Assembly (NCBI RefSeq): GCF_900104355.1
Contig: NZ_FNIY01000002.1
Location: forward strand, 620,001 to 684,000
Length of the DNA: 64,000 nt
DNA from: Phyllobacterium sp. OV277
GTDB taxonomy: Bacteria > Pseudomonadota > Alphaproteobacteria > Rhizobiales > Rhizobiaceae
Direction of reading: 5' to 3'
Below, in pieces: positions 1-64,000 of this stretch (positions are counted from its first letter, which is position 1; the number at the start of each line of letters is the position of its first letter). Below the pieces are notes generated by a model. That model did not search any database. It was not told the DNA's origin and saw nothing but the letters and a program-made list of their open reading frames with translations. The position numbers and the translations under genes were made by a program.

Positions 1-1
1 T

Positions 2-403
2 CACGTATCAAAGCCATCCGACCTTCTGCCGGAGTTGCAGGGCCGTCTGCCTATCCGCGTGGAACTGAGTGCTCTGACGCGCGATGATATGCGCCGCATT
101 CTCACCGAGCCGGAAGCAAGTTTGCTCAAGCAGTACATTGCGCTGATGGCGACGGAAGAGGTGAAACTCGAAATTACCGACGATGCAATCGACGCTCTGG
201 CCGACATTGCTGTTGATTTGAATTCAACCGTCGAGAATATCGGCGCGCGCCGCCTGCAAACTGTGATGGAACGCGTGCTTGACGATATCTCGTTCAATGC
301 CCCCGATAAGGCCGGTGCGGAATTTACAATCGATGCCAAGTACGTCCGTGAAACAGTCGGCGATCTTGCGAAGAACACCGACCTATCCCGGTTCATTCTT
401 TGA
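2..403 (+). CDS. hslU: ATP-dependent protease ATPase subunit HslU, C-terminal part
   Basis: HslU is the AAA+ unfoldase ring that feeds substrates into the HslV peptidase in the cytoplasm. Only the last 133 residues are in the window; the gene enters from the left edge in frame 2. Visible are the segment [19 protein letters not shown] before the small domain, the sensor-2 region [18 protein letters not shown], and the C-terminal tail DLSRFIL, which in the family docks into HslV. A perfect intrinsic terminator follows about 40 bases after the stop, so this is probably the end of an hslVU operon whose hslV would lie off the left edge (inferred). Confidence 0.95.
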
Positions 404-441
404 CCCTGTGACAGATAAGCACCGTTCTAAGCTTATTACCG

Positions 442-478
442 ATGCCCCCTCGACTTATGAGGGGGCATTTTTTATTTT
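442..478 (+). terminator. Intrinsic terminator after hslU
   Basis: A perfect 10-bp stem (atgccccctc with gagggggcat) with a 7-base loop is followed by TTTTTATTTT. It lies between the hslU stop and the DUF1402 gene and points rightward. Confidence 0.85.
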
Positions 479-577
479 CGCGCAACTTTGGCCGGAACCT
501 GTTACGGGGAGCGGTGTTTAACCATCTCCCGGGCGCATGTCCGTTCCTACTGACTTGATCGAAAATCTGGACTGACA

Positions 578-1546
578 ATGAAACGCCATCTGATCCTTTT
601 CGCGACCACCTGCCTTCTTTCACTGTCCGTAGCACTGCAGCCCGCCGCAGCTGTAACGGTTGTGCCCGAAGGCAATCGCAATGCGACCCAGCCAAGTATT
701 CCTCTCGCCTCAATCAAACGCACGGGTGATTTGAATACGACGCATGAAGCGAAGTATCAGAAAATCTACAATCTCCTGAAATCGGACCCGAAGCTGCGTT
801 CGAAAATCTCGAGCGTTGCCAAAACCTATGGGATCGATCCGGTTCATATTGTCGGAGCCCTTGTCGGCGAACACACCTATAATGTTGACGCCTATGACCG
901 GCTTCAGACTTATTATGTAAAAGCTATTTCCTATGTAAAACAAGGAATTAGCTTTGACTATCAGGGTGAGAACATCAGCGATTTCATCAAGCGCCCGCAG
1001 TTTTCCGAGTGCGCGCAATATAAGGACAGCCTTCGCCTGTGGACATGCCGTGAAAACGTCTGGGAATCGGACTTTCGCGGCAAGACAGTGGGTGGCAAGC
1101 GTTTTACCGATAACCGGTTCGCTGCCGTGTTCTTCCAGCCATTCTACGCCGGACAGACCTTTGGCCTCGGCCAGCTCAGCCCTCTCACAGCCTTGCAAAT
1201 GACCGATATGGTCAATCGCTACTCTGGTCTGCCGAAACTTGATGCCGACCATGCGGCAGATGTCTACAAGACCATTATGGATCCGGATTTTACGCTTCCC
1301 TATATGGCGGCGACCATCAAGGAATCCATTGACGTCTACAAGCGGGTTGCGGATTTCGACATTTCAAAAAACCCCGGCATCACGGCAACGCTCTACAATA
1401 CGGGTGGAGCTGATGCGCGCGCACGGGCGCTTGCCAATGCCAATGCAAGCCGAGTGGCGGCTGGCCAACCGGCTCAAATGCCTGAGGAAAATTATTATGG
1501 CTGGCTCGTCAACAGCAAGCTGGATCAGTTGAAAGCTCTGTTCTAG
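578..1546 (+). CDS. DUF1402 family periplasmic protein with lysozyme-like features
   Basis: The 322-residue product starts with a signal peptide (KR, hydrophobic core, cleavage near AAA at about residue 25), so it should be periplasmic. It matches the DUF1402 family, which is common in Hyphomicrobiales and often found downstream of hslUV. No function is established that I know of. Two segments recall family-23 lytic transglycosylases: a glutamate in LVGEHTYN (E98), followed about 100 residues later by FGLGQLSPLTAL (196-206), which resembles the GLMQLMPxTA motif. A peptidoglycan role is therefore my inference. It lies between a terminator and the convergent XRE gene and is probably monocistronic. 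Confidence 0.85.
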   Translation: MKRHLILFATTCLLSLSVALQPAAAVTVVPEGNRNATQPSIPLASIKRTGDLNTTHEAKYQKIYNLLKSDPKLRSKISSVAKTYGIDPVHIVGALVGEHTYNVDAYDRLQTYYVKAISYVKQGISFDYQGENISDFIKRPQFSECAQYKDSLRLWTCRENVWESDFRGKTVGGKRFTDNRFAAVFFQPFYAGQTFGLGQLSPLTALQMTDMVNRYSGLPKLDADHAADVYKTIMDPDFTLPYMAATIKESIDVYKRVADFDISKNPGITATLYNTGGADARARALANANASRVAAGQPAQMPEENYYGWLVNSKLDQLKALF

Positions 1547-1568
1547 GCCTTTCCGAGTAAGAACGGCT

Positions 1569-1940
1569 CTAGCGGCGGCGCTTGTCGGTGGATTTTTTCA
1601 CCTGGTCGATCAGAGACTGAACGGCGCTGGTATCGAGATCGCGTATATGCGCGGCGATCAGATTGGTCAGTTCTGTTGCTGCGGGTGACAAGCCGCCCGT
1701 ATCAATCGTAATACGCGGATGCGAGATCATTGCGAGGCGTTGCAGTTCCTCGGCCTCGTCCCAGATGATATTGAAGTATTGAATAATTCGCTGCAGCTTG
1801 TCCCAAGTTGGCTGACCGCGCCTTCCATGTTCCAGCGCCGAGAGATAGGCAGCTGAAACACCAATGGCTTTGGCCATGTCTTTCTGCGAGACGCCACGCT
1901 GATCCCTAAGCTGACGTAGTTTCTCACCGAACGGCGTCAT
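1569..1940 (-). CDS. XRE-family helix-turn-helix regulator
   Basis: A 123-residue protein with an N-terminal lambda-repressor-like helix-turn-helix (about residues 5-60: FGEKLRQLRDQRGVSQKDMAKAIGVS, then AAYLSALEHGRR). The rest is a helical C-terminal region with no recognised ligand domain. It is the last gene of a leftward operon and its start overlaps the Smr stop by 4 bases (ATGA), so the two are translationally coupled. This small XRE protein after an Smr protein and MltA is a familiar rhizobial arrangement; its targets are unknown. Confidence 0.88.
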   Translation of the reverse strand: MTPFGEKLRQLRDQRGVSQKDMAKAIGVSAAYLSALEHGRRGQPTWDKLQRIIQYFNIIWDEAEELQRLAMISHPRITIDTGGLSPAATELTNLIAAHIRDLDTSAVQSLIDQVKKSTDKRRR

Positions 1941-2494
1941 GGAGCCTCCGGTATCCGGCGCATACGCACATAAATGGCACCTGTGCCGCCATGATTGCGG
2001 GCCGCATCTTCATAGCCATTGACGAGTATGCGGAACGGCGGAGTGGTAAACCACAGGGGCACGGCCTGACGCAAAACCCCATCACTTCCTAAAGACGATC
2101 CTTTGCCGGTGATAACAAGAACATGCCGCAGTTCGCGCTGATGCGCGCGGCGAAGAAAGCCAAGAAGCAACCCATAGGCCTCGCTTTGTGTCAGACCGTG
2201 CAGATCAATCCGGCCTTCAATGACCACGCGGCCGCGCGAAATCTTCTTATGAGTCGGCCGATCGATTGGATGCAGGCGATGGGTGGGGGCCGCCGGTTTT
2301 GCAGGAGCCGGCGTTGGCATCGCCTTCGATTTGATCTTTTCAGGCGCCGATGGGTTGAGCGCCGCTTGATCCTGCATCTCGTCAAGCAGGAATTCCATCT
2401 TGTCCTTGCCCTTCAAGGGACGGGCGGATTTTGCGACTTTTTCCCAGAGGATACGATCTTCAACATTGGCAAATTCGTCTTTGGATCGTCTCAT
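1937..2494 (-). CDS. Smr/MutS2-type domain protein
   Basis: A 185-residue protein with a charged, Pro/Ala-rich N-terminal half and a C-terminal Smr domain: DLHG at 97-100 and TGKG at 129-132 are the two hallmark motifs. Smr domains occur in MutS2 and in stand-alone proteins, where nicking-endonuclease activity on nucleic acid has been reported. The cellular role of this short bacterial form is not settled. Its start overlaps the mltA stop by 4 bases and its end overlaps the XRE start by 4 bases, so it sits in the middle of a tightly coupled operon. Confidence 0.88.
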   Translation of the reverse strand: MRRSKDEFANVEDRILWEKVAKSARPLKGKDKMEFLLDEMQDQAALNPSAPEKIKSKAMPTPAPAKPAAPTHRLHPIDRPTHKKISRGRVVIEGRIDLHGLTQSEAYGLLLGFLRRAHQRELRHVLVITGKGSSLGSDGVLRQAVPLWFTTPPFRILVNGYEDAARNHGGTGAIYVRMRRIPEAP

Positions 2495-3597
2495 ATCTGG
2501 CCCGCCAATAGTGATCGGGGCACGAGCGCGTAAAAATCGGCCTCATGGCGGATTCCACCGGCAATTTCGCCCGCCGCATCGCCGGAACCGGCAAAAAGAT
2601 CACCGCGTGCCGGGCCTACAATAGCTGAGCCGGTGTCCTGCGCGATCATCAAACGGGCAAAACCTTTGCCGCCAAAAGCGTTCAACGTAGGGGCGGAGAT
2701 GTAGAACGGGGTGCCAAATGTATGCAGAAGCCGGTCAACCGCCAGGGATCGACCTCCTGTCAATGGCACTTTGGCCGCTGCAATGGGACCAAGCGCAACG
2801 TCATCGACAGCCGCTTCACGAAAGAAAATATAGGATCTGTTATTCCACAGGAGGTTCTGAGCCTGATCGGGATTCTCGGCAAGCCATTGCCGAATGGCCT
2901 GCATCGACATTTTTTCCAATGGAATTTCGCCGCGGTCCAGAAGAATTTTACCGACGCCCGTGAAACGATGGCCAGTTTTTGCGGCATAGGTGATGCGGCG
3001 CAAACGTCCATCCGTCATTTTCAGCCGAGCTGCGCCCTGAACGTGAATGAAAAAGGCGTCCACCGCACTTTCAACGAAGGCTATTTCCAGATTCTGGTCC
3101 TTGATCGCACCCGTTTCGATGGCGGCACGGTCGAAATATTCGACAAGTCCTGTCGCAGTCTGCCGGGCGAAAGCAAAGTAAGGATCAAGAGCCTCAGGTC
3201 GATTATTGTCATCAACATCGACAAGATCGGAGGGGCGACTAAGAAATGGAACGGAAAAACGTTCTGTCCGAACAGGCGAGGCAATCACTTCTGGCTCGTA
3301 GAACCCGGTGACAAAACCCTGCTTCATTTCCGGGGTTTCAACGCGGGCCGGATGGAACCATTTTTCGAAAAACTGCCGCGCCTGCTCGTCATTTTCGATC
3401 AATGTTTCACGTGAATCAGTAAAAATTGGAGCCAAGGCTTCGAAAGAGATCCCGAGAGAACCGCTTTTATAGGGTTTCTCCAGGACTCTTGCCGCGGAAC
3501 GCGCAAAGGCTTGAAACGCTTCAAGCTGGTTGTCGTCCCCCCAACCGGGGCACTCGGTGAATGCCACCGGTTTGAAGAGGGGGGAAAGCATTGTCAT
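2491..3597 (-). CDS. mltA: Membrane-bound lytic murein transglycosylase A-like protein
   Basis: A 368-residue MltA-family enzyme that would cleave the glycan strand of peptidoglycan and form 1,6-anhydro ends. The MltA domain is recognisable by GFVTGFYEPEVIAS, and the C-terminal 3D domain by DTGSAI (321-326) and GSGDAAG (337-343), which carry the conserved aspartates. I see no clear signal peptide or lipobox at the N-terminus (MTMLSPLFKPVAF), so the export route is uncertain. It lies 18 bases after the Tim44-like gene and is coupled to the Smr gene. A parS-like site lies inside the coding sequence at 3403-3418. Confidence 0.92.
   Translation of the reverse strand: MTMLSPLFKPVAFTECPGWGDDNQLEAFQAFARSAARVLEKPYKSGSLGISFEALAPIFTDSRETLIENDEQARQFFEKWFHPARVETPEMKQGFVTGFYEPEVIASPVRTERFSVPFLSRPSDLVDVDDNNRPEALDPYFAFARQTATGLVEYFDRAAIETGAIKDQNLEIAFVESAVDAFFIHVQGAARLKMTDGRLRRITYAAKTGHRFTGVGKILLDRGEIPLEKMSMQAIRQWLAENPDQAQNLLWNNRSYIFFREAAVDDVALGPIAAAKVPLTGGRSLAVDRLLHTFGTPFYISAPTLNAFGGKGFARLMIAQDTGSAIVGPARGDLFAGSGDAAGEIAGGIRHEADFYALVPRSLLAGQI
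3403..3418. promoter_or_regulatory. parS: Degenerate parS site inside mltA
   Basis: The 16-mer TGTTTCACGTGAATCA differs from the ParB-binding palindrome TGTTTCACGTGAAACA at one position (T for A at position 14). It is the reverse complement of the degenerate site at 16221-16236. It lies about 6 kb on the other side of the proposed origin from parAB. Binding is inferred from the sequence only. Confidence 0.7.
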
Positions 3598-3615
3598 GTG
3601 CTCGCAACAGGAGAA

Positions 3616-4329
3616 TCAATCTTCGGCTTCGGTCGCGACAAGCTTCCAGTTCGGATCTTTCGAGCGCGTGTCGCGCGAATAGGTCCAGACATCCTTGACT
3701 TCAGCAACCGCTTCCTTGTCGCCGTCGATAACGGTGCCATCCTTATCAAGCGTTGCCGAAATCAACTCACTGACAACACGCACAGTTACATGTGCTTCTG
3801 TTCCCTTCATCTCGGCACCGGTAATTTCAGCCTTGTTGATACCGACGAATGAGGATTGCACTTTCTCGCCGCGCGATTCGCGATCAGTAATGGCCGAAAC
3901 GAAGCCATCAAACACTTCGCGGGACAGAAGTGATTTCAATGTCTTGCGATCACCATCGGCAAAGGACATGACAATCATCTCGTAGGCCATCTTCGAGCCT
4001 TCGAGAAACTTCACCGGATCGAATGCCGGATCAGCATTCTGGATAGCCCGCAGACCATCATTGAGCGGCGTACCCGGCTTGGCCAGCGTGTCGACTTTCT
4101 CGAACTGGTTTTCCTTAGGCTCGCCACGACGCGGCAAAGACACGACATTATCGCCAGGCTTGGTCTTGTCATCGACCTCGGCCGTGCGCGAAGACGTGTA
4201 CGGATTGAATGGTGGACGCTCGCTACCCGTGCGACGACCAAGGACCTTGCGCAGCTGCAAAAAGATCACCACTGCTGCTACGAAGAAGAAAATCGTTCCG
4301 AAGTCCAGATATTCCATGTCGCCTGCCAT
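3616..4329 (-). CDS. Tim44/TimA-family membrane-anchored protein
   Basis: A 237-residue protein with one N-terminal membrane anchor (about residues 8-24, FGTIFFFVAAVVIFLQL), a polar linker, and a C-terminal Tim44-like domain (about 95-230). Alphaproteobacterial relatives are the bacterial counterparts of the mitochondrial import protein Tim44; a role near the inner membrane is likely but the partner is not known. An alternative start at MEYLDF (4317) matches many homologues; neither start has a well-spaced ribosome-binding site. It is the first gene of the leftward operon with mltA, Smr and XRE, divergent from fxsA. Confidence 0.88.
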   Translation of the reverse strand: MAGDMEYLDFGTIFFFVAAVVIFLQLRKVLGRRTGSERPPFNPYTSSRTAEVDDKTKPGDNVVSLPRRGEPKENQFEKVDTLAKPGTPLNDGLRAIQNADPAFDPVKFLEGSKMAYEMIVMSFADGDRKTLKSLLSREVFDGFVSAITDRESRGEKVQSSFVGINKAEITGAEMKGTEAHVTVRVVSELISATLDKDGTVIDGDKEAVAEVKDVWTYSRDTRSKDPNWKLVATEAED

Positions 4330-4508
4330 TCATCCCTAAATTCGTTGGCCATTGGTTTTGCGGCCATCACGGTTTTGTCGAATTACCAAAAACATATAGA
4401 TTGCTGAAGGCAATCATACAAATGCTCATGTTCAGTCCCTATATATAGGCATGAAATCGACGCCGGGTATGGATTATAACCGGATATGTCATTTGAAAGG
4501 TAAATTAG

Positions 4509-4994
4509 TTGCGATCCTCTTTTGTGCCCCTGTTGCTCCTAGCGCTTCCATTTCTGGAAATTGCCGGTTTCATTGTGGTTGGCAGCAAGATCGGTGTCCT
4601 GGCGACGCTCGGTCTGATCATCCTGTCGATCTTCCTCGGTGTTTTTCTGCTGCGCCTGCAAGGCTTTGGCATTTTGCAAAAAATTCGATCTGAAACGGCA
4701 GCCGGACGAACACCGAGCCGGGAGTTGGTGCATGGTGTGATGCTGTTCTTCGCGGCATTTCTGCTGATCGTTCCGGGTTTCATTACGGACATTATCGGTC
4801 TGTTGCTGTTCATCCCCGCTGTCCGCGATATTGGCTGGCGTTTTGTCCAAAGCCGCGTGGTTGTTGTCAATTCGGGAACTGCTGATTACTCGCGCACAAG
4901 GCCCACCCACAACGCGGACCGTGTCATTGAGCTTGATCCCGAAGACTATTCCAGAAAATCTGATCCTAACTCTCCTTGGAAACCGAAAGAATAG
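4509..4994 (+). CDS. fxsA: FxsA family membrane protein
   Basis: A 161-residue FxsA-type protein with several hydrophobic segments in the first 110 residues (LLLLALPFLEIAGFIVVG, LIILSIFLGVFLL, then a block around FAAFLLIVPGFITDIIGLLLF) and a polar tail. FxsA in E. coli relieves exclusion of phage T7 by F; its normal role is unclear. The start is TTG, chosen because GAAAGG lies 8 bases upstream. It is divergent from the Tim44-like gene and precedes secB, an order seen in many rhizobia. Confidence 0.9.
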   Translation: MRSSFVPLLLLALPFLEIAGFIVVGSKIGVLATLGLIILSIFLGVFLLRLQGFGILQKIRSETAAGRTPSRELVHGVMLFFAAFLLIVPGFITDIIGLLLFIPAVRDIGWRFVQSRVVVVNSGTADYSRTRPTHNADRVIELDPEDYSRKSDPNSPWKPKE

Positions 4995-5110
4995 GCCTAG
5001 TACCATAGGATGAGCGCTCGCGGCTTGCCTCGCTGGAACACTCATGCTAGCCAGCCATCATTCATTCGATAACCGCCAACGCGGACGCAACGAGAGAAGG
5101 TTTCCAGACA

Positions 5111-5617
5111 ATGGCTCAAAAGCCTGATGAAAAGGCCGAAAACGGCAATGAAGCGACCAATGGCAATGGGAGCGTCCAGCAGCAGACACTGAACATCCTT
5201 GCGCAGTATGTGAAGGATCTTTCCTTCGAAAGCCCCGGCGCGCCTTTGTCGCTGCGTCCGCGTGACAAGGCTCCTGGCATCAGCATCAATGTGAATGTCA
5301 ACGCCAATCCGATTGCTGAGAACGATTTCGATGTTGTTCTGACCCTTACGGCGCGTGCCGGCGAAGGCAAGGAAGTTCTGTTTAATGCAGAACTCGTCTA
5401 TGGCGGTGTTTTCCGTCTGGAAGGTTTCCCGCAGGAACATCTCCTGCCGCTGCTTTTCATTGAATGCCCACGCCTACTCTTCCCGTTTGCGCGTCAGATC
5501 ATTGCGGAAGCAACCCGCAATGGCGGCTTCCCGCCGCTGATGATCGACCCGATCGATTTTGCGCAGATGTTCCAGCAGCGTATGGCTGAAGAACAAGCCA
5601 AGTCGATGGTCAGTTAA
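5111..5617 (+). CDS. secB: Protein-export chaperone SecB
   Basis: A 168-residue SecB, the cytoplasmic tetrameric chaperone that keeps preproteins unfolded and passes them to SecA. After an acidic, low-complexity N-terminus ([18 protein letters not shown]) the family core is clear: [23 protein letters not shown] and the [18 protein letters not shown] / [13 protein letters not shown] block. The length is usual for alphaproteobacteria. AGAGAAGG lies upstream of the start, and a strong terminator follows the stop. Confidence 0.97.
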
Positions 5618-5637
5618 ATCATTGATCCATAAATAGC

Positions 5638-5666
5638 AAAAACCCGGGTCTGGCCCGGGTTTTTTG
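5638..5666. terminator. Bidirectional terminator between secB and dnaQ
   Basis: An 11-bp perfect stem (aaaaacccggg with cccgggttttt) with loop tctgg has a T-run on the plus strand and an A-run upstream that gives a T-run on the minus strand. It serves both convergent genes. Confidence 0.85.
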
Positions 5667-5679
5667 TTGTCATGATTTT

Positions 5680-6387
5680 CTAAAGAGCGGCTATACGTTC
5701 GTTCCAGATGGCTTTTTCGCCAATCTTCTCGACCAGTTTTTCATGGGCCTGCTTTTCAGCATCCGTCAAACGTGATGCAAGCGGCGCAGCGCGGCGGGCA
5801 ATAATAACCACTGTTTCGGTATTTGCCGATTGCTTGTTGTCCGACTGTTCGGCGACAGTCAGCCCCAAAGCCGCCTGCTTCCCACCAATCAGTTCGATAT
5901 AAACTTCGGCGAGCAATTGCGAATCGAGCAATGCGCCATGCATTGTGCGGTGGCTATTATCAATTCCGTATCGACGGCACAGTGCATCCAGCGAGTTTGG
6001 ACCCATCGGATGTTTGCGGCGCGCAAGCGCAAGCGTGTCGATAACCCGGTCATTGCTGATAGCAGGCTGACCGAGCCGGCCGAGCTCAGCATTGATAAAA
6101 CCCATATCGAATGTGGCGTTGTGGGCGATCAGCTTTGCCCCGTCGATGAATTCAAGAAACCTGTCGACAACACCTGCGAAAACAGGCTCGTCCTTCAGAC
6201 GGTCATTACTGATGCCATGAACCGCAAGAGCATCCGGATGGACCTGTTTACCCTCAGGGTTGATGAAAACGTGGAATGTATTGCCGGTGGGGAAACGATT
6301 GACCAGCTCGACACCGCCAATTTCGATCACGCGATCGTCCAGCCGGTCGAGGCCCGTTGTTTCCGTATCGAATATGATTTCGCGCAT
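5680..6387 (-). CDS. dnaQ: DNA polymerase III epsilon subunit (3'-5' proofreading exonuclease)
   Basis: A 235-residue DnaQ, the editing exonuclease of the replicative polymerase. The DEDDh motifs are all present: DTETTGLD with D7 and E9, HNATFDMGF with D94, and HRTMHGALLDSQ with H150 and D155. The start at MREIIFDTE follows an AGGATG ribosome-binding site; a longer frame to 6414 lacks family support. It is the last of several leftward genes after coaE and ends at the terminator shared with secB. Confidence 0.96.
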   Translation of the reverse strand: MREIIFDTETTGLDRLDDRVIEIGGVELVNRFPTGNTFHVFINPEGKQVHPDALAVHGISNDRLKDEPVFAGVVDRFLEFIDGAKLIAHNATFDMGFINAELGRLGQPAISNDRVIDTLALARRKHPMGPNSLDALCRRYGIDNSHRTMHGALLDSQLLAEVYIELIGGKQAALGLTVAEQSDNKQSANTETVVIIARRAAPLASRLTDAEKQAHEKLVEKIGEKAIWNERIAAL

Positions 6388-6468
6388 GGAATCATCCTTT
6401 TGTCCAAATTTCACGAATCGGACAGGATACGCAAGATGAGGAGCAACGGTTTCCCCGCCTTCCCTTGA

Positions 6469-7053
6469 TCAAGACTCCGTAAGAACGCGAATAATATCGT
6501 TGATTTCGGCCCGCGTGGCGTCAAATGACTGATCTGTATTGACGACAAAATCGGCACGGCTGCGTTTTTCCGCGTCGGGCGTCTGGCGCTTAAGGATCGC
6601 TTCCAGTTTTTCGGGTGTCATATCGGACCGCGCCAGAACCCGCTTTTTCTGCACGTCAGCCGGTGCGCTGACAACCAGTATCTTGTCCACCCGCTCGTCG
6701 CCGCCCGTTTCAAACAACAGTGGAATATCGATCACGACCAGCTTGGCTCCCTGCGATTCAGCCGTCTTGCGAAAGGCGTTCTCTTCTGATCGAACCAGCG
6801 GATGAATGATGGATTCCAGCTTCTTTAGAGCCTCAGGGTTGCCAATGACGGCTTTTGACAGTTCGGCGCGATCCACAACACCATTCTCAGTTACTCCGGG
6901 AAAGGCCGCTTCAATCAATGGCGCAGCGACACCGGAATAAAGCTTATGAACCGTTTCATCAGCGGAATAGACTGGAATGCCGGCATCCATAAACATCTGG
7001 GCGGCAGTTGATTTGCCCATACCGATCGACCCTGTCAGGCCAAGTACGATCAT
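6469..7053 (-). CDS. coaE: Dephospho-CoA kinase
   Basis: A 194-residue CoaE that phosphorylates the 3'-hydroxyl of dephospho-CoA, the last step of coenzyme A synthesis. The P-loop is GSIGMGKST (8-16), followed by [17 protein letters not shown] and the later [16 protein letters not shown]. The start at MIVLGLTGS overlaps the aroE stop by 4 bases, so the genes are coupled; a longer open frame to 7137 overlaps aroE out of family register. The order aroE-coaE-dnaQ near the origin is common in Hyphomicrobiales. Confidence 0.96.
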
Positions 7054-7901
7054 TTTGCTTTCTCCGCCGCCGAATCCATATCGGCCAGCACAAGGTTTCG
7101 CAGCTCCGGCGTCACTTCCGGTCGCCTGCCGAACCAATGTTCAAAACCGGGCACTGCCTGATGCAGCAGCATACCAAGTCCGTCGACAGTTTTAAGACCG
7201 CGCGAGCGTGCTGCCCGCAAAAGCGGTGTTTCCAGCGGCACATAGACAATATCGGTTACCAGCGCATCCGAATCAGCTCCGGACAGATCAATATCGAGTT
7301 CATCCTTGCCCTGCATGCCGAGCGATGTGGTGTTTACAATGAGAGCCGCGCCCTGCAGCAATTCAGGAATCGCATTCCAACCATGCGCACCTCCGGAGAT
7401 CCCAAATCGGTCGGCCAATTCCCTAGCCCGCTCCACAGTCCGGTTGACGATCCGAATATCGGTGAAGCCACGCTGTTTCAAAGCAAAGACAACAGCCCTG
7501 CTTGCACCGCCCGCCCCCAGCACCAGCGCACTCTTGCGTTCGCTCCAGTCAGGGCTGCCTGCATCGAGATTTGCCACAAATCCGTAAGCATCCGTGTTTC
7601 CACCATGAAGCAGGCCATTTTCAAACCAGAGTGTATTAACAGCTCCAATTTCCTCAGCCGCGGCATCACGTTTTTCGCACAGGGAAAAAGCCATTTCTTT
7701 ATGCGGTATGGTGACGTTACCACCGACAAAACCATTGTCCCGCAAACCATTCACGAACTGCGGGAAGGCTTCAGGAGCAACTTCCACCGCCTGATATGAT
7801 CCTTTCAGCCCGAACTGCTTCAGCCAATATCCATGAATGAGCGGCGAACGCGAATGGCGGATCGGATAACCGGTTACAAATGCGCGGGGATTATCAACCA
7901 T
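7050..7901 (-). CDS. aroE: Shikimate dehydrogenase
   Basis: A 283-residue AroE that reduces 3-dehydroshikimate to shikimate with NADPH in aromatic amino acid synthesis. Shikimate-binding [13 protein letters not shown] lies near the N-terminus, then [11 protein letters not shown] with the catalytic Lys, NTDAYGF with the catalytic Asp, the glycine-rich GAGGASRAV and the [15 protein letters not shown] dinucleotide clamp. The ATG at 7901 was chosen because the family N-terminus begins there; the open frame continues upstream into maf. It overlaps maf by 8 bases and coaE by 4. Confidence 0.96.
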
Positions 7902-8487
7902 CGATGGCTCCTTCCCGGCGCAATTCAGCCAGCAATGGCAGCAGCGGAAGACCGACAATGGTGAAATAGTCGCCATCGACCTTTTCGAAAAGCTGCACGC
8001 CTTCACCTTCATATTGATAGGCGCCGACACTTTGCAGGGCGATTGGTCCGACGCGCGACAGGTGGCGACCGATGAAAGCGGCATCGAGATCCCGCAATGT
8101 CATGCGCGCCACTGATACGTGCCGCCATAGGGTCTGTCCGCCTTTGGCCAGAACAACCGCGCTATTCAGATGATGCGTCTGGCCCGAAAGCTTGAGCAAT
8201 TGCCGGCGCGCAGCATCCATATCCTCAGGTTTGTGCAGAACTTCATCGCCCAGTGACAATGTTTGGTCCGAGCCGATAACCAGTGCATCCGGGTTGCGCT
8301 CGCTTACATCGAGGGCCTTTGCTTCGGCCAAAACCAGCGCTACATCTTCGGGGGTTGCGCCGGTTTTATAAAGTGGCGCTTCCACAGCCCGCTCATCGAT
8401 ATTGGCCGACTCTGCGATGAAGGAAACGCCAGCATTCTTCAGTAACGTTGCCCGGAAAGGGCTTTTGGAAGCGAGGATGATCTGCAT
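7894..8487 (-). CDS. Maf-family nucleoside triphosphate pyrophosphatase
   Basis: A 197-residue Maf/YhdE-like protein. Members hydrolyse dTTP, UTP or modified nucleotides to monophosphates (house-cleaning). The N-terminal signature [16 protein letters not shown], the NIDER motif and [16 protein letters not shown] are present, with [22 protein letters not shown] towards the C-terminus. Which Maf subfamily it belongs to, and so which nucleotide it prefers, I cannot tell. It is the first gene of the coupled run maf-aroE-coaE. Confidence 0.93.
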
Positions 8488-8516
8488 TTGTCTTCTTCTG
8501 TGTTGCTAAAATCTGG

Positions 8517-9338
8517 TTATCGCCCTTGCGAACGCAGGGCAAGAACGGCCGCGGCTGTTTCTTCAATAGACCGGCGTGATACGTCAATCATGGGCCAATT
8601 GTAGCGGTGGCAGATCTGCCGGGCATAGGAGAGCTCTTCTATAATATTGGCCCGGTCGAGATAATGATCCGTGTCGAAACCCGGCGTTGCTCCCAGAACG
8701 CGGTGCTGGCGCACCTGCGATATCCGTTCTGCCGACGCGATCAGTCCGACGATCAGCGGTCTTTCCGCATTGATAATGACATCTGCAATGGGCACGCCCG
8801 GTACGATTGGAACATTGGCTGTTTTGACGCCGCGATTGGCAAGATAAATGCTGGTCGGCGTCTTTGATGTCCGCGAAATTCCAATCAGGATGACATCGGC
8901 TTCTTCTATATCCAGTGGCAGCTGACCATCATCATGTTCCATGGTGAAATTCAGTGCATCAATTCGCCTGAAATATTCAGCATTGAGGACGTGCTGCGCA
9001 CCAACACGCCGTCCAGCTGGAGCACCGAGATAGGACTGGAAAATACTGAGGACCGGTTCAAGCACCGAAACACAGGGTACGCCGATGGTTGCACAACTTT
9101 CGTCGATCATTGCCGCCAGCCGCTTATCGACAATCGTATAAAGGACAATCCCCGGTTCCGCATCGATCCCGTCGAGTACCTTTTTGATCTGCTTTTCCGT
9201 ACGAATAAGCGGATAGACATGTTCAATGGCGCGCGCATGCACATATTGCGCGGCTGCCGCCCGCCCGGCCGCCAAGAGAGTCTCTCCGGTCGCATCAGAA
9301 ATCATATGAAGATGGAAGTAGTTTACTGGCTTTGTCAC
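8517..9338 (-). CDS. Pyruvate-phosphate (or water) dikinase regulatory kinase/pyrophosphorylase
   Basis: A 273-residue protein of the former DUF299 family, a bifunctional ADP-dependent kinase and phosphate-dependent pyrophosphorylase that switches PpdK or PpsA off and on. Family landmarks are the N-terminal [13 protein letters not shown], the P-loop-like [11 protein letters not shown] and the C-terminal [30 protein letters not shown] start at 9338 with GGAG 9 bases upstream fits the family N-terminus better than the longer ATG frame to 9392. Its promoter would lie in the proposed origin region. Confidence 0.92.
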
Positions 9339-9751
9339 AGAAAACTCCACTCCCTGTTGATGACTGGGGAGAAATCTCCCGGTTTTGAACAAGCAATGGC
9401 AGCCATGTGAATTATTGGCAAGTCATCCACAGCGAGCCCACTTGTGGATGACTCTTCCCAAGCGTATTGCGATCTGGGGATTGTTGCGACTCTTCGTCCA
9501 TTATTCCGTGTTTTCCCACACCAATATCCACAGGTGTATGCTCCATAACTCGTTGATAAATAATGTTATTCGTCTTTATTTCCGCTTTCTCAGAATTTTG
9601 CTTTATGGTTTTCCCAGTTTGGCTTCGATGTTGTTGCCTGTGGGAAAATGCTGGCAATCTGGTAATTCCCGATACAAACAGACTCTAAGAATCAGAAAAT
9701 TAGAAAATATCAAATTTTCTTTTTTGTAGGACAAAGCTGGAGAGAGATGGA
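9339..9751. other. oriC: Candidate chromosomal replication origin region (oriC)
   Basis: A 413-bp non-coding gap upstream of hemE, the classical position of the alphaproteobacterial origin. DnaA-box-like 9-mers (consensus TTATCCACA): TCATCCACA at 9423-9431 and its inverted copy at 9443-9451 form a perfect 10-bp inverted repeat with an 11-bp spacer. ATATCCACA lies at 9524-9532. TTTCCCACA lies at 9512-9520, with an inverted copy at 9639-9647. Two AT-rich stretches follow, about 9553-9605 and 9686-9728. GANTC (CcrM) sites occur at 9450, 9488, 9681 and 9689. parAB and parS lie within 10 kb. Exact limits are not determined. Confidence 0.75.
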
Positions 9752-10777
9752 ATGGTTCGCAAAGTGATGAAAGTCCTTAGAGGCGAGACAGTCTTTCCGC
9801 CTCCCATCTGGATGATGCGCCAAGCCGGTCGCTATCTTCCCGAATACAGGGAAGTGCGAAAGAACGCCGGGAGCTTTCTCGATCTTTGTTATTCACCGGA
9901 TTTGGCCGTTGAAGTGACACTCCAGCCAATTCGCCGTTTTGGCTTTGATGCAGCTATCCTGTTTTCGGATATCCTTGTCGTACCACATGCACTTGGGCGC
10001 GATCTTCGCTTTGAAGAAGGCAAAGGTCCATTGATGACCCCGATTGATGCGGAAGGTATCTTCTGGCTCGAACCCAATGGTGCTGTAGAACGGCTGGAGC
10101 CTGTCTACGAGACGGTGCGGCTCCTCCGGCAGCAACTGCCTCAGGAAACCACATTGCTTGGCTTCTGTGGGGCTCCCTGGACCGTAGCGACCTATATGAT
10201 AGCGGGGCACGGTACGCCGGATCAGGCGCCGGCCCGATTGTTCGCCTATAGAAATCCTGAAGCCTTCCAGAAACTGCTGGATGAACTGGCAGATGTTTCG
10301 GCTGAGTATCTGATCAGGCAGATTGATGCCGGTGCTGATGCCGTGCAGATTTTCGATTCCTGGTCTGGCGTTCTGGACGAAACCTGCTTTGAGCAATTCT
10401 GTATCGCTCCGGTGGCCCGGATCGTCAAAAAAGTACGCGCTTCTCATCCTGACGTTCCAATTATAGGTTTTCCGAAGGGGGCCGGGGCACTCTATGTGAA
10501 TTATCGTGAACGAACCGGCGTTACGGCTCTTGGACTGGACTGGACCGTACCGCTTTCACTCGCATCATCGCTTCAAGGCAACGGCGCTATTCAGGGTAAT
10601 CTTGATCCTTTGCGTGTGGTTGCGGGCGGCCGGGCTCTGGATGAGGGTGTCGATGCAATTCTGGATGGGCTGGGTCACGGACCCCTCATCTTTAACCTGG
10701 GCCATGGCATCACGCCGGATGCGCCGGTGTCCCACGTGGAACAAATGGTCGCCCGCGTGCGGCAAGCCAAGTCCTAG
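9752..10777 (+). CDS. hemE: Uroporphyrinogen decarboxylase
   Basis: A 341-residue HemE that decarboxylates uroporphyrinogen III to coproporphyrinogen III in haem synthesis. The N-terminal signature [16 protein letters not shown] and [16 protein letters not shown] are diagnostic, with the catalytic-site aspartate in [25 protein letters not shown] ribosome-binding site precedes the ATG. It starts immediately right of the proposed origin and is followed 20 bases later by hemJ, so the two haem genes probably form an operon. Confidence 0.97.
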
Positions 10778-10797
10778 GAAGCAATGAAGGATCGATC

Positions 10798-11337
10798 ATG
10801 AGTAATAACCAGATACCGGCGCAAGGTTCGAAGAAAACGGCGCCAATGGCTATGGCAATTGGTGTTGTTCTCGCCCTCATCATTGTTACTCTGGTTTATC
10901 TATATCCCGATGCGGCCTATCTCTGGGTCAAGGCGTTGCATGTGATTGCCGTTATTTCATGGATGGCGGGAATGCTCTATCTGCCACGCTTGTTCGTTTA
11001 TCACTGCGCTGCGGAAAAAGGTTCGATCCAGTCGGAAACCTTCAAGGTGATGGAGCATCGCCTGCTCAAAGCAATTATAACGCCGGCAATGATGGTAACC
11101 TGGGCGGCTGGACTTTGGCTTGCCTGGAAAACTGCTGCCTATATGGATGGCTGGTTCCATGTTAAATTTCTGGCCGTTCTGATTTTATCTGGCCTTCACG
11201 GCTATTTTTCCAAAGCTGTACGGATGTTTGCCGAAGACAGAAACGAAAAACCTGCTCGTTTTTGGCGCATGATGAACGAAGTGCCGACGCTCCTGATGAT
11301 CATTATTGTCATCATGGTCATCATAAAGCCATTTTGA
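10798..11337 (+). CDS. hemJ: Protoporphyrinogen IX oxidase HemJ
   Basis: A 179-residue membrane protein of the HemJ (UPF0093) family, which performs the penultimate step of haem synthesis in bacteria lacking HemG and HemY. The core KALHVIAVISWMAGMLYLPRLFVYH carries the conserved histidine and arginine, with further hydrophobic segments around 15-35, 95-110, 118-135 and 155-175. A charged N-terminal extension precedes the first membrane segment. It lies 20 bases after hemE and before rho, the standard alphaproteobacterial order. Confidence 0.94.
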   Translation: MSNNQIPAQGSKKTAPMAMAIGVVLALIIVTLVYLYPDAAYLWVKALHVIAVISWMAGMLYLPRLFVYHCAAEKGSIQSETFKVMEHRLLKAIITPAMMVTWAAGLWLAWKTAAYMDGWFHVKFLAVLILSGLHGYFSKAVRMFAEDRNEKPARFWRMMNEVPTLLMIIIVIMVIIKPF

Positions 11338-11534
11338 CTCATCATTTTATTTTCTGCCTGATATCAATACTACTCATGAAACCTCTTGCCCTTGCAGTCA
11401 TGATTGGCTAGATAAGGGCTCCTCTCTGGAAATACCGCCATAGCGATCTTCAGCCATTCATACATGGCACTGCATTCCGGCATCGTCATTTCCCTTCCCC
11501 ATTTCAAACCTATAGAATTAAGAGTTCCGCACAC

Positions 11535-12796
11535 ATGCAGGAAATGAAACTACAAGAACTCAAGAACAAGACGCCAGTAGACCTTCTGGCGTTTGCTGAA
11601 ACACTGGAAGTTGAAAACGCCAGTGTCATGCGCAAACAGGAATTGATGTTTGCAATCTTGAAAAAACTGGCTTCCCAGGATGTCGAGATTATCGGCGAAG
11701 GTGTGGTCGAGATATTGCAGGATGGCTTCGGCTTTATGCGTTCTGCCAATGCAAATTATCTCCCAGGCCCTGATGACATCTATATTTCACCGTCGCAAAT
11801 CCGGCGGTTTTCACTGAAAACCGGCGATACGGTTGAAGGTCCGATTCGTGGACCCAAGGAAGGCGAACGTTATTTTGCTCTTCTCAAGGTCAACACGATC
11901 AACTTCGAAGACCCGGAAAAGATTCGCCACAAGATCCATTTTGACAATCTGACGCCGCTCTATCCAAATGAGCGCTTCAAGATGGAACTGGAAAACCCGA
12001 CTACCAAAGATCTGTCGGCTCGTGTCATTGATCTGGTGGCACCACTTGGTAAAGGCCAGCGCGGTCTGATCGTCGCTCCGCCCCGTACCGGTAAGACTGT
12101 TCTTCTTCAGAACATTGCTCATTCAATCACCGCAAACCATCCGGAATGCTATCTGATCGTTCTTCTTATTGATGAACGTCCGGAAGAAGTGACGGATATG
12201 CAGCGCTCGGTGAAGGGTGAAGTTGTCTCTTCTACGTTCGATGAACCGGCATCCCGTCACGTTCAAGTGGCGGAAATGGTCATCGAAAAGGCAAAGCGCC
12301 TTGTTGAGCATGGCCGTGACGTCGTTATTCTTCTCGATTCCATTACCCGCCTTGGCCGCGCCTACAACACCGTCGTGCCATCATCCGGCAAGGTACTGAC
12401 CGGTGGTGTGGATGCCAACGCATTGCAGCGCCCGAAGCGTTTCTTTGGTGCCGCGCGTAATATCGAAGAAGGTGGATCGCTTACCATTATTGCGACGGCT
12501 TTGATCGATACCGGTAGCCGTATGGATGAAGTTATCTTTGAAGAATTCAAGGGTACAGGCAACTCGGAAATCGTGCTCGACCGCAAGGTTGCTGACAAGC
12601 GTATCTTCCCGTCAATGGATATTCTCAAATCCGGTACACGTAAGGAAGACCTGCTTGTACCGCGTCAGGATCTGCAGAAGATTTTTGTTCTGCGCCGTAT
12701 CCTCGCTCCGATGGGTACAACAGATGCAATCGAGTTCCTTATCGACAAGCTCAAGCAGACCAAGACGAATGGCGAGTTCTTCGATTCAATGAATAC

Positions 12797-12800
<4 letters not shown>
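11535..12800 (+). CDS. rho: Transcription termination factor Rho
   Basis: A 421-residue Rho, the hexameric RNA helicase that ends transcription. An N-terminal helical region ([22 protein letters not shown]) is followed by the cold-shock-like RNA-binding fold with [10 protein letters not shown], and then the ATPase core with [12 protein letters not shown] (Walker A), [12 protein letters not shown] and [14 protein letters not shown]. The length is normal. The 197-bp upstream gap contains no clear gene; Rho genes are often autoregulated through their leaders. The stop overlaps the convergent DUF255 stop by 4 bases, and an intrinsic terminator follows inside that gene. Confidence 0.97.
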
Positions 12801-14815
<2,015 letters not shown>

Positions 14816-14888
14816 TGGAGACTCTGCTCTTTCCGAATGGTGCCGTGAGGTCTATCAAGGCTGCGAGTGTAGACGCGGACAGTAACAA

Positions 14889-16223
14889 ATGAAACAGAAC
14901 GAGAATTTTCCTGAAACCATCTTCGCCCTGTCGAGCGGGCGTTTGCCGTCGGGCGTGGCGGTGCTGCGTATTTCCGGCTCCCAAACTCGATTCGTTATCG
15001 AAACAATTTGCGGTCGACTTCCAGAACCACGCCGTGCCGAGCTGCGGTCGTTCAAGGACAGAGAAGGAAATCTCGTTGATCGGGGACTCGTATTGTTCTT
15101 CCCCAATCCGAACAGTTTTACCGGCGAAGATTGTGGTGAATTTCATCTGCACGGCGGGCGCGCCGTCGTGGATTCCATGATTTCACTTCTCTACACATTC
15201 GAGAACTGCCGGCTTGCCGAGGCGGGCGAATTCACGCGGCGCGCTTTTGCCAATGCAAAATTCGATCTGACCGTAGCGGAAGGCCTCGCAGATTTGATAG
15301 CGGCGGAAACCGATGGGCAACGTCGCCTCGCCCTGCAGATTGCGTCCGGGTCACAGGTTCAACTCTATTCTTCCTGGCGCACGCAAATGATCCGCGCACG
15401 CGCTCTAATTGAAGCGGAGCTGGATTTTGCCGATGAATCCGATGTGCCCGGCTCAGTCTCCGATCAGGTCTGGCTATCGATGCGGGATTTGGCAGAGAGG
15501 ATTGAAAAGCACGTTGCGGACGGCAAGCGTGGTGCCATCATCCGTGATGGTTTTCGGGTCGTCATCATTGGCGCTCCGAATGCAGGTAAATCCAGTCTGT
15601 TGAATGCACTGGCCGGGAGTGATGTTGCTATTGTTTCGGATGAGCCTGGCACAACGCGGGACCTCATTGAGATCAAGCTTGATTTGGGCGGCCTTCCTGT
15701 ACTCATTACAGATACAGCGGGCCTACGGGAAACAGAAGGCAAGGTGGAGAAAATCGGCATTGATCGGGCGCTTGAACGCGCCTCATCTGCAGATCTGATT
15801 CTGGCACTTATCGATATATCCCACCCTCTACCCATTCCCTTCGAGCAGCTTGCAGGCAATGACGTCTTGCGGGTCGGCACGAAAACAGATTTACGCCATC
15901 AAACAACGTCAGATGACTTTGATCTAACATTGTCGACTCAATCCAATACTGGTTTGGCGGAACTCCTTGATACCTTGAGGACCAAAGCCGAGACGGCCGC
16001 GGGTAGCCTCTCAGATCCCTTGCCAACACGTCGACGTCACATGGAACTGCTGACGGAGGCCAGCCGCGAGATCAATCAAGCGGTGGTGGATGAGGATGCT
16101 CCGCTGGAGGTACGGGCGGAATATCTACGCCGGGCTTCCCACGCACTGGGGCGGATTACCGGCGACGTGGATGTTGAAGATATTCTGGATGTGGTATTCT
16201 CCCAGTTCTGTATCGGAAAATGA
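14889..16223 (+). CDS. mnmE: tRNA modification GTPase MnmE
   Basis: A 444-residue MnmE (TrmE) that works with MnmG to install the carboxymethylaminomethyl group at U34 of certain tRNAs. An N-terminal tetrahydrofolate-binding domain is followed by a helical domain and an inserted G domain with GAPNAGKSS (about 225-233), DTAG and TKTD (a variant of NKxD). The essential C-terminal CIGK is intact. It heads the mnmE-mnmG-rsmG-parA-parB cluster. Its stop codon lies inside a parS-like site. Confidence 0.97.
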   Translation: MKQNENFPETIFALSSGRLPSGVAVLRISGSQTRFVIETICGRLPEPRRAELRSFKDREGNLVDRGLVLFFPNPNSFTGEDCGEFHLHGGRAVVDSMISLLYTFENCRLAEAGEFTRRAFANAKFDLTVAEGLADLIAAETDGQRRLALQIASGSQVQLYSSWRTQMIRARALIEAELDFADESDVPGSVSDQVWLSMRDLAERIEKHVADGKRGAIIRDGFRVVIIGAPNAGKSSLLNALAGSDVAIVSDEPGTTRDLIEIKLDLGGLPVLITDTAGLRETEGKVEKIGIDRALERASSADLILALIDISHPLPIPFEQLAGNDVLRVGTKTDLRHQTTSDDFDLTLSTQSNTGLAELLDTLRTKAETAAGSLSDPLPTRRRHMELLTEASREINQAVVDEDAPLEVRAEYLRRASHALGRITGDVDVEDILDVVFSQFCIGK

Positions 16224-16236
16224 TTCACGTGAAACA
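16221..16236. promoter_or_regulatory. parS: Degenerate parS site overlapping the mnmE stop codon
   Basis: TGATTCACGTGAAACA matches the parS palindrome at 15 of 16 positions; the mismatch (A for T at position 3) makes the TGA that ends mnmE. It lies 36 bp before the perfect site. Confidence 0.75.
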
Positions 16237-16272
16237 ATTGGGGCATCAATTGCCAGATTGACGTCATCGAAT

Positions 16273-16288
16273 TGTTTCACGTGAAACA
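16273..16288. promoter_or_regulatory. parS: Perfect parS centromere-like site
   Basis: TGTTTCACGTGAAACA is the exact 16-bp palindrome bound by chromosomal ParB. It lies in the mnmE-mnmG gap, about 6.5 kb right of the proposed origin and 3.5 kb before parB. Confidence 0.93.
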
Positions 16289-16368
16289 TCGTTCCTTGAC
16301 TCACACTTGACTCACGGCGCTGTTTTGCTCATCAAGGCACTTAATTCGAATCTCGGAAAGTTTGGCTC

Positions 16369-18237
16369 GTGGAAGATAATTTCGACGTTATTGTCATTGG
16401 TGGTGGACATGCAGGCTGTGAAGCCGCAGCAGCCTCCGCTCGCTTTGGTGCGCGAACCGCTTTGGTTACGCATAAAGCTGGCACGATTGGCGTGATGTCC
16501 TGCAACCCAGCGATTGGTGGTCTTGGGAAAGGCCATCTTGTCCGCGAGATTGATGCTCTGGATGGTTTGATGGGCCGCGTCGCTGATGCTGCCGGTATTC
16601 AGTTTCGTCTGCTCAATCGGCGAAAGGGCCCGGCGGTGCGTGGTCCCCGCACACAGGCCGACCGGAAATTGTATCGTCTTGCCATGCAGTCGGCCATTGC
16701 TGAACAGCCGAATCTGACCGTTATCGAAGGTGGCGCCAATGATCTCGTCATTCGAGATGGAAAGATTTCGGGCATACAGCTGATGGATGGACGTGTTCTA
16801 TCCTGTGGTTCGGTTGTTCTGACAACGGGAACATTTCTACGTGGGCTCATTCATATTGGTGAGAAGAAAATACCGGCTGGACGAATGGGTGAAGCCCCGG
16901 CGCTTGGTTTATCCGACACATTGGCCAAGCATGAATTTGCTTTGGGGCGTTTGAAGACCGGAACACCCCCACGTCTGGATGGGCGTACAATCGATTGGAA
17001 GGCTCTTGACGTTCAGTCTGCGGACGAAGATCCGCTGCCCTTCTCACTAATGACGGATGCTATCACCAATCCTCAGATCGATTGCGGGATCACACGTACA
17101 ACAGCCGCTTCGCATGCGGTGATCCGTGCGAATCTGCATCGTTCAGCCATGTATTCAGGATCGATTGAAGGCATTGGACCGCGTTATTGCCCGTCGGTAG
17201 AGGACAAGATCGTCAAGTTTGGCGATCGCGATGGCCACCAGATTTTTCTGGAGCCCGAGGGCTTGGATGACAATACGGTTTATCCGAATGGTATTTCCAC
17301 TTCGCTTCCCGAAGAAGTGCAACTGGAAATTCTCAAGACAATACCTGGCCTCGAGCATGCGATTATGCTGCAACCGGGTTATGCCATTGAGTATGACTTC
17401 ATTGATCCACGCGAGTTGGATCGGAGCCTTCAGACGCGACGTATTGGTGGTCTGTTTCTTGCCGGACAAATCAACGGAACGACTGGATATGAAGAGGCAG
17501 CTGCACAGGGTCTGTTGGCCGGCCTCAATGCGGCCCGACTATCAAGCGGCAGTGAACCGTTCGTTATACAGCGTACCGAGGCTTACATTGGTGTGATGGT
17601 CGATGATCTGACATCGCGCGGCGTCAGCGAACCCTATCGAATGTTCACCTCTCGTGCGGAATTTCGACTTTCTTTGCGTGCTGATAATGCAGATGAGCGG
17701 CTTACCCCAATGGCGGATGACTTGGGAATTCTTGGCTCTGCGCGCAGAGCGCGGTTCGAGAAACGCACGCAGGAGTTGGATGCGGTGCGGCAGATGGCTA
17801 AGCGACTGAATATCACGCCAAATGCAGCAGCTTCGGTGAATTTGCATTTGAACCAAGATGGCGTCCGCCGATCAGCCTATGAGCTTCTTGCCTTTCCCGA
17901 TATCGACCTTGCCCGCCTCACCGCTATCTGGCCAGAACTGACATCAGTCACAGGGCGGATAGCAGAAGCGCTCGAGATTGAAGCGCAATATGCTGTCTAT
18001 CTCGAGCGACAGAAAGCCGATGTTGCGGCGATGGAACGCGAAGAGGCACTGCTCATTCCAAAGAGCATCGATTTTTCGGCAGTTTCGGGACTGTCCAATG
18101 AATTGAAACAAAAGCTTCAGCAGCGTCAGCCCAGATCCATTGCCGAAGCACAGCGTATTGATGGCATGACGCCTGCAGCACTCGCTTTAATTATTGCGCA
18201 AATACGTCGCAGCTCTATTGCGAGAGATGTAGCGTGA
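16369..18237 (+). CDS. mnmG: tRNA uridine-5-carboxymethylaminomethyl modification enzyme MnmG
   Basis: A 622-residue MnmG (GidA), the FAD- and NADH-dependent partner of MnmE in U34 tRNA modification. The dinucleotide-binding motif is [10 protein letters not shown] (11-20), with [24 protein letters not shown] just after, DGRTIDW in the middle and [16 protein letters not shown] before the helical C-terminal domain. The start is GTG, the only one giving the family N-terminus. Its stop overlaps the rsmG GTG start by 4 bases. Confidence 0.97.
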
Positions 18238-18878
18238 GCGATCGGCGCGAGAAGCGACTGCGGGAAGTCTTGCCAACTGTTTCACGTGAAACAGTGGCGG
18301 ACCTGATAGGCTTTGAAGACCTGTTTCGAAAATGGTCAAAAGCAATCAATCTTGCCTCCCCTGCCACGCTGGATGAGTTGTGGGAGCGGCACATTATCGA
18401 TAGTGCTCAGCTCTATCCCTTGCTCCCTGATGCTAAACAATGGCTTGATCTTGGTTCGGGCGGTGGCTTTCCGGGCGTTATTCTCGCCATTCTCCTGAAG
18501 GAAAATGCAGGCGCAAAGATCGACCTTGTGGAGAGTAATGGCAAGAAAGCAGCTTTTCTTCGCACTGCTTTGGCTCAATTCGCGACGCCTGGCATAGTTC
18601 ATTCCGCCAGAATTGATGCTGTTTGGGCGAAAATTCCAACTCCTGATGTTATTACCGCGCGCGCTCTTGCTCCCCTTAAGGAGCTTTTTGTACTTACTGA
18701 GCCTTGGCTGGCAGGTGGTGCAACGGCTCTTTTCCAAAAAGGCCGGGATTACCGGCGGGAGATCGAGGAAAGCCGTGACGGCTGGTCCTTTGATCTGGTA
18801 CAACATCCAAGTGTGGTTGATGTTGAGTCGGTCGTGCTGCAGATCAGCAATGTGCGGCGCAATTCGGCGGTAAAGTAA
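18234..18878 (+). CDS. rsmG: 16S rRNA (guanine-N7)-methyltransferase RsmG
   Basis: A 214-residue RsmG (GidB) that methylates G527 of 16S rRNA using S-adenosylmethionine. The methyltransferase motif [17 protein letters not shown] is clear, preceded by the family segment [22 protein letters not shown]. It starts with GTG, overlapping the mnmG stop by 4 bases. A perfect parS site lies near its 5' end. Loss of RsmG gives low-level streptomycin resistance in other bacteria. Confidence 0.96.
18278..18293. promoter_or_regulatory. parS: Perfect parS site inside rsmG
   Basis: The exact 16-bp palindrome TGTTTCACGTGAAACA within the rsmG coding sequence, about 2 kb from the site at 16273 and just upstream of parAB. 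Confidence 0.92.
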
Positions 18879-18932
18879 CACCACTTTTCGATTTCGGTCG
18901 TCGATAACGATGATTTGCTTGGGAAGACAGTG

Positions 18933-19727
18933 ATGAACAGTCAGACTCGTATCATTACCATAGCCAACCAAAAGGGTGGTGTGGGCAAAACCACGACCGC
19001 TATCAATCTGGCTACGGCGCTTGCGGCCATTGGTGAGAATGTGTTGATTGTTGATCTCGATCCACAGGGTAACGCCAGCACCGGGCTTGGAATTGACCGC
19101 AAAAATCGTGAACTGTCGTCCTACGACGTTCTCATGCAGACTGCGTCGGTTGAAGAGGCAGCAATTGCAACGGCAGTTCCCAATCTCTCATTGATCCCAT
19201 CGACACTTGACCTTCTTGGTGTTGAAATGGAAATCGCCGGGTCCGGAGATCGCGCCACCCGTTTGCGTAAGGCGTTTCGGGGTAACAATACCGCCTCGCC
19301 TTTCACCTATATTTTGATTGATTGCCCGCCATCCCTCAACCTTTTGACGATGAATGCTATGGCGGCTGCCGATTCTGTCCTTGTCCCCTTGCAGTGTGAG
19401 TTCTTTGCTCTGGAGGGTTTAAGTCAGTTGCTGGAAACGGTAAATCAGGTGCGCACGGCCCTCAATCCGTCATTGACCATTCAGGGGATCGTGCTGACAA
19501 TGTTTGATGGCCGTAACAATCTTGCGACGCAAGTCGTTGATGATGTGCGCTCATTTATGGGCGATAAGGTGTATCGTACCGTGATCCCACGCAATGTTCG
19601 GGTATCAGAAGCACCATCCTATGGAACACCGGCCATCCTTTATGATTTGAAGTGCGCCGGTAGTCAGGCTTATCTGCAGCTTGCATCGGAAGTTATTCAA
19701 AGAGAGCGGCATTTACGCGCCGCTTGA
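18933..19727 (+). CDS. parA: Chromosome partitioning ATPase ParA
   Basis: A 264-residue ParA (Soj) that binds DNA non-specifically as an ATP dimer and moves ParB-parS complexes, so segregating origins. The deviant Walker A KGGVGKTTT lies at 14-22, DLDPQGNASTGLG follows, and DCPPSLNLLTMNA is the Walker B region. There is no N-terminal helix-turn-helix extension, as expected of a chromosomal ParA. The ATG at 18933 has GGGAAG upstream; a TTG at 18915 is less likely. Confidence 0.97.
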   Translation: MNSQTRIITIANQKGGVGKTTTAINLATALAAIGENVLIVDLDPQGNASTGLGIDRKNRELSSYDVLMQTASVEEAAIATAVPNLSLIPSTLDLLGVEMEIAGSGDRATRLRKAFRGNNTASPFTYILIDCPPSLNLLTMNAMAAADSVLVPLQCEFFALEGLSQLLETVNQVRTALNPSLTIQGIVLTMFDGRNNLATQVVDDVRSFMGDKVYRTVIPRNVRVSEAPSYGTPAILYDLKCAGSQAYLQLASEVIQRERHLRAA

Positions 19728-19761
19728 TATCGATTCGAATACGAAACATTTATGAGAGCCT

Positions 19762-20655
19762 ATGACAATGAATGAAGATCCGTCAAAAAAACGCCTCGGT
19801 CGTGGTCTTGCCGCGCTCATTGGAGAGATGGACCGTCTACCGGAAGAAAACGTTCCTCCGCGTATTGCAACGTTGGATCGTCAGGTTCCTATTGAGTTTG
19901 TCAGTCGCAATCCACGCAATCCGCGCCGCCTGTTCACGGAAGCTGATCTTGAAGACCTTACACAGTCGATCCGAGAGCATGGCATCGTTCAGCCCGTTGT
20001 CGTTCGCCCTGCCAAGGATTCGGCAGATCGCTACGAACTGATTGCCGGTGAACGGCGCTGGCGTGCCGCGCAACGTGCCGGTCTAACAACAGTTCCTGTC
20101 ATTATTCGCGAAGTGGATGACCGCGTTGCACTTGAACTGGCTATTATCGAGAACGTACAACGTGCCGATCTCAACCCGATCGAAGAAGGTATGGGCTATC
20201 AGCAGCTGATCGATGATCACGAATACACGCAGGCGGATCTGGCGCAGGTGATCGGCAAGAGCCGCAGTCATGTGGCCAATACGCTGCGTTTGCTGAAATT
20301 GCCTGAGCCAGTGCGTGACCATATTACGAACGGTGCTCTTTCAGCCGGGCATGCGCGCACGCTGATCACAGCGGAGAATCCCGGGCTTCTTGCTGATCGG
20401 ATCATTCGCGATGGTCTTTCGGTTCGTCAGGCTGAAGCTCTGGCACAGGGCGGCGGAAACAAACCAGCGGCACCCAAAGTCAAGGCCGACAATGATGAGA
20501 ATAAAGACGCCGATACGCGGGCATTGGAAAAGCTGCTCTCCGATGTCACGGGGATGCGTGTTACGGTTAACCACCAGGCAAAGGGTGGGGATGTGCGTAT
20601 TCACTATACGACGCTGGAGCAGTTGGATGAAATTTGCCGCCGCCTGCAAAGCTAG
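19762..20655 (+). CDS. parB: Chromosome partitioning protein ParB
   Basis: A 297-residue ParB (Spo0J), a CTP-dependent clamp that loads at parS and spreads. The N-terminal KKRLGRGLAALIGE recruits ParA. The arginine patch of the CTP-binding domain is GERRWRAA (96-103), and the helix-turn-helix is TQADLAQVIGKSRSHVANTLRLL (about 156-178). A charged linker leads to a C-terminal dimerisation region (RVTVNHQAKGGDVRIHY). It lies 34 bases after parA. Two perfect and two near-perfect parS sites occur in the window. Confidence 0.97.
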   Translation: MTMNEDPSKKRLGRGLAALIGEMDRLPEENVPPRIATLDRQVPIEFVSRNPRNPRRLFTEADLEDLTQSIREHGIVQPVVVRPAKDSADRYELIAGERRWRAAQRAGLTTVPVIIREVDDRVALELAIIENVQRADLNPIEEGMGYQQLIDDHEYTQADLAQVIGKSRSHVANTLRLLKLPEPVRDHITNGALSAGHARTLITAENPGLLADRIIRDGLSVRQAEALAQGGGNKPAAPKVKADNDENKDADTRALEKLLSDVTGMRVTVNHQAKGGDVRIHYTTLEQLDEICRRLQS

Positions 20656-20731
20656 CGTGACGTAACGGTATATTATCGTTTTAATTCAAATGCTTATTCT
20701 CTATCTAGTCGCGGATTCTTGCGTGCGTTAC

Positions 20732-21781
20732 CTAACGCCCGCTCCGCCCTGCTCGCGCAGCCTCGGCAGCCAAAGCTATAAGTGATTGCCGAATGATCGG
20801 AATGGATAGTACCGCGTTGCGACGACTTTCCAGAACGGTTTTTTGCAATCTTTCAATGGCTCTGGCGCATGTCTGCGTTGTCCAGCGCTGCAATGCTGTC
20901 TCCACAAGCCGGCGTCTTGAAAAAAATACAGGCGGCCGTGCACCTGCCACGGCGGAACCGGCATTTTTGCCTTCTGTCTCCATGCCGTAACGCAGGGACT
21001 GAAGCGTCTGGAACTGCCGTATAGCTGAGTTCAGAATGAGGAAGCTTGATGAACCCGAGCCGATTACCCGATCAAATGCGTGGGTAAAATCGTTGAGATT
21101 GCCAGTCATGAGCGCATCGATAATCGTCTCGTAGGATGTTGCACTGACATCGCCGATGATATCGCGAACATCCTCAATGGTGATGCGTTCCCGGCCATGA
21201 ACGTAAAGGCAAATTTTCTCCAGCTCGGCACGGGTCGCCAAACGGTCACCGCCAAGGCTTTCCTTTAGCAGATTGCGGGCATCCAGCGTGATCTGCAACT
21301 GATTCCTTGCAAGCATATCGTCAATGGTTGCATCGATCCCCTTGGCATCGTCACTATAGCAAGGCAGTGCCATGGCACTGGCGCTTTGTTCGACAATGCC
21401 ACGCAGGCCTGCGCCCTTTTTCAGATCGCCAGCCTCAATGAGGATAAACGTGTCTACGGGTGGTGTTTTGGTCAGGTGCGTTACGGCATCGGCCAATCCC
21501 TTTTGCGCTGATGCGTTACGGACCCAGATCAGGCGCTCGCCACCAAACATGGAAATTGTATTGGCTTCATCGGAAAGACGGCCAGGTTCTGCCTGAACAT
21601 CATCGGCGTCCAGACGGATGACGGCGAAGGGGTCATCCTGTGAGAGCCCGGTTAGTTTGATGAAACTCCCTGCCCTTTCGCTCACCAGGCCTTTGTCCGG
21701 ACCGTACAGAAGCACAATGGGATAGGCTCGATCGAGCCTTTTCAGGAAGGAATCAACCTCATGCGCTTTCTTCTGTGCCAT
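20732..21781 (-). CDS. holA: DNA polymerase III delta subunit
   Basis: A 349-residue HolA, the clamp-loader subunit that opens the beta sliding clamp. The N-terminal domain has YPIVLLYGPDKGLVSERAG, a degenerate nucleotide-binding region, and the C-terminal helical collar has LLILNSAIRQFQTL-like features (here SSFLILNSAIRQFQTLQSLR). The start MAQKKAHEVDSFLKR is the family N-terminus; an ATG further upstream at 21835 is possible but unlikely. It is convergent with parB. In many relatives holA follows leuS and lptE, which are not here. Confidence 0.93.
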   Translation of the reverse strand: MAQKKAHEVDSFLKRLDRAYPIVLLYGPDKGLVSERAGSFIKLTGLSQDDPFAVIRLDADDVQAEPGRLSDEANTISMFGGERLIWVRNASAQKGLADAVTHLTKTPPVDTFILIEAGDLKKGAGLRGIVEQSASAMALPCYSDDAKGIDATIDDMLARNQLQITLDARNLLKESLGGDRLATRAELEKICLYVHGRERITIEDVRDIIGDVSATSYETIIDALMTGNLNDFTHAFDRVIGSGSSSFLILNSAIRQFQTLQSLRYGMETEGKNAGSAVAGARPPVFFSRRRLVETALQRWTTQTCARAIERLQKTVLESRRNAVLSIPIIRQSLIALAAEAARAGRSGR

Positions 21782-21872
21782 GATTGTAGGGTTTAGCGCA
21801 TTGAACACGGATTGCAATTGTACATTGCTTATCAAAGCAGCGCTTTAAGGGCAGGGAATAAACTCCAGATAG

Positions 21873-21902
21873 CAAAAAGGCTCAGGAAAACCTGAGCCTT
21901 TT
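21873..21902 (-). terminator. Terminator downstream of tRNA-Gly
   Basis: A 10-bp perfect stem (aaggctcagg with cctgagcctt) and a 4-base loop, with a run of five T residues on the minus strand. It ends the tRNA transcript 15 bases after the CCA. Confidence 0.8.
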
Positions 21903-21916
21903 GAACTTCGAACAAC

Positions 21917-21991
21917 TGGAGCGGGAGAAGGGATTCGAACCCTCGACCCCAACCTTGGCAAGGTTGTGCTCTACCCCTGAGCTACTCCCGC
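21917..21991 (-). tRNA. tRNA-Gly (anticodon GCC)
   Basis: A 75-nt tRNA with encoded CCA. The acceptor stem GCGGGAG pairs with CTCCCGC, the D-loop contains AGGGGTA, the anticodon loop TTGCCAA sits in a CAACC/GGTTG stem, and the T-loop is TTCGAAT. The anticodon GCC reads GGC and GGT. It stands alone between holA and the ProX-like gene, with its own terminator and a plausible promoter. No integrase or duplicated 3' end is seen, so no element has inserted here. I see nothing else in the gap from 21992 to 22225. Confidence 0.98.
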
Positions 21992-22021
21992 ATGTGCCAG
22001 TTTGTCTTGCGAAGCGGGGCC

Positions 22022-22050
22022 TATATGACCCAAGCACAGGGCAATTGCAA
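22022..22050 (-). promoter_or_regulatory. Possible sigma-70 promoter for tRNA-Gly
   Basis: On the minus strand TTGCAA (22045-22050) and CATATA (22022-22027) are separated by 17 bases, about 30 bases before the tRNA 5' end. Both boxes are partial matches. Confidence 0.4.
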
Positions 22051-22225
22051 CAGTGAATTTTCGACTTTATGACGATATTCGAAAAAATTGTTGAATGATT
22101 GCGTTGGCCTTAAGGTCGAACACTTGTTTAAACGCCGTATCGCTGGCTTTTCGCTTGAGAGCGCGCGTCGAAGTGATTAGGACAGGAAAGCTTATTTCCT
22201 GATGATCGGTGCCGCGAGAGCCAGA

Positions 22226-22735
22226 ATGCCCAAGACATATGAAGAGCTGATGCAGAAACTCGACGAACTCGAGATCAAAACGTCAACGATTCGCCATGCA
22301 CCGGTATTTACGGTCGCCGAAGCACAGGATTTGCGCGGGCAGGTTGCCGGTGCTCATACCAAGAATCTTTTTCTTAAAGACAAGAAGGACAAATTCTTTC
22401 TTGTGACTGTTGGCGAAGAGGCGCTGGTCGATCTCAAGACGATTCATACAAAGATTGGTGCTTCAAGCCGGGTGTCCTTTGGAAAGCCGGAAAAGCTGAT
22501 GGAATATCTTGGGCTTGTTCCAGGCTCCGTCAGTGTGCTGGGCGTAATCAATGACGAGGACCATCAGGTAAAGGTGGTGCTCGATGAAAATCTTATGCGC
22601 AGCGATATCATTAATGCGCATCCTCTGAGCAATGATGCGACAACGTCTATCGCAAGCGATGACCTCATGCGCTTTCTGGAGGCGACGGGTCATGAGCCCC
22701 TGATCTTGAAAATTGACGAATCGAACCCAACCTGA
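22226..22735 (+). CDS. Prolyl-tRNA editing deacylase, YbaK/ProX type
   Basis: A protein of about 169 residues with a YbaK/aminoacyl-tRNA deacylase fold. Such stand-alone domains hydrolyse misacylated tRNA, typically Ala-tRNA(Pro). Seen here are RHAPVFTVAEAQDLRG, the lysine-containing HTKNLFLKDKKDKFFLVT and the glycine-rich LGLVPGSVSVLGVIND, which fit the ProXp-ala subgroup. GAGAG lies before the ATG at 22226; an in-frame ATG at 22202 would add 8 residues. It precedes the thioredoxin gene by 66 bases. Confidence 0.88.
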   Translation: MPKTYEELMQKLDELEIKTSTIRHAPVFTVAEAQDLRGQVAGAHTKNLFLKDKKDKFFLVTVGEEALVDLKTIHTKIGASSRVSFGKPEKLMEYLGLVPGSVSVLGVINDEDHQVKVVLDENLMRSDIINAHPLSNDATTSIASDDLMRFLEATGHEPLILKIDESNPT

Positions 22736-22801
22736 GTGCAGACATGCGTCAGTCCAACCGGACTTGGCAAATACGTGACCAGCGGATGCGGGAGAACTTT
22801 C

Positions 22802-23782
22802 ATGAGCAATACAGATAACCCGTTCAGTGGCGGCTATGGCAGCGCGTCTGGCACGACGACCGTATCCTATGGCGGCTCGGCTCCATCTGCGCCCTCAAAA
22901 CCTGTGGGCGCCCTGATCAAGGATACAACCACCGCAGGATTTGCTACCGATGTGATTGCCGAATCGAAGAACCAACCGGTTCTGGTTGATTTCTGGGCGC
23001 CGTGGTGCGGTCCGTGCAAGCAGCTGACCCCTATCATCGAAAAGGTGGTCAATGCCGCTGGCGGGCGTGTAAAGCTCGTTAAAATGAACATTGACGAACA
23101 TCCGGCGATTGCTGGTCAGTTGGGTATTCAGTCGATTCCCGCTGTAATTGCCTTTTCGGACGGCAAACCTGTCGATGGTTTCATGGGTGCCCTGCCTGAA
23201 TCCAAGGTGCAGGAATTCATCGATCGTATTGCATCACCCGATGGTGACAGGGATGCGGCCATCCAAGCAGCGCTGGATGCGGCGACACAAGCGGTTGCGG
23301 CCGGTGATGCCGAACAGGCTGCCCAGATATACTCCGCGGTTCTTGGCGAGGTGCCTGATCATGTCGGCGCGCTTGCCGGATTGGCAAATTGCCTGATTGA
23401 GCTTGGTGATCTCGATCAGGCCAAGGCCGTTCTCGCGCAGGTTCCTGCCGATAAGAAGGAAGATGCTGGTGTACGGGCGGCAGAAGCAAAGATCGCCTTG
23501 GCCGATCAGGTGGCCAAACTCGGCGATCCCGTTGCATTGGAAGCAAGGCTTAAAGCTGATCTAAAGGATTATCAGGCACGTTATGATCTCGCCATGATCC
23601 TGAACGCCACCGGAGAGCGTGACGAGGCTGCCGATCATCTTCTTGCCATCATGAAGGCCGATCGTGCGTGGAACGATGATGGTGCCCGCAAACAGCTGTT
23701 GCAGTTCTTCGAAGCATGGGGGCCGGCTGATCCGGCGTCGCTTACCGCGCGCCGGAAACTGTCTTCCCTGCTGTTTTCCTGA
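22802..23782 (+). CDS. Thioredoxin-TPR protein, CnoX/YbbN type
   Basis: A 326-residue protein with a Gly/Ser-rich N-terminus, a thioredoxin domain containing FWAPWCGPCKQ (WCGPCK at 68-73) and IPAVIAF with the cis-proline, and a C-terminal helical repeat region (about 175-326) rich in Ala and Asp. E. coli CnoX (YbbN) is a holdase that cooperates with GroEL after oxidative chlorine stress and lacks a full active site; this one keeps both cysteines, like Caulobacter CnoX. GGGAG precedes the ATG. It lies in a rightward row with the Lon-N and Trm112 genes. Confidence 0.9.
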   Translation: MSNTDNPFSGGYGSASGTTTVSYGGSAPSAPSKPVGALIKDTTTAGFATDVIAESKNQPVLVDFWAPWCGPCKQLTPIIEKVVNAAGGRVKLVKMNIDEHPAIAGQLGIQSIPAVIAFSDGKPVDGFMGALPESKVQEFIDRIASPDGDRDAAIQAALDAATQAVAAGDAEQAAQIYSAVLGEVPDHVGALAGLANCLIELGDLDQAKAVLAQVPADKKEDAGVRAAEAKIALADQVAKLGDPVALEARLKADLKDYQARYDLAMILNATGERDEAADHLLAIMKADRAWNDDGARKQLLQFFEAWGPADPASLTARRKLSSLLFS

Positions 23783-23843
23783 ATGAAATAGGGCACAATA
23801 GCGATCGGTCCGTGTTTCAGCGGATCAATCACTGGAGCTGGTA

Positions 23844-24506
23844 ATGCAAGCAGGCAATGTTCGTTATCGGACGCTGGAGAATATTCCGGAAAGTGTACCG
23901 ATTTTCCCTCTTTCGGGAGCACTGTTGCTCCCCGGCGGGCAACTGCCTTTGAACATCTTCGAGCTGCGCTATCTGGCGATGGTGGACGCTGCTCTGAGCG
24001 GTAAGCGTATTATTGGTATGATCCAGCCCCGCTTCGATCAGGGCGAAGAGGAAACGGATGAATTATGCGAGGTCGGGTGCCTTGGCCGCATCACGTCCTT
24101 TGCTGAGACAGGCGATGGCCGTCTTTTGATCACGTTGCAGGGCATTTGCCGCTTTCGGATTGTTAAGGAATTGTCCAGCAGAACACCGTTCCGGCAGTGC
24201 AAGATCGCGCCGCTTCTTGCTGATCTCGACGAGGCAGATGATTCGGAAGTGGATCGCACTGCTCTGCTGCGTGTTTTCAGGGCTTATCTTGATGCAAATA
24301 ATCTTGAAGCGGATTGGGATGGTATTTCCCGTGCGGGCAACGAAACGCTGGTGAATGCGCTGGCAATGATGTCGCCTTTTGGTGCGGCGGAAAAACAAGC
24401 CCTGCTTGAAGCGGCCGACCTGAAAACCAGAGCCGAGACTCTGATTGCAATCACTGAAATCATGCTGGCAAAAGACAAAGATGATTTTGGGTCAAATCTG
24501 CAATGA
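23844..24506 (+). CDS. LON peptidase N-terminal (substrate-binding) domain protein
   Basis: A 220-residue stand-alone Lon N-domain protein with no ATPase or protease domain. Features are [34 protein letters not shown] and [10 protein letters not shown], followed by helices with [21 protein letters not shown]. In rhizobia it usually lies between a thioredoxin-TPR gene and a Trm112 gene, as here. A role as adaptor is assumed but not shown. GGAG precedes the ATG. Confidence 0.92.
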
Positions 24507-24528
24507 CCCACTTCAAGGGAGCGCACCC

Positions 24529-24723
24529 GTGATTGAACCAAAACGCGAACCGGCAATAGATCGCAAGTTGCTTGAGCTTCTGGTCTGCCCCTTGACCAAG
24601 GGGCCCCTTGTCTATGATCAAGAAAAGTCGGAGCTGATTTCAAAATCGGCGCATCTTGCTTATCCCATCCGCGACGGCATCCCGATCATGCTGCCATCAG
24701 AGGCGCGGACCATCGAAGATTAG
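24529..24723 (+). CDS. Trm112 family protein
   Basis: A 64-residue Trm112/YcaR-like protein: [47 protein letters not shown]. In eukaryotes Trm112 activates methyltransferases; the bacterial role is not clear. Only one cysteine remains, so no zinc site is expected. The GTG start with AGGGAG upstream fits the family; the longer open frame overlaps the Lon-N gene. The gap to the Lon-N stop is about 20 bases. Confidence 0.92.
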
Positions 24724-24795
24724 ATATTTTAACTCCATTTTTCACGGAAACTGTGAGAATATGAGTCAGTTGAATAACTGAATCAGAGGCGGTTC

Positions 24796-25368
24796 TTGAC
24801 CAAGCGGAATGACAAACGCGATATTCTTGTCGCTACGGCGGCCGGGTTGTTCTGGCGTCGGGGTTTTGCGGTGACAAGCCTTGCGCATATCGCAGCGGAG
24901 TCCGGCATTCCGCTTGGCAATATTTATTATTACTTCAAGACCAAGGCCGAGTTGGCGCGCGGTGTTGCCGATATTTTCGTCGCTGAAACCGAGGATATGC
25001 TGACGGAAATTGTTGAAGCGGATCAGGAGCCGCGCAAGCGTCTGCAGCTACTCATTGAAAAACTGGCGCATTCCCTAAAAAGCCGAGTGGAGAACGGGTG
25101 TCCGATCGCCTTGGGCATTCGCGACTTTCGACATGAATCACCGCAGGCGGCTGAACGGGCTGCGGAAGTTTTCAGTCTTCTCATCGGATTTATCGGAAGA
25201 GAACTCGGGAGAACGGGACTGCGGCCTTCAACGGCGCTTGCAACAGCGCGCAATGCGGTGGCGGAGTGGCAGGGCGGCATCATGCTTGCCCATGGCTTGA
25301 AAGACCCAACGGTCCTTGCAGAAAGCTTCCGGCGCATGGAACGGCTTCTGGTGCCTTCGCGGAGCTAG
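24796..25368 (+). CDS. TetR/AcrR-family regulator
   Basis: A 190-residue TetR-type repressor. The N-terminal helix-turn-helix is clear: ILVATAAGLFWRRGF, then LAHIAAESGIPLGNIYYYFKTKAELARGV. The C-terminal ligand domain resembles the YxaF/LmrA-type group, but I cannot name a ligand. The start is TTG with AGAGGCGG 3 bases upstream. No adjacent efflux gene is present, so the target is not obvious. Confidence 0.88.
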   Translation: MTKRNDKRDILVATAAGLFWRRGFAVTSLAHIAAESGIPLGNIYYYFKTKAELARGVADIFVAETEDMLTEIVEADQEPRKRLQLLIEKLAHSLKSRVENGCPIALGIRDFRHESPQAAERAAEVFSLLIGFIGRELGRTGLRPSTALATARNAVAEWQGGIMLAHGLKDPTVLAESFRRMERLLVPSRS

Positions 25369-25435
25369 TTCGCATGGCACTCGCATCCTTGGTGTAAAAG
25401 CACTATATGAAGCGAAAAGTGCTCCGGGAGTTTTA

Positions 25436-25858
25436 ATGGCCAGAAGTAACCAAACTGCAGATTGGACTCATCGCCTGTCACCGGCTTTGAGTGAAATCGA
25501 ATCCCTCGCGATTGAGGCCTATGCGCATCTGCCGGAGGATTTTCGAGGTCTCTGCGGTGATATCACCATTCAGGTATCCGAATTCCCCGAGGACCAAATC
25601 GTTGAAGATATGGGTCTGGAATCGCCGTTTGATTTGCTTGGCCTGTTCGAAGGCCGGGGAATCGGTGAACGTTTTTCGCTACAGACGGGTGAACAGCCCA
25701 ATAAAATCACTATTTATCGTCGTGCTGTCCTTGATTATTGGGCCGAATATGAGGAGGCTCTGGGCGATATTGTCACGCACATTCTCATCCATGAGATTGG
25801 CCACCATTTCGGCCTTTCAGATGAGGATATGGAACGGATTGAAGCAAGCGTCGACTAA
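25436..25858 (+). CDS. Small zincin-like metallopeptidase (COG3824 type)
   Basis: A 140-residue protein with the zinc motif HEIGHH (119-124) followed by FGLSDEDME, typical of the zincin-like family of short cytoplasmic metallopeptidases in alphaproteobacteria. DLLGLFEGRGIGER and PNKITIYRRAVLDYW are conserved in it. Substrates are not known. The ATG at 25436 follows GGGAG; an upstream frame from 25316 overlaps the TetR gene. It is convergent with the DUF1737 gene. Confidence 0.88.
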   Translation: MARSNQTADWTHRLSPALSEIESLAIEAYAHLPEDFRGLCGDITIQVSEFPEDQIVEDMGLESPFDLLGLFEGRGIGERFSLQTGEQPNKITIYRRAVLDYWAEYEEALGDIVTHILIHEIGHHFGLSDEDMERIEASVD

Positions 25859-25933
25859 TCAGCGATTGCGGGAAAGGCTGCTCTCAAGACGAAGACCCAC
25901 AATGGATATGTCAGAGCAGCAATATGGAGCACC

Positions 25934-25962
25934 GAAAAGCCGCCTGAGTAATGCTGCGGCTT
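25934..25962 (-). terminator. Possible terminator after the DUF1737 gene
   Basis: A 7-bp stem (aagccgc with gcggctt), with a 12-base loop and four T residues on the minus strand, overlaps the DUF1737 stop. The loop is long and the T-run short. Confidence 0.35.
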
Positions 25963-26167
25963 AATAGTCGCTGAGCTTGATACCCGGATCATAATCGACC
26001 CCATCAACATCCTTTACCACCGCTTGGCCACACTGCATTGTGCCGGTGACGGAGTTGAAGGCATAGGTAGGCGAGCCGTAAATGTGCCAACCTTTATTAA
26101 CGGCAGCCGTAACCTTATGACAGAAGCTGGCATCATCGGGGCCGGTCAAGAAGCGGTACAGTTTCAT
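25961..26167 (-). CDS. DUF1737 domain protein
   Basis: A 68-residue protein matching DUF1737: LYRFLTGPDDASFCHKVTAAVNKGWHIYGSPTYAF followed by MQCGQAVVKDV. It is found in many alphaproteobacteria with no known function. Its ATG overlaps the stop of the CoA lyase gene by 4 bases, so it is co-translated with it. Confidence 0.9.
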   Translation of the reverse strand: MKLYRFLTGPDDASFCHKVTAAVNKGWHIYGSPTYAFNSVTGTMQCGQAVVKDVDGVDYDPGIKLSDY

Positions 26168-27048
26168 GCTTTGTCTCCTTTGATTTGCACTTTCGCCAGC
26201 GTCTTTTCCGCATTGGCGAGATGCAGGCGTTCAACCATTTTTCCATTCAGGGCAATCGCACCCTTGCCAGCATTTTCAGGCAAGGCGAAGGCTGCAACAA
26301 TGGATTCGGCTTCTGTAAGGGCCGCCTCATCCGGCTGAAAAGCGCGGTTTGCTGCATCGATCTGCGAGGGATGGATTAGTGTTTTGCCGTCAAAGCCCAT
26401 TTTCGAGCCCTGAGTGCATTCAGTTGCAAAACCGGCAGTGTCCGCAAAGTTGTTATAGACGCCATCTATGACATCAAGGCGCCCGGCTTTGGCGCAAAGA
26501 ACGATCTGCATCAGCCATGGTATGAGATAGGAACGGCCTTCGCTCAGACTTATACCCGTTTCCTTGGCGATATCATTGGTGCCGACGACAAAACAATCAA
26601 GACGACCCGTGGACCGTAAACCAAGCTCAGCGATCTCATCCGCGTTCAGAATGCCGCGCGGTGTCTCGATCATCGCCCAAAGCCTGATATTTTCTGAAGC
26701 ATCGGTCTCTTCGAGTATTTCGGTAACGCCGGTTATATCATGCGGTGTCTCGACTTTCGGCAAAAGGATTGCGTCGGGTTTGCAGGCCCGCGCAGCCAGA
26801 AGATCTTCGGCGCCCCACTCACTTGCAAGCGCATTGATACGAATGATCCGTTCAGCCTTGCTTGCCGGATTGGCACGGAAATAATCGCGCAAAGCCTCGC
26901 GGGCCTCATCTTTTGCATCCGGCGCAACAGCATCTTCCAGATCAAAAATAACCGCATCAGTATCAAGGCTGGCAATCTTGGCGAGAGCCTTGGCATTTGA
27001 GGCGGGAACGTAAAGAACCGAGCGGCGAGGGTGAGACGTTTTGCGCAT
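26164..27048 (-). CDS. HpcH/HpaI aldolase/citrate lyase family protein (CoA ester lyase)
   Basis: A 294-residue CitE-like TIM-barrel enzyme. RRSVLYVPASNAKAL is the CoA-side N-terminal motif, and DLEDAVAPDAKDEAR (from 36) holds the metal-binding acidic residues with RINALASEWG next. Relatives act as malyl-CoA lyase, citramalyl-CoA lyase or malyl-CoA thioesterase. No CitD or CitF genes are nearby, so it is not part of a citrate lyase complex. ATG at 27048 matches the family; longer frames lack support. It is divergent from leuD. Confidence 0.87.
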   Translation of the reverse strand: MRKTSHPRRSVLYVPASNAKALAKIASLDTDAVIFDLEDAVAPDAKDEAREALRDYFRANPASKAERIIRINALASEWGAEDLLAARACKPDAILLPKVETPHDITGVTEILEETDASENIRLWAMIETPRGILNADEIAELGLRSTGRLDCFVVGTNDIAKETGISLSEGRSYLIPWLMQIVLCAKAGRLDVIDGVYNNFADTAGFATECTQGSKMGFDGKTLIHPSQIDAANRAFQPDEAALTEAESIVAAFALPENAGKGAIALNGKMVERLHLANAEKTLAKVQIKGDKA

Positions 27049-27198
27049 ATCACTTTTTTGCATTGATACGCGAGCCAAGACAAGAGCAATCATGCGCAGC
27101 TGACTGCCCCAATCTGCCACAGGCGGAAGGTCTTTGATTTGCCGCCAAGCTGGTGTAAAGCCAACATACTCATCTTATGAACACCACAGGCAGAGATT

Positions 27199-27804
27199 AT
27201 GGACAAGTTTACCAAGCTCACCGGCGTTGCCGCACCGTTGCCGATCATCAATATCGACACGGATATGATCATTCCCAAGGATTACCTGAAGACGATCAAG
27301 CGCACAGGACTTGGTACCGGACTTTTTGCCGAAATGCGCTTCAATGAAGACGGCTCGGAGAATCCGGATTTCGTCCTCAACAAGCCAGCCTATCGCAAGG
27401 CGCAGATTCTGGTTGCCGGTGATAATTTTGGTTGCGGTTCCAGCCGTGAGCATGCGCCTTGGGCGTTGCTCGATTTCGGTATCCGCTGCGTCATCTCGAC
27501 CAGCTTTGCCGATATTTTCTACAATAACTGCTTTAAGAACGGCATTCTGCCGATCCGTGTCAGCCATGAGGATCTCGACAAGCTGATGGACGATGCACAG
27601 CGCGGTGCCAATGCAACGCTGACGATCGATCTGGAAGAGAAGACGATCAGGGGGCCTGATGGCGGTCAGATCAGTTTCGACCTTGATGAATTCCGTCGCT
27701 ACTGCATGCTGAACGGTCTTGATGATATTGGTCTCACCATGGAAAAAGCCTCGAAGATCGACACCTTTGAAGCGGCCAATGCCCAGAGGCATCCCTGGGC
27801 TTAA
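27199..27804 (+). CDS. leuD: 3-isopropylmalate dehydratase small subunit
   Basis: A 201-residue LeuD, the swivelling domain subunit that with LeuC isomerises 2-isopropylmalate in leucine synthesis. [27 protein letters not shown] and [17 protein letters not shown] are diagnostic. AGGCAGAG precedes the ATG. leuC is not in the window; leuB lies 3.6 kb downstream on the other strand, the usual split arrangement in Hyphomicrobiales. Confidence 0.97.
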
Positions 27805-27856
27805 GCGCTGAACCATGCAGGTTTAAGCCTGTTGATACTATCGATTATTCAAAGAA

Positions 27857-27888
27857 AAAGGGCGCAGAAACTGCGCCCTTTCTTTTTT
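27857..27888. terminator. Bidirectional terminator between leuD and asd
   Basis: A perfect 11-bp stem (aaagggcgcag with ctgcgcccttt), loop aaa, with TTTTTT after it on the plus strand and an A-rich run before it. It serves the convergent genes leuD and asd. Confidence 0.88.
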
Positions 27889-27902
27889 GCGGCATTGCCT
27901 GT

Positions 27903-28937
27903 TTAAGCTGCAAGCTGCTTGGGCTGGATCAGCCCACGAGCCACCAGAAGCTCGGCGATCTGAATGGTGTTAAGCGCGGCACCCTTGCGCAGATTGTCAG
28001 AAACAATCCAAAGCGATAGGCCATTCTCGACAGTGATGTCCTCACGGATACGCGAAATATAGGTCGCGTCTTCACCGGCCGCCTCGTAAGGCGTGATGTA
28101 ACCGCCATCTTCATGCCGGTCGATGACAAGGCATCCTGGAGCATCGGACAGGATATCGCGGGCTTCCTCTGCGCTCATCGGGCTTTCGAACTCAATGTTG
28201 ACGGCTTCCGAATGACCGATAAAAACAGGTACACGCACGCATGTCGCCGTCAGCTTGATCTTGGGATCAAGCATCTTCTTGGTCTCAGCGACCATCTTCC
28301 ACTCTTCCTTGGTGTAACCATCTTCCATGAAGACGTCGATGTGCGGAATGACGTTGAAGGCTATGCGCTTGGTGAATTTCTTGGCCTCGACAGGGTCAGC
28401 AACAAAGACAGCGCGTGACTGCTGGAAGAGTTCGTCCATGCCTTCCTTGCCGGCGCCGGAAACGGACTGATAAGTGGAGATGACAAGACGCTTGATCTTT
28501 GCCTTATCGTGCAGTGGCTTCAGAGCCACGACGAGCTGGGCAGTCGAGCAATTCGGGTTGGCAATGATGTTCTTCTTGGTAAAGCCGACGATGGCATCGG
28601 GATTTACTTCTGGAACGATCAGCGGCACGTTGGAATCGTAACGCCAGGCGGAAGAATTATCGATGACGACGCAGCCCTGCGCACCAATCTTCGGTGACCA
28701 TTCCTTGGAAATATTGCCGCCAGCCGACATCAGGCAGATATCGGTGTCGGAAAAATCATAGGTGTCGAGGGCCCTGACCTTCAGCGTGCGGTCGCCAAAG
28801 GAAACTTCGGTACCCTGTGACCGGCGCGAGGCTAGCGCAACAACTTCACTCACTGGAAAGCCGCGCTCTTCCAGTATTGTCAACATTTCGCGGCCCACAT
28901 TGCCCGTGGCACCTACAACCGCAACCTTGAAACTCAT
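27903..28937 (-). CDS. asd: Aspartate-semialdehyde dehydrogenase
   Basis: A 344-residue Asd that reduces aspartyl phosphate to aspartate semialdehyde, the branch-point precursor of lysine, diaminopimelate, threonine and methionine. The NADP-binding GATGNVGREML lies at the N-terminus, and the catalytic cysteine is in NPNCSTAQLV (C130), with RLVISTYQSVSGAGKEGMDEL after it. AGGAGATAGCAC precedes the ATG. It appears to be controlled by an upstream leader peptide and terminator (see separate entries). It is convergent with leuD and monocistronic. Confidence 0.97.
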   Translation of the reverse strand: MSFKVAVVGATGNVGREMLTILEERGFPVSEVVALASRRSQGTEVSFGDRTLKVRALDTYDFSDTDICLMSAGGNISKEWSPKIGAQGCVVIDNSSAWRYDSNVPLIVPEVNPDAIVGFTKKNIIANPNCSTAQLVVALKPLHDKAKIKRLVISTYQSVSGAGKEGMDELFQQSRAVFVADPVEAKKFTKRIAFNVIPHIDVFMEDGYTKEEWKMVAETKKMLDPKIKLTATCVRVPVFIGHSEAVNIEFESPMSAEEARDILSDAPGCLVIDRHEDGGYITPYEAAGEDATYISRIREDITVENGLSLWIVSDNLRKGAALNTIQIAELLVARGLIQPKQLAA

Positions 28938-28967
28938 GTGCTATCTCCTGTCCCTCACCGCTCTTTG

Positions 28968-29023
28968 CAAAAAACCCGCTGGCCACTGCGGGTCTTTTCC
29001 CCCGGGCCGGACCCGGGAGGGGG
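28968..29023 (-). promoter_or_regulatory. Candidate attenuator (terminator/antiterminator) upstream of asd
   Basis: On the minus strand a 6-bp GC-rich stem (ACCCGC with GCGGGT, loop of 8) is followed by six T residues, ending about 30 bases before the asd ATG. Just upstream is a second hairpin, CCCGGG-TCCGG-CCCGGG (29001-29017). CGGGTC at 29010-29015 can instead pair with GACCCG at 28989-28994, which would break the terminator. It lies between the leader reading frame and asd, as in amino acid attenuators. Folding energies were not computed. Confidence 0.6.
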
Positions 29024-29041
29024 CGAGCAGGCCAAGGGAAA

Positions 29042-29161
29042 TCAGACCGTTTTGGTGGTCGTTTTGGCCGACATTTTGGTGGAAAGAACAGACGCGCCTG
29101 CGCATCCGGCATGAAAGCCGGAACCGCTCGTCAAAAAGTGTGCAGTTGATTCGCTGCTCAC
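29042..29161 (-). CDS. Candidate Thr/Lys/Met-rich leader peptide of asd
   Basis: A 39-codon frame starting with GTG, with AAGGAGA 7 bases upstream, an excellent ribosome-binding site. The peptide begins VSSESTAHFLTSG and ends TKMSAKTTTKTV: 9 of its last 12 sense codons are Thr (5), Lys (3) or Met (1). These are end products of the pathway that starts at Asd. A stop at 29042 leaves 18 bases to a hairpin and about 50 to the terminator. I infer a ribosome-mediated attenuation leader; such peptides are usually unannotated. No homologue search could be done. Confidence 0.65.
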   Translation of the reverse strand: MSSESTAHFLTSGSGFHAGCAGASVLSTKMSAKTTTKTV

Positions 29162-29186
29162 GGGGGCGTCTCCTTAACCTGACACG

Positions 29187-29214
29187 CTTGTATCCGCTTT
29201 CCAAAAAGAGTCAA
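29187..29214 (-). promoter_or_regulatory. Possible promoter of the asd leader transcript
   Basis: TTGACT (29209-29214) and TACAAG (29187-29192) on the minus strand are 16 bases apart. A start near 29180 would place the leader ribosome-binding site close to the 5' end of the RNA. The -10 box is a partial match. Confidence 0.45.
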
Positions 29215-29486
29215 TTGTCCATGCAAAAGATAAGAATATGTCGCGTTACACACAATTTTGGACTTTTGCTGCCAAAAGCAGTCTTTGCTTTCGTGAATAT
29301 TTGTTCAACACTTGGGCGGTGCATGGGGTGCATGACCTTTGGGGGGAGAGTTCCGGAGGACATTCACCGGCGTGAGATCAGTTGAAGCCAATGGGCTTGG
29401 CCAATGAAATCCTGCGCAGTGACAAAAACTGAAGATATGACCGGACCTTGGGGCCGGGCAAATGCTGTTTTCTGGGAGGAATAGAA

Positions 29487-31370
29487 ATGGCGACCACTTC
29501 TGTGGCTGGCGACGCCAGCCGGGCTATGACGAGAGAAGAGAAGAAAGTTATCTTCGCTTCTTCTCTTGGAACTGTTTTCGAATGGTACGACTTTTACCTG
29601 TACGGCTCACTAGGTCTTTTCATAGGTCAGGCCTTTTTTAATGAGTACCCTGAAACAACCCGTAACATCTTCGTGTTGTTGGCTTTTGCAGCAGGCTTTC
29701 TTGTTCGTCCATTTGGAGCGTTGGTTTTTGGCCGCATTGGTGATCTGGTCGGACGTAAATATACGTTCCTTGTCACCATCCTGATTATGGGTACGTCGAC
29801 CTTTCTGGTCGGTTTTCTTCCCGGATCTGCAACGCTGGGTATTGCAGCACCAATCATCCTGATTGTACTGCGCATGTTACAAGGATTGGCACTTGGCGGA
29901 GAATATGGCGGTGCGGCAACCTATGTCGCGGAACATGCGCCAAACAACCGGCGCGGTTACTACACCTCCTGGATTCAGACCACCGCAACGCTCGGTCTGT
30001 TTTTGTCACTGATAGTTATTCTGATTGTTCAGAACCTGCTTGGCAAGGAAGCGTTTGCTGCATGGGGATGGCGCGTTCCCTTTGTTCTTTCCTTCGTGTT
30101 GCTTGGCATTTCCGTATGGATTCGTCTCTCCTTGAGTGAATCGCCTGCGTTCAAAAAGATGAAGGAAGAAGGCAAGGGCTCCAAAGCGCCGTTGACGGAG
30201 GCGTTCGGTCAGTGGAAAAATGCCCGGATCGCTCTGCTTGCGCTGTTCGGTTTGACTGCCGGTCAGGCTGTCGTCTGGTATTCCGGTCAGTTCTACGCGC
30301 TGTTCTTTCTGCAGAACGTGCTCAAGGTCGATGGACAGTCTGTCAATATCATGATTGCGATAGCCCTGCTGCTCGGCACCGGCTTCTTCGTCTTCTTCGG
30401 TTGGTTGTCGGACAAGATTGGCCGCAAGCCGATCATCATGGCTGGTCTCGCTCTGGCAATCCTCACATACTTCCCACTGTTTCAGGCGCTGACCAAGGCC
30501 GCCAATCCGGCATTGGCACAGGCCGAAGCAACGGTTCGTGCAACTGTGACCGCAGCGCCGGGTGACTGTAACTTCCAGTTCAACCCTGTTGGTAATGCCA
30601 AGTTCACCAGTTCGTGCGATATTGCCACGTCGTTTTTGTCCAAAAGTTCCGTACCCTACGACGTTGTCAATGGCCCTGCTGGCCAGCCAGCCACGATCAA
30701 GCTTGGCGATACGGTCATCCCGTCCTACGACGCTGTTGCCGCCGGTGCGGATGCAACTGCCAAGAATGCGGTCCTGACGCATGACCTGAACCTTGCCCTG
30801 CAAAAGGCCGGGTTCCCGCTGGTGCGGGCTGCTGCCAAGGTCCCGGAGGTGAAGCTGGATGGCTTCGTCAAAGCTAATCCGGAACTCAATCTTGATGCTG
30901 CTGCCATTCGTGCCGGTGAAAAGGCCGTCACGCCGGTTGCCAATCTCGTTAAGGACAAGCTGCTTACCGCGGAACAGGCAGCCGGTGCCACCGAGATGGC
31001 TGTTTACACGATCGCCAATGGCGGCGCGTTCAGCGTGGTTGCCGACCCGAAGGCTGTGAATTGGCCGATGACCATCGCCATTCTGTTCGTTCTCGTTCTT
31101 TACGTGACGATGGTTTACGGCCCGATTGCTGCGATTTTGGTCGAGATGTTCCCGACCCGCATTCGCTACACCGGCATGTCATTGCCCTATCATATTGGCA
31201 ATGGCTGGTTCGGCGGTCTGGTTCCGGCAATCGTTTTTGCGATGAGTGCGGCTAAGGGCGATATCTACTACGGCCTGTGGTATCCGATCGTTATCGCCGC
31301 CATGACACTGATCATCGGTCTGATCTTCGTCCGTGAGACCAAGGGACAGGATCTGAACGACATCAAGTGA
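29487..31370 (+). CDS. MHS-family MFS transporter with a large extra-membrane insertion
   Basis: A 627-residue metabolite:H+ symporter-type major facilitator. FASSLGTVFEWYDFYLYGSL in the first membrane segment, GRIGDLVGRKYTF in the loop after segment 2 and WGWRVPFVLSFVLLG are typical. Usual length is about 430-450; the excess is an insertion of about 190 residues (about 336-523), Ala-rich and soluble-looking, with a pair of cysteines in GDCNFQFNPVG and TSSCDIA. The last membrane segments follow (NWPMTIAILFVLVLYVTMVYG). GGGAGGA precedes the ATG. Substrate is not predictable; relatives move carboxylates, prolines or betaines. It is divergent from asd. Confidence 0.88.
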   Translation: MATTSVAGDASRAMTREEKKVIFASSLGTVFEWYDFYLYGSLGLFIGQAFFNEYPETTRNIFVLLAFAAGFLVRPFGALVFGRIGDLVGRKYTFLVTILIMGTSTFLVGFLPGSATLGIAAPIILIVLRMLQGLALGGEYGGAATYVAEHAPNNRRGYYTSWIQTTATLGLFLSLIVILIVQNLLGKEAFAAWGWRVPFVLSFVLLGISVWIRLSLSESPAFKKMKEEGKGSKAPLTEAFGQWKNARIALLALFGLTAGQAVVWYSGQFYALFFLQNVLKVDGQSVNIMIAIALLLGTGFFVFFGWLSDKIGRKPIIMAGLALAILTYFPLFQALTKAANPALAQAEATVRATVTAAPGDCNFQFNPVGNAKFTSSCDIATSFLSKSSVPYDVVNGPAGQPATIKLGDTVIPSYDAVAAGADATAKNAVLTHDLNLALQKAGFPLVRAAAKVPEVKLDGFVKANPELNLDAAAIRAGEKAVTPVANLVKDKLLTAEQAAGATEMAVYTIANGGAFSVVADPKAVNWPMTIAILFVLVLYVTMVYGPIAAILVEMFPTRIRYTGMSLPYHIGNGWFGGLVPAIVFAMSAAKGDIYYGLWYPIVIAAMTLIIGLIFVRETKGQDLNDIK

Positions 31371-31383
31371 TTTGAGGCTGATA

Positions 31384-31417
31384 AAAAACCCGGCGCGATC
31401 ACTCGCGCCGGGTTTTT
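31384..31417. terminator. Bidirectional terminator between the MHS transporter and leuB
   Basis: A perfect 15-bp stem (aaaaacccggcgcga with tcgcgccgggttttt) with a 4-base loop. The A and T runs give a terminator in both directions. Confidence 0.92.
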
Positions 31418-31434
31418 CAATAAGATACCGCCGA

Positions 31435-32547
31435 TTAGGCAGCGAGCGCCTTGAACTTGGCAAGGATCGCATCGCCCATCTGGGTGGTGCCAACCTTGGT
31501 GCTGCCTTCGGACATAATATCAGCCGTGCGAATACCGTCGCCAAGAACACCGGCAATCGCAGCTTCCAGCCGGTCCGCTTCTTCAACCATATTGAAGGAA
31601 TAGCGCAGGCACATGGCGAAAGATGCAATCATGGCAATCGGGTTGGCTGCGCCACTTCCCGCGATATCAGGGGCAGAACCGTGCACTGGCTCATAAAGCG
31701 CCTTGCGGCTGCCGGTCTTGCCATCGGGCGCGCCGAGAGAGGCGGAGGGAAGCATACCAAGCGAACCGGTAAGCATCGCGGCAATATCTGACAGCATGTC
31801 GCCGAAGAGATTGTCGGTGACAATCACATCGAATTGCTTGGGCCAGCGAACCAGCTGCATGCCACCGGCATCAGCCAGCATATGTTCAAGCTGGACATCG
31901 GAATAGCGTGCCTTGTGCGTGGCGGTAACCACCTCGTTCCACAGAACGCCGGATTTCATCACATTGCGTTTTTCCATTGATGTAACCTTGTTGCGGCGCG
32001 TGCGCGCCAGCTCGAAGGCAACACCGGAAATACGCTCGATCTCGTAGGTGTCATAAACCTGCGTATCGATACCGCGTTTCTGGCCATTGCCGAGATCAAC
32101 GATCTCTTTTGGTTCGCCAAAATAGACGCCGCCGGTCAATTCACGCACGATCAGGATATCGAGACCTTCGACCACGTCCTTCTTGAGGGAAGAGGAGTCG
32201 GCAAGTGCCGGATAGCAGATGGCAGGGCGCAGATTTGCGAAGAGTTCCATATCCTTGCGCAGGCGCAGAAGGCCAGCTTCCGGACGCACGTCATAGGGGA
32301 CGCTATCCCACTTTGGACCGCCGACAGCGCCGAAGAGAACTGCATCTGCTGCCATGGCCTTTGCCATGTCGGCATCCGAAATCGCCTTGCCATGGGCGTC
32401 ATAGGCGCAGCCACCGACAAGGCCCTCGTCCAGTTCAAAGCCGCTTTTGAGTTCAGCATTCATATAGGCGATGATCTTGCGGACCTCGGCCATTGCCTCG
32501 GGTCCGATACCGTCGCCGGGAAGAAGAAGGAGCTTTTTCGATGCCAT
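31435..32547 (-). CDS. leuB: 3-isopropylmalate dehydrogenase
   Basis: A 370-residue LeuB that oxidatively decarboxylates 3-isopropylmalate with NAD in leucine synthesis. [33 protein letters not shown] (substrate-binding arginines), the metal-site [19 protein letters not shown] and [12 protein letters not shown] are all present. It ends at the shared terminator. The upstream gap to the lipoprotein gene (214 bases) shows no leader peptide that I can recognise. Confidence 0.97.
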
Positions 32548-32761
32548 TTCGGGGAAACCTCTAGGAGCGTTTGAAAGGGATGGCGGGTTCTTAGCGCAAG
32601 TTCAGCAAAGATGGAAAGCTTTCTGCGAAATTTTCTGACAGTTGATGCGCTCTGCAATGATTTGTGAAGCGGCAGTCATATCACTGCAACCCTCAGGTAA
32701 TGTCGATGCAATCTTCGCAGCCTAGTTGCCGGGCATAAGTTTTGTCGATGGGGGTTTCCAT

Positions 32762-33154
32762 ATGTCCATGCACAATGCCCGTAATTGCAAACGGGTTATC
32801 GGAGCCGGTTTTGTAGTTAGCGCATTGATTTTGGCAGGATGTGCGTCCGACATCATGAAGAATTATATCGGGCAGCCGGTTGAATCGGTGGTTATCGATT
32901 ACGGCCCGCCGACCGAAGTTCTCGATCTTGGTCCGGGAGAGCGTGCCTATCAGTGGCGCAAGATATCGACCAATGCTGTTTCAGGCACATCCAGCGGTGA
33001 GGTCCGCGATACACGGCATGGCAGGCGTTATGTGGAAACGGAAACGCCCGGCTATGTCGAGCAGAAGGAATGTTTTTATACATTCTACGCCCGTTCGTCC
33101 GGTGGTCGCTGGTACATCACCAATTTCCGCAAGCCAAAGCTGGAGTGTGAATGA
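32762..33154 (+). CDS. Small putative lipoprotein
   Basis: A 130-residue protein with a lipoprotein signal peptide: the hydrophobic core ends in LILAGC with the acylated cysteine at C27. The mature part (IGQPVESVVIDYGPPTEVLDLGPGERAYQW) resembles small rhizobial lipoproteins with a BamE/SmpA-like start, but I do not recognise the family with certainty. The start MSMHNARN was chosen for the signal peptide; a longer frame starts at 32726. It lies 110 bases before the response regulator gene. Confidence 0.8.
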   Translation: MSMHNARNCKRVIGAGFVVSALILAGCASDIMKNYIGQPVESVVIDYGPPTEVLDLGPGERAYQWRKISTNAVSGTSSGEVRDTRHGRRYVETETPGYVEQKECFYTFYARSSGGRWYITNFRKPKLECE

Positions 33155-33264
33155 TGGGCGGATCATACAGTGCGAGCAACACTGCATTTATCTGCAAGTC
33201 ATGATAAAGATTTTGTCACCACACGCGGGCCTTAGTGCCGGTGTTTCACCAATGGAGAATTTCA

Positions 33265-33939
33265 ATGCGCATCTTGCTGCTTGAGGACGAGCCTGAGATG
33301 GCTTCGGTCCTGAAAGCCGCGCTGGAGCGTCGCGATGTGATCGTCGATCATGTATCGACATTGGCCGATGCCGAGGCTATGGCAAAATTTGGTCCCTATG
33401 ACGCTGTGGTGCTGGATCGACGGTTGCCGGATGGAGAAGGTTTGAGTCTCATTCCACGTCTGCGGGCCCTGCATGTCGATGCGCCGGTGATCGTGCTGAC
33501 GGCCATGAGCAGCCTCAATGATCGTGTTGCCGGACTGGATGCGGGTGCGGATGACTATATGGTCAAGCCTTTTGCCACGGAAGAGCTGATGGCCCGCTTG
33601 CGCGCATTGCACCGGCGTCCATTCACCCTACGTGCAGAGCAGACAGTCATTGGCCGGTTGACCTATGATTTCCGCCACCGTGAAGCGCTCATAGACGATC
33701 AGCCACTGGAATTGCCGCGGCGGGAGAGGCTGGTGCTTGAGACCTTGATCCGCCGGCCGGGGCGTACTGTCCTGCGTGCCACACTCGAAGAATCGGTCTA
33801 TGCGATGGATGATGAGATTGGCTCGAATGCGCTTGACGCCCACGTGTCACGGCTGCGGCGCAAGCTGGAAGATGTGGCCGCAGGAGTCGAGATCCGGGCT
33901 ATACGCAATCTTGGCTATCTGTTACGGGCAACTGCATGA
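33265..33939 (+). CDS. OmpR-family response regulator
   Basis: A 224-residue two-component regulator. The receiver domain has the acidic pair in LLLEDEPEM, the phosphorylation site D51 in VVLDRRLPDG and the conserved lysine in YMVKPF. The C-terminal winged helix has LPRRERLVLETLIRRPGRTV and LDAHVSRLRRKLE. It resembles the QseB/PmrA/TctD group. GGAGAATTTC precedes the ATG. Its stop overlaps the kinase start by 4 bases, so the pair is co-translated. Confidence 0.93.
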   Translation: MRILLLEDEPEMASVLKAALERRDVIVDHVSTLADAEAMAKFGPYDAVVLDRRLPDGEGLSLIPRLRALHVDAPVIVLTAMSSLNDRVAGLDAGADDYMVKPFATEELMARLRALHRRPFTLRAEQTVIGRLTYDFRHREALIDDQPLELPRRERLVLETLIRRPGRTVLRATLEESVYAMDDEIGSNALDAHVSRLRRKLEDVAAGVEIRAIRNLGYLLRATA

Positions 33940-35372
33940 AGAAAATCCGTCCGCGCTCGTTGCAATGGGTTCTGGTTCGCAGGCTCATTGTGCTGCAGGC
34001 AACGACGCTGCTTATCTTCATCGGGCTGTTTTCGCTGGTCTTGTGGGTGGCCAATCCAAAGTTGCTTGTCGATAATGAAGCGGCTGTGGATCTTCTGAAA
34101 AGCGCAATCGACCGGGATGCCGATGGCAAGCTGATCGTGCGTGAGACTGAAGAACTGAATTCATTCCGCGAGGAGTTCCCCAGACTTTGGTTCATTGCGC
34201 GCGATACAAACGGACAGTCCGTACAGCAGGGCGATATTCCCGTTGGTTATGAGAATGATACCAGCGATCTTTTGAAGGCCGTAGACCACGCAACTCTTGG
34301 CTTTAGCGAGGGGGATTTGCGCCCTGAAGCTGTCGTCTCAAAAATCGATACCAAGGCCGGCCCCATACAGGTCATTACCTCTACGCGGGCATCTCGCGAT
34401 GAAAATGAGGGCCTGGAAATCAATATTGATATGCAAGTGGACATGGCGCGAAATCCGGATGGTAGTACGGCCTGGATAAGGGTCGTTCCCGTTCTCATTA
34501 TCGTTATCATCGCACTGCTTTTGCCCATTATCATCGTGATGGGCGTGACAACGCTGGTTACAACGCCGGCAGTTGTGCGCCGGTCGCTGGCTGGGCTTGT
34601 TGCAACGGCCACTCAGGCGGGACGTATTGATATCAATAACCGTGCCATGCAACTGCCCATCGAACAGGTGCCGCTGGAAATTACACCGCTGGTTCAGGCT
34701 TTCAACCACGCGCTTGCCCGGCTTGGCCAAGGCTATGATCAGCACAATCGCTTTCTGACGGATGCGGCACACGAGCTGCGTACGCCCATTGCGATTCTGC
34801 GAACGCGAGCCGAGCTTTTGACGGAAGATCCGCAAAGTGCGCGTTTGCTCCAGGATATCGAGCGTTTGTCGCATCTGGCGCAGCAATTGCTCGACCGTCA
34901 ATTGCTTGACCAGCCGGTTGGACCGGGTGAGGTTGTCGATCTTGTGCCGTTGGCTGGTCAGATCGCTGCAGATTTTGCGCCTTTGGCAATTGCTGCCGGT
35001 TACGATCTTTCCTTCGAACCACCGGCAAAGCCCGTCTATGTTCAGGTCAACACGTTGCAGATCGAACAGGCTGTTGCAAACCTCATCCGCAACGCAATCG
35101 AACATTGTGACGGGAAGGGAACAATCACAGTGTTGGTTGACGAGGCGGGCGGTATTGAAGTTCGTGATGAAGGACCGGGTATTCCGGAGGAAGAGCATGA
35201 ACACGTGTTCGAGCCCTTCTACCGTCTGCGCCCTCGCTCCAGCGGGGCTGGTCTCGGCCTTAACCTCGCCCGTCAGATTGCCCGATTGCATGGCGGGCGT
35301 GTCGATATATTGACCGGACCGTGGCGCGGTGCGCGCATTCGCCTGCAATTGCCAATACAAAAAGCGGCTTGA
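33936..35372 (+). CDS. Sensor histidine kinase
   Basis: A 478-residue membrane kinase: first membrane segment at about 19-39 (LQATTLLIFIGLFSLVLWV), a periplasmic sensor region of about 145 residues, a second segment rich in Ile/Val at about 183-205, a HAMP-like linker, then the H box DAAHELRTPIA with H279. N box NLIRNAIEHCDG, G1 DEGPGIP, F box FEPFYRLRP and G2 GAGLGLNLA complete the ATPase domain. The signal sensed is unknown. It pairs with the preceding response regulator. Confidence 0.93.
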   Translation: MKKIRPRSLQWVLVRRLIVLQATTLLIFIGLFSLVLWVANPKLLVDNEAAVDLLKSAIDRDADGKLIVRETEELNSFREEFPRLWFIARDTNGQSVQQGDIPVGYENDTSDLLKAVDHATLGFSEGDLRPEAVVSKIDTKAGPIQVITSTRASRDENEGLEINIDMQVDMARNPDGSTAWIRVVPVLIIVIIALLLPIIIVMGVTTLVTTPAVVRRSLAGLVATATQAGRIDINNRAMQLPIEQVPLEITPLVQAFNHALARLGQGYDQHNRFLTDAAHELRTPIAILRTRAELLTEDPQSARLLQDIERLSHLAQQLLDRQLLDQPVGPGEVVDLVPLAGQIAADFAPLAIAAGYDLSFEPPAKPVYVQVNTLQIEQAVANLIRNAIEHCDGKGTITVLVDEAGGIEVRDEGPGIPEEEHEHVFEPFYRLRPRSSGAGLGLNLARQIARLHGGRVDILTGPWRGARIRLQLPIQKAA

Positions 35373-35379
35373 TCGGTCG

Positions 35380-35850
35380 CTATTTTACCTCGTCGATACT
35401 TTCCACCAGATTGTCCCGCATGGCGATCAGTTCCGATCTCAGGGATTTTGCCTCATCCATAGTGCATCCGAAGGCCTTACCCATGGCAATAGGTACGGCC
35501 TCGGCCTGTGCGCGCATCGCCCGCCCATCAGCAGTTAGACCAATTAAAACCTGACGCTCATCCACTGTGTCGCGGCGGCGTGTAATCAGCCCCGCAGCTT
35601 CCAATCGCTTGAGCAGGGGCGTCAACGTACCGGAATCCAGACTGAGCTTGTCACCGATTGCCTTCACGGTCTGGTTTTCTTCTTCCCACAGGACGACCAT
35701 CACAAGATATTGCGGATAGGTCAGGCCCAGCGCAGCAAGACGAGGCTGATAGGCGCGCGTCACCGCGTTGGCGGTGGAATAGATAGCGAAACAGAGGAAG
35801 TTCTCCAGCTTGAGGAGAGATTCCTGATTGTTCATGCCTGTCTTTTCCAT
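35380..35850 (-). CDS. ohrR: MarR-family organic peroxide sensor OhrR
   Basis: A 156-residue MarR-type repressor. The N-terminal [43 protein letters not shown] is characteristic of OhrR, with the redox-active cysteine at C20. Oxidation of that cysteine by organic hydroperoxide releases the operator in studied relatives. The winged helix follows ([23 protein letters not shown]). The start at 35850 has GGAG 8 bases upstream; other in-frame ATGs are at 35835 and 35856. It is divergent from ohr and shares an intergenic region with two palindromic boxes. Confidence 0.92.
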
Positions 35851-35891
35851 TGTCATTACTCCGTCCGCATTTCCGCCTAACATACACAAAG

Positions 35892-35902
35892 CAATTAAAT
35901 TG
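35892..35902. promoter_or_regulatory. Candidate OhrR operator, ohrR-proximal
   Basis: CAATTAAATTG, a perfect palindrome around a central base, extended by G and C on either side to 13 bp. It resembles the AT-rich palindromes bound by OhrR (TACAATTAAATTGTA type) and lies about 40 bases upstream of ohrR. Confidence 0.65.
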
Positions 35903-35949
35903 CGCACCATTTAATTTTTCGTAACTCACATGTAATTTTCTATTGCGCG

Positions 35950-35960
35950 CAATTAAATTG
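35950..35960. promoter_or_regulatory. Candidate OhrR operator, ohr-proximal
   Basis: A second exact copy of CAATTAAATTG, 58 bases from the first centre to centre and 50 bases before the ohr ATG. Confidence 0.65.
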
Positions 35961-36010
35961 TGTGCAACTTAATATGCATCGAATAATCGATACAACCCAA
36001 GGAGCCCACC

Positions 36011-36433
36011 ATGAGCATTCTCTACACCACCAAAGCGACAGCAACCGGCGGACGCGATGGCCGTGCATCCAGTGAGGATGGCCGCCTCAAAGTGACGTTG
36101 TCGACACCGAAGGAACTCGGCGGCAATGGGGCGGAAGGTACCAATCCCGAGCAGTTGTTTGGCGCCGGTTATTCAGCCTGCTTCATCGGTGCAATGAAGT
36201 TCGTTGCCTCGCAGAAGAAAATCAAATTGTCCGACGACACATCGGTTACTGCGACAGTTGGCATTGGTCCGCGCGAAGACGGCAAAGGCTTTGGCCTTGA
36301 TGTTGCTCTGGCAGTGACATTGCCCGGCATCGATGCGGCAACTGCACGCGAAATCGTCGATGGCGCACACATCGTCTGCCCCTATTCGGAAGCCACCCGC
36401 AGCAATCTGAACGTTCGTATCTCCATCAACTAG
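36011..36433 (+). CDS. ohr: Organic hydroperoxide reductase Ohr
   Basis: A 140-residue OsmC/Ohr-family peroxidase that reduces organic and fatty acid hydroperoxides with lipoylated proteins or dithiols. The peroxidatic cysteine is C57 in [10 protein letters not shown], the resolving cysteine C123 in HIVCPYS, and R18 with the EQLFGAG segment completes the active-site pattern. AAGGAG precedes the ATG. It is divergent from ohrR and preceded by a palindromic operator, so it is peroxide-inducible by inference. Confidence 0.96.
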
Positions 36434-36470
36434 GCCGCGGTTAATCCAGCGGCTCACGGGAATGACGACC

Positions 36471-37448
36471 ATGAGCAAGAAAGAAACTCTTCTGACGTCC
36501 CGCCGCTCCTTTCTGACAGCAAGTGCAGGTCTTGTTGCTGCCGTCAGTCTCAAGGTCGGCGATGCGCAAGCAGCAGACAAGCCGAACAAAACCAAATCCA
36601 AAGAGCCAGTCAAAGGACATAAGGTCATGACAACATTCACGACGAAAGATGGCACCGAAATTTACTATAAGGACTGGGGCAAAGGACAACCGGTTGTGTT
36701 CAGCCATGGTTGGCCGCTGAATGCCGATGCCTGGGAAGATCAGATGGTTTTCCTCGCCTCGAACGGCTACCGTGCCATTGCGCATGACCGGCGCGGCCAT
36801 GGCCGTTCCAGTCAGCCGTGGAACGGCAATGACATGGATACCTATGCCGACGATCTGGCCGAACTTGTCGAAAAGCTTGATCTGAAAGACGCCATTCACG
36901 TTGGCCATTCAACTGGTGGTGGTGAAGTTGCCCGCTATATTGGTCGCCATGGCACCAAGCGCGTGGCCAAGGCTGTGTTGGTCGGCGCTGTGCCACCGCT
37001 GATGTTGAAAACAGCAGCCAACCCCGGTGGTCTGCCGATCGAAGTGTTCAATGGCATTCGCGATGGTGTTGCTGCTGATCGCTCGCAGTTCTTCAAGGAC
37101 CTGACGACACTGTTCTATGGAGCCAATCGTCCGGGCGCCAAGGTTTCGCAAGGTGTACGCGATGCGTTCTGGCTTCAAGGTATGCAGGGTGGGCTGAAGA
37201 ATGAACTTGATTGTATCAAGGCATTCTCGGAAACGGATTTCACCGAAGATCTGAAGAAGTTCGACATACCGACCCTGTTTATCCATGGGGATGACGATCA
37301 GATCGTGCCAATCGACGACTCGGCCAAAATCGCCACAACGTTGGTCAAAGGCTCGAAGCTGACGATCTACCCGGGCGCACCGCATGGTCTGGCAACGACC
37401 CACAAGGATCAACTCAACAAGGAACTCCTGGCATTTGCCAAGGCTTGA
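36471..37448 (+). CDS. Tat-exported alpha/beta hydrolase, non-haem chloroperoxidase type
   Basis: A 325-residue protein with a twin-arginine signal ([10 protein letters not shown] at 11-12, cleavage near AQAA at about 35) and a C-terminal alpha/beta hydrolase. The oxyanion region is [10 protein letters not shown]; the nucleophile elbow GHSTGG has S147, with the acid in HGDDDQIVP and histidine in GAPHGLA. It matches cofactor-free haloperoxidases/arylesterases. The segment [12 protein letters not shown] inside the protein (from 53) is where cytosolic homologues begin. The ATG at 36471 has GGGA 9 bases upstream. It follows ohr by 37 bases and may be co-transcribed. Confidence 0.88.
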
Positions 37449-37456
37449 TCGATCAG

Positions 37457-37493
37457 AAACCCGCCGCGCTCTACCGAGTGCGGCGGGTTTTTT
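37457..37493 (+). terminator. Terminator after the hydrolase gene
   Basis: An 11-bp perfect stem (aaacccgccgc with gcggcgggttt) with further pairing inside the loop is followed by TTTT. The M3 peptidase gene ends 5 bases on, so it may also serve that gene. Confidence 0.9.
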
Positions 37494-37497
37494 GATT

Positions 37498-39549
37498 TCA
37501 GGCGAGACCGCGCTTTTCGATCATCGCGTCCGGTGTTGGCATCTTGCCACGGAAGGCCTTGTACAATTCTTCCGGATCGCGGCTGCCGCCGGCCGAATAG
37601 ATATATTGCTTCAGTTTCTTGGCAAGCTCAGCGTTGAAAACATCGCCGGTCTCTTCAAACGCCTTGAAAGCATCGGCATCAAGCACTTCCGACCACATGT
37701 AGGAATAGTAACCGGCGGAGTAACCATCGCCTGAGAATACGTGGGTAAAGTGCGGGGTGCGATGACGCATGATGATGGCGTCAGGCATGGAGAGGCTCTT
37801 CAACGTATCAGCTTCAAATTGGATCGGATCAACTGGCGGCGTGCCGTCCGCATGGAAGGCCATATCGACCAGTGCGGAGGAGGTGAACTCCACCGTATTG
37901 AAACCGGCATTGAACGTGTTGGCCGCAAGTACCTTGTCGAGCAGCGCCTTTGGCATGGCTTCACCGGTCCGATAGTGAACAGCGTATTTTTCCAAAACTT
38001 CCGGCACCGTCAGCCAATGCTCGTAAAGCTGTGATGGCAGTTCGACAAAATCACGTGAAACCGACGTTCCCGATACGGCAGGCCATGTCACATCTGACAG
38101 GAGGCCATGCAACGCATGACCAAACTCGTGGAAAAGCGTGCGTGCGCCATCCAGCGAAAGAAGCGCTGGTTCACCCTTTGGAGGTTTGGCAAAGTTCATA
38201 ACGTTGTAGATAATCGGCTTCTGGCCGCCATCAAGCTTGTGCTGCGATTGCAACGCGCTCATCCATGCACCGGAGCGCTTGGATTGCCGGTTGAAATAGT
38301 CGCCGAGGAAAAGGCCACGACGACTGCCGTCAGGATTTTGCACTTCCCAGACGCGCACATCGGGATGCCAGGTTGGAATGCCGGTCTTTTCTTCAAAGCG
38401 GATGCCGAAAAGACGCGTAGCCACATCAAAGCAGGCTTCGATAATCTTTTCGAGCTGGAGATAGGGCTTGAGTTCCGCCTCGTCGAAGGCAAAGCGCTCG
38501 TTGCGTAGCTTTTCGGCGTAATAGCGCCAGTCCCACGGCGCCACCTTGTGGTTCCGGCCTTCTGCAGCGATCAGGCGTTCCAGATCAATCTCTTCTTCAG
38601 CAGCCCGGTTGCGCGCCTTGTCCCAGACAGGTTCCAACAGATCCATGACGGCCTTGGGTGTCTTGGCCATAGTATCGTCAAGCTTGTAGGCAGCAAAGCT
38701 GTGATATCCAAGCAGCTTGGCTTTTTCGGCACGCAGCGACACCATTTCGGCAACGATGGCGCGGTTATCCGTTGCTCCACCGTTCTCGCCGCGTGCGGCC
38801 CAGGCTCGAAACGCCTTTTCGCGTAGGGAACGGTCCTCTGAAAAGGAAAGGAAGGGCTCAATGATCGAACGGGAGAGGGTGACCGCCCAGGCGTCTGGCC
38901 GGTCCCGTTCTTCAGCGGCGCCACGCATGGCGGCGCGGACAAAATCGGGTAAACCTTTCATCTGTGCTTCATCGGTTATGAACAGCGCCCAATCAGCTTC
39001 GTCCTTGAGGACATTCTGACCGAACTGCGCACCGAGGCTGGCCAGTTTTTCATTGATATCGGCAAGACGGGTCTTGCCTTGCTCATCGAGCCGCGCACCG
39101 CTGCGTACAAAGCCTTTCCATGTCTTTTCCAGAACTCGGTCGGTTTCCGCATCGAGGCCAAGGAAATCCCGCTGCTCGTAGAGCGAATCAATACGGGCAA
39201 ACAGTAGCGGGTTCATCATGATCGATGAGTAATGGCGCGACATTTTGGGCGCGAAGACACGCTCCAGGGCCTGAATCGCCTCGTTGGTGTGCGCACCGGC
39301 GCGTAACCAGAAGATGGACGACACGCGATCCAGACCTTCACCTGATAGTTGCAATGGCTTCAGCGTGTTCTCAATGGTCGGCGCTTCGTGATGATTGACG
39401 ATAGCTTCCACATCGGCAAGATCAGCCGCAAGAGCTGCGTCAAAGGCTGGAGCGAAATCGTTGTCTGTAAAGGCTGTGAAATCAGGGAGCCCGAGCGGTC
39501 CGGTCCAGTCCGTCAATGCAGGGTTGATAGACGTTTTTTCTAAGGACAT
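37498..39549 (-). CDS. M3-family oligopeptidase (peptidyl-dipeptidase / oligopeptidase A type)
   Basis: A 683-residue zinc peptidase of the thimet oligopeptidase family. The HExxH motif is HEFGH (474-478) in ARTLFHEFGHALHGLLSD, with the third ligand region FVELPSQLYEHW downstream and GYSAGYYSYMWSEVL near the C-terminus, all usual for PrlC/Dcp. It should cleave short peptides in the cytoplasm; no signal peptide is seen. GGAG lies 8 bases before the ATG at 39549. It stands alone, convergent with the hydrolase gene. Confidence 0.94.
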   Translation of the reverse strand: MSLEKTSINPALTDWTGPLGLPDFTAFTDNDFAPAFDAALAADLADVEAIVNHHEAPTIENTLKPLQLSGEGLDRVSSIFWLRAGAHTNEAIQALERVFAPKMSRHYSSIMMNPLLFARIDSLYEQRDFLGLDAETDRVLEKTWKGFVRSGARLDEQGKTRLADINEKLASLGAQFGQNVLKDEADWALFITDEAQMKGLPDFVRAAMRGAAEERDRPDAWAVTLSRSIIEPFLSFSEDRSLREKAFRAWAARGENGGATDNRAIVAEMVSLRAEKAKLLGYHSFAAYKLDDTMAKTPKAVMDLLEPVWDKARNRAAEEEIDLERLIAAEGRNHKVAPWDWRYYAEKLRNERFAFDEAELKPYLQLEKIIEACFDVATRLFGIRFEEKTGIPTWHPDVRVWEVQNPDGSRRGLFLGDYFNRQSKRSGAWMSALQSQHKLDGGQKPIIYNVMNFAKPPKGEPALLSLDGARTLFHEFGHALHGLLSDVTWPAVSGTSVSRDFVELPSQLYEHWLTVPEVLEKYAVHYRTGEAMPKALLDKVLAANTFNAGFNTVEFTSSALVDMAFHADGTPPVDPIQFEADTLKSLSMPDAIIMRHRTPHFTHVFSGDGYSAGYYSYMWSEVLDADAFKAFEETGDVFNAELAKKLKQYIYSAGGSRDPEELYKAFRGKMPTPDAMIEKRGLA

Positions 39550-39648
39550 GGGAAAGCTCCGGCATAGATGATGGACTGTGGTTCTAACATCTAAGGCGGC
39601 AATAGAGCGACCACAAGTCAACAGGGCCAGAAAGCTTGTCACCCAAAC

Positions 39649-39671
39649 GAAAAACGGGGCTTGCGCCCCGT
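39649..39671 (-). terminator. Terminator after argG
   Basis: On the minus strand a 7-bp stem (ACGGGGC with GCCCCGT) closed by a GCAA loop is followed by TTTTTCG. Confidence 0.8.
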
Positions 39672-39693
39672 CATCATCCGCATTTTGCTAAAA

Positions 39694-40917
39694 TCAGCTG
39701 TTACGCTTGCGAGCAGCCAGTGTCCGGAGGCGCAGGGCGTTCAGGCGGATGAAGCCCGCTGCATCCTTCTGGTCGTAGGCGCCGCGATCATCCTCAAAGG
39801 TGACGAGTGCATCGGAATAGAGCGACTTCTTCGATTTGCGGCCCGATACCATCACATTGCCCTTGTAGAGCTTGAGGCGCACGACGCCTTCCACATCGTC
39901 CTGGCTCTTGTCGATCATGGCCTGCAGCATCTCGCGCTCTGGCGAGTACCAGAAACCATTGTAGATGAGTTCCGCATAGCGGGGCATGAACTCATCCTTG
40001 AGATGGGCCGCACCGCGATCCAGCGTGATCGATTCCATGGCGCGGTGCGCCGCGAGCAGCATCGTACCGCCGGGTGTTTCATAGACGCCGCGTGATTTCA
40101 TCCCAACAAAGCGATTTTCGACCAGATCGAGACGGCCAATGCCGTTGTCACGGCCCAGATCGTTGAGGGTCTTCAGCAGTGTTGCCGGTGAAAGCGGCTT
40201 GCCATCAATGGCCACGGCATCGCCTTTTTCAAAGGCAATCTCGATTTCAGTCACCTTGTCGGGTGCATCCATGGGCGAAATGGTGCGCTGATGCACATAT
40301 TCAGGTGCCTCCTGCCACGGGTCTTCCAAAACCTTACCCTCGGAAGACGAATGCAGGAGATTTGCATCGACTGAGAACGGAGCTTCGCCGAGCTTGTCCT
40401 TGGCAATCGGAATCTGATGCTCACGGGCAAATTCAATAAGGTCGGTACGGGATTTGAAAGTCCAGTCACGCCATGGGGCGATAACCTTGATGTCGGGGTT
40501 CAGCGCATAGGCGGAAAGCTCGAAACGCACCTGGTCATTGCCTTTGCCGGTCGCGCCATGGGCGATCGCGTCAGCGCCGGTACGGGCGGCAATTTCCACG
40601 AGGTGCTTTGAGATCAATGGGCGGGCAATGGATGTACCGAGCAGATAGACGCCCTCATAAACGGCATTGGCGCGGAACATCGGGAAGACGAAATCGCGGA
40701 CGAATTCTTCACGCACATCCTCGATATAGATTTCCTTGATGCCGAGCATCTCGGCCTTCTTGCGCGCTGGTTCCAGCTCTTCGCCCTGACCAAGGTCAGC
40801 GGTGAAGGTAACGACTTCTGCGCCGAGTTCCGTTTGCAGCCATTTAAGGATGATCGATGTATCGAGACCGCCCGAATAGGCCAGCACGACTTTCTTGACG
40901 TCTTTCCACTTGTTCAT
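39694..40917 (-). CDS. argG: Argininosuccinate synthase
   Basis: A 407-residue ArgG that joins citrulline and aspartate with ATP in arginine synthesis. The ATP pyrophosphatase loop is AYSGGLDTS (13-21), [13 protein letters not shown] and GRNDNGIGR-like [31 protein letters not shown] follow. Length and motifs are normal. It is monocistronic, with its own terminator. Confidence 0.97.
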
Positions 40918-41001
40918 TCTGTTTCCCTGACTGCCTAGCAGCCCTGCTGTCGTTTTAATGAAGGTGGGGTTCTTTTATCAGTTGGGGCAATGTTGGCAAG
41001 A

Positions 41002-41871
41002 TCAGCTTTGATCGCGCGTATCAGGCAGTGGAAAGCGGCGCGAGGTCCAGATCTCGCAAAGACAGGTCAACACACAAAAGACGATCACCGTTGAGAGAGA
41101 CCCCAGTATCACGTCGGAAATGTAGTGCCGACCGAAAGCAACCCTCAGCACGTCGGTGACAATGATGATGACCATTATGGGCAGCGCCAGTCTTCGCCTT
41201 ACTTCATGTGGCCACAGAGGGAGTAGGCAGATAAGCCAGGCTATGCCCGCAGCCTCTCCCGAAACGAAAGAGCAATTGTGCTGGCAGGCATTCGACCACT
41301 GCGCAGCTGCCACGAAGGGTTGTTCGCCGCCAAAAAGCAGGGCGTTCGCCGGGCGAGGACGTCCAATGAATTCTTTCATGAAAGCATTGACCAGCAGTCC
41401 AGGTCCTACGGCCAGTGTGATGAGGGCCACGGTTGAGATGCGGATTCTTTCATGGCTCCAGCGCAGACCGGAGGCGAGATCGCGCAAGGCAATCGTGACA
41501 ATCACGGAAGCTGCCACGATTGGAAGCGCATAAAAAGCGCGCCGCAATGTCTTGAGGAGAGGAACCTCTGCCGCCGGGAAATCTCCACAAATCTTGGCAC
41601 CAATAGTCGTTACGCAATCAGACGCAAAAAAGAACAGTGACGTGACTGATTTATCGATCTCCGGCACATGGTTGAAAAGGATAGCCAGTGCTGCCCACAG
41701 GATAATAAGGCTGATAGCAAGCGCTGGTTGGCTCCAGGCGCCAAAACCATAGGGCGCCTTGCCACATGCGGCAGATGTTGTTCGATAATAAACCATACGG
41801 CTCTCTGGCTGAAATACTGGTCCGTTCTGGCGTGCAATGATTGCAGTGTCATTACAGAACACGTTTTTCAA
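41002..41871 (-). CDS. PAP2-family membrane phosphatase
   Basis: A protein of up to 289 residues with about six membrane segments and the PAP2 motifs: KEFIGRPRP (KxxxxxRP), SFVSGEAAG in place of PSGH, and RVAFGRHYISD (RxxxxxHxxxD). It resembles lipid A phosphatases and undecaprenyl-pyrophosphatase-like enzymes of rhizobia; the specific lipid is unknown. The first ATG (41871) gives a long N-terminus; an alternative is MVYYRTTS at 41796. It lies 85 bases after argG on the same strand, but argG is read away from it. Confidence 0.82.
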   Translation of the reverse strand: MKNVFCNDTAIIARQNGPVFQPESRMVYYRTTSAACGKAPYGFGAWSQPALAISLIILWAALAILFNHVPEIDKSVTSLFFFASDCVTTIGAKICGDFPAAEVPLLKTLRRAFYALPIVAASVIVTIALRDLASGLRWSHERIRISTVALITLAVGPGLLVNAFMKEFIGRPRPANALLFGGEQPFVAAAQWSNACQHNCSFVSGEAAGIAWLICLLPLWPHEVRRRLALPIMVIIIVTDVLRVAFGRHYISDVILGSLSTVIVFCVLTCLCEIWTSRRFPLPDTRDQS

Positions 41872-41929
41872 CTGACTGGGGAAAGGTATTTAATTAAGGC
41901 TGCCTGATGTCAGCATTTTGAAACTCTAA

Positions 41930-41963
41930 ATGCAAATGGCGGCCAATTGGCCGCCATTTGCAT
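41930..41963. repeat. 34-bp perfect palindrome
   Basis: Two 17-bp half-sites, beginning ATGCAAATGGCGGCC and ending with its complement around AATT, form a hairpin of 15 bp and a 4-base loop. It lies between the Tam-like gene stop and the PAP2 gene start, both leftward. A weak T-rich tail is present, so it may be the terminator of the Tam-like gene. Confidence 0.75.
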
Positions 41964-41998
41964 TGGAAGTTTGCTTTGCGTGTTTTGAAAGTTTGCTT

Positions 41999-42769
41999 TC
42001 AGCGCGTGGCGACCATGAACAACCGTGGAAAGGGGAGAAGGACAGTGCCATCCGGCAATGCCGGATAAGCCTTTGCGACCGCCCGTGTGTATCGTTCGAG
42101 ATAGGCCGCCCGTTCGTTTTCATCAAGTGGATCAAGATATGGCCGCAGACCCGTCCCCTTGAACCATTCTACAACGGCTGGCGCACCACCGGCGAGTGGA
42201 TGGTGATACGTGGTTTGCCAGATATCGACCTTGGAGGATATTGGGCGCAATACGCGATAATACCATTCCGCGCTTTGCCGTGGCGACCGCTGGCCAGCCG
42301 CTGCCGACAACTTGGCGGCCCATGGCCCGTCGGATGCGATTTCCCGCATCAGCCGATGCGTTGGCTCATCGAGATTGTTAGGGATCTGGACGGCAAGACT
42401 ACCACCCGTTGCCAGCTTGCTGATCAGATTCGGCAAGAGCGTGGCGTGATCGGGAAGCCACTGGATGACGGCATTGGCCAAGATGACGTCATAAGGTCCG
42501 TTGCCGTTCCAGCGTGCGATATCGGCCACCTCGAATGTGACTTCAGGCAGCCGCTTGCGGGCCGCTTCTACCATATCGTCAGAACTGTCTATTCCCGTTA
42601 CCGCGGCTTTTGGAAAACGGGCAATCAGAACTTCGGTGGAATTGCCGGGGCCACAGCCAATGTCGACAATAGAGCGGGCATAGACGCCCGGAACCGCAGC
42701 CAGGAGATCACGCACGGGACGTGTGCGCTCATCTTCGAATTTGACATATTGTTCAGCGGACCAGCTCAC
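41999..42769 (-). CDS. tam: Trans-aconitate 2-methyltransferase
   Basis: A 256-residue S-adenosylmethionine-dependent methyltransferase. Motif I is VDIGCGPG (36-42), with TGIDSSDDMVEAA and VILANAVIQWLPDH after it; ANAVIQWLPD and the C-terminal FPRLFMVAT fit the Tam family, which methylates trans-aconitate to neutralise it. The GTG start has GGAGG 6 bases upstream and gives the family N-terminus WSAEQYVKFEDERTRP. It is divergent from a LysR gene. Confidence 0.93.
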   Translation of the reverse strand: MSWSAEQYVKFEDERTRPVRDLLAAVPGVYARSIVDIGCGPGNSTEVLIARFPKAAVTGIDSSDDMVEAARKRLPEVTFEVADIARWNGNGPYDVILANAVIQWLPDHATLLPNLISKLATGGSLAVQIPNNLDEPTHRLMREIASDGPWAAKLSAAAGQRSPRQSAEWYYRVLRPISSKVDIWQTTYHHPLAGGAPAVVEWFKGTGLRPYLDPLDENERAAYLERYTRAVAKAYPALPDGTVLLPFPRLFMVATR

Positions 42770-42928
42770 GACAGGCCTCCTGCACGAATAATGGCTATCG
42801 GACCGGCAGGGGATGGGAGGGCGTGGAGCATGCTGATACCTCAATCGTAAAATTGTATGTTGGCAGAATAACCTCCTCGCCCTATGATTTCCAATGCATG
42901 GTTTTGGCAATTTTAATACTTAAAAGGT

Positions 42929-43852
42929 ATGGCTTTGATTGATCTGCGGCGGTTGCGAGCCTTTGTTGCTCTTGCAGAAGAAGGGCATGTAACGCGTGCG
43001 GCGGAGCGATTGGGTATGCAACAACCGCCGCTGACACGGCTCCTTCAAAGTCTTGAAGCGGATCTTGGGGTTCTTCTGATGCACCGTCTGCCGCGCGGGG
43101 TTCGCCCGACGGAGGCCGGTAAAGTGCTGCTTGATGAGGCGAGGATCATTTTGGCGCGTGCCGATGGCGTTGCCGACATGGTTCACCGGGCAGCGCGCGG
43201 CGAGCAAGGTCACCTTGCCATAGGATTCACCAGTTCTGCTGCCCTTCACCCTATTGTGCCGAAGATGCTGCGTGCCTTTCGTGAAAACCTCCCACAGGTC
43301 TCGGTTTCGCTTGAAGAAGCAGGCACTGCTGAACTGGTGGATGCGCTTCTGCACGAACGACTGGACGCCGCCTTTATTCGCTCGCCTGTTGGTCGTACAC
43401 CGGGTTTGCGGATCGATTCAGTGCTGGAAGAGCCGATGCTTGTTGCACTTCCGGTCGGACACCGGCTTGCAACGGATAGCGCGTCACGATTGCTGCTGAC
43501 GGAATTGGCCAGTGAGCCTTTTATTCTTTATCGCCGATCGGCGGGGCCGGGCCTTTATGATACGATCCTCACGGCGTGCCGCGAAGCTGGATTTAGCCCT
43601 GTTGTGGCACAGGAGGCGCCGCGTTTAACAGCGACGCTCAGTCTGGTCGCCGCGGGATTCGGAATTTCTCTTGTGCCCGCATCCATGCAGCGTCTGGGTG
43701 GAGAAGGTATTGTCTATAAAGCGGTTGCAGGAAGCTCAAGATTGATAGCGCCCCTGCTTCTGGCCATGCGTCAGGCCCATCCTGTGCCCGCGCTTGCGCA
43801 GTTTCGCAGTCTCGTACAGCGCATAGTCGCCGTGCAGCGCCGAGAGAACTGA
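42929..43852 (+). CDS. LysR-family transcriptional regulator
   Basis: A 307-residue LysR protein: N-terminal winged helix (LRRLRAFVALAEEGHVTRAAERLGMQQPPLTRLLQSLEADLG) followed by a periplasmic-binding-like effector domain with GHLAIGFTSSAALHPIVPKMLRAFRE. It looks closest to the BenM/CatM-like subgroup, with PPLTRLLQSLE. It is divergent from the Tam-like gene and might control it. The gap has no clear T-N11-A motif beyond imperfect repeats. Confidence 0.9.
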   Translation: MALIDLRRLRAFVALAEEGHVTRAAERLGMQQPPLTRLLQSLEADLGVLLMHRLPRGVRPTEAGKVLLDEARIILARADGVADMVHRAARGEQGHLAIGFTSSAALHPIVPKMLRAFRENLPQVSVSLEEAGTAELVDALLHERLDAAFIRSPVGRTPGLRIDSVLEEPMLVALPVGHRLATDSASRLLLTELASEPFILYRRSAGPGLYDTILTACREAGFSPVVAQEAPRLTATLSLVAAGFGISLVPASMQRLGGEGIVYKAVAGSSRLIAPLLLAMRQAHPVPALAQFRSLVQRIVAVQRREN

Positions 43853-43956
43853 GCCCTTGAGGTAACGATAAAAGAAAAACGCCAAGAACCGTCAAAATCG
43901 AGTGGTCAAAACAATGCGTCCGCGTTAGCTTCCGCGAGTTTTTGACGGAGCGCCCG

Positions 43957-44598
43957 ATGACCTTCATTCCAGAATGGCCGATTATCCTGCAATTTGCGAT
44001 TGCGACCTTTGTCTTGTCCATTACACCGGGACCCGACATGACGCTTTTTGTTGGCCGGGCCCTATCCGAAGGCAAGGCCGCGGGTTTTGCCTGCCTGTCG
44101 GGTGCCAATTGCGGGATTGTCGTCCATACGACGATGGTAGCGCTCGGGCTTTCCGCACTGATTATTGCGTCGCCGACGGCTTTTTTTGTTCTCAAGATTG
44201 TAGGTGCGGGCTATCTTGTCTGGCTTGCATTTCAGGCTATTCGCAAGGGTTCTGCGTTTTCGCCGGAAAAGAAAAGTGGCCCCTCGCATACGCTGTTCCA
44301 GAACTGGTTGACCGGGATTGGCATTAATTTGCTCAACCCAAAGATCATCCTGTTCTTCATGACCTTCCTGCCGCAGTTTGTTTCCGCAAATGATCCGCAT
44401 GCGCCGGGCAAGCTCTTCTTCCTCGGCCTGCTTTTCATTCCGCTGTCGCTGCCTGTTGTTACGCCGATGATTCTTGCGGCTGATCGCTTTGCTGGCCTTT
44501 TGAAAAAGAATCCAACAGTAACCCGCGTGACCGACTGGTTGTTTGCTGGCGTGTTCTCGGCGTTCGCCGCAAAAATTCTGATGGCGCAGGCGAAATAG
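43957..44598 (+). CDS. LysE-family amino acid or metabolite exporter
   Basis: A 213-residue membrane protein of the LysE/RhtB family with about six hydrophobic segments. The N-terminal FVLSITPGPDMTLFVGRAL and LSGANCGIVVHTTMVALGLSAL are typical, and GIGINLLNPKIILFFMTFLPQFV is the family signature. Substrates in the family include lysine, threonine and homoserine lactone. GGAG lies 7 bases before the ATG; a 9-bp inverted repeat covers that site. It follows the LysR gene on the same strand. Confidence 0.92.
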   Translation: MTFIPEWPIILQFAIATFVLSITPGPDMTLFVGRALSEGKAAGFACLSGANCGIVVHTTMVALGLSALIIASPTAFFVLKIVGAGYLVWLAFQAIRKGSAFSPEKKSGPSHTLFQNWLTGIGINLLNPKIILFFMTFLPQFVSANDPHAPGKLFFLGLLFIPLSLPVVTPMILAADRFAGLLKKNPTVTRVTDWLFAGVFSAFAAKILMAQAK

Positions 44599-44609
44599 AA
44601 GCTGCGGTT

Positions 44610-45047
44610 TTAAGCGCGAGGATCGCTTGGCCGGGTTGGCAAGACCAATCCGGCGCTGCGTCCTGAAACGAGCCAGTAGACAAAACCGCCAACAACGCCT
44701 GTCGCAAGAATTGCTGCAAAAGTATCAATATCTTCCGTTTGCGGGCGCCACTTCCAGACGATGACGACCACAGCGGTTGCCGCACCGCCAAGCGTATAGA
44801 AGAGCCAGTCGCGCCAGGCGGTCAGTTCTGCAAATACGATGAGAATGAAAGCCGGTATGAACACGCTATAACCGATGACCACGGCGAAGGCTGGAACGGT
44901 GAGATAAAGAAACGGGCCATCGCTGCCAATCAACTCCGAGCTGCCGAGCAGCAACAGGTTGAGAAAGAGCGAAGCTGCGAAAATAGCGCAGACAAAACCG
45001 AATACGATCAGGGTAAAGCGGAAGAGGTAGAGGGCGAACTGGCTCAA
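44610..45047 (-). CDS. Small inner-membrane protein, function unknown
   Basis: A 145-residue hydrophobic protein with about four membrane segments (8-32, 47-72, 83-99, 110-127). I do not recognise the family beyond a resemblance to uncharacterised Brucella and Ochrobactrum membrane proteins. Its start overlaps the rlmN stop by 4 bases (45044-45047), so it is translated in the same operon. It is convergent with the LysE gene, 11 bases away. Confidence 0.8.
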
Positions 45048-46279
45048 TCTTCGCCGTGCCCAGCGATCATGGCCGCTTCAAAGGCGAGACGGTCAGTCTT
45101 CTTCATCCGTTCCGATTCCGACTTCAACTGTCCGCAGGCCGCCAGAATATCGCGGCCGCGCGGTGTGCGGATCGGCGAGGCATAGCCGGCATTGTTGACG
45201 TAATCGGCAAATTTTTCAATCTGTTCCCATTCCGAGCACTGGTAGTTAACGCCGGGCCATGGGTTGAAGGGTATAAGATTGATCTTGGCCGGGATGCCCC
45301 TGAGCATACGCACCAATTCCTTGGCATCTTCAAGCGAGTCGTTAACACCCTTGAGCATCACATATTCGAAGGTAATGCGTTTGGAATTAGACAGGCTCGG
45401 ATAGGCGCGGCAGGCATCAAGCAGTTCCTTGAGTGGGTACTTCTTGTTGATGGGCACCAGCATGTCACGCAGATCATCATTTACTGCGTGCAGGGAAATA
45501 GCGAGCATGACGCCGATTTCCTCACCGGTGCGATAGATTTCCGGAACAACGCCTGATGTGGACAAGGTAATGCGGCGCTTCGACAGTGACAGGCCATCAC
45601 CGTCAGAGGCGATCAACAATGCCTTCTTTACGTTCTCGAAATTGTACAGCGGCTCGCCCATACCCATCATAACGACGTTGGAGACCTTGCGGCCTTCGGC
45701 AGGCACAATGGCGCCATCGGGCGTGTTGCGATCCGGGAAATCACCGAGCCGATCACGCGCGATCAGAAGCTGCGAGAGGATTTCTTCTGCGGTCAGGTTG
45801 CGGACCAGCTTCTGTGTGCCGGTATGGCAGAAAGAGCAGGTCAGTGTGCAACCAACCTGACTGGAAATGCACAGCGTGCCGCGGCCTTCTTCGGGAATAT
45901 AGACGGTTTCGATTTCTACCGGACGTCCCGCGCCGCGCGGTGGAAAGCGGAAAAGCCACTTACGGGTACCATCAGTGGAAATCTGTTCCTCGACAATCTC
46001 AGGCCGGGCAATGGTGAAATGGCGATCCAGCAGTTCGCGCATGTCACGGGAAATGTTGAGCATATCAGCGAAATCCGACACGCCGCGCACATAGAGCCAG
46101 TGCCAGAGCTGTGCGACACGCATTTTGATCTGTCGTTCGGCCACGCCGATCTCAGCCAATGCTTCGCCCATCTCGGCGCGTGACAGGCCGATCAGTGTTG
46201 GCTTGCCATTCATAGCGGCAAGCATGGCATCACGGGATTTGTCCCGGGCAAACGACTGGGTCTCAGGCAAAACAGACAT
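45044..46279 (-). CDS. rlmN: Dual-specificity RNA methyltransferase RlmN
   Basis: A 411-residue radical S-adenosylmethionine enzyme that methylates C2 of A2503 in 23S rRNA and A37 in some tRNAs. The radical SAM cluster motif is CTLTCSFC (C144, C148, C151). [14 protein letters not shown] and [16 protein letters not shown] are conserved, and a second methyl-carrying cysteine is in [11 protein letters not shown] at 46279 is taken as start; an ATG 5 codons earlier is possible. The upstream gap to the ialB terminator is 70 bases. Confidence 0.95.
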
Positions 46280-46350
46280 AGGATTTTCTAACATTCTTTC
46301 GTGAAGCGCGGCTCATACCACGTTCTGGCCGTGCCGTCACCTCCACATGC

Positions 46351-46381
46351 AAAAAGGCCGGACAACTGTTGTCCGGCCTTT
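46351..46381 (-). terminator. Terminator after ialB
   Basis: A 13-bp perfect stem (aaaggccggacaa with ttgtccggccttt) with a 3-base loop is followed on the minus strand by TTTTT. Confidence 0.9.
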
Positions 46382-46404
46382 CCATAGGGGAAGGGTCGAT
46401 AGAC

Positions 46405-46908
46405 CTATTTGCAGGTGGCGATGGCCTTGAGCGCAGCCGAAACGCCTTTGAGCGAATAGGTGTAGCTGGTCTTGGTGCCGCGCTTGGAAACCGCATTGAT
46501 GGACATGGTATGACCAGTACGAAGGGCTGCAACCAGCTGCGGTTCTTCAGCCGCGTTTTCCATCCAGCCATGGCTACCATTGGTGAACATGGAGAAGCTG
46601 CGCGCATCGATGGTAACGGTGACCTTCGAATTCACCTGAAGATCATAACCCGCCTTGAACTGTGGTTCGAAGCTGACGTTCTGTCCGGGCTTCTGGCTGA
46701 CCATGAAGAAGTTGTCGCCGTGATCGAGCTTTACAGGCTGCTTGTCGACAGGCACGGACAGGACATAGCAAACCTTCCCCTTGCCCTGCTGATAGCTATA
46801 GGCGCCCCATGCGTTGAACTGGCTGATTTGACTTGGGGTCTGGGCAAGAGCCGTCCCTGTCAGCCCAAGCATGAGCACAGAGGTCGCTACGATTGATTTT
46901 CCAAACAT
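46405..46908 (-). CDS. Invasion-associated locus B (IalB) family protein
   Basis: A 167-residue exported protein with a signal peptide cleaved after TALA (about residue 22), matching the IalB family first described in Bartonella. Features are WGAYSYQQGKGKVCYVLS and FEPQFKAGYDLQVNSKVTVTIDARSF. The family is common in free-living rhizobia too, so it need not imply virulence. The upstream gap (46909-47197) holds no gene or motif that I recognise. Confidence 0.9.
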   Translation of the reverse strand: MFGKSIVATSVLMLGLTGTALAQTPSQISQFNAWGAYSYQQGKGKVCYVLSVPVDKQPVKLDHGDNFFMVSQKPGQNVSFEPQFKAGYDLQVNSKVTVTIDARSFSMFTNGSHGWMENAAEEPQLVAALRTGHTMSINAVSKRGTKTSYTYSLKGVSAALKAIATCK

Positions 46909-47197
46909 GTTACCTACCAGTTTTTGTCGTTCACTTCATAACTTACGAACCGGCAAGAGCTGTGAAGCCGCATTGTCCAGTTCGCTTTCTCTTAATTTGA
47001 CTTAATCTGGGTTACCAAACGGTGAAGACGGGGTCAAAAAAGCGATTTTTGTAAGCGAGAAGATCACGTTGTTTATCCAAAATTTCGCGGCGTCACTCCA
47101 GCGGAATAAAAGCGGCGACACTTTGACATTTCACCCTATCACGGGGATGTGATGGAAAAACACCCCGACAAGAGGTCAGATCTCGGCAGATTTAAAC

Positions 47198-47578
47198 TCA
47201 ATTACCCTTGTCGAGATCCTCGATCGCTTTCTTTGCCGCCTCACGATGTGCCGGTGTGATGTGGTTGCGTATGGCGTTCAGCGCCGCCATGAGCACGGCC
47301 ACGTCATCGGTGAACCCGAGGCCGAAGATGAAATCGGGAATAACGTCGAACGGCATGACGAAATAGGCAAGCGCCGCAAGCAGTATGCCGCGAACCCTGA
47401 ACGGAGTGGAAGGGTCGAGAGCGCAGTAATAACCCGCAATGACCTCATCGAGAAAGGGGATGGACTTGGCTGCTTTGCGTGCAGTTTTCCAGAACCGCGC
47501 ACGCACGGTCTCCTCGCGGGAGCGCTGATCGTACTCGCTACCCGGCTGCAGAATTTCACCAATTTTGACGTTATCCAT
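47198..47578 (-). CDS. YkvA family (DUF1232) membrane protein
   Basis: A 126-residue protein with a YkvA/DUF1232 core: FLDEVIAGYYCALDPSTPFRVRGILLAALAYFVMPFDVIPDFIFGLGFTDDVAVL, including the signature YFxxPxDxIPD. It is predicted to have one or two membrane segments. Function is unknown. AAGGAAGAGG lies before the ATG at 47578. It lies 110 bases after the pterin dehydratase gene in opposite order on the same strand. Confidence 0.9.
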   Translation of the reverse strand: MDNVKIGEILQPGSEYDQRSREETVRARFWKTARKAAKSIPFLDEVIAGYYCALDPSTPFRVRGILLAALAYFVMPFDVIPDFIFGLGFTDDVAVLMAALNAIRNHITPAHREAAKKAIEDLDKGN

Positions 47579-47688
47579 TCCTCTTCCTTCAAGCTGTTGA
47601 ATGCCGGAACACAGATTTATAGGCCCGGATACAAAGGAAAACATGGTAAGAGCTGGTCACGGCTACAAGACTTTTTCCAATAATATCG

Positions 47689-47985
47689 TCAATTGGCGGC
47701 AAAACTGTTCATGGCTTCGGCCATTGTGACATCAAGCTTTGTGATGCCATCTGCGTCATGGGTGGCCAATGTTACATCAACGCGATTGTAGACATTGAAC
47801 CACTCAGGGTGATGGTCCATCTTTTCGGCGATAAGAGCGACGCGGGTCATGAAACCGAACGCTGCGTTGAAGTCCTCGAACTTGAATGATTTATGGATAG
47901 CTTCGCGATCTCCCATTTTGGACCAGCCGGTCAGTTCCTGCAGGGCTTTATCAAGTTCGCTGGCATCTAACCGGTTGCGTGCCAT
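47689..47985 (-). CDS. phhB: Pterin-4a-carbinolamine dehydratase
   Basis: A 98-residue enzyme that dehydrates 4a-hydroxytetrahydrobiopterin, recycling the cofactor of phenylalanine hydroxylase. [27 protein letters not shown] is the family signature with the active-site histidines. The ATG at 47985 has AGGAA 7 bases upstream; ATGs at 48000 and 48006 are also in frame. phhA is not in the window. Confidence 0.94.
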
Positions 47986-48042
47986 TATGGGTTTCCTCAT
48001 ATACATCAAATCATTTTCCTCCAGACCATAGTGCAACCGCCC

Positions 48043-48513
48043 ATGAAAACCCATCCGCTTCGCTCTGTTCTTTTTGTCTGTCTGGGCAATATCTGTCGCT
48101 CTCCGCTGGCCGAAGGCGTGTTTCGCTCGGTGCTTGCCGAGGAAGGAAAAGGGCAGGGGGTTCTCATAGACTCCGCAGGAACCAATGGCTATCACACCGG
48201 CGAAGCACCGGATGAACGCTCGATTCTTGCAGCGAAGCAGCATGGGATTGATATTTCCGGCCAGCGCTGCCGACAGCTCAAAGCTGAGGATTACTCGGAC
48301 TTCGACCTGATCCTTGGTATGGATCGCGCCAATGTGGCAGCCATCGAGGCTCGGCGTCCGGCAAAAGCGACGGCGAAGACCGGTCTGTTCAATGAGGTCG
48401 CACTTGGTGAAGCCAGTCAGATACCCGATCCCTATTATGGAACCGGGGCAGACTTTGAGCGTGTCTATCTGATGGTTCTTAAGGCTTCCAAAGGCCTCTC
48501 AAAACTCTTCTGA
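48043..48513 (+). CDS. Low-molecular-weight protein tyrosine phosphatase
   Basis: A 156-residue phosphatase with the catalytic loop CLGNICRS (C13, R19) and the general-acid aspartate in IPDPYYG. Family members act on phosphotyrosine of proteins or kinases; the target here is not known. An in-frame GTG at 48031 would add four residues. Its last 49 bases overlap the convergent thpR gene. Confidence 0.92.
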
Positions 48514-49058
48514 TAGGTGCGAGGTGATTCCAGAGGCCAAGCCTCCTCGACGATGTAGGGGCCTCCCCCCACTGAATCGCGCGATGACATCAGGACAAAG
48601 CGCCCGATGTTGAAGGGCATCGTGGAGAAATTACCGCGTGAGGCGAGATAGTGCGCCACTTCCTCGTTGCGGGCATTGCGCAACCGCGCCAGCGTGACAT
48701 GCGGCGTGAATTTACGGGGATCAGCCGGTAGCATCAGCCTTTGGCAAATGCGCTCGATTTCGCCGTGAAGCGCCTGAATGTCTGGCGATGGTGAAACGGC
48801 GGCAAAAACGCTATGGGGCTTCTTTGATCCGAATGCATTCACGCCCGAAAGCTGAAGTGTGAATGATGGTCGCCTTATACGGTCGAGCGCATTGGCTACC
48901 TCATCGGCCACATGGCCTTCGACATCACCGATAAAGCGCAGTGTGATGTGATAGTTTTCGACATCGATCCAGCGAGCGCCTGGCAAACCACCGCGTAAGA
49001 GCGATAGTGAGAGAGCGGCGTCCCTCGGGATCTCGAGGGCAGTAAAGAGACGCGGCAT
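48465..49058 (-). CDS. thpR: RNA 2',3'-cyclic phosphodiesterase
   Basis: A 197-residue LigT/2H phosphoesterase, which hydrolyses 2',3'-cyclic ends of RNA to 2'-phosphate. The two HxTx motifs are HITL (37-40) and HVTL (120-123). The C-terminus beyond [10 protein letters not shown] is in the overlap with the phosphatase gene and may be a non-conserved tail. The gap from 49059 to 49274 contains nothing that I recognise. Confidence 0.92.
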
Positions 49059-49274
49059 AAAGCATCCTCCCCGAATCGAGTTGTAACCTCAGGGAATCAT
49101 TGAATGAGTCCAAGAGCAAGGCACAATTTCACATTCTTTTGCGCCGCGACAAATAAGACACGCAAGATGTGGTGTTAAGATGACAACAATGTGGATGGCT
49201 TGCCCCCAAGGTTAAGGAGCATCCGGGTGGTCAGTCAGGCCCGTGGCTGGTCTTGTCGCAGGCTCTATGCAACC

Positions 49275-49958
49275 TTACTGATCGGTACTATCCGATGTAT
49301 CTGACGTAACCGTCGGCTGCTTGATTGTTTTTTGCATGATCGGAAGGAAACCCTTCACCATCACGGCGACACCTTCCGTCGTCGGATGCATGCCATCGGC
49401 CTGTAGCAGCGATGCCTGTGTCGCGATGCCATCCATGAAGAACGGATAGAGTGGAACGTCATATTTCTTGGCAAGATCGGGGAAGATTGCGTTGAACTTC
49501 TGTTCGTAATCGCCGCCCATATTTGGCGGAGCGAGCATTCCGGCAAGAATAACCTGAATTTTGCGCTTCTGCAGTTTCTCGATCATCTCAGCCAGGTTCT
49601 TTTCGCTAATCTCTGGCGAGATGCCCCTCAACGCATCATTGGCACCAAGTTCGAGAATGACAAGATCAGTACCATCCGGAACGGACCAGTCGAGACGCGC
49701 AAGGCCGCCCGTCGTCGTGTCACCGGCGACACCGGCATTGGCGATTGAAATCTCAACGCCCTTGCCTTTCAGCGATTTTTCCAGCTGGGCGGTGAAGGAG
49801 TCCTGAACCGGAAGTTCAAAGCCAGACATCAGACTGTCGCCAAATCCGACGACAGAGAGCGCATGACCGGACACGGCATTTTGATTGGCCAAGGCGAAGG
49901 ATGGCAGGGCAACAAGGCCGAGCGACACAATCATCTTTATCAATGGTTTGAATATCAT
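49275..49958 (-). CDS. Periplasmic SGNH-family arylesterase / lysophospholipase (TesA-like)
   Basis: A 227-residue exported SGNH hydrolase with a signal peptide (cleavage near ALAN, about residue 25), nucleophile GDSL (S42 in FGDSLMSG), GAND for the oxyanion hole and DGMHPT for the acid and histidine. It resembles E. coli TesA, which is divergent from ybbA-ybbP, exactly as here. Its physiological substrate is not certain. Confidence 0.92.
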   Translation of the reverse strand: MIFKPLIKMIVSLGLVALPSFALANQNAVSGHALSVVGFGDSLMSGFELPVQDSFTAQLEKSLKGKGVEISIANAGVAGDTTTGGLARLDWSVPDGTDLVILELGANDALRGISPEISEKNLAEMIEKLQKRKIQVILAGMLAPPNMGGDYEQKFNAIFPDLAKKYDVPLYPFFMDGIATQASLLQADGMHPTTEGVAVMVKGFLPIMQKTIKQPTVTSDTSDSTDQ

Positions 49959-50028
49959 CTTCGGGTACCCATATCTGACCGGATGCGACTAAAGTCAGTG
50001 TCGACCATATCGTAAAGGATCTGCTTTC

Positions 50029-50733
50029 GTGACTAAATCCGTCATCACGCTCGATCACATTGAGTTGACTCTTGGGTCGGGTGCTTCCTCCGTCCATGTT
50101 CTCAAAGGCATATCGCTTGCCATTAACAGCGGGCAATCGGTGGGAATTGTCGGACCATCAGGTTCCGGAAAGTCAACCTTGCTGATGGTTCTGGCCGGGC
50201 TGGAACGGATCGATTCCGGCTCGGTCGAGATTGCCGGGCAAAAGCTGGAGACTATGACTGAGGATGCGACGGCAGCCTTTCGCGGCACGAATATTGGTAT
50301 CGTTTTTCAGTCCTTTCATCTTATTCCGAATATGACCGCGCTTGAAAATGTTGCTGTTCCGTTGGAGCTGGCTGGCAACCCCGATGCGTTTGCCATCGCC
50401 GAGCGTGAACTGGCAGCGGTCGGACTGGCGGACCGCGTGACCCATTATCCCGGAGAATTGTCGGGCGGCGAGCAACAACGCGTGGCCATTGCCCGCGCCC
50501 TTGCACCATCGCCGAAAATCCTGATTGCCGATGAGCCTACTGGCAATCTTGATACGACCACCGGCCGGCAGATTGCCGACCTTTTGTTCCAGAAACAGAA
50601 AGATCTCGGCCTCACCCTCGTGCTTGTCACCCACGATCCCGCACTATCTGCCCGGTGCGATCGCGAAATTCGTGTTCGTTCCGGATTGATCGAGGCGGAT
50701 GAAGATGCACCCGAGCTGAAGAAAACCGCATGA
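50029..50733 (+). CDS. ABC transporter ATP-binding protein (YbbA/LolD type)
   Basis: A 234-residue ABC ATPase. Walker A is GPSGSGKST (42-50), the signature LSGGEQQRVA, and Walker B ILIADEPTGNLD, a MacB/LolD/YbbA pattern. The start is GTG. Its stop overlaps the permease start by 4 bases. With the FtsX-like permease and the divergent TesA-like esterase it forms the conserved ybbAP-tesA module, thought to handle or extract lipids or hydrophobic compounds. Confidence 0.93.
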   Translation: MTKSVITLDHIELTLGSGASSVHVLKGISLAINSGQSVGIVGPSGSGKSTLLMVLAGLERIDSGSVEIAGQKLETMTEDATAAFRGTNIGIVFQSFHLIPNMTALENVAVPLELAGNPDAFAIAERELAAVGLADRVTHYPGELSGGEQQRVAIARALAPSPKILIADEPTGNLDTTTGRQIADLLFQKQKDLGLTLVLVTHDPALSARCDREIRVRSGLIEADEDAPELKKTA

Positions 50734-53294
50734 GTGCGACCAGTTCTCCCAAGTCGCCATCTTTGCGGTTGGCGCTGCGTTTCGCTCTGCGCGAGATGCG
50801 CAATGGCCTGTCAGGGTTTTACATTTTCCTTGCCTGTATTGCCTTGGGCGTTGCCGCCATTGGCGGGGTCAACTCGGTTGCCAATTCGGTGACATCAGGC
50901 ATTTCCACACAGGGCCAAAGCATCTTAGGTGGCGATATCCGTTTTCAACTCAACCAGCGTGAGGTCAATCCGGATGAGCGCGCCTTTGTAGAAAGCAAGG
51001 GCCGCGTTGCTGTCAGCGCCAATATGCGATCCATGGCTCGTTTGGCCGATGGCTCTGATCAGTCGCTGGTGGAGGTAAAGGCGGTCGATAATGCCTATCC
51101 GCTCTACGGCACGCTCGATACGGCGCCGACGCTGGACAGAGATGCGCTCTTTGCTGGCAAAAACGGAGCATTCGGCGCCGCTGTTGCGCAGATTTTTCTC
51201 GATCGGCTTAATCTCAAGCTGGGTGATCGGGTATTGCTCGGTTCTGCAACATTCGAGTTACGGGCTGTGATCAACAACGAGCCGGATGTTCTGTCCGATG
51301 GTTTTGGATTCGCGCCGCGTTTTCTGGTGTCGCTTGATGGATTGCGGGCTGCTGGACTGGTTCAGCCGGGCAGCCTGGTCGAGCACAGCTACAAGATTGC
51401 CCTGCCAGCAGGTGTCAGCGAAGGTGATATCACTGCTATTCGTAACGAGGCGCAAACGAAGTTCCCGCAGGCAGGCTGGACCATCCGCAGCCGTACCAAT
51501 GCCGCGCCGTCTCTGAGTGCCAATGTCGAGCGGTTCTCGCAGTTTTTGACACTGGTTGGTCTAACGGCGTTGATCGTCGGAGGCGTAGGCGTCGCCAATG
51601 CGGTGCGCGCCTATCTCGATGGAAAGCGTGGTGTCATCGCCACCTTCAAGTCGCTGGGCGCACCGGGTTGGTTTGTTATTGCCGTTTATCTGATCCAGAT
51701 TGTGCTGATTGCTCTTATCGGTATCGCAATCGGGTTGGTTCTCGCGGCAATTATTCCTTATGTGGCAGGCTACGCCCTGCAGAGTGTGCTGCCAATCGCG
51801 GCCAAGGGCGGCTTTTATCCCGGAGCGCTCGCCTGGGCTGCACTATTTGGCCTGTTGACCACGCTCGCCTTTGCCATTCTGCCACTGGGCCGGGCGCGGG
51901 ACATTCCGGCAACTGCCCTGTTCCGCGAGCAGGGTTTTGATCAGCGCGGCTGGCCGAAACCCGTCTATATCGCTGTGGCGGTCGCCCTTGTCGCCATCCT
52001 TTGTCTGTTGGCAGTGTTCTTTGCTTACGACCGGCGTATAGCAGTCACATTCATTGGTGCCGTTGCATTTTCGTTCCTCGTGCTGCGCGCAGTTTCCAGC
52101 CTCGTGCAATGGCTTGCGCGCCGCGCGCCACGGGTTCGCTCCACGGCACTTCGCCTTGCCATCGGCAATATTCACCGACCGGGTGCGTTGACGCCGTCGG
52201 TTGTCCTGTCGCTTGGTCTGGGTTTGACACTTCTGGTGACACTCGCCTTGATCGACGGCAGCCTGCGCCAGCAGTTGGCAGGTAATTTGCCAGAAAGAGC
52301 GCCAAACTTCTTCTTTGTCGATATCCAGAGCACGCAGGTCGACCAGTTCACCAGCCTTCTGCAGAAGGCCGCGCCGCAGGGTAAAATCGTCAGCGCACCC
52401 ATGTTGCGTGGACGTATCGTTGCCTTCAACGGCACGGATATTGGCAAGCTCACCATACCGCCGGAAGGGGCATGGGTATTGCGCGGCGATCGCGGCATTA
52501 CCTATGCGAAGAAGATACCTGAGAATTCGGTCCTTACAGCCGGCAATTGGTGGCCGGAGGATTATGCGGGTGAGCCGCTGGTGTCATTCTCGGCGGAAGA
52601 GGCGCGCAATCTCGGCCTTAAATTGGGCGATACAGTCACGGTGAATGCGCTTGGTCGCAATGTTACGGCACGGATCGCCAATTTCCGGCAAGTTCAGTGG
52701 GAATCTCTGGCAATCAATTTTGTCATGGTTTTCTCGCCCAATGCCTTTGCCGGCGCTCCTCACGCATGGCTCGCCACTTTGACTGACCCTTCGGCAACCA
52801 CGCAGGAAGATGCAACGGTCATGCGTGACGTTACCCGTGCCTTCCCGGCTGTCACATCTGTGCGGGTCAAGGATGCAATTTCAATTGCCAATGAACTTGT
52901 GGGCCAGCTGGCCGTTGCCATCCGTGCGGCGGCATCGGTGGCGCTGATTGCCTCGATCCTTGTGCTTGGCGGAGCGCTTGCCGCTGGTAATCGTGCCCGT
53001 GTACACGATGCGGTGGTATTGAAGACGCTTGGCGCGACCCGGCGCACACTCATCAAAGCTTTCAGCTATGAGTACGTGATCCTTGGATTGGCAACGGCGA
53101 CCTTTGCGCTTTTCGCCGGCGGGCTGGCTGCCTGGTACGTGATTGTACAGGTCATGAAGTTGCCTGCTTCATTTCAACCCGAAGTGGCCATTTCAACAGT
53201 GATGCTGGCTCTGGTTTTGACTGTAGGATTCGGTTTGGCGGGAACATGGAGAATCCTAGGTCAAAAGGCTGCGCCAATCCTGCGAAACCTCTGA
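50730..53294 (+). CDS. FtsX-family ABC transporter permease (YbbP type)
   Basis: An 854-residue membrane protein with an N-terminal segment (FYIFLACIALGVAAIGGVNSVA), a large periplasmic domain, three membrane segments in the middle (LTALIVGGVGVANAVRAY and following), more membrane segments at about 410-470 and 480-510, a second periplasmic domain, and a C-terminal FtsX-like set ending around 845. This 10-segment organisation is typical of YbbP. It overlaps the ATPase gene by 4 bases. ABC family and partner are clear, substrate is not. Confidence 0.92.
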   Translation: MSATSSPKSPSLRLALRFALREMRNGLSGFYIFLACIALGVAAIGGVNSVANSVTSGISTQGQSILGGDIRFQLNQREVNPDERAFVESKGRVAVSANMRSMARLADGSDQSLVEVKAVDNAYPLYGTLDTAPTLDRDALFAGKNGAFGAAVAQIFLDRLNLKLGDRVLLGSATFELRAVINNEPDVLSDGFGFAPRFLVSLDGLRAAGLVQPGSLVEHSYKIALPAGVSEGDITAIRNEAQTKFPQAGWTIRSRTNAAPSLSANVERFSQFLTLVGLTALIVGGVGVANAVRAYLDGKRGVIATFKSLGAPGWFVIAVYLIQIVLIALIGIAIGLVLAAIIPYVAGYALQSVLPIAAKGGFYPGALAWAALFGLLTTLAFAILPLGRARDIPATALFREQGFDQRGWPKPVYIAVAVALVAILCLLAVFFAYDRRIAVTFIGAVAFSFLVLRAVSSLVQWLARRAPRVRSTALRLAIGNIHRPGALTPSVVLSLGLGLTLLVTLALIDGSLRQQLAGNLPERAPNFFFVDIQSTQVDQFTSLLQKAAPQGKIVSAPMLRGRIVAFNGTDIGKLTIPPEGAWVLRGDRGITYAKKIPENSVLTAGNWWPEDYAGEPLVSFSAEEARNLGLKLGDTVTVNALGRNVTARIANFRQVQWESLAINFVMVFSPNAFAGAPHAWLATLTDPSATTQEDATVMRDVTRAFPAVTSVRVKDAISIANELVGQLAVAIRAAASVALIASILVLGGALAAGNRARVHDAVVLKTLGATRRTLIKAFSYEYVILGLATATFALFAGGLAAWYVIVQVMKLPASFQPEVAISTVMLALVLTVGFGLAGTWRILGQKAAPILRNL

Positions 53295-53485
53295 AATTGT
53301 TAAAAAAGCGTAATATTTGCACGTTTTACGCCCGTTTGGTGGCCCAACACGCGATCTTGAGCAAAACAGGACTTGTTATCGCCCTGTTGAGTCCCCATAA
53401 TTCAGCACAAGGCATGCTGGGGTCCCGCCAGCGGCGCCTGGGAATAACCCCCGACACCCGACGGGACGTAGCAATGAGGAAAACC

Positions 53486-54262
53486 ATGGCTGACTATCGC
53501 AACATCCAGGCCCGTACATCGGCCGGAGTGCGTGTGGACGCGGGGATCGATCAAGGTCTGCGCAGCTACATGCTGAAGGTCTATAACATGATGGGGATCG
53601 GTCTCGCAGTGACCGGTCTGGCCGCACTCGCAATCGTTTATCTCGCAACCACCAATGATCCTTCCCTTGCCGCAGCACAAATGTCAAACGGCAAGATGCT
53701 GACGAGCTTCGGTGTTGTTTTCTATACATCGCCGTTGAAATGGGTTGTCATGCTCGCACCGCTCGCCGCAGTGTTCTTCCTGAGCTTCCGCATTGAAAAA
53801 ATGTCGGTTCCTGCAGCCCAGGCAACATTCTGGGTTTATGCTGCGCTTGTAGGTCTTTCACTGTCGACAGTCTTTCTGGTGTTTACATCGGGCAGCATCG
53901 TCCAGACATTCTTCATCACCGCTGCATCTTTCGGTGCTTTGTCGCTTTACGGCTACACAACAAAGCGCGATCTCTCTGGAATGGGCTCGTTCCTGTTCAT
54001 GGGCTTGATCGGCATTCTGCTTGCAGGTTTGGTCAATATCTTCCTGCAGTCGAGTGCTTTGCAGTTCGCAATCTCGGCGATCGGTGTTCTGGTCTTTGCT
54101 GGCCTGACTGCCTATGACACGCAGAGCATCAAGGAAATGTACTACGAGGGTGACAGTTCAGACACTTATGGCCGTAAGGCTATCATGGGTGCGCTGCGTC
54201 TCTATCTCGACTTCATCAACATGTTCATGTTCCTGCTGCAGTTCCTGGGCAACCGTAACTGA
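53486..54262 (+). CDS. Bax inhibitor-1 / YccA family membrane protein
   Basis: A 258-residue protein with seven hydrophobic segments and the family signature LTAYDTQSIKEMYYEGDS, followed by IMGALRLYLDFINMFMFLLQFLGNRN at the C-terminus. E. coli YccA modulates the FtsH protease; other members conduct calcium. The ATG at 53486 has AGGA 6 bases upstream; an ATG 4 codons earlier is also possible. The upstream gap after ybbP (53295-53485) holds no recognisable gene. Confidence 0.93.
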   Translation: MADYRNIQARTSAGVRVDAGIDQGLRSYMLKVYNMMGIGLAVTGLAALAIVYLATTNDPSLAAAQMSNGKMLTSFGVVFYTSPLKWVVMLAPLAAVFFLSFRIEKMSVPAAQATFWVYAALVGLSLSTVFLVFTSGSIVQTFFITAASFGALSLYGYTTKRDLSGMGSFLFMGLIGILLAGLVNIFLQSSALQFAISAIGVLVFAGLTAYDTQSIKEMYYEGDSSDTYGRKAIMGALRLYLDFINMFMFLLQFLGNRN

Positions 54263-54336
54263 TCGCAGGCGACATAAACGGACGAACGAGGGCAGCGGTG
54301 ACGCTGCCCTTTTCTTTGGACGTTACGAAAAGCATA

Positions 54337-54450
54337 GTGCGTGGTTCGCCCTTCGACAGGCTCAGGATGAGGGGAGTTATATTCTGCAACGCTTGCGATT
54401 AGTGTTGCATCCAACCCTCCCCCTCATGGTGAGCTTGTCGAACCACGCAC
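54337..54450. repeat. Imperfect inverted repeat, REP-like intergenic element
   Basis: Arms at 54337-54375 and 54415-54450 pair imperfectly: GTGCGTGGTTCG...TTCGACAGGCTCAGGATGAGG on the left, and CCTCATGGTGAGCTTGTCGAACCACGCAC on the right, with a 39-base middle. Sequences of this TTCGACA-GCTCA-ATGAGG type are scattered intergenic palindromes in several alphaproteobacterial genomes. It lies between the BI-1 and GNAT genes; I see only one copy in the window. Confidence 0.7.
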
Positions 54451-54485
54451 ACCATAATCTTATGTTTACAAACCGATTGTGCTTC

Positions 54486-55034
54486 ATGACCAGCCTCCAT
54501 ATCCGTCCTGCCCAGCCCTCCGACCTACCCGCAATCACTGCTATCTATCGCGATGCTGTTTTGTATGGCACCGCCACCTATGAAATCGAACCACCTGATC
54601 TGACCGAAATGACGCGCCGGTTTCACACGATCACCAGTGACGGCTTTCCCTATTGTGTGGCGGAGATCAACGGTGTGGTCGCCGGTTATGCCTATGCCAG
54701 TTATTTCCGCACCCGCCCAGCCTATTGGTGGAGCGTGGAGGATTCGATCTACATCGCACCCGAAGCCAAAGGCAAAGGCATCGGCAAAGCCCTGTTGCAA
54801 CGGTTGATTATCGATTGCACGGCGCTTGGCTTCCGTCAGTTCATCGCTGTGGTTGGCGATGGCCACGATGCATCGGCATCGGTGCGTCTGCACGCAAGTT
54901 GCGGGTTCAAACATTCGGGGATAATCAAAGGTTCCGGTTTCAAGCATGGCCGCTGGCTGGATACGGTCCTGATGCAGCTCGACATGAACGGCGGTACGGA
55001 TACACTTCCAGGTACAACGCCCCTGAAAGGTTGA
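54486..55034 (+). CDS. GNAT N-acetyltransferase, phosphinothricin acetyltransferase-like
   Basis: A 182-residue acetyltransferase of the Pat/MddA group: IRPAQPSDLPAITAIYRDAVLYGTATYE, the acetyl-CoA loop EAKGKGIGKALLQRLI, and VVGDGHDASASVRLHASCGFKHSG. Relatives acetylate phosphinothricin, methionine sulfoximine or methionine derivatives; most chromosomal ones are not dedicated herbicide-resistance genes. An in-frame ATG at 54462 would add 8 residues. It follows the inverted repeat and is convergent with the DUF2794 gene. Confidence 0.9.
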   Translation: MTSLHIRPAQPSDLPAITAIYRDAVLYGTATYEIEPPDLTEMTRRFHTITSDGFPYCVAEINGVVAGYAYASYFRTRPAYWWSVEDSIYIAPEAKGKGIGKALLQRLIIDCTALGFRQFIAVVGDGHDASASVRLHASCGFKHSGIIKGSGFKHGRWLDTVLMQLDMNGGTDTLPGTTPLKG

Positions 55035-55040
55035 GCATTT

Positions 55041-55412
55041 CTAGCTCTTTACGATCCGCAGGGATTTGTCGAAAATCTTCAAGACGCGGTCGAGTTCCAT
55101 GCCACGTTTGAGAATAAGGCCGCTTGCGGCAATCACGCTATAGGCACCTTGCTTGCGCGCCAGTCGCGGATTCTTTTCAATACGGTACATCGGCACTTCG
55201 CTGGTGCGACGAAACACGGAAAACACGGCGCGGTCACTCAGATGATCAATGGCATAATCGCGCCATTCACCTGACGAGACCATAAAACCATATATTCTGA
55301 GGATTTGATCAAGTTCCCGCCGATTGAATGTAACGGGTAGATCGCGTGCGCTGGAGAGTGAAATGAGTTTTGCCTGCTGTTGCGATTCGTCGCCACCTGC
55401 ATTGCTGTCCAT
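55041..55412 (-). CDS. DUF2794 domain protein
   Basis: A 123-residue protein matching DUF2794: PVTFNRRELDQILRIYGFMVSSGEWRDYAIDHLSDRAVFSVFRRTSEVPMYRIEKNP. This family is restricted mainly to alphaproteobacteria with unknown function. The ATG at 55412 was preferred over a TTG one codon upstream. It is convergent with the GNAT gene, with 6 bases between stops. Confidence 0.9.
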   Translation of the reverse strand: MDSNAGGDESQQQAKLISLSSARDLPVTFNRRELDQILRIYGFMVSSGEWRDYAIDHLSDRAVFSVFRRTSEVPMYRIEKNPRLARKQGAYSVIAASGLILKRGMELDRVLKIFDKSLRIVKS

Positions 55413-55639
55413 CAATCAATCCGCCTTTAGATTTGCTGTATGACAACTGGATGACAGAAGGGTGACCTGTTCCGCCCATATTTACAAGGCCGTATCGCGC
55501 AAAGCCTCGATAAATGAGTATAAAACCTGTCGCCAAAGGACTTTCTCACGAAGCAATACGTGTTGTTTCGATTGGTGATACAGGGTCACACTTTCGCCAC
55601 TTTACCTTCGCATTGCCGCCTGATTCCAGACCGAACTTG

Positions 55640-55795
55640 CACGTGTTGTCTGAGACGGTTCGGCCTTGAGCGGTCCGATACCCCAAGCCCCCCGCCCAAA
55701 CGGGCTGTTCTGGCCGAACCATTCAGTCTCCCAGATGACAACAAGCCCCAAGACTCCAGGCTGGTTCTACCAGCCTTTTTTCTTTTTCAGGAATA
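55640..55795 (+). ncRNA. Candidate small RNA with its own terminator
   Basis: No protein gene is visible between 55413 and 55805, but a strong plus-strand terminator lies at 55757-55786 (aggctggt/accagcct stem, TTTTTT-C-TTTTT tail), with no plus-strand gene before it nearer than the GNAT gene. Upstream, GGTTCGGCC (55657-55665) pairs perfectly with GGCCGAACC (55712-55720), extended by GAGAC (52-56) with GTCTC (26-30) around a 5-base bulge. The stretch would form a structured RNA of about 150 nt. A CTCCCA hexamer sits in the strand after the hairpin. I cannot name the family and see no convincing promoter. Confidence 0.4.
55757..55790 (+). terminator. Orphan intrinsic terminator
   Basis: An 8-bp stem (aggctggt with accagcct), loop tct, then TTTTT-C-TTTTT. 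It points rightward into the end of the DUF1223 gene and has no obvious plus-strand protein gene to serve. Confidence 0.85.
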
Positions 55796-55805
55796 GCTTT
55801 TAAAA

Positions 55806-56576
55806 TCAGGGCTTTGTCATGATCGATGCGCCGATAATCGGGCCCGGTTTGCCCTCACCAAGCATCTCCTGCAACAGGACAGCGCAGCCCGAGGCCTTCT
55901 TGCTGGCGATCTCGGTCAACGGAATTTCGATCTTCTGTGATTTGCCATCCCACATACCAACCGTTTCCATGGCGCGCACACTATTGGCATAGCTCACATT
56001 GCGTCCGCCATTCTCCCCATCGGGGATGGAGACAATGGTTTCCTTGTTGAAATAGGCAAGGAGAACGCGCACCGGATTTTTTGCGGCCGGGCCTTCACCA
56101 ATATTGATAATCAGCCGATCAGGCGCCGTTTTTTCGATGGAAACGGGTACGGACAAGCCAGAATCATTACTGCGCATCTCATCGATTCGGCGGCGGATAC
56201 GCGTGCCATCCTGACCATTGACGTGTTCGCGGCCGTTGAGGATTGCTTGAGGTGTATAGACACCTGTCAGACCAAGCGCCTTGCGATAGGCATTCTGGCG
56301 CGCGGTATTTTCGGGCAATGCGAGATTGTCGATCCAGCCACGATAGTCCCAGTAGTCAACGTGAAAAGCCAGAGCGACAACCTTGCCTTCCGCAACCAGT
56401 TGCTTGAGCACAGCATCGGCGGGAGGACAGGAGCCACAGCCCTGCGAGGTATAGAGTTCGACCACGCCATCGGGTTTCTTGCCAATGTCCTCAGCGCAAA
56501 CTGGCCAAGCAAACGTAGCAGCCGCAACGAGCGGGCTGGCGACGAGAATGGCTTTGAACAGAGGGCGCAGGGTCAA
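55806..56576 (-). CDS. DUF1223 family thioredoxin-like secreted protein
   Basis: A 256-residue protein with a signal peptide (cleavage near CAED, about residue 28) and a thioredoxin-like fold: VELYTSQGCGSCPPADAVLKQLV holds a CxxC, then FHVDYWDYRGWIDNLALPENTARQNAYRKALGLTGVYTPQAILNGR. This is DUF1223, often next to acnA in Hyphomicrobiales. Function is unknown. The first in-frame start for this N-terminus is TTG at 56576 with a weak ribosome-binding site, so the start is uncertain. Confidence 0.88.
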   Translation of the reverse strand: MTLRPLFKAILVASPLVAAATFAWPVCAEDIGKKPDGVVELYTSQGCGSCPPADAVLKQLVAEGKVVALAFHVDYWDYRGWIDNLALPENTARQNAYRKALGLTGVYTPQAILNGREHVNGQDGTRIRRRIDEMRSNDSGLSVPVSIEKTAPDRLIINIGEGPAAKNPVRVLLAYFNKETIVSIPDGENGGRNVSYANSVRAMETVGMWDGKSQKIEIPLTEIASKKASGCAVLLQEMLGEGKPGPIIGASIMTKP

Positions 56577-56730
56577 GGGTACGAGCTTTCTTCCCGAATT
56601 CTTCTTCGATCTTCTATGAGAGTGATTGCCAGATAATTGATAGGGATGCGTTATATCAAGAGGAAGTCACTTTGAGGTGAATTCAATCACGTTTACAGGC
56701 AAAACCTTATAAATATTGGATAAACCGCGC

Positions 56731-56761
56731 AAAAAAGGCCGCCGGTTGCCCGGCGGCCTTT
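56731..56761 (-). terminator. Terminator after acnA
   Basis: A 12-bp perfect stem (aaaggccgccgg with ccggcggccttt) closed by GCAA on the minus strand and followed by a run of six T residues. Confidence 0.92.
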
Positions 56762-56784
56762 CATTTCTTCACATATTCGCTGGT

Positions 56785-59472
56785 TTAAGCAGCAAGATCT
56801 CGCAGAACGTATTGGAGGATGCCGCCGTTCTTGAGGTATTCGAGTTCATCGATTGTATCGATGCGGCAGATCAGCGGGACCTGTTTGACGGTGCCATCGG
56901 CGAACGTGACCGTGGCATGGGTCTTCTGGCGTGGCTGGATCGTGGCAAGCCCTTCGATCGAAACCGTCTCGTCGCCCTTCAGACCAAGTGACTGCCAGCT
57001 GGTGCCATCCTCAAGCACGAACGGGACAATGCCCATGCCGACGAGGTTCGAACGATGGATGCGCTCGAACGACTGGGAGATCACAGCACGCACGCCGAGA
57101 AGGTTGGTGCCCTTGGCTGCCCAGTCACGCGATGAACCGTTGCCATATTCAATACCGGCAAAGATGACCAGCGGGACATTCTCGGTGCGGTACTGCATGG
57201 CCGCATCATAGATCGGCATTTCCTCTTTCGAGGGGTAATGGATCGTGTAACCGCCTTCACGGCCGTTCTCGCCGAGCATGTGGTTGCGGATGCGGATATT
57301 GGCAAAGGTGCCACGCATCATCACTTCGTGGTTGCCACGCCGTGTGCCGTACTGGTTGAAGTCGAGCGGTGCCACACCGTGATCGGTAAGATACTTGCCT
57401 GCAGGCGAAGCCGCCTTGATCGAACCGGCCGGAGAAATGTGGTCGGTGGTGATCTTGTCGCCGAACAGACCAAGAATGCGCGCCCCCTTGATGTCATTGA
57501 CGATGCCCGGTGTCTTGCCCATGCCGACAAAGTAAGGCGGGTTCTGCACATAGGTCGAATTGTCGTCCCATGCGTAGGTCTGACCTGCCGGAACCTTGAC
57601 GTCCTGCCAGTTCTGATCGCCTTTGAACACATCCGCATATTTGGCGGAAAACAGCTTGCGGGTGACGTTCTTGGTGATGAACTCCTGAATCTCATGCGAA
57701 GACGGCCAGATGTCCTTGAGGAACACCGGATTGCCGTTCTGGTCTTCGCCGAGCGGTTCTGTCGTCAGGTCCTTGGTGACCGATCCGGCCAGCGCATAGG
57801 CAACAACCAGTGGCGGTGAAGCCAGATAGTTGGCCTGCACATCAGGGGAGACGCGGCCTTCAAAGTTGCGATTGCCGGAAAGAACAGCCGCCGCAATCAG
57901 ACCCTTGTCGTTGATGGTTTTGGAAATCGGCGCTGGCAGCGGGCCCGAATTGCCGATGCAGGTGGTGCAGCCAAAGCCAACGAGATTGAAACCAAGCTTG
58001 TCGAGTTCAACCTGCAAGCCTGCGCTTTCGAGATAGGCGGCCACAACCTGCGAACCGGGAGCGAGTGAAGTCTTGACCCATGGTTTTGACTTCAGACCCT
58101 TGGCGGCAGCATTGCGGGCGAGAAGACCAGCTGCAATCAGCACGCTCGGGTTTGACGTGTTGGTGCAGGAGGTGATTGCCGCAATGGCAACATCGCCATG
58201 ACCGAGATCATAATCCTCGCCTTCAACCGCATAGCGGGCGTCAAGCTGGGTGGTTTTCTTGTATTCCTTCTGCAGCGACTCGCGGAAACCGGCAGCAATG
58301 CCTTCCAGCGCAATGCGACCTTCCGGGCGCTTCGGACCAGCCATGGATGGAACAACAGTGCTGAGTTCGAGTTCCAGCGTATCGGTGAAGACAGGATCGG
58401 CGGAACCCGGCTCACGCCACATGCCTTGTGCCTTGGAATAGGCTTCAACCAGTGCCAGACGCTCTTCATCGCGGCCGGACATGTGCATGTAGTTGATCGT
58501 CTCGCGGTCAATTGGGAAGAAGCCGCAGGTCGCACCATATTCCGGACCCATATTGCCGATGGTGGCACGGTCAGCCAGCGTCATGCTTTCAAGGCCGGGG
58601 CCGAAGAACTCAACGAATTTGCCGACAACACCCTTCTTGCGCAGCATCTGCACGACGGTCAGCACCAGATCGGTTGCTGTCACGCCTTCCTTGACCTTGC
58701 CGGTCAGGCGAAAGCCAATAACCTCTGGCAGCAGCATGGATACAGGCTGGCCCAGCATGGACGCTTCAGCTTCAATGCCGCCAACACCCCAGCCAAGCAC
58801 GCCAAGGCCATTGACCATGGTTGTGTGCGAATCGGTACCAACGCAGGTATCGGGATAGGCAACGGTGACGCCGTCCTCTTCCTTGGTCCAGACGGCCTGC
58901 GCCAGATATTCCAGATTGACCTGATGGCAGATGCCGGTGCCGGGCGGAACAACGCGGAAGTTCTTGAACGCCTGCTGGCCCCACTTCAGGAAGCGATAGC
59001 GCTCGCCATTGCGTTCATATTCCAGATCCACATTGCGCTTGAATGCCTGCGCATTGCCGAATTCATCAACGATGACCGAGTGATCAATAACCAGATCGAC
59101 AGGCACCAGCGGGTTGATCTTCTCCGGGTCACCACCCAGATTGACCATCGCATCGCGCATTGCAGCCAGATCAACAACCGCCGGAACACCGGTGAAGTCC
59201 TGCATCAGAACCCGTGCCGGGCGATAGGCGATCTCCGCACCCGCACTCCCGCGGTCAACAAGCCATTTGGCAACGTTTTCAATGTCCTTCTTGAAAACCG
59301 AGCGGTCATCTTCAAAGCGAAGCAGGTTTTCGAGGAGGACTTTCATGGAGAAAGGAAGTTTGGAAATGCCTTCCAGGCCGTTTTTCTCAGCTTCGGTCAA
59401 GCTGTAATAAACATATTCCTTATCCCCTACGGTTAGGGTTTTACGGCATTTGAAACTGTCGATTTGAGACAT
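56785..59472 (-). CDS. acnA: Aconitate hydratase A
   Basis: An 895-residue AcnA that converts citrate to isocitrate in the TCA cycle. Iron-sulfur ligands are in [12 protein letters not shown] and the pair in [30 protein letters not shown] and the swivel-domain [16 protein letters not shown] are also clear. Length is normal. It is monocistronic with a strong terminator and divergent from ccmA; the 288-bp gap between them contains both promoters but no box that I can assign. Confidence 0.97.
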
Positions 59473-59760
59473 GTTGCGTCGTCCTTATGCTACTGGCCTC
59501 ACCCGGGACGAACGCCTTTGCCGCGTTTCAAGGACGCGCTAAGGTGCGGGTGCAGTCATTTCCGCTGTCCGTCCCGCTACAGGTCCGAAAAGGTGCCCGT
59601 ATGGAGATCGGCCAAAAATGGTTTCCACACCGACCGCTGGTATGGTTGACTGCTATATAGAGATTTTCGTCGATCTGTGCCAGACCGACATTCGTCAAAA
59701 ATACGGGCTGCGTCGAAATGCACATGCGCTGGTCCAGATTCAATAAAGAGCGGGAACTTC

Positions 59761-60402
59761 ATGCGGTTAGTCGCCGAAAATCTGGCAGGAGAGCGGGGCG
59801 GGGAGATTCTATTTTCCGGGCTAAACTTCACCATTGCAGGCGGAGAGGCGCTGATGATTACCGGACCTAATGGTGCGGGAAAATCTACACTGCTGCGAAT
59901 CATTGCAGGACTTCTGGAGAAGGCAGAGGGAAGTATCCGGCTTGATAATGCACCTGCCGGTTTCGAGAGCCTTGTTGGTGCCTGTCATTATCTCGGTCAC
60001 CTCAATGCCATGAAGCCGGTTTTGAGCATCGAAGAGAATTTGCGTTTCTGGCAGTCATTTAACGGCGCTGGACAACACACACTTCGCGAGGCGCTGGACC
60101 GTGTCCAACTCGGTGATATCGGACATCTGCCTTTTGCTTATCTCTCAACCGGGCAAAAACGACGGGCAAGTATTGCACGGCTATTGATCAGCCATCGGCC
60201 GGTCTGGTTGCTGGATGAACCGACGGCAGGTCTCGACAAGGCATCGGAAGAGCAATTTGCCGGATTGATGCGTGGGCATCTGACGAGCGGAGGAATTGTA
60301 GTTGCCGCGACTCATTTGCCCCTGGGGCTTGGCGACGCACAAGAGCTCGTGATGGGAGGCAATGGGCAGGATCATGCCGGAAGTCGGGAGTATAGCGCCT
60401 GA
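59761..60402 (+). CDS. ccmA: Cytochrome c biogenesis ATP-binding export protein CcmA
   Basis: A 213-residue ABC ATPase of the CcmABCD complex, which releases holo-CcmE carrying haem. Walker A is GPNGAGKST (35-43), the signature is LSTGQKRRASIARLL (a CcmA variant of LSGGQ), and Walker B is WLLDEPTAGLD. The ATG at 59761 gives the family N-terminus; a longer frame begins at 59677. Its stop shares a base with the ccmB start. Confidence 0.95.
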   Translation: MRLVAENLAGERGGEILFSGLNFTIAGGEALMITGPNGAGKSTLLRIIAGLLEKAEGSIRLDNAPAGFESLVGACHYLGHLNAMKPVLSIEENLRFWQSFNGAGQHTLREALDRVQLGDIGHLPFAYLSTGQKRRASIARLLISHRPVWLLDEPTAGLDKASEEQFAGLMRGHLTSGGIVVAATHLPLGLGDAQELVMGGNGQDHAGSREYSA

Positions 60403-61067
60403 TGCTCTCGCTCTTTCTACGCGACACACGATTGGGTCTGCGCGCCGGTGGTGGTGTTCTTATCGGAATATTATTCTTTCTGGCAGTCATTGCTGTTGTG
60501 CCATTCGGTGTTGGGCCGGATCTCAAGCTGCTAAGCCGCATCGGCGCAGCCATGCTATGGATCGGTGCATTGCTGGCTACGCTGCTTGGTCTCGACAGGC
60601 TGTTTCAGGCGGATCGCGATGATGGCTCTCTCGACTTGCTGATCATGGCTTCAGACCGGCACATCTTGGCTCTGACCGTTCTCATCAAATGTCTGGCACA
60701 CTGGACCACAAGTGTTTTGCCGCTTGTTATAGCTTCTCCTCTGCTCGGCCTTTTTATGAATATGGAGCCCGCCGCCATCGGCGCTACTACACTGACGCTG
60801 CTTGTTGGTACGCCTGCAATCACGTTGATAGGGGCTGTCGGTGCGGCGGTCGCTGTGGCACTGCCGCGAGGCGGTCTGCTCGTATCGGTGATCATCCTGC
60901 CGCTGACCATTCCAGTGCTGATTTTTGGCGTATCGGCGGCCTATGGCGCTGTGGAGGACCCTGCGCCTTTTGTCGCGCCCTTCCTTATTCTGATTGCAAT
61001 TACACTGTTCTTTGCCGTCATTGGACCATTGGCTGCGGCTGCGGCGCTGAAATCGTCAGCCGATTGA
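60402..61067 (+). CDS. ccmB: Haem exporter protein CcmB
   Basis: A 221-residue integral membrane protein with six hydrophobic segments. LFLRDTRLGLRAGGGVLIGILFFLAVIAVVPFGVGPD and LDLLIMASDRHILALTVLIKCLAHWTTSVLPLVIASPLLGLF are typical of CcmB, the membrane partner of CcmA. It overlaps ccmA by one base. Confidence 0.95.
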   Translation: MLSLFLRDTRLGLRAGGGVLIGILFFLAVIAVVPFGVGPDLKLLSRIGAAMLWIGALLATLLGLDRLFQADRDDGSLDLLIMASDRHILALTVLIKCLAHWTTSVLPLVIASPLLGLFMNMEPAAIGATTLTLLVGTPAITLIGAVGAAVAVALPRGGLLVSVIILPLTIPVLIFGVSAAYGAVEDPAPFVAPFLILIAITLFFAVIGPLAAAAALKSSAD

Positions 61068-61135
61068 CATGGGTGAACAGGCGCACGATGTGATGGTGAA
61101 TTGCGAAACAGAGCGGGGGAAGCTACAAAATCGCC

Positions 61136-61903
61136 ATGAGTGAAGCAGTGTCAAAGGCTCGCCGCTGGGTCGATCTGGCTAATCCCACCCGGTTTATCAA
61201 TTTCGCGGGTATCGTTCTGCCATGGCTTGTCGGAATCACCTTGCTGGTTCTGGCTGCGGGATTGTGGATGTCGTTTCAGGCGCCTGATGATTATCAGCAG
61301 GGCTCGACCGTCAAGATCATGTTCATCCATGTGCCTTTCGCGTGGCTGTCGATGATGTGCTACACGGTCATGAGCATTTCCGCGATTGGAACGCTGGTGT
61401 GGCGTCATCCCCTGGCGGATGTTTCAGCCAAGGCGGCAGCGCCTATTGGTGCTGCTTTTACCGCACTCGCCCTGATAACCGGTTCGCTGTGGGGTAAGCC
61501 CATGTGGGGTACCTGGTGGGTCTGGGATGCGCGTTTGACGTCGGTTTTCGTGTTGTTCCTGATGTATCTCGGCATTATTGCCCTGACACGGGCGATGGAC
61601 GATCCAGCGAAATCCTCCAAGGCAACGGCTATCCTGACGCTGGTCGGTTTCATCAATATCCCGATTATCAAATTCTCCGTCGACTGGTGGAATACGCTAC
61701 ATCAGCCCGCTTCCGTTATTCGGATGGGCGGGCCGACGATACATCCGTCATTGCTCTGGCCGTTACTGGTCATGGCTGTTGGTTTCACGTTGCTGTTTTT
61801 CACGCTGCACATGATGGCCATGCGCAATGAAATCTGGCGCAGGCGCGTCGTTGCCATGCGCCGTATCGCGGCCCGCAGTGCTGAGCGGAGGGGAACGCAA
61901 TGA
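61136..61903 (+). CDS. ccmC: Haem-handling protein CcmC
   Basis: A 255-residue six-segment membrane protein that presents haem to CcmE. The tryptophan-rich motif WGTWWVWDARLT and conserved histidines (FIHVPFAWLS, WNTLHQPASV) are present. The ribosome-binding site is weak. It overlaps ccmD by 4 bases. Confidence 0.96.
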   Translation: MSEAVSKARRWVDLANPTRFINFAGIVLPWLVGITLLVLAAGLWMSFQAPDDYQQGSTVKIMFIHVPFAWLSMMCYTVMSISAIGTLVWRHPLADVSAKAAAPIGAAFTALALITGSLWGKPMWGTWWVWDARLTSVFVLFLMYLGIIALTRAMDDPAKSSKATAILTLVGFINIPIIKFSVDWWNTLHQPASVIRMGGPTIHPSLLWPLLVMAVGFTLLFFTLHMMAMRNEIWRRRVVAMRRIAARSAERRGTQ

Positions 61904-62073
61904 TGACCCATACCGGCTTTGTTCTGGCGTCTTATGGTGTTTCCATTGTTGTGCTCGTGGCGCTTGTCAGCTGGATATTGATCGACCAGCGGGCTCAACG
62001 GCGCGCATTGCAGGAACTGGAAACGCGCGGCGTGCGCCGTCGCTCCGAGGCTCGAACGGACGGCGCATCGTGA
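61900..62073 (+). CDS. ccmD: Haem exporter protein CcmD
   Basis: A 57-residue protein encoded between ccmC and ccmG, overlapping both by 4 bases (ATGATG after the ccmC TGA, and the ccmG GTG). It begins MMTHTGFVLASYGVSIVV, has one membrane segment (about 8-28) and an Arg/Gln-rich tail QRAQRRALQELETRG, the usual CcmD pattern. It stabilises the CcmABC complex. It is short and easy to miss. Confidence 0.92.
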   Translation: MMTHTGFVLASYGVSIVVLVALVSWILIDQRAQRRALQELETRGVRRRSEARTDGAS

Positions 62074-62666
62074 GCGGACCTGATATTACGGAGCAGGTAC
62101 CCCGCAAGCGCTTCTCGCTGTTTGCCTTCCTGCCTCTACTGCTTTTCGTGGTTCTCGCCGGTATCTTTGCTTTTCAGCTGGCGCTGGGACGCGATGAAAG
62201 TGTTATTCCATCGGCATTGATCGGCAAGCCGGTGCCAAAGCTGACGCTTCCGGCGCTGGCAGGTTTAACCAAAAACGGTCAGCCTGTTCAGGGGATCGAT
62301 CCCGCTTCGTTCAAGGGGCAATTGACGCTGGTCAACGTGTTCGGTTCATGGTGCGTGCCGTGCCGGGCTGAACATCCCCTGCTGATGCAACTGTCTAAAG
62401 ACAAACGTTTCCGCCTTGCTGGTCTTAATTACAAGGACAAAGACGAGAACGCGCTGCGTTTCCTTGGCGAGCTGGGCAATCCGTTCGACGTGATCGGGGT
62501 GGATGCAAGCGGTCGTGCCGGAATAGAATGGGGCGTTTATGGCGTGCCGGAAACTTTTCTTGTCGGCCGTGACGGTACGATTCTTTACAAGCACGTCGGA
62601 CCATTCAGCGAGGTCTCGATCCGGGACGATCTGATGCCCGCGATCGAGAAAGCTCTGAAGCCATAA
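62070..62666 (+). CDS. ccmG: Thiol:disulfide interchange protein CcmG (DsbE)
   Basis: A 198-residue membrane-anchored thioredoxin-like protein that reduces apocytochrome c cysteines. One N-terminal membrane segment (about 15-37) is followed by the active site WCVPC (94-98) and the cis-proline loop GVPETFLVGRDG. The start is GTG, overlapping ccmD by 4 bases. The genes ccmE, ccmF and ccmH are not in the window and must be elsewhere. Confidence 0.95.
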   Translation: MSGPDITEQVPRKRFSLFAFLPLLLFVVLAGIFAFQLALGRDESVIPSALIGKPVPKLTLPALAGLTKNGQPVQGIDPASFKGQLTLVNVFGSWCVPCRAEHPLLMQLSKDKRFRLAGLNYKDKDENALRFLGELGNPFDVIGVDASGRAGIEWGVYGVPETFLVGRDGTILYKHVGPFSEVSIRDDLMPAIEKALKP

Positions 62667-62671
62667 ATCCG

Positions 62672-63103
62672 TTATTCGCTGTCGAGCATCGCGTAACGGC
62701 GGACCCATCCGCTTGCGCGCGAGGCGGCTTCCGCCGTGCTGTCATAGGCATGGGCCAACGGCACCTCAATCATCCGGTAGCCGAAGGAGGTTTTCTGCGC
62801 GACGGTTACGGGGGCATCAATGGGCGTGCCCAGTGCGATGGTATCAAGTGGTCGATCCGGTGCGGGCTGGGGAATAGCAAATGAGCGGCTTGCGACCAAG
62901 GTTGACGGATGTTTCGCCTTGATGGTGCAGGTCGCGGTCACCAGCGGATAGCTTACCCCTGCAGTCTTGCGAATCTGATTCTCAAGATCTGCCCGGCAAT
63001 TCTCGACGCTGGTCCAGCCTGAATCGGCGGTTTTGATATATTCGCAGATTTTTGCATCGCAGTCACAACCCATCAGGGTCATGACAATGAGGGCCGTTTT
63101 CAT
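62672..63103 (-). CDS. Small cysteine-containing protein, possible lipoprotein
   Basis: A 143-residue protein that I do not recognise. The N-terminus is hydrophobic, then MGCDCDAKICEYIKTADSGW; LMGC is lipobox-like but not perfect. The rest contains VENCRADLENQIRKTAG and a C-terminal tail rich in Ala and Arg. It is convergent with ccmG, 5 bases away, and upstream of it lies the septation protein gene on the same strand. Similar genes in the same place are annotated only as hypothetical in Brucella relatives, as far as I recall. Confidence 0.7.
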   Translation of the reverse strand: MKTALIVMTLMGCDCDAKICEYIKTADSGWTSVENCRADLENQIRKTAGVSYPLVTATCTIKAKHPSTLVASRSFAIPQPAPDRPLDTIALGTPIDAPVTVAQKTSFGYRMIEVPLAHAYDSTAEAASRASGWVRRYAMLDSE

Positions 63104-63219
63104 GGTTCGCGCTCTTTCCGGATAGAATTGCCGTCAAAGCGATAGCTGAGCCCGGATCGCGGCGGGATTTGGTCGCGATCTGTCAGGAATTGCGGTTCTT
63201 TTCAGCTCAATTGTGGCGA

Positions 63220-63879
63220 CTATTTTTCTTTGCGTTTGTCCAGCAGCGGCTCAAGCGAATGTCTCATCACCAGCGGCATCTGCGCGAATGTGAAAAGCAG
63301 GGTGATCGGCATGGTACCCCAGACCTTGAAAGCAACCCAGAAATCCGTGGAGAAACTGCGCCAGACCACTTCGTTCAATACAGCCAGAAACAGGAAGAAA
63401 ATGCCCCAGCGCATGGTGAGCTTGCGCCAGCCCTCTGCGTCAAGCTTGAAGGCACTGTCGAAGACATAGCCAAGCAAGGATTTGCCGAAATAGAGGCCGC
63501 CAAGCAGAATAATTCCGAACAGCGCATTAACGATGGTTGGCTTCATCTTGATGAAGGTTTCATTGTGCAGATAAAGCGTTAGCGCACCGAAGATCAAAAC
63601 GACAATGCCTGAGATAAGTGGCATGATCGGCAGGCTGCGCGTCATTATCCAAGATGTGATCAGCGCAATGGCGGTCGCGGCCATGAACAGGGCCGTAGCG
63701 ATAAAAATCGGCTCACCAATAGTAGACAGCACTGGAAATCGCTCGATCAGCCATTCACCGCGGGCATTGGCAAAGAAAAAGACCATTAGTGGCCCGAGTT
63801 CAAGTGCCAGTTTGAGAAGTGGCGCGACTTCCTTACGGGAAGGATCGGAAGGGTCACGTTCAAATACGGATTGGTCCAT
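63220..63879 (-). CDS. ispZ: Septation protein A (inner membrane protein YciB)
   Basis: A 219-residue membrane protein of the IspZ/YciB family, required for intracellular spread in Shigella and linked to cell-envelope and septum functions elsewhere. [60 protein letters not shown] and about five hydrophobic segments are typical. AGGAG lies 7 bases before the ATG, whose first base is shared with the ftsY stop. Confidence 0.95.
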
Positions 63880-64000
63880 CAAGCAACTCCTGCGATGGCT
63901 TTGGCAAAATCTTTGGCAGCGAAGGGTTCGAGGTCTTCGACCTGTTCGCCGACACCGATGAAATAGACAGGCAATTTATGCTTGGCCGAAATGGCAACAA
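63879..64000 (-). CDS. ftsY: Signal recognition particle receptor FtsY, C-terminal end
   Basis: Only the last 40 codons are in the window; the gene continues off the right edge. They read ...[32 protein letters not shown], the closing G5 motif and C-terminus of FtsY. FtsY is the GTPase that docks ribosome-SRP complexes at the membrane. Its stop overlaps the septation gene start by one base, so the two are coupled. Confidence 0.96.

What the first reader, a model, noticed from the sequence alone, without database searches (positions are those of the whole stretch)
28938..29214. Thr/Lys/Met leader peptide and attenuator upstream of asd
Seen: on the minus strand, a promoter-like pair (29187-29214), a strong ribosome-binding site, a 39-codon frame (29042-29161) whose last 12 codons read T K M S A K T T T K T V, then two GC-rich hairpins, the second followed by six T residues about 30 bases before asd. 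CGGGTC (29010-29015) can pair with GACCCG (28989-28994), mutually exclusive with the terminator. GGCCAA within the Lys/Thr codons (29064-29069) can pair with TTGGCC at 29030-29035. Known: Asd makes the common precursor of Lys, Thr and Met, and ribosome-mediated attenuation uses runs of codons for the end product. Inferred: asd is attenuated by charged tRNA-Thr, tRNA-Lys or both. I know of a different asd RNA motif in lactic acid bacteria, but not of this one.
Basis: partly seen in the sequence, partly recalled or inferred. Interest (0 to 1): 0.85.

Follow-up and report, generated by a model that had tools for sequence, protein, structure and literature searches.

The report
Threonine/lysine-sensing leader controlling asd
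A short peptide gene rich in threonine and lysine codons sits in front of the gene for the enzyme that makes the common precursor of those two amino acids, and this arrangement recurs in many related bacteria, which suggests that a stalled ribosome reports a shortage and turns the gene on.

Summary
A T/K-rich leader frame precedes asd in 122 of 132 own-family loci and, by a stricter rule, in 31 of 57 loci of other families of the order (23 of 42 families; 0.02 expected from shuffles). Threonine and lysine are enriched in the tail, methionine is not. Composition is kept while sequence varies, as hungry-codon sensing predicts.

The best-supported RNA element is a long-range helix, R3a:R5, between a CU-rich segment after the leader stop and a GA-rich segment just upstream of the asd ribosome-binding site (0 of 20,000 swaps out of family). 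The proposed switch helix R2:R3b has only modest support. In two other alphaproteobacterial orders 14 of 16 T/K leaders carry a terminator-like hairpin.

A leader peptide was already suggested for Sinorhizobium (SEP5, PMC10117765 passages). New here: breadth, conserved dual signal, changing output. The direction of the switch is inferred, and thermodynamic modelling did not reproduce it.

The parts
29187..29214 (-). promoter-like pair TTGACT-N16-TACAAG
   Evidence: sequence; TTGAC at a similar distance in 116 of 122 own-family leaders; not listed by the consensus scanner
29170..29175 (-). leader ribosome-binding site AAGGAG
   Evidence: sequence
29042..29161 (-). 39-codon leader frame, GTG start, ends STKMSAKTTTKTV
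   Evidence: relatives
29045..29080 (-). Thr/Lys control codons (TKMSAKTTTKTV), contains segment R1
   Evidence: T/K composition conserved
29030..29041 (-). segment R2, directly after the leader stop (TTTCCCTTGGCC)
   Evidence: R2:R3b tops an unbiased scan but has only modest out-of-family support
29014..29029 (-). segment R3a (CU-rich), overlaps the 5' arm of hairpin H2, partner of R5
   Evidence: in the window itself the R3a:R5 register is ambiguous and weak, 6 bp at best
28996..29005 (-). segment R3b (CCGGGGGAAA), overlaps the 3' arm of H2, partner of R2 (UUUCCCUUGG:CCGGGGGAAA, 10 bp)
28999..29019 (-). hairpin H2 (CUCCCGGGUC:GGCCCGGGGG)
28969..28996 (-). hairpin H3 with six T at 28974-28969, terminator-like in this lineage
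   Evidence: pairing in the H3 region is validated out of family, the T-tract is not
28952..28961 (-). segment R5 (GCGGTGAGGG), just upstream of the asd ribosome-binding site
   Evidence: alignment A1; R3a:R5
28945..28950 (-). asd ribosome-binding site CAGGAG
   Evidence: sequence
27903..28937 (-). asd, aspartate-semialdehyde dehydrogenase, 344 aa
   Evidence: the gene name is from the finding and recall, no protein-family library was run on it

Best explanation
A ribosome-mediated attenuator that senses charged tRNA-Thr and tRNA-Lys and controls asd. SHOWN by comparison: a leader frame with a Thr/Lys-rich end, conserved in composition; a TTGAC element before it; and, after its stop, a CU-rich segment R3a and a GA-rich segment R5 beside the asd ribosome-binding site whose pairing is kept by compensatory change across families. 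SUGGESTED: R2:R3b and the hairpin H2 (R3a:R3b). INFERRED: with plenty of Thr and Lys the ribosome reaches the stop and covers R2 (or R1:R2 forms), so H2 and R3a:R5 form beside the asd ribosome-binding site, and where a T-tract is present H3 terminates transcription; asd is low. If either amino acid is short, the ribosome stalls on the control codons, R2 pairs with R3b, H2 breaks and R3a is held in the loop, so R5 stays open and asd is expressed. Lys and Thr codons are interleaved, so the logic should be OR. In this window's lineage the six-T hairpin makes termination a likely extra or main output; elsewhere in the order the output is probably at translation initiation.
For: T/K leader in 122 of 132 own-family loci and in 31 of 57 loci, 23 of 42 other families, against 0.02 per shuffled set; KT is first of 190 residue pairs by number of loci reaching 7 of 14. 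Tail means T 6.06 and K 2.30 per 14 residues, against T 1.21 and K 0.36 in the ten residues before, in 33 other-family leaders; four Thr and two Lys codons are used. In own-family codons -7 to -2 the third position is the most variable, only slightly so at -7 and -3. R3a:R5 out of family z -5.5, 0 of 20,000 permutations; one leader per family (21) z -5.3, 0 of 20,000; H3 region z -3.6, 17 of 20,000; R2:R3b z -2.3, 263 of 20,000. An unbiased scan of 1186 window pairs puts R2:R3b, R1:R2, R3a:R5 and H3 on top. Compensated helices such as CGCUCCCC:GGGGAGCG (L123), AUGCUCUCCCG:UGGGAGAGCAU (L129), CUCUUCCGCC:GGCGGGAGAG (L131), CCCUCACC:GGUGAGGG (L063, own family). Translation of the probable S. meliloti counterpart was seen by Ribo-seq and Western blot (PMC10117765 passages). 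Two other orders combine a T/K leader with a terminator-like hairpin.
Against: Nested thermodynamics do not show the switch: with R2 exposed R2:R3b stays low (about 0.3 expected pairs at codon -3 in the own family, 1.1 in others), R2:R5 pairs appear instead, and in other families R2:R3b is highest (4.0 pairs) with no ribosome at all; predicted openness of the asd ribosome-binding site is not higher with the ribosome at codon -3 than at the stop (0.45 v 0.47; 0.52 v 0.58) (similarly: higher in 16, lower in 23 of 76). With one leader per family R2:R3b (z -1.4) is no better than the control R1:R5 (-1.5). H2 failed the narrow-window validation (z -0.9), though wider windows gave -2.8. R1:R2 is not validated outside the family (+1.7). 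R2:R3b and R3a:R5 could coexist as a pseudoknot, which would reverse the sign. R5 lies upstream of the ribosome-binding site, not on it (SD-like site overlapped in 14 of 69 and 0 of 29). In the window itself R3a:R5 is weak. By mean best count AT (5.91) exceeds KT (5.61), as threonine dominates. 26 of 57 other-family loci and 10 of 132 own-family loci lack the leader by the criteria used.
Confidence: 0.68

Rival explanations
1. Pure transcription attenuation: H3 with its T-tract terminates unless CGGGTC:GACCCG forms.
For: Six T after a GC-rich stem in the window; terminator-like H3 in 33 of 122 own-family leaders against 0.2 in shuffles, though these 33 are related; a possible 5-7 bp antiterminator in 33 of 33 of them; terminator-like hairpin in 14 of 16 T/K leaders of two other orders.
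Against: Terminator-like hairpin in 0 of 33 leaders of other families of the order, and absent from 89 of 122 own-family leaders, while the T/K leader persists; antiterminator pairing not above swaps outside the family.
Confidence: 0.3
2. Same sensor, other wiring: stalling gives R2:R3b together with R3a:R5 as a pseudoknot, H2 being the alternative, and R5 pairing changes asd expression in a way not understood.
For: R3a shares at least 3 nucleotides between H2 and R5 pairing in 53 of 69 and 23 of 29 leaders, so {R2:R3b + R3a:R5} versus {H2} is a natural two-state switch; mean helix stacking sums (-14.3 and -15.7 against -17.4, loops ignored, 101 leaders) would favour it.
Against: If R5 pairing represses, starvation would shut off a biosynthetic gene; in several own-family members H2 and R3a:R5 coexist in the predicted fold.
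Confidence: 0.15
3. The peptide acts in trans or as a nascent-chain arrest peptide rather than by codon hunger.
For: S. meliloti leader peptide peTrpL is reported to act in trans (PMC7298713, search listing and start of abstract).
Against: Composition rather than sequence is conserved, and N-termini are unrelated.
Confidence: 0.06
4. The T/K-rich frames are a by-product of a conserved RNA structure that happens to read as ACN and AAR.
For: In the own family the codons AAAACGACC are also conserved at the nucleotide level.
Against: Other families keep T/K with different codons and spacing; R1 pairing is not validated there; 0.02 expected from shuffles.
Confidence: 0.03

Closest known systems
SEP5 of Sinorhizobium meliloti 2011 (PMC10117765, passages read)
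   Same: Frame in the 5'UTR of a gene the paper calls aspartate dehydrogenase, six Thr and three Lys codons near its end; KTTAKTTTKTV, seen in several loci here, has that count. Translation shown there by Ribo-seq and Western blot; leader-peptide role suggested.
   Different: The paper states it is conserved only in Sinorhizobium and gives, in the passages read, no RNA structure or mechanism. I did not retrieve the SEP5 sequence, so identity with this leader is inferred.
thr operon leader of enterobacteria (thrL; recalled)
   Same: Threonine codons in a leader peptide upstream of an aspartate-family gene.
   Different: thrL uses Thr and Ile and an intrinsic terminator (recalled); here Thr and Lys, and in the other families of the order sampled no T-tract terminator was found (0 of 33).
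Translational attenuators of the erm/cat type (recalled)
   Same: Leader ribosome position decides whether the region of a downstream ribosome-binding site is paired.
   Different: Those respond to antibiotics; here amino-acid shortage is proposed and the paired segment abuts the ribosome-binding site instead of covering it.
asd RNA motif of lactic acid bacteria and lysine riboswitch (recalled)
   Same: Act upstream of asd or lysine genes (recalled).
   Different: No Rfam family reaches its gathering score here, and the three matches at E up to 10 are unrelated and far below threshold; here a translated leader is the proposed sensor.

Membership tests
ribosome-mediated amino-acid attenuator | translated short leader frame upstream of the biosynthetic gene | tested here: inconclusive
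   Frame present in 122 of 132 own-family loci; translation was not tested here and rests on S. meliloti SEP5 in the literature
ribosome-mediated amino-acid attenuator | codons for the pathway's end products near the end of the leader | tested here: met
   T 6.06 and K 2.30 per 14 residues in 33 other-family leaders
ribosome-mediated amino-acid attenuator | mutually exclusive RNA pairings downstream | tested here: inconclusive
   R3a:R5 strongly, R2:R3b modestly, H2 unevenly supported; exclusivity is from shared nucleotides, not from a measurement; folding did not show a switch
ribosome-mediated amino-acid attenuator | response to amino-acid limitation | not testable with these tools
   needs an experiment
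classical transcription attenuator | intrinsic terminator between leader and gene | tested here: inconclusive
   terminator-like hairpin in the window and in 33 of 122 own-family leaders, 0 of 33 in other families of the order; 14 of 16 in two other orders
translational attenuator | the gene's ribosome-binding site is paired in the off state | tested here: inconclusive
   R5 helix ends at median -18 (own family) or -22 (others) from ATG and overlaps an SD-like site in 14 of 69 and 0 of 29
known Rfam cis-regulatory RNA | match above a gathering score in the asd leader | tested here: not met
   only a tRNA and a ybhL leader, elsewhere in the window

The most novel reading that the evidence does not exclude
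Alphaproteobacteria share an old Thr-or-Lys hungry-codon sensor for asd whose output stage has been exchanged in evolution: an intrinsic terminator in some orders, a long-range RNA relay (R2:R3b, R3a:R3b, R3a:R5) acting next to the asd ribosome-binding site in Hyphomicrobiales, with a terminator present again in the Phyllobacterium/Mesorhizobium/Ochrobactrum branch. It would be a ribosome-mediated attenuator that reads lysine, a signal otherwise known to me mainly from a riboswitch (recalled).
Probability: 0.5. Interest if true: 0.75.

Novelty: new variant of a known kind. Interest (0 to 1): 0.6.

Why it matters
asd makes the common precursor of Lys, Thr, Met and cell-wall diaminopimelate (established pathway knowledge). 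A two-input attenuator would explain how much of an order, including nitrogen-fixing symbionts, balances the branch point, and the comparison predicts lysine sensing by a ribosome. Because one sensor meets different outputs in sister lineages, it is a natural series for asking how attenuators move between transcriptional and translational control. It also argues against the published statement that the S. meliloti leader is confined to Sinorhizobium.

Tried and rejected
Methionine as a third signal: rejected, M is not enriched. GGCCAA:TTGGCC as a general stem: conserved in part of the own family but not validated elsewhere. CGGGTC:GACCCG as a general antiterminator: not supported outside a sublineage. 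Folding with a ribosome at successive codons: did not reproduce the switch and is reported as evidence against. Own-family swap scores alone: set aside, because after window selection control pairs reached z -5.7 there. Rfam at E up to 10: nothing relevant. A first, cruder swap test with whole-window duplex energies had control pairs near z -2.5 and was replaced.

Rows dropped and limits: L133 (orientation unresolved) was left out, giving 189 of 190 asd loci. The 132 own-family loci include the window itself, some near-identical pairs (117 distinct of 121 aligned leaders) and the 80 loci, which I labelled own-family by default; at least L103 (Roseibium) probably is not. L043 and L085 were left out of the own-family representatives (69 used). 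Of 33 other-family leaders one was dropped as too short (32) and then L125, L132 and L150 (29). One search kept the best 80 of 576. Of 98 other genomes with a match, 60 were fetched; of 104; of 31 genomes without a locus, 20 and one more (G029). In one search, 32 of 40 loci were readable, the two orders were chosen because a member already had such a leader, the seed genomes are among the 32, and no shuffle control was run for their terminators. No shuffle control was run for the counts of helices of 7 bp or more.

Full report
Observation. The consensus scanner listed neither the promoter nor the terminator. The KTTTKT-coding pattern occurs once in the genome, and the frame recurs upstream of asd in relatives.

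Conservation of the sensor. I read asd upstream regions from 190 loci: 30 from a family search, own genome included, 80 from genome contigs, and 80 more from the order and family; one (L133) was dropped. With at least 6 T/K in the last 14 residues, 122 of 132 own-family loci have a leader. With at least 7 of 14, 31 of 57 loci of other families do, in 23 of 42 families; 100 dinucleotide shuffles of the same regions gave 0.02 loci on average and 1 at most. By number of loci reaching 7, KT is first of 190 residue pairs (31), then AT (28) and GT (17); by mean best count AT (5.91) is ahead of KT (5.61), because threonine dominates. In 33 other-family leaders the tails hold 6.06 T and 2.30 K per 14 residues, against 1.21 T and 0.36 K in the ten residues before. 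N-termini are unrelated and codons vary. That fits codon hunger better than a conserved peptide. Ten own-family loci lack it by this criterion; several of these carry a shorter frame such as MITRSPIKTII or MTVRSLTKKTSIS. A TTGAC element lies at a steady distance before the leader in 116 of 122.

RNA structure. After the leader stop I name R2, R3a, R3b, a hairpin H3, and R5 just before the asd ribosome-binding site. First, an unbiased scan of 1186 pairs of 14-nt windows in 98 leaders compared each leader's own helix with helices after swapping partners between species: R2:R3b (t -6.2), R1:R2 (-4.7), R3a:R5 (-4.7) and H3 (-4.3) lead; windows closer than 17 nt, and so most of H2, were not scanned, and relatedness inflates such scores. 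Second, windows chosen on 69 own-family representatives were tested on 29 leaders of other families: R3a:R5 z -5.5 (0 of 20,000), H3 region z -3.6 (17), R2:R3b z -2.3 (263), H2 z -0.9 (3827), R1:R2 z +1.7 (19,235); four control pairs lay between -1.4 and +1.0. With one leader per family (21), R3a:R5 stays at z -5.3 (0 of 20,000) and H3 at -3.4, but R2:R3b falls to -1.4, no better than the control R1:R5 at -1.5. With wider windows in 32 other-family leaders, R3a:R5 gave z -3.7, H2 -2.8 and R2:R3b -1.1. So R3a:R5 is firm, H3 pairing is supported, R2:R3b and H2 are suggested, R1:R2 is unproven outside the family. R3a:R5 of at least 7 bp is present in 58 of 69 own-family and 28 of 29 other-family leaders (no shuffle control). 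In the window itself it is weak and its register ambiguous (6 bp at best), while R2:R3b (10 bp) and H2 (10 bp) are strong.

Terminator. A stem followed by a T-rich tract is present in 33 of 122 own-family leaders (0.2 in shuffles) and 0 of 33 leaders of other families; TTTTT is in 8 of 122 and 1 of 33. A slightly different rule gave 16 of 69 and 1 of 29. So termination is a reasonable output in the window's branch and not in the order at large. In 40 genomes of other orders, 3 have a T/K leader. In the orders of two of these, 16 of 32 readable loci have one and 14 of those 16 carry a terminator-like hairpin, for example AAAGGCCGCATCCAGATGCGGCCTTT followed by TTGTTTTT (orders chosen because a member had such a leader). 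The sensor is thus wider than the order, and its output appears to differ between lineages.

Mechanism. Most likely a ribosome-mediated attenuator with two inputs. Stalling on the interleaved Lys and Thr codons would leave R2, which begins right after the stop, free to pair with R3b; this breaks H2 and, in a nested fold, excludes R3a:R5. A ribosome at the stop would cover R2. The spacing fits, but the direction is inferred: ensemble calculations did not show the switch, favoured R2:R5 pairing when R2 is open, and in other families gave most R2:R3b with no ribosome present; a pseudoknot of R2:R3b with R3a:R5 would give the opposite sign. The R5 helix ends at median -18 or -22 from the start codon, beside the ribosome-binding site, so interference with initiation is plausible rather than shown.

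What is known. The passages read of PMC10117765 report S. meliloti SEP5, a translated frame with six Thr and three Lys codons in the 5'UTR of a gene called aspartate dehydrogenase, suggest it may be a leader peptide, and say it is conserved only in Sinorhizobium. That is very probably the same leader, though I did not retrieve its sequence. Passages of PMC1273637, on alphaproteobacterial RNA motifs, hold no mention of asd. Nine searches of the open-access library showed, in the listings and passages seen, no description of the wider distribution or of the structure; three of them returned no paper. Subscription papers are mostly not covered, and Vitreschak et al. 2004 on proteobacterial attenuators was seen only as a reference. 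No Rfam family matches the leader.

Verdict. It is a new variant of a known kind, partly anticipated in one genus.

Noticed in passing
window 53409-53471 (+): ybhL leader (RF00520) above its gathering score, a cis-regulatory leader motif.
   Followed up: no
L010, L019, L027, L172, L176, L178, L186, L187 upstream of asd: A branch of the own family has a much shorter leader (about 11-13 codons) with Lys, Thr and often Ile, such as MITRSPIKTII or MTIRSLTKTSIS, with a similar CU-rich/GA-rich layout after the stop in those read by eye.
   Followed up: partly
L234-L239, L241, L243-L245, L248 and L257, L260, L266 (other alphaproteobacterial orders): T/K-rich leaders before asd followed by a terminator-like hairpin, as in classical transcription attenuation.
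   Followed up: partly
window 29448-31370 (+): Divergent frame next to the asd leader reads as an MFS-type transporter with an unusually long non-membrane stretch in its second half (by eye from the translation).
   Followed up: no
window 27199-27804 (+) and 31435-32547 (-): Frames that look like leuD and leuB (by eye, recalled) lie near asd; leuB-like protein tails appear directly upstream of asd in several other alphaproteobacterial loci.
   Followed up: no
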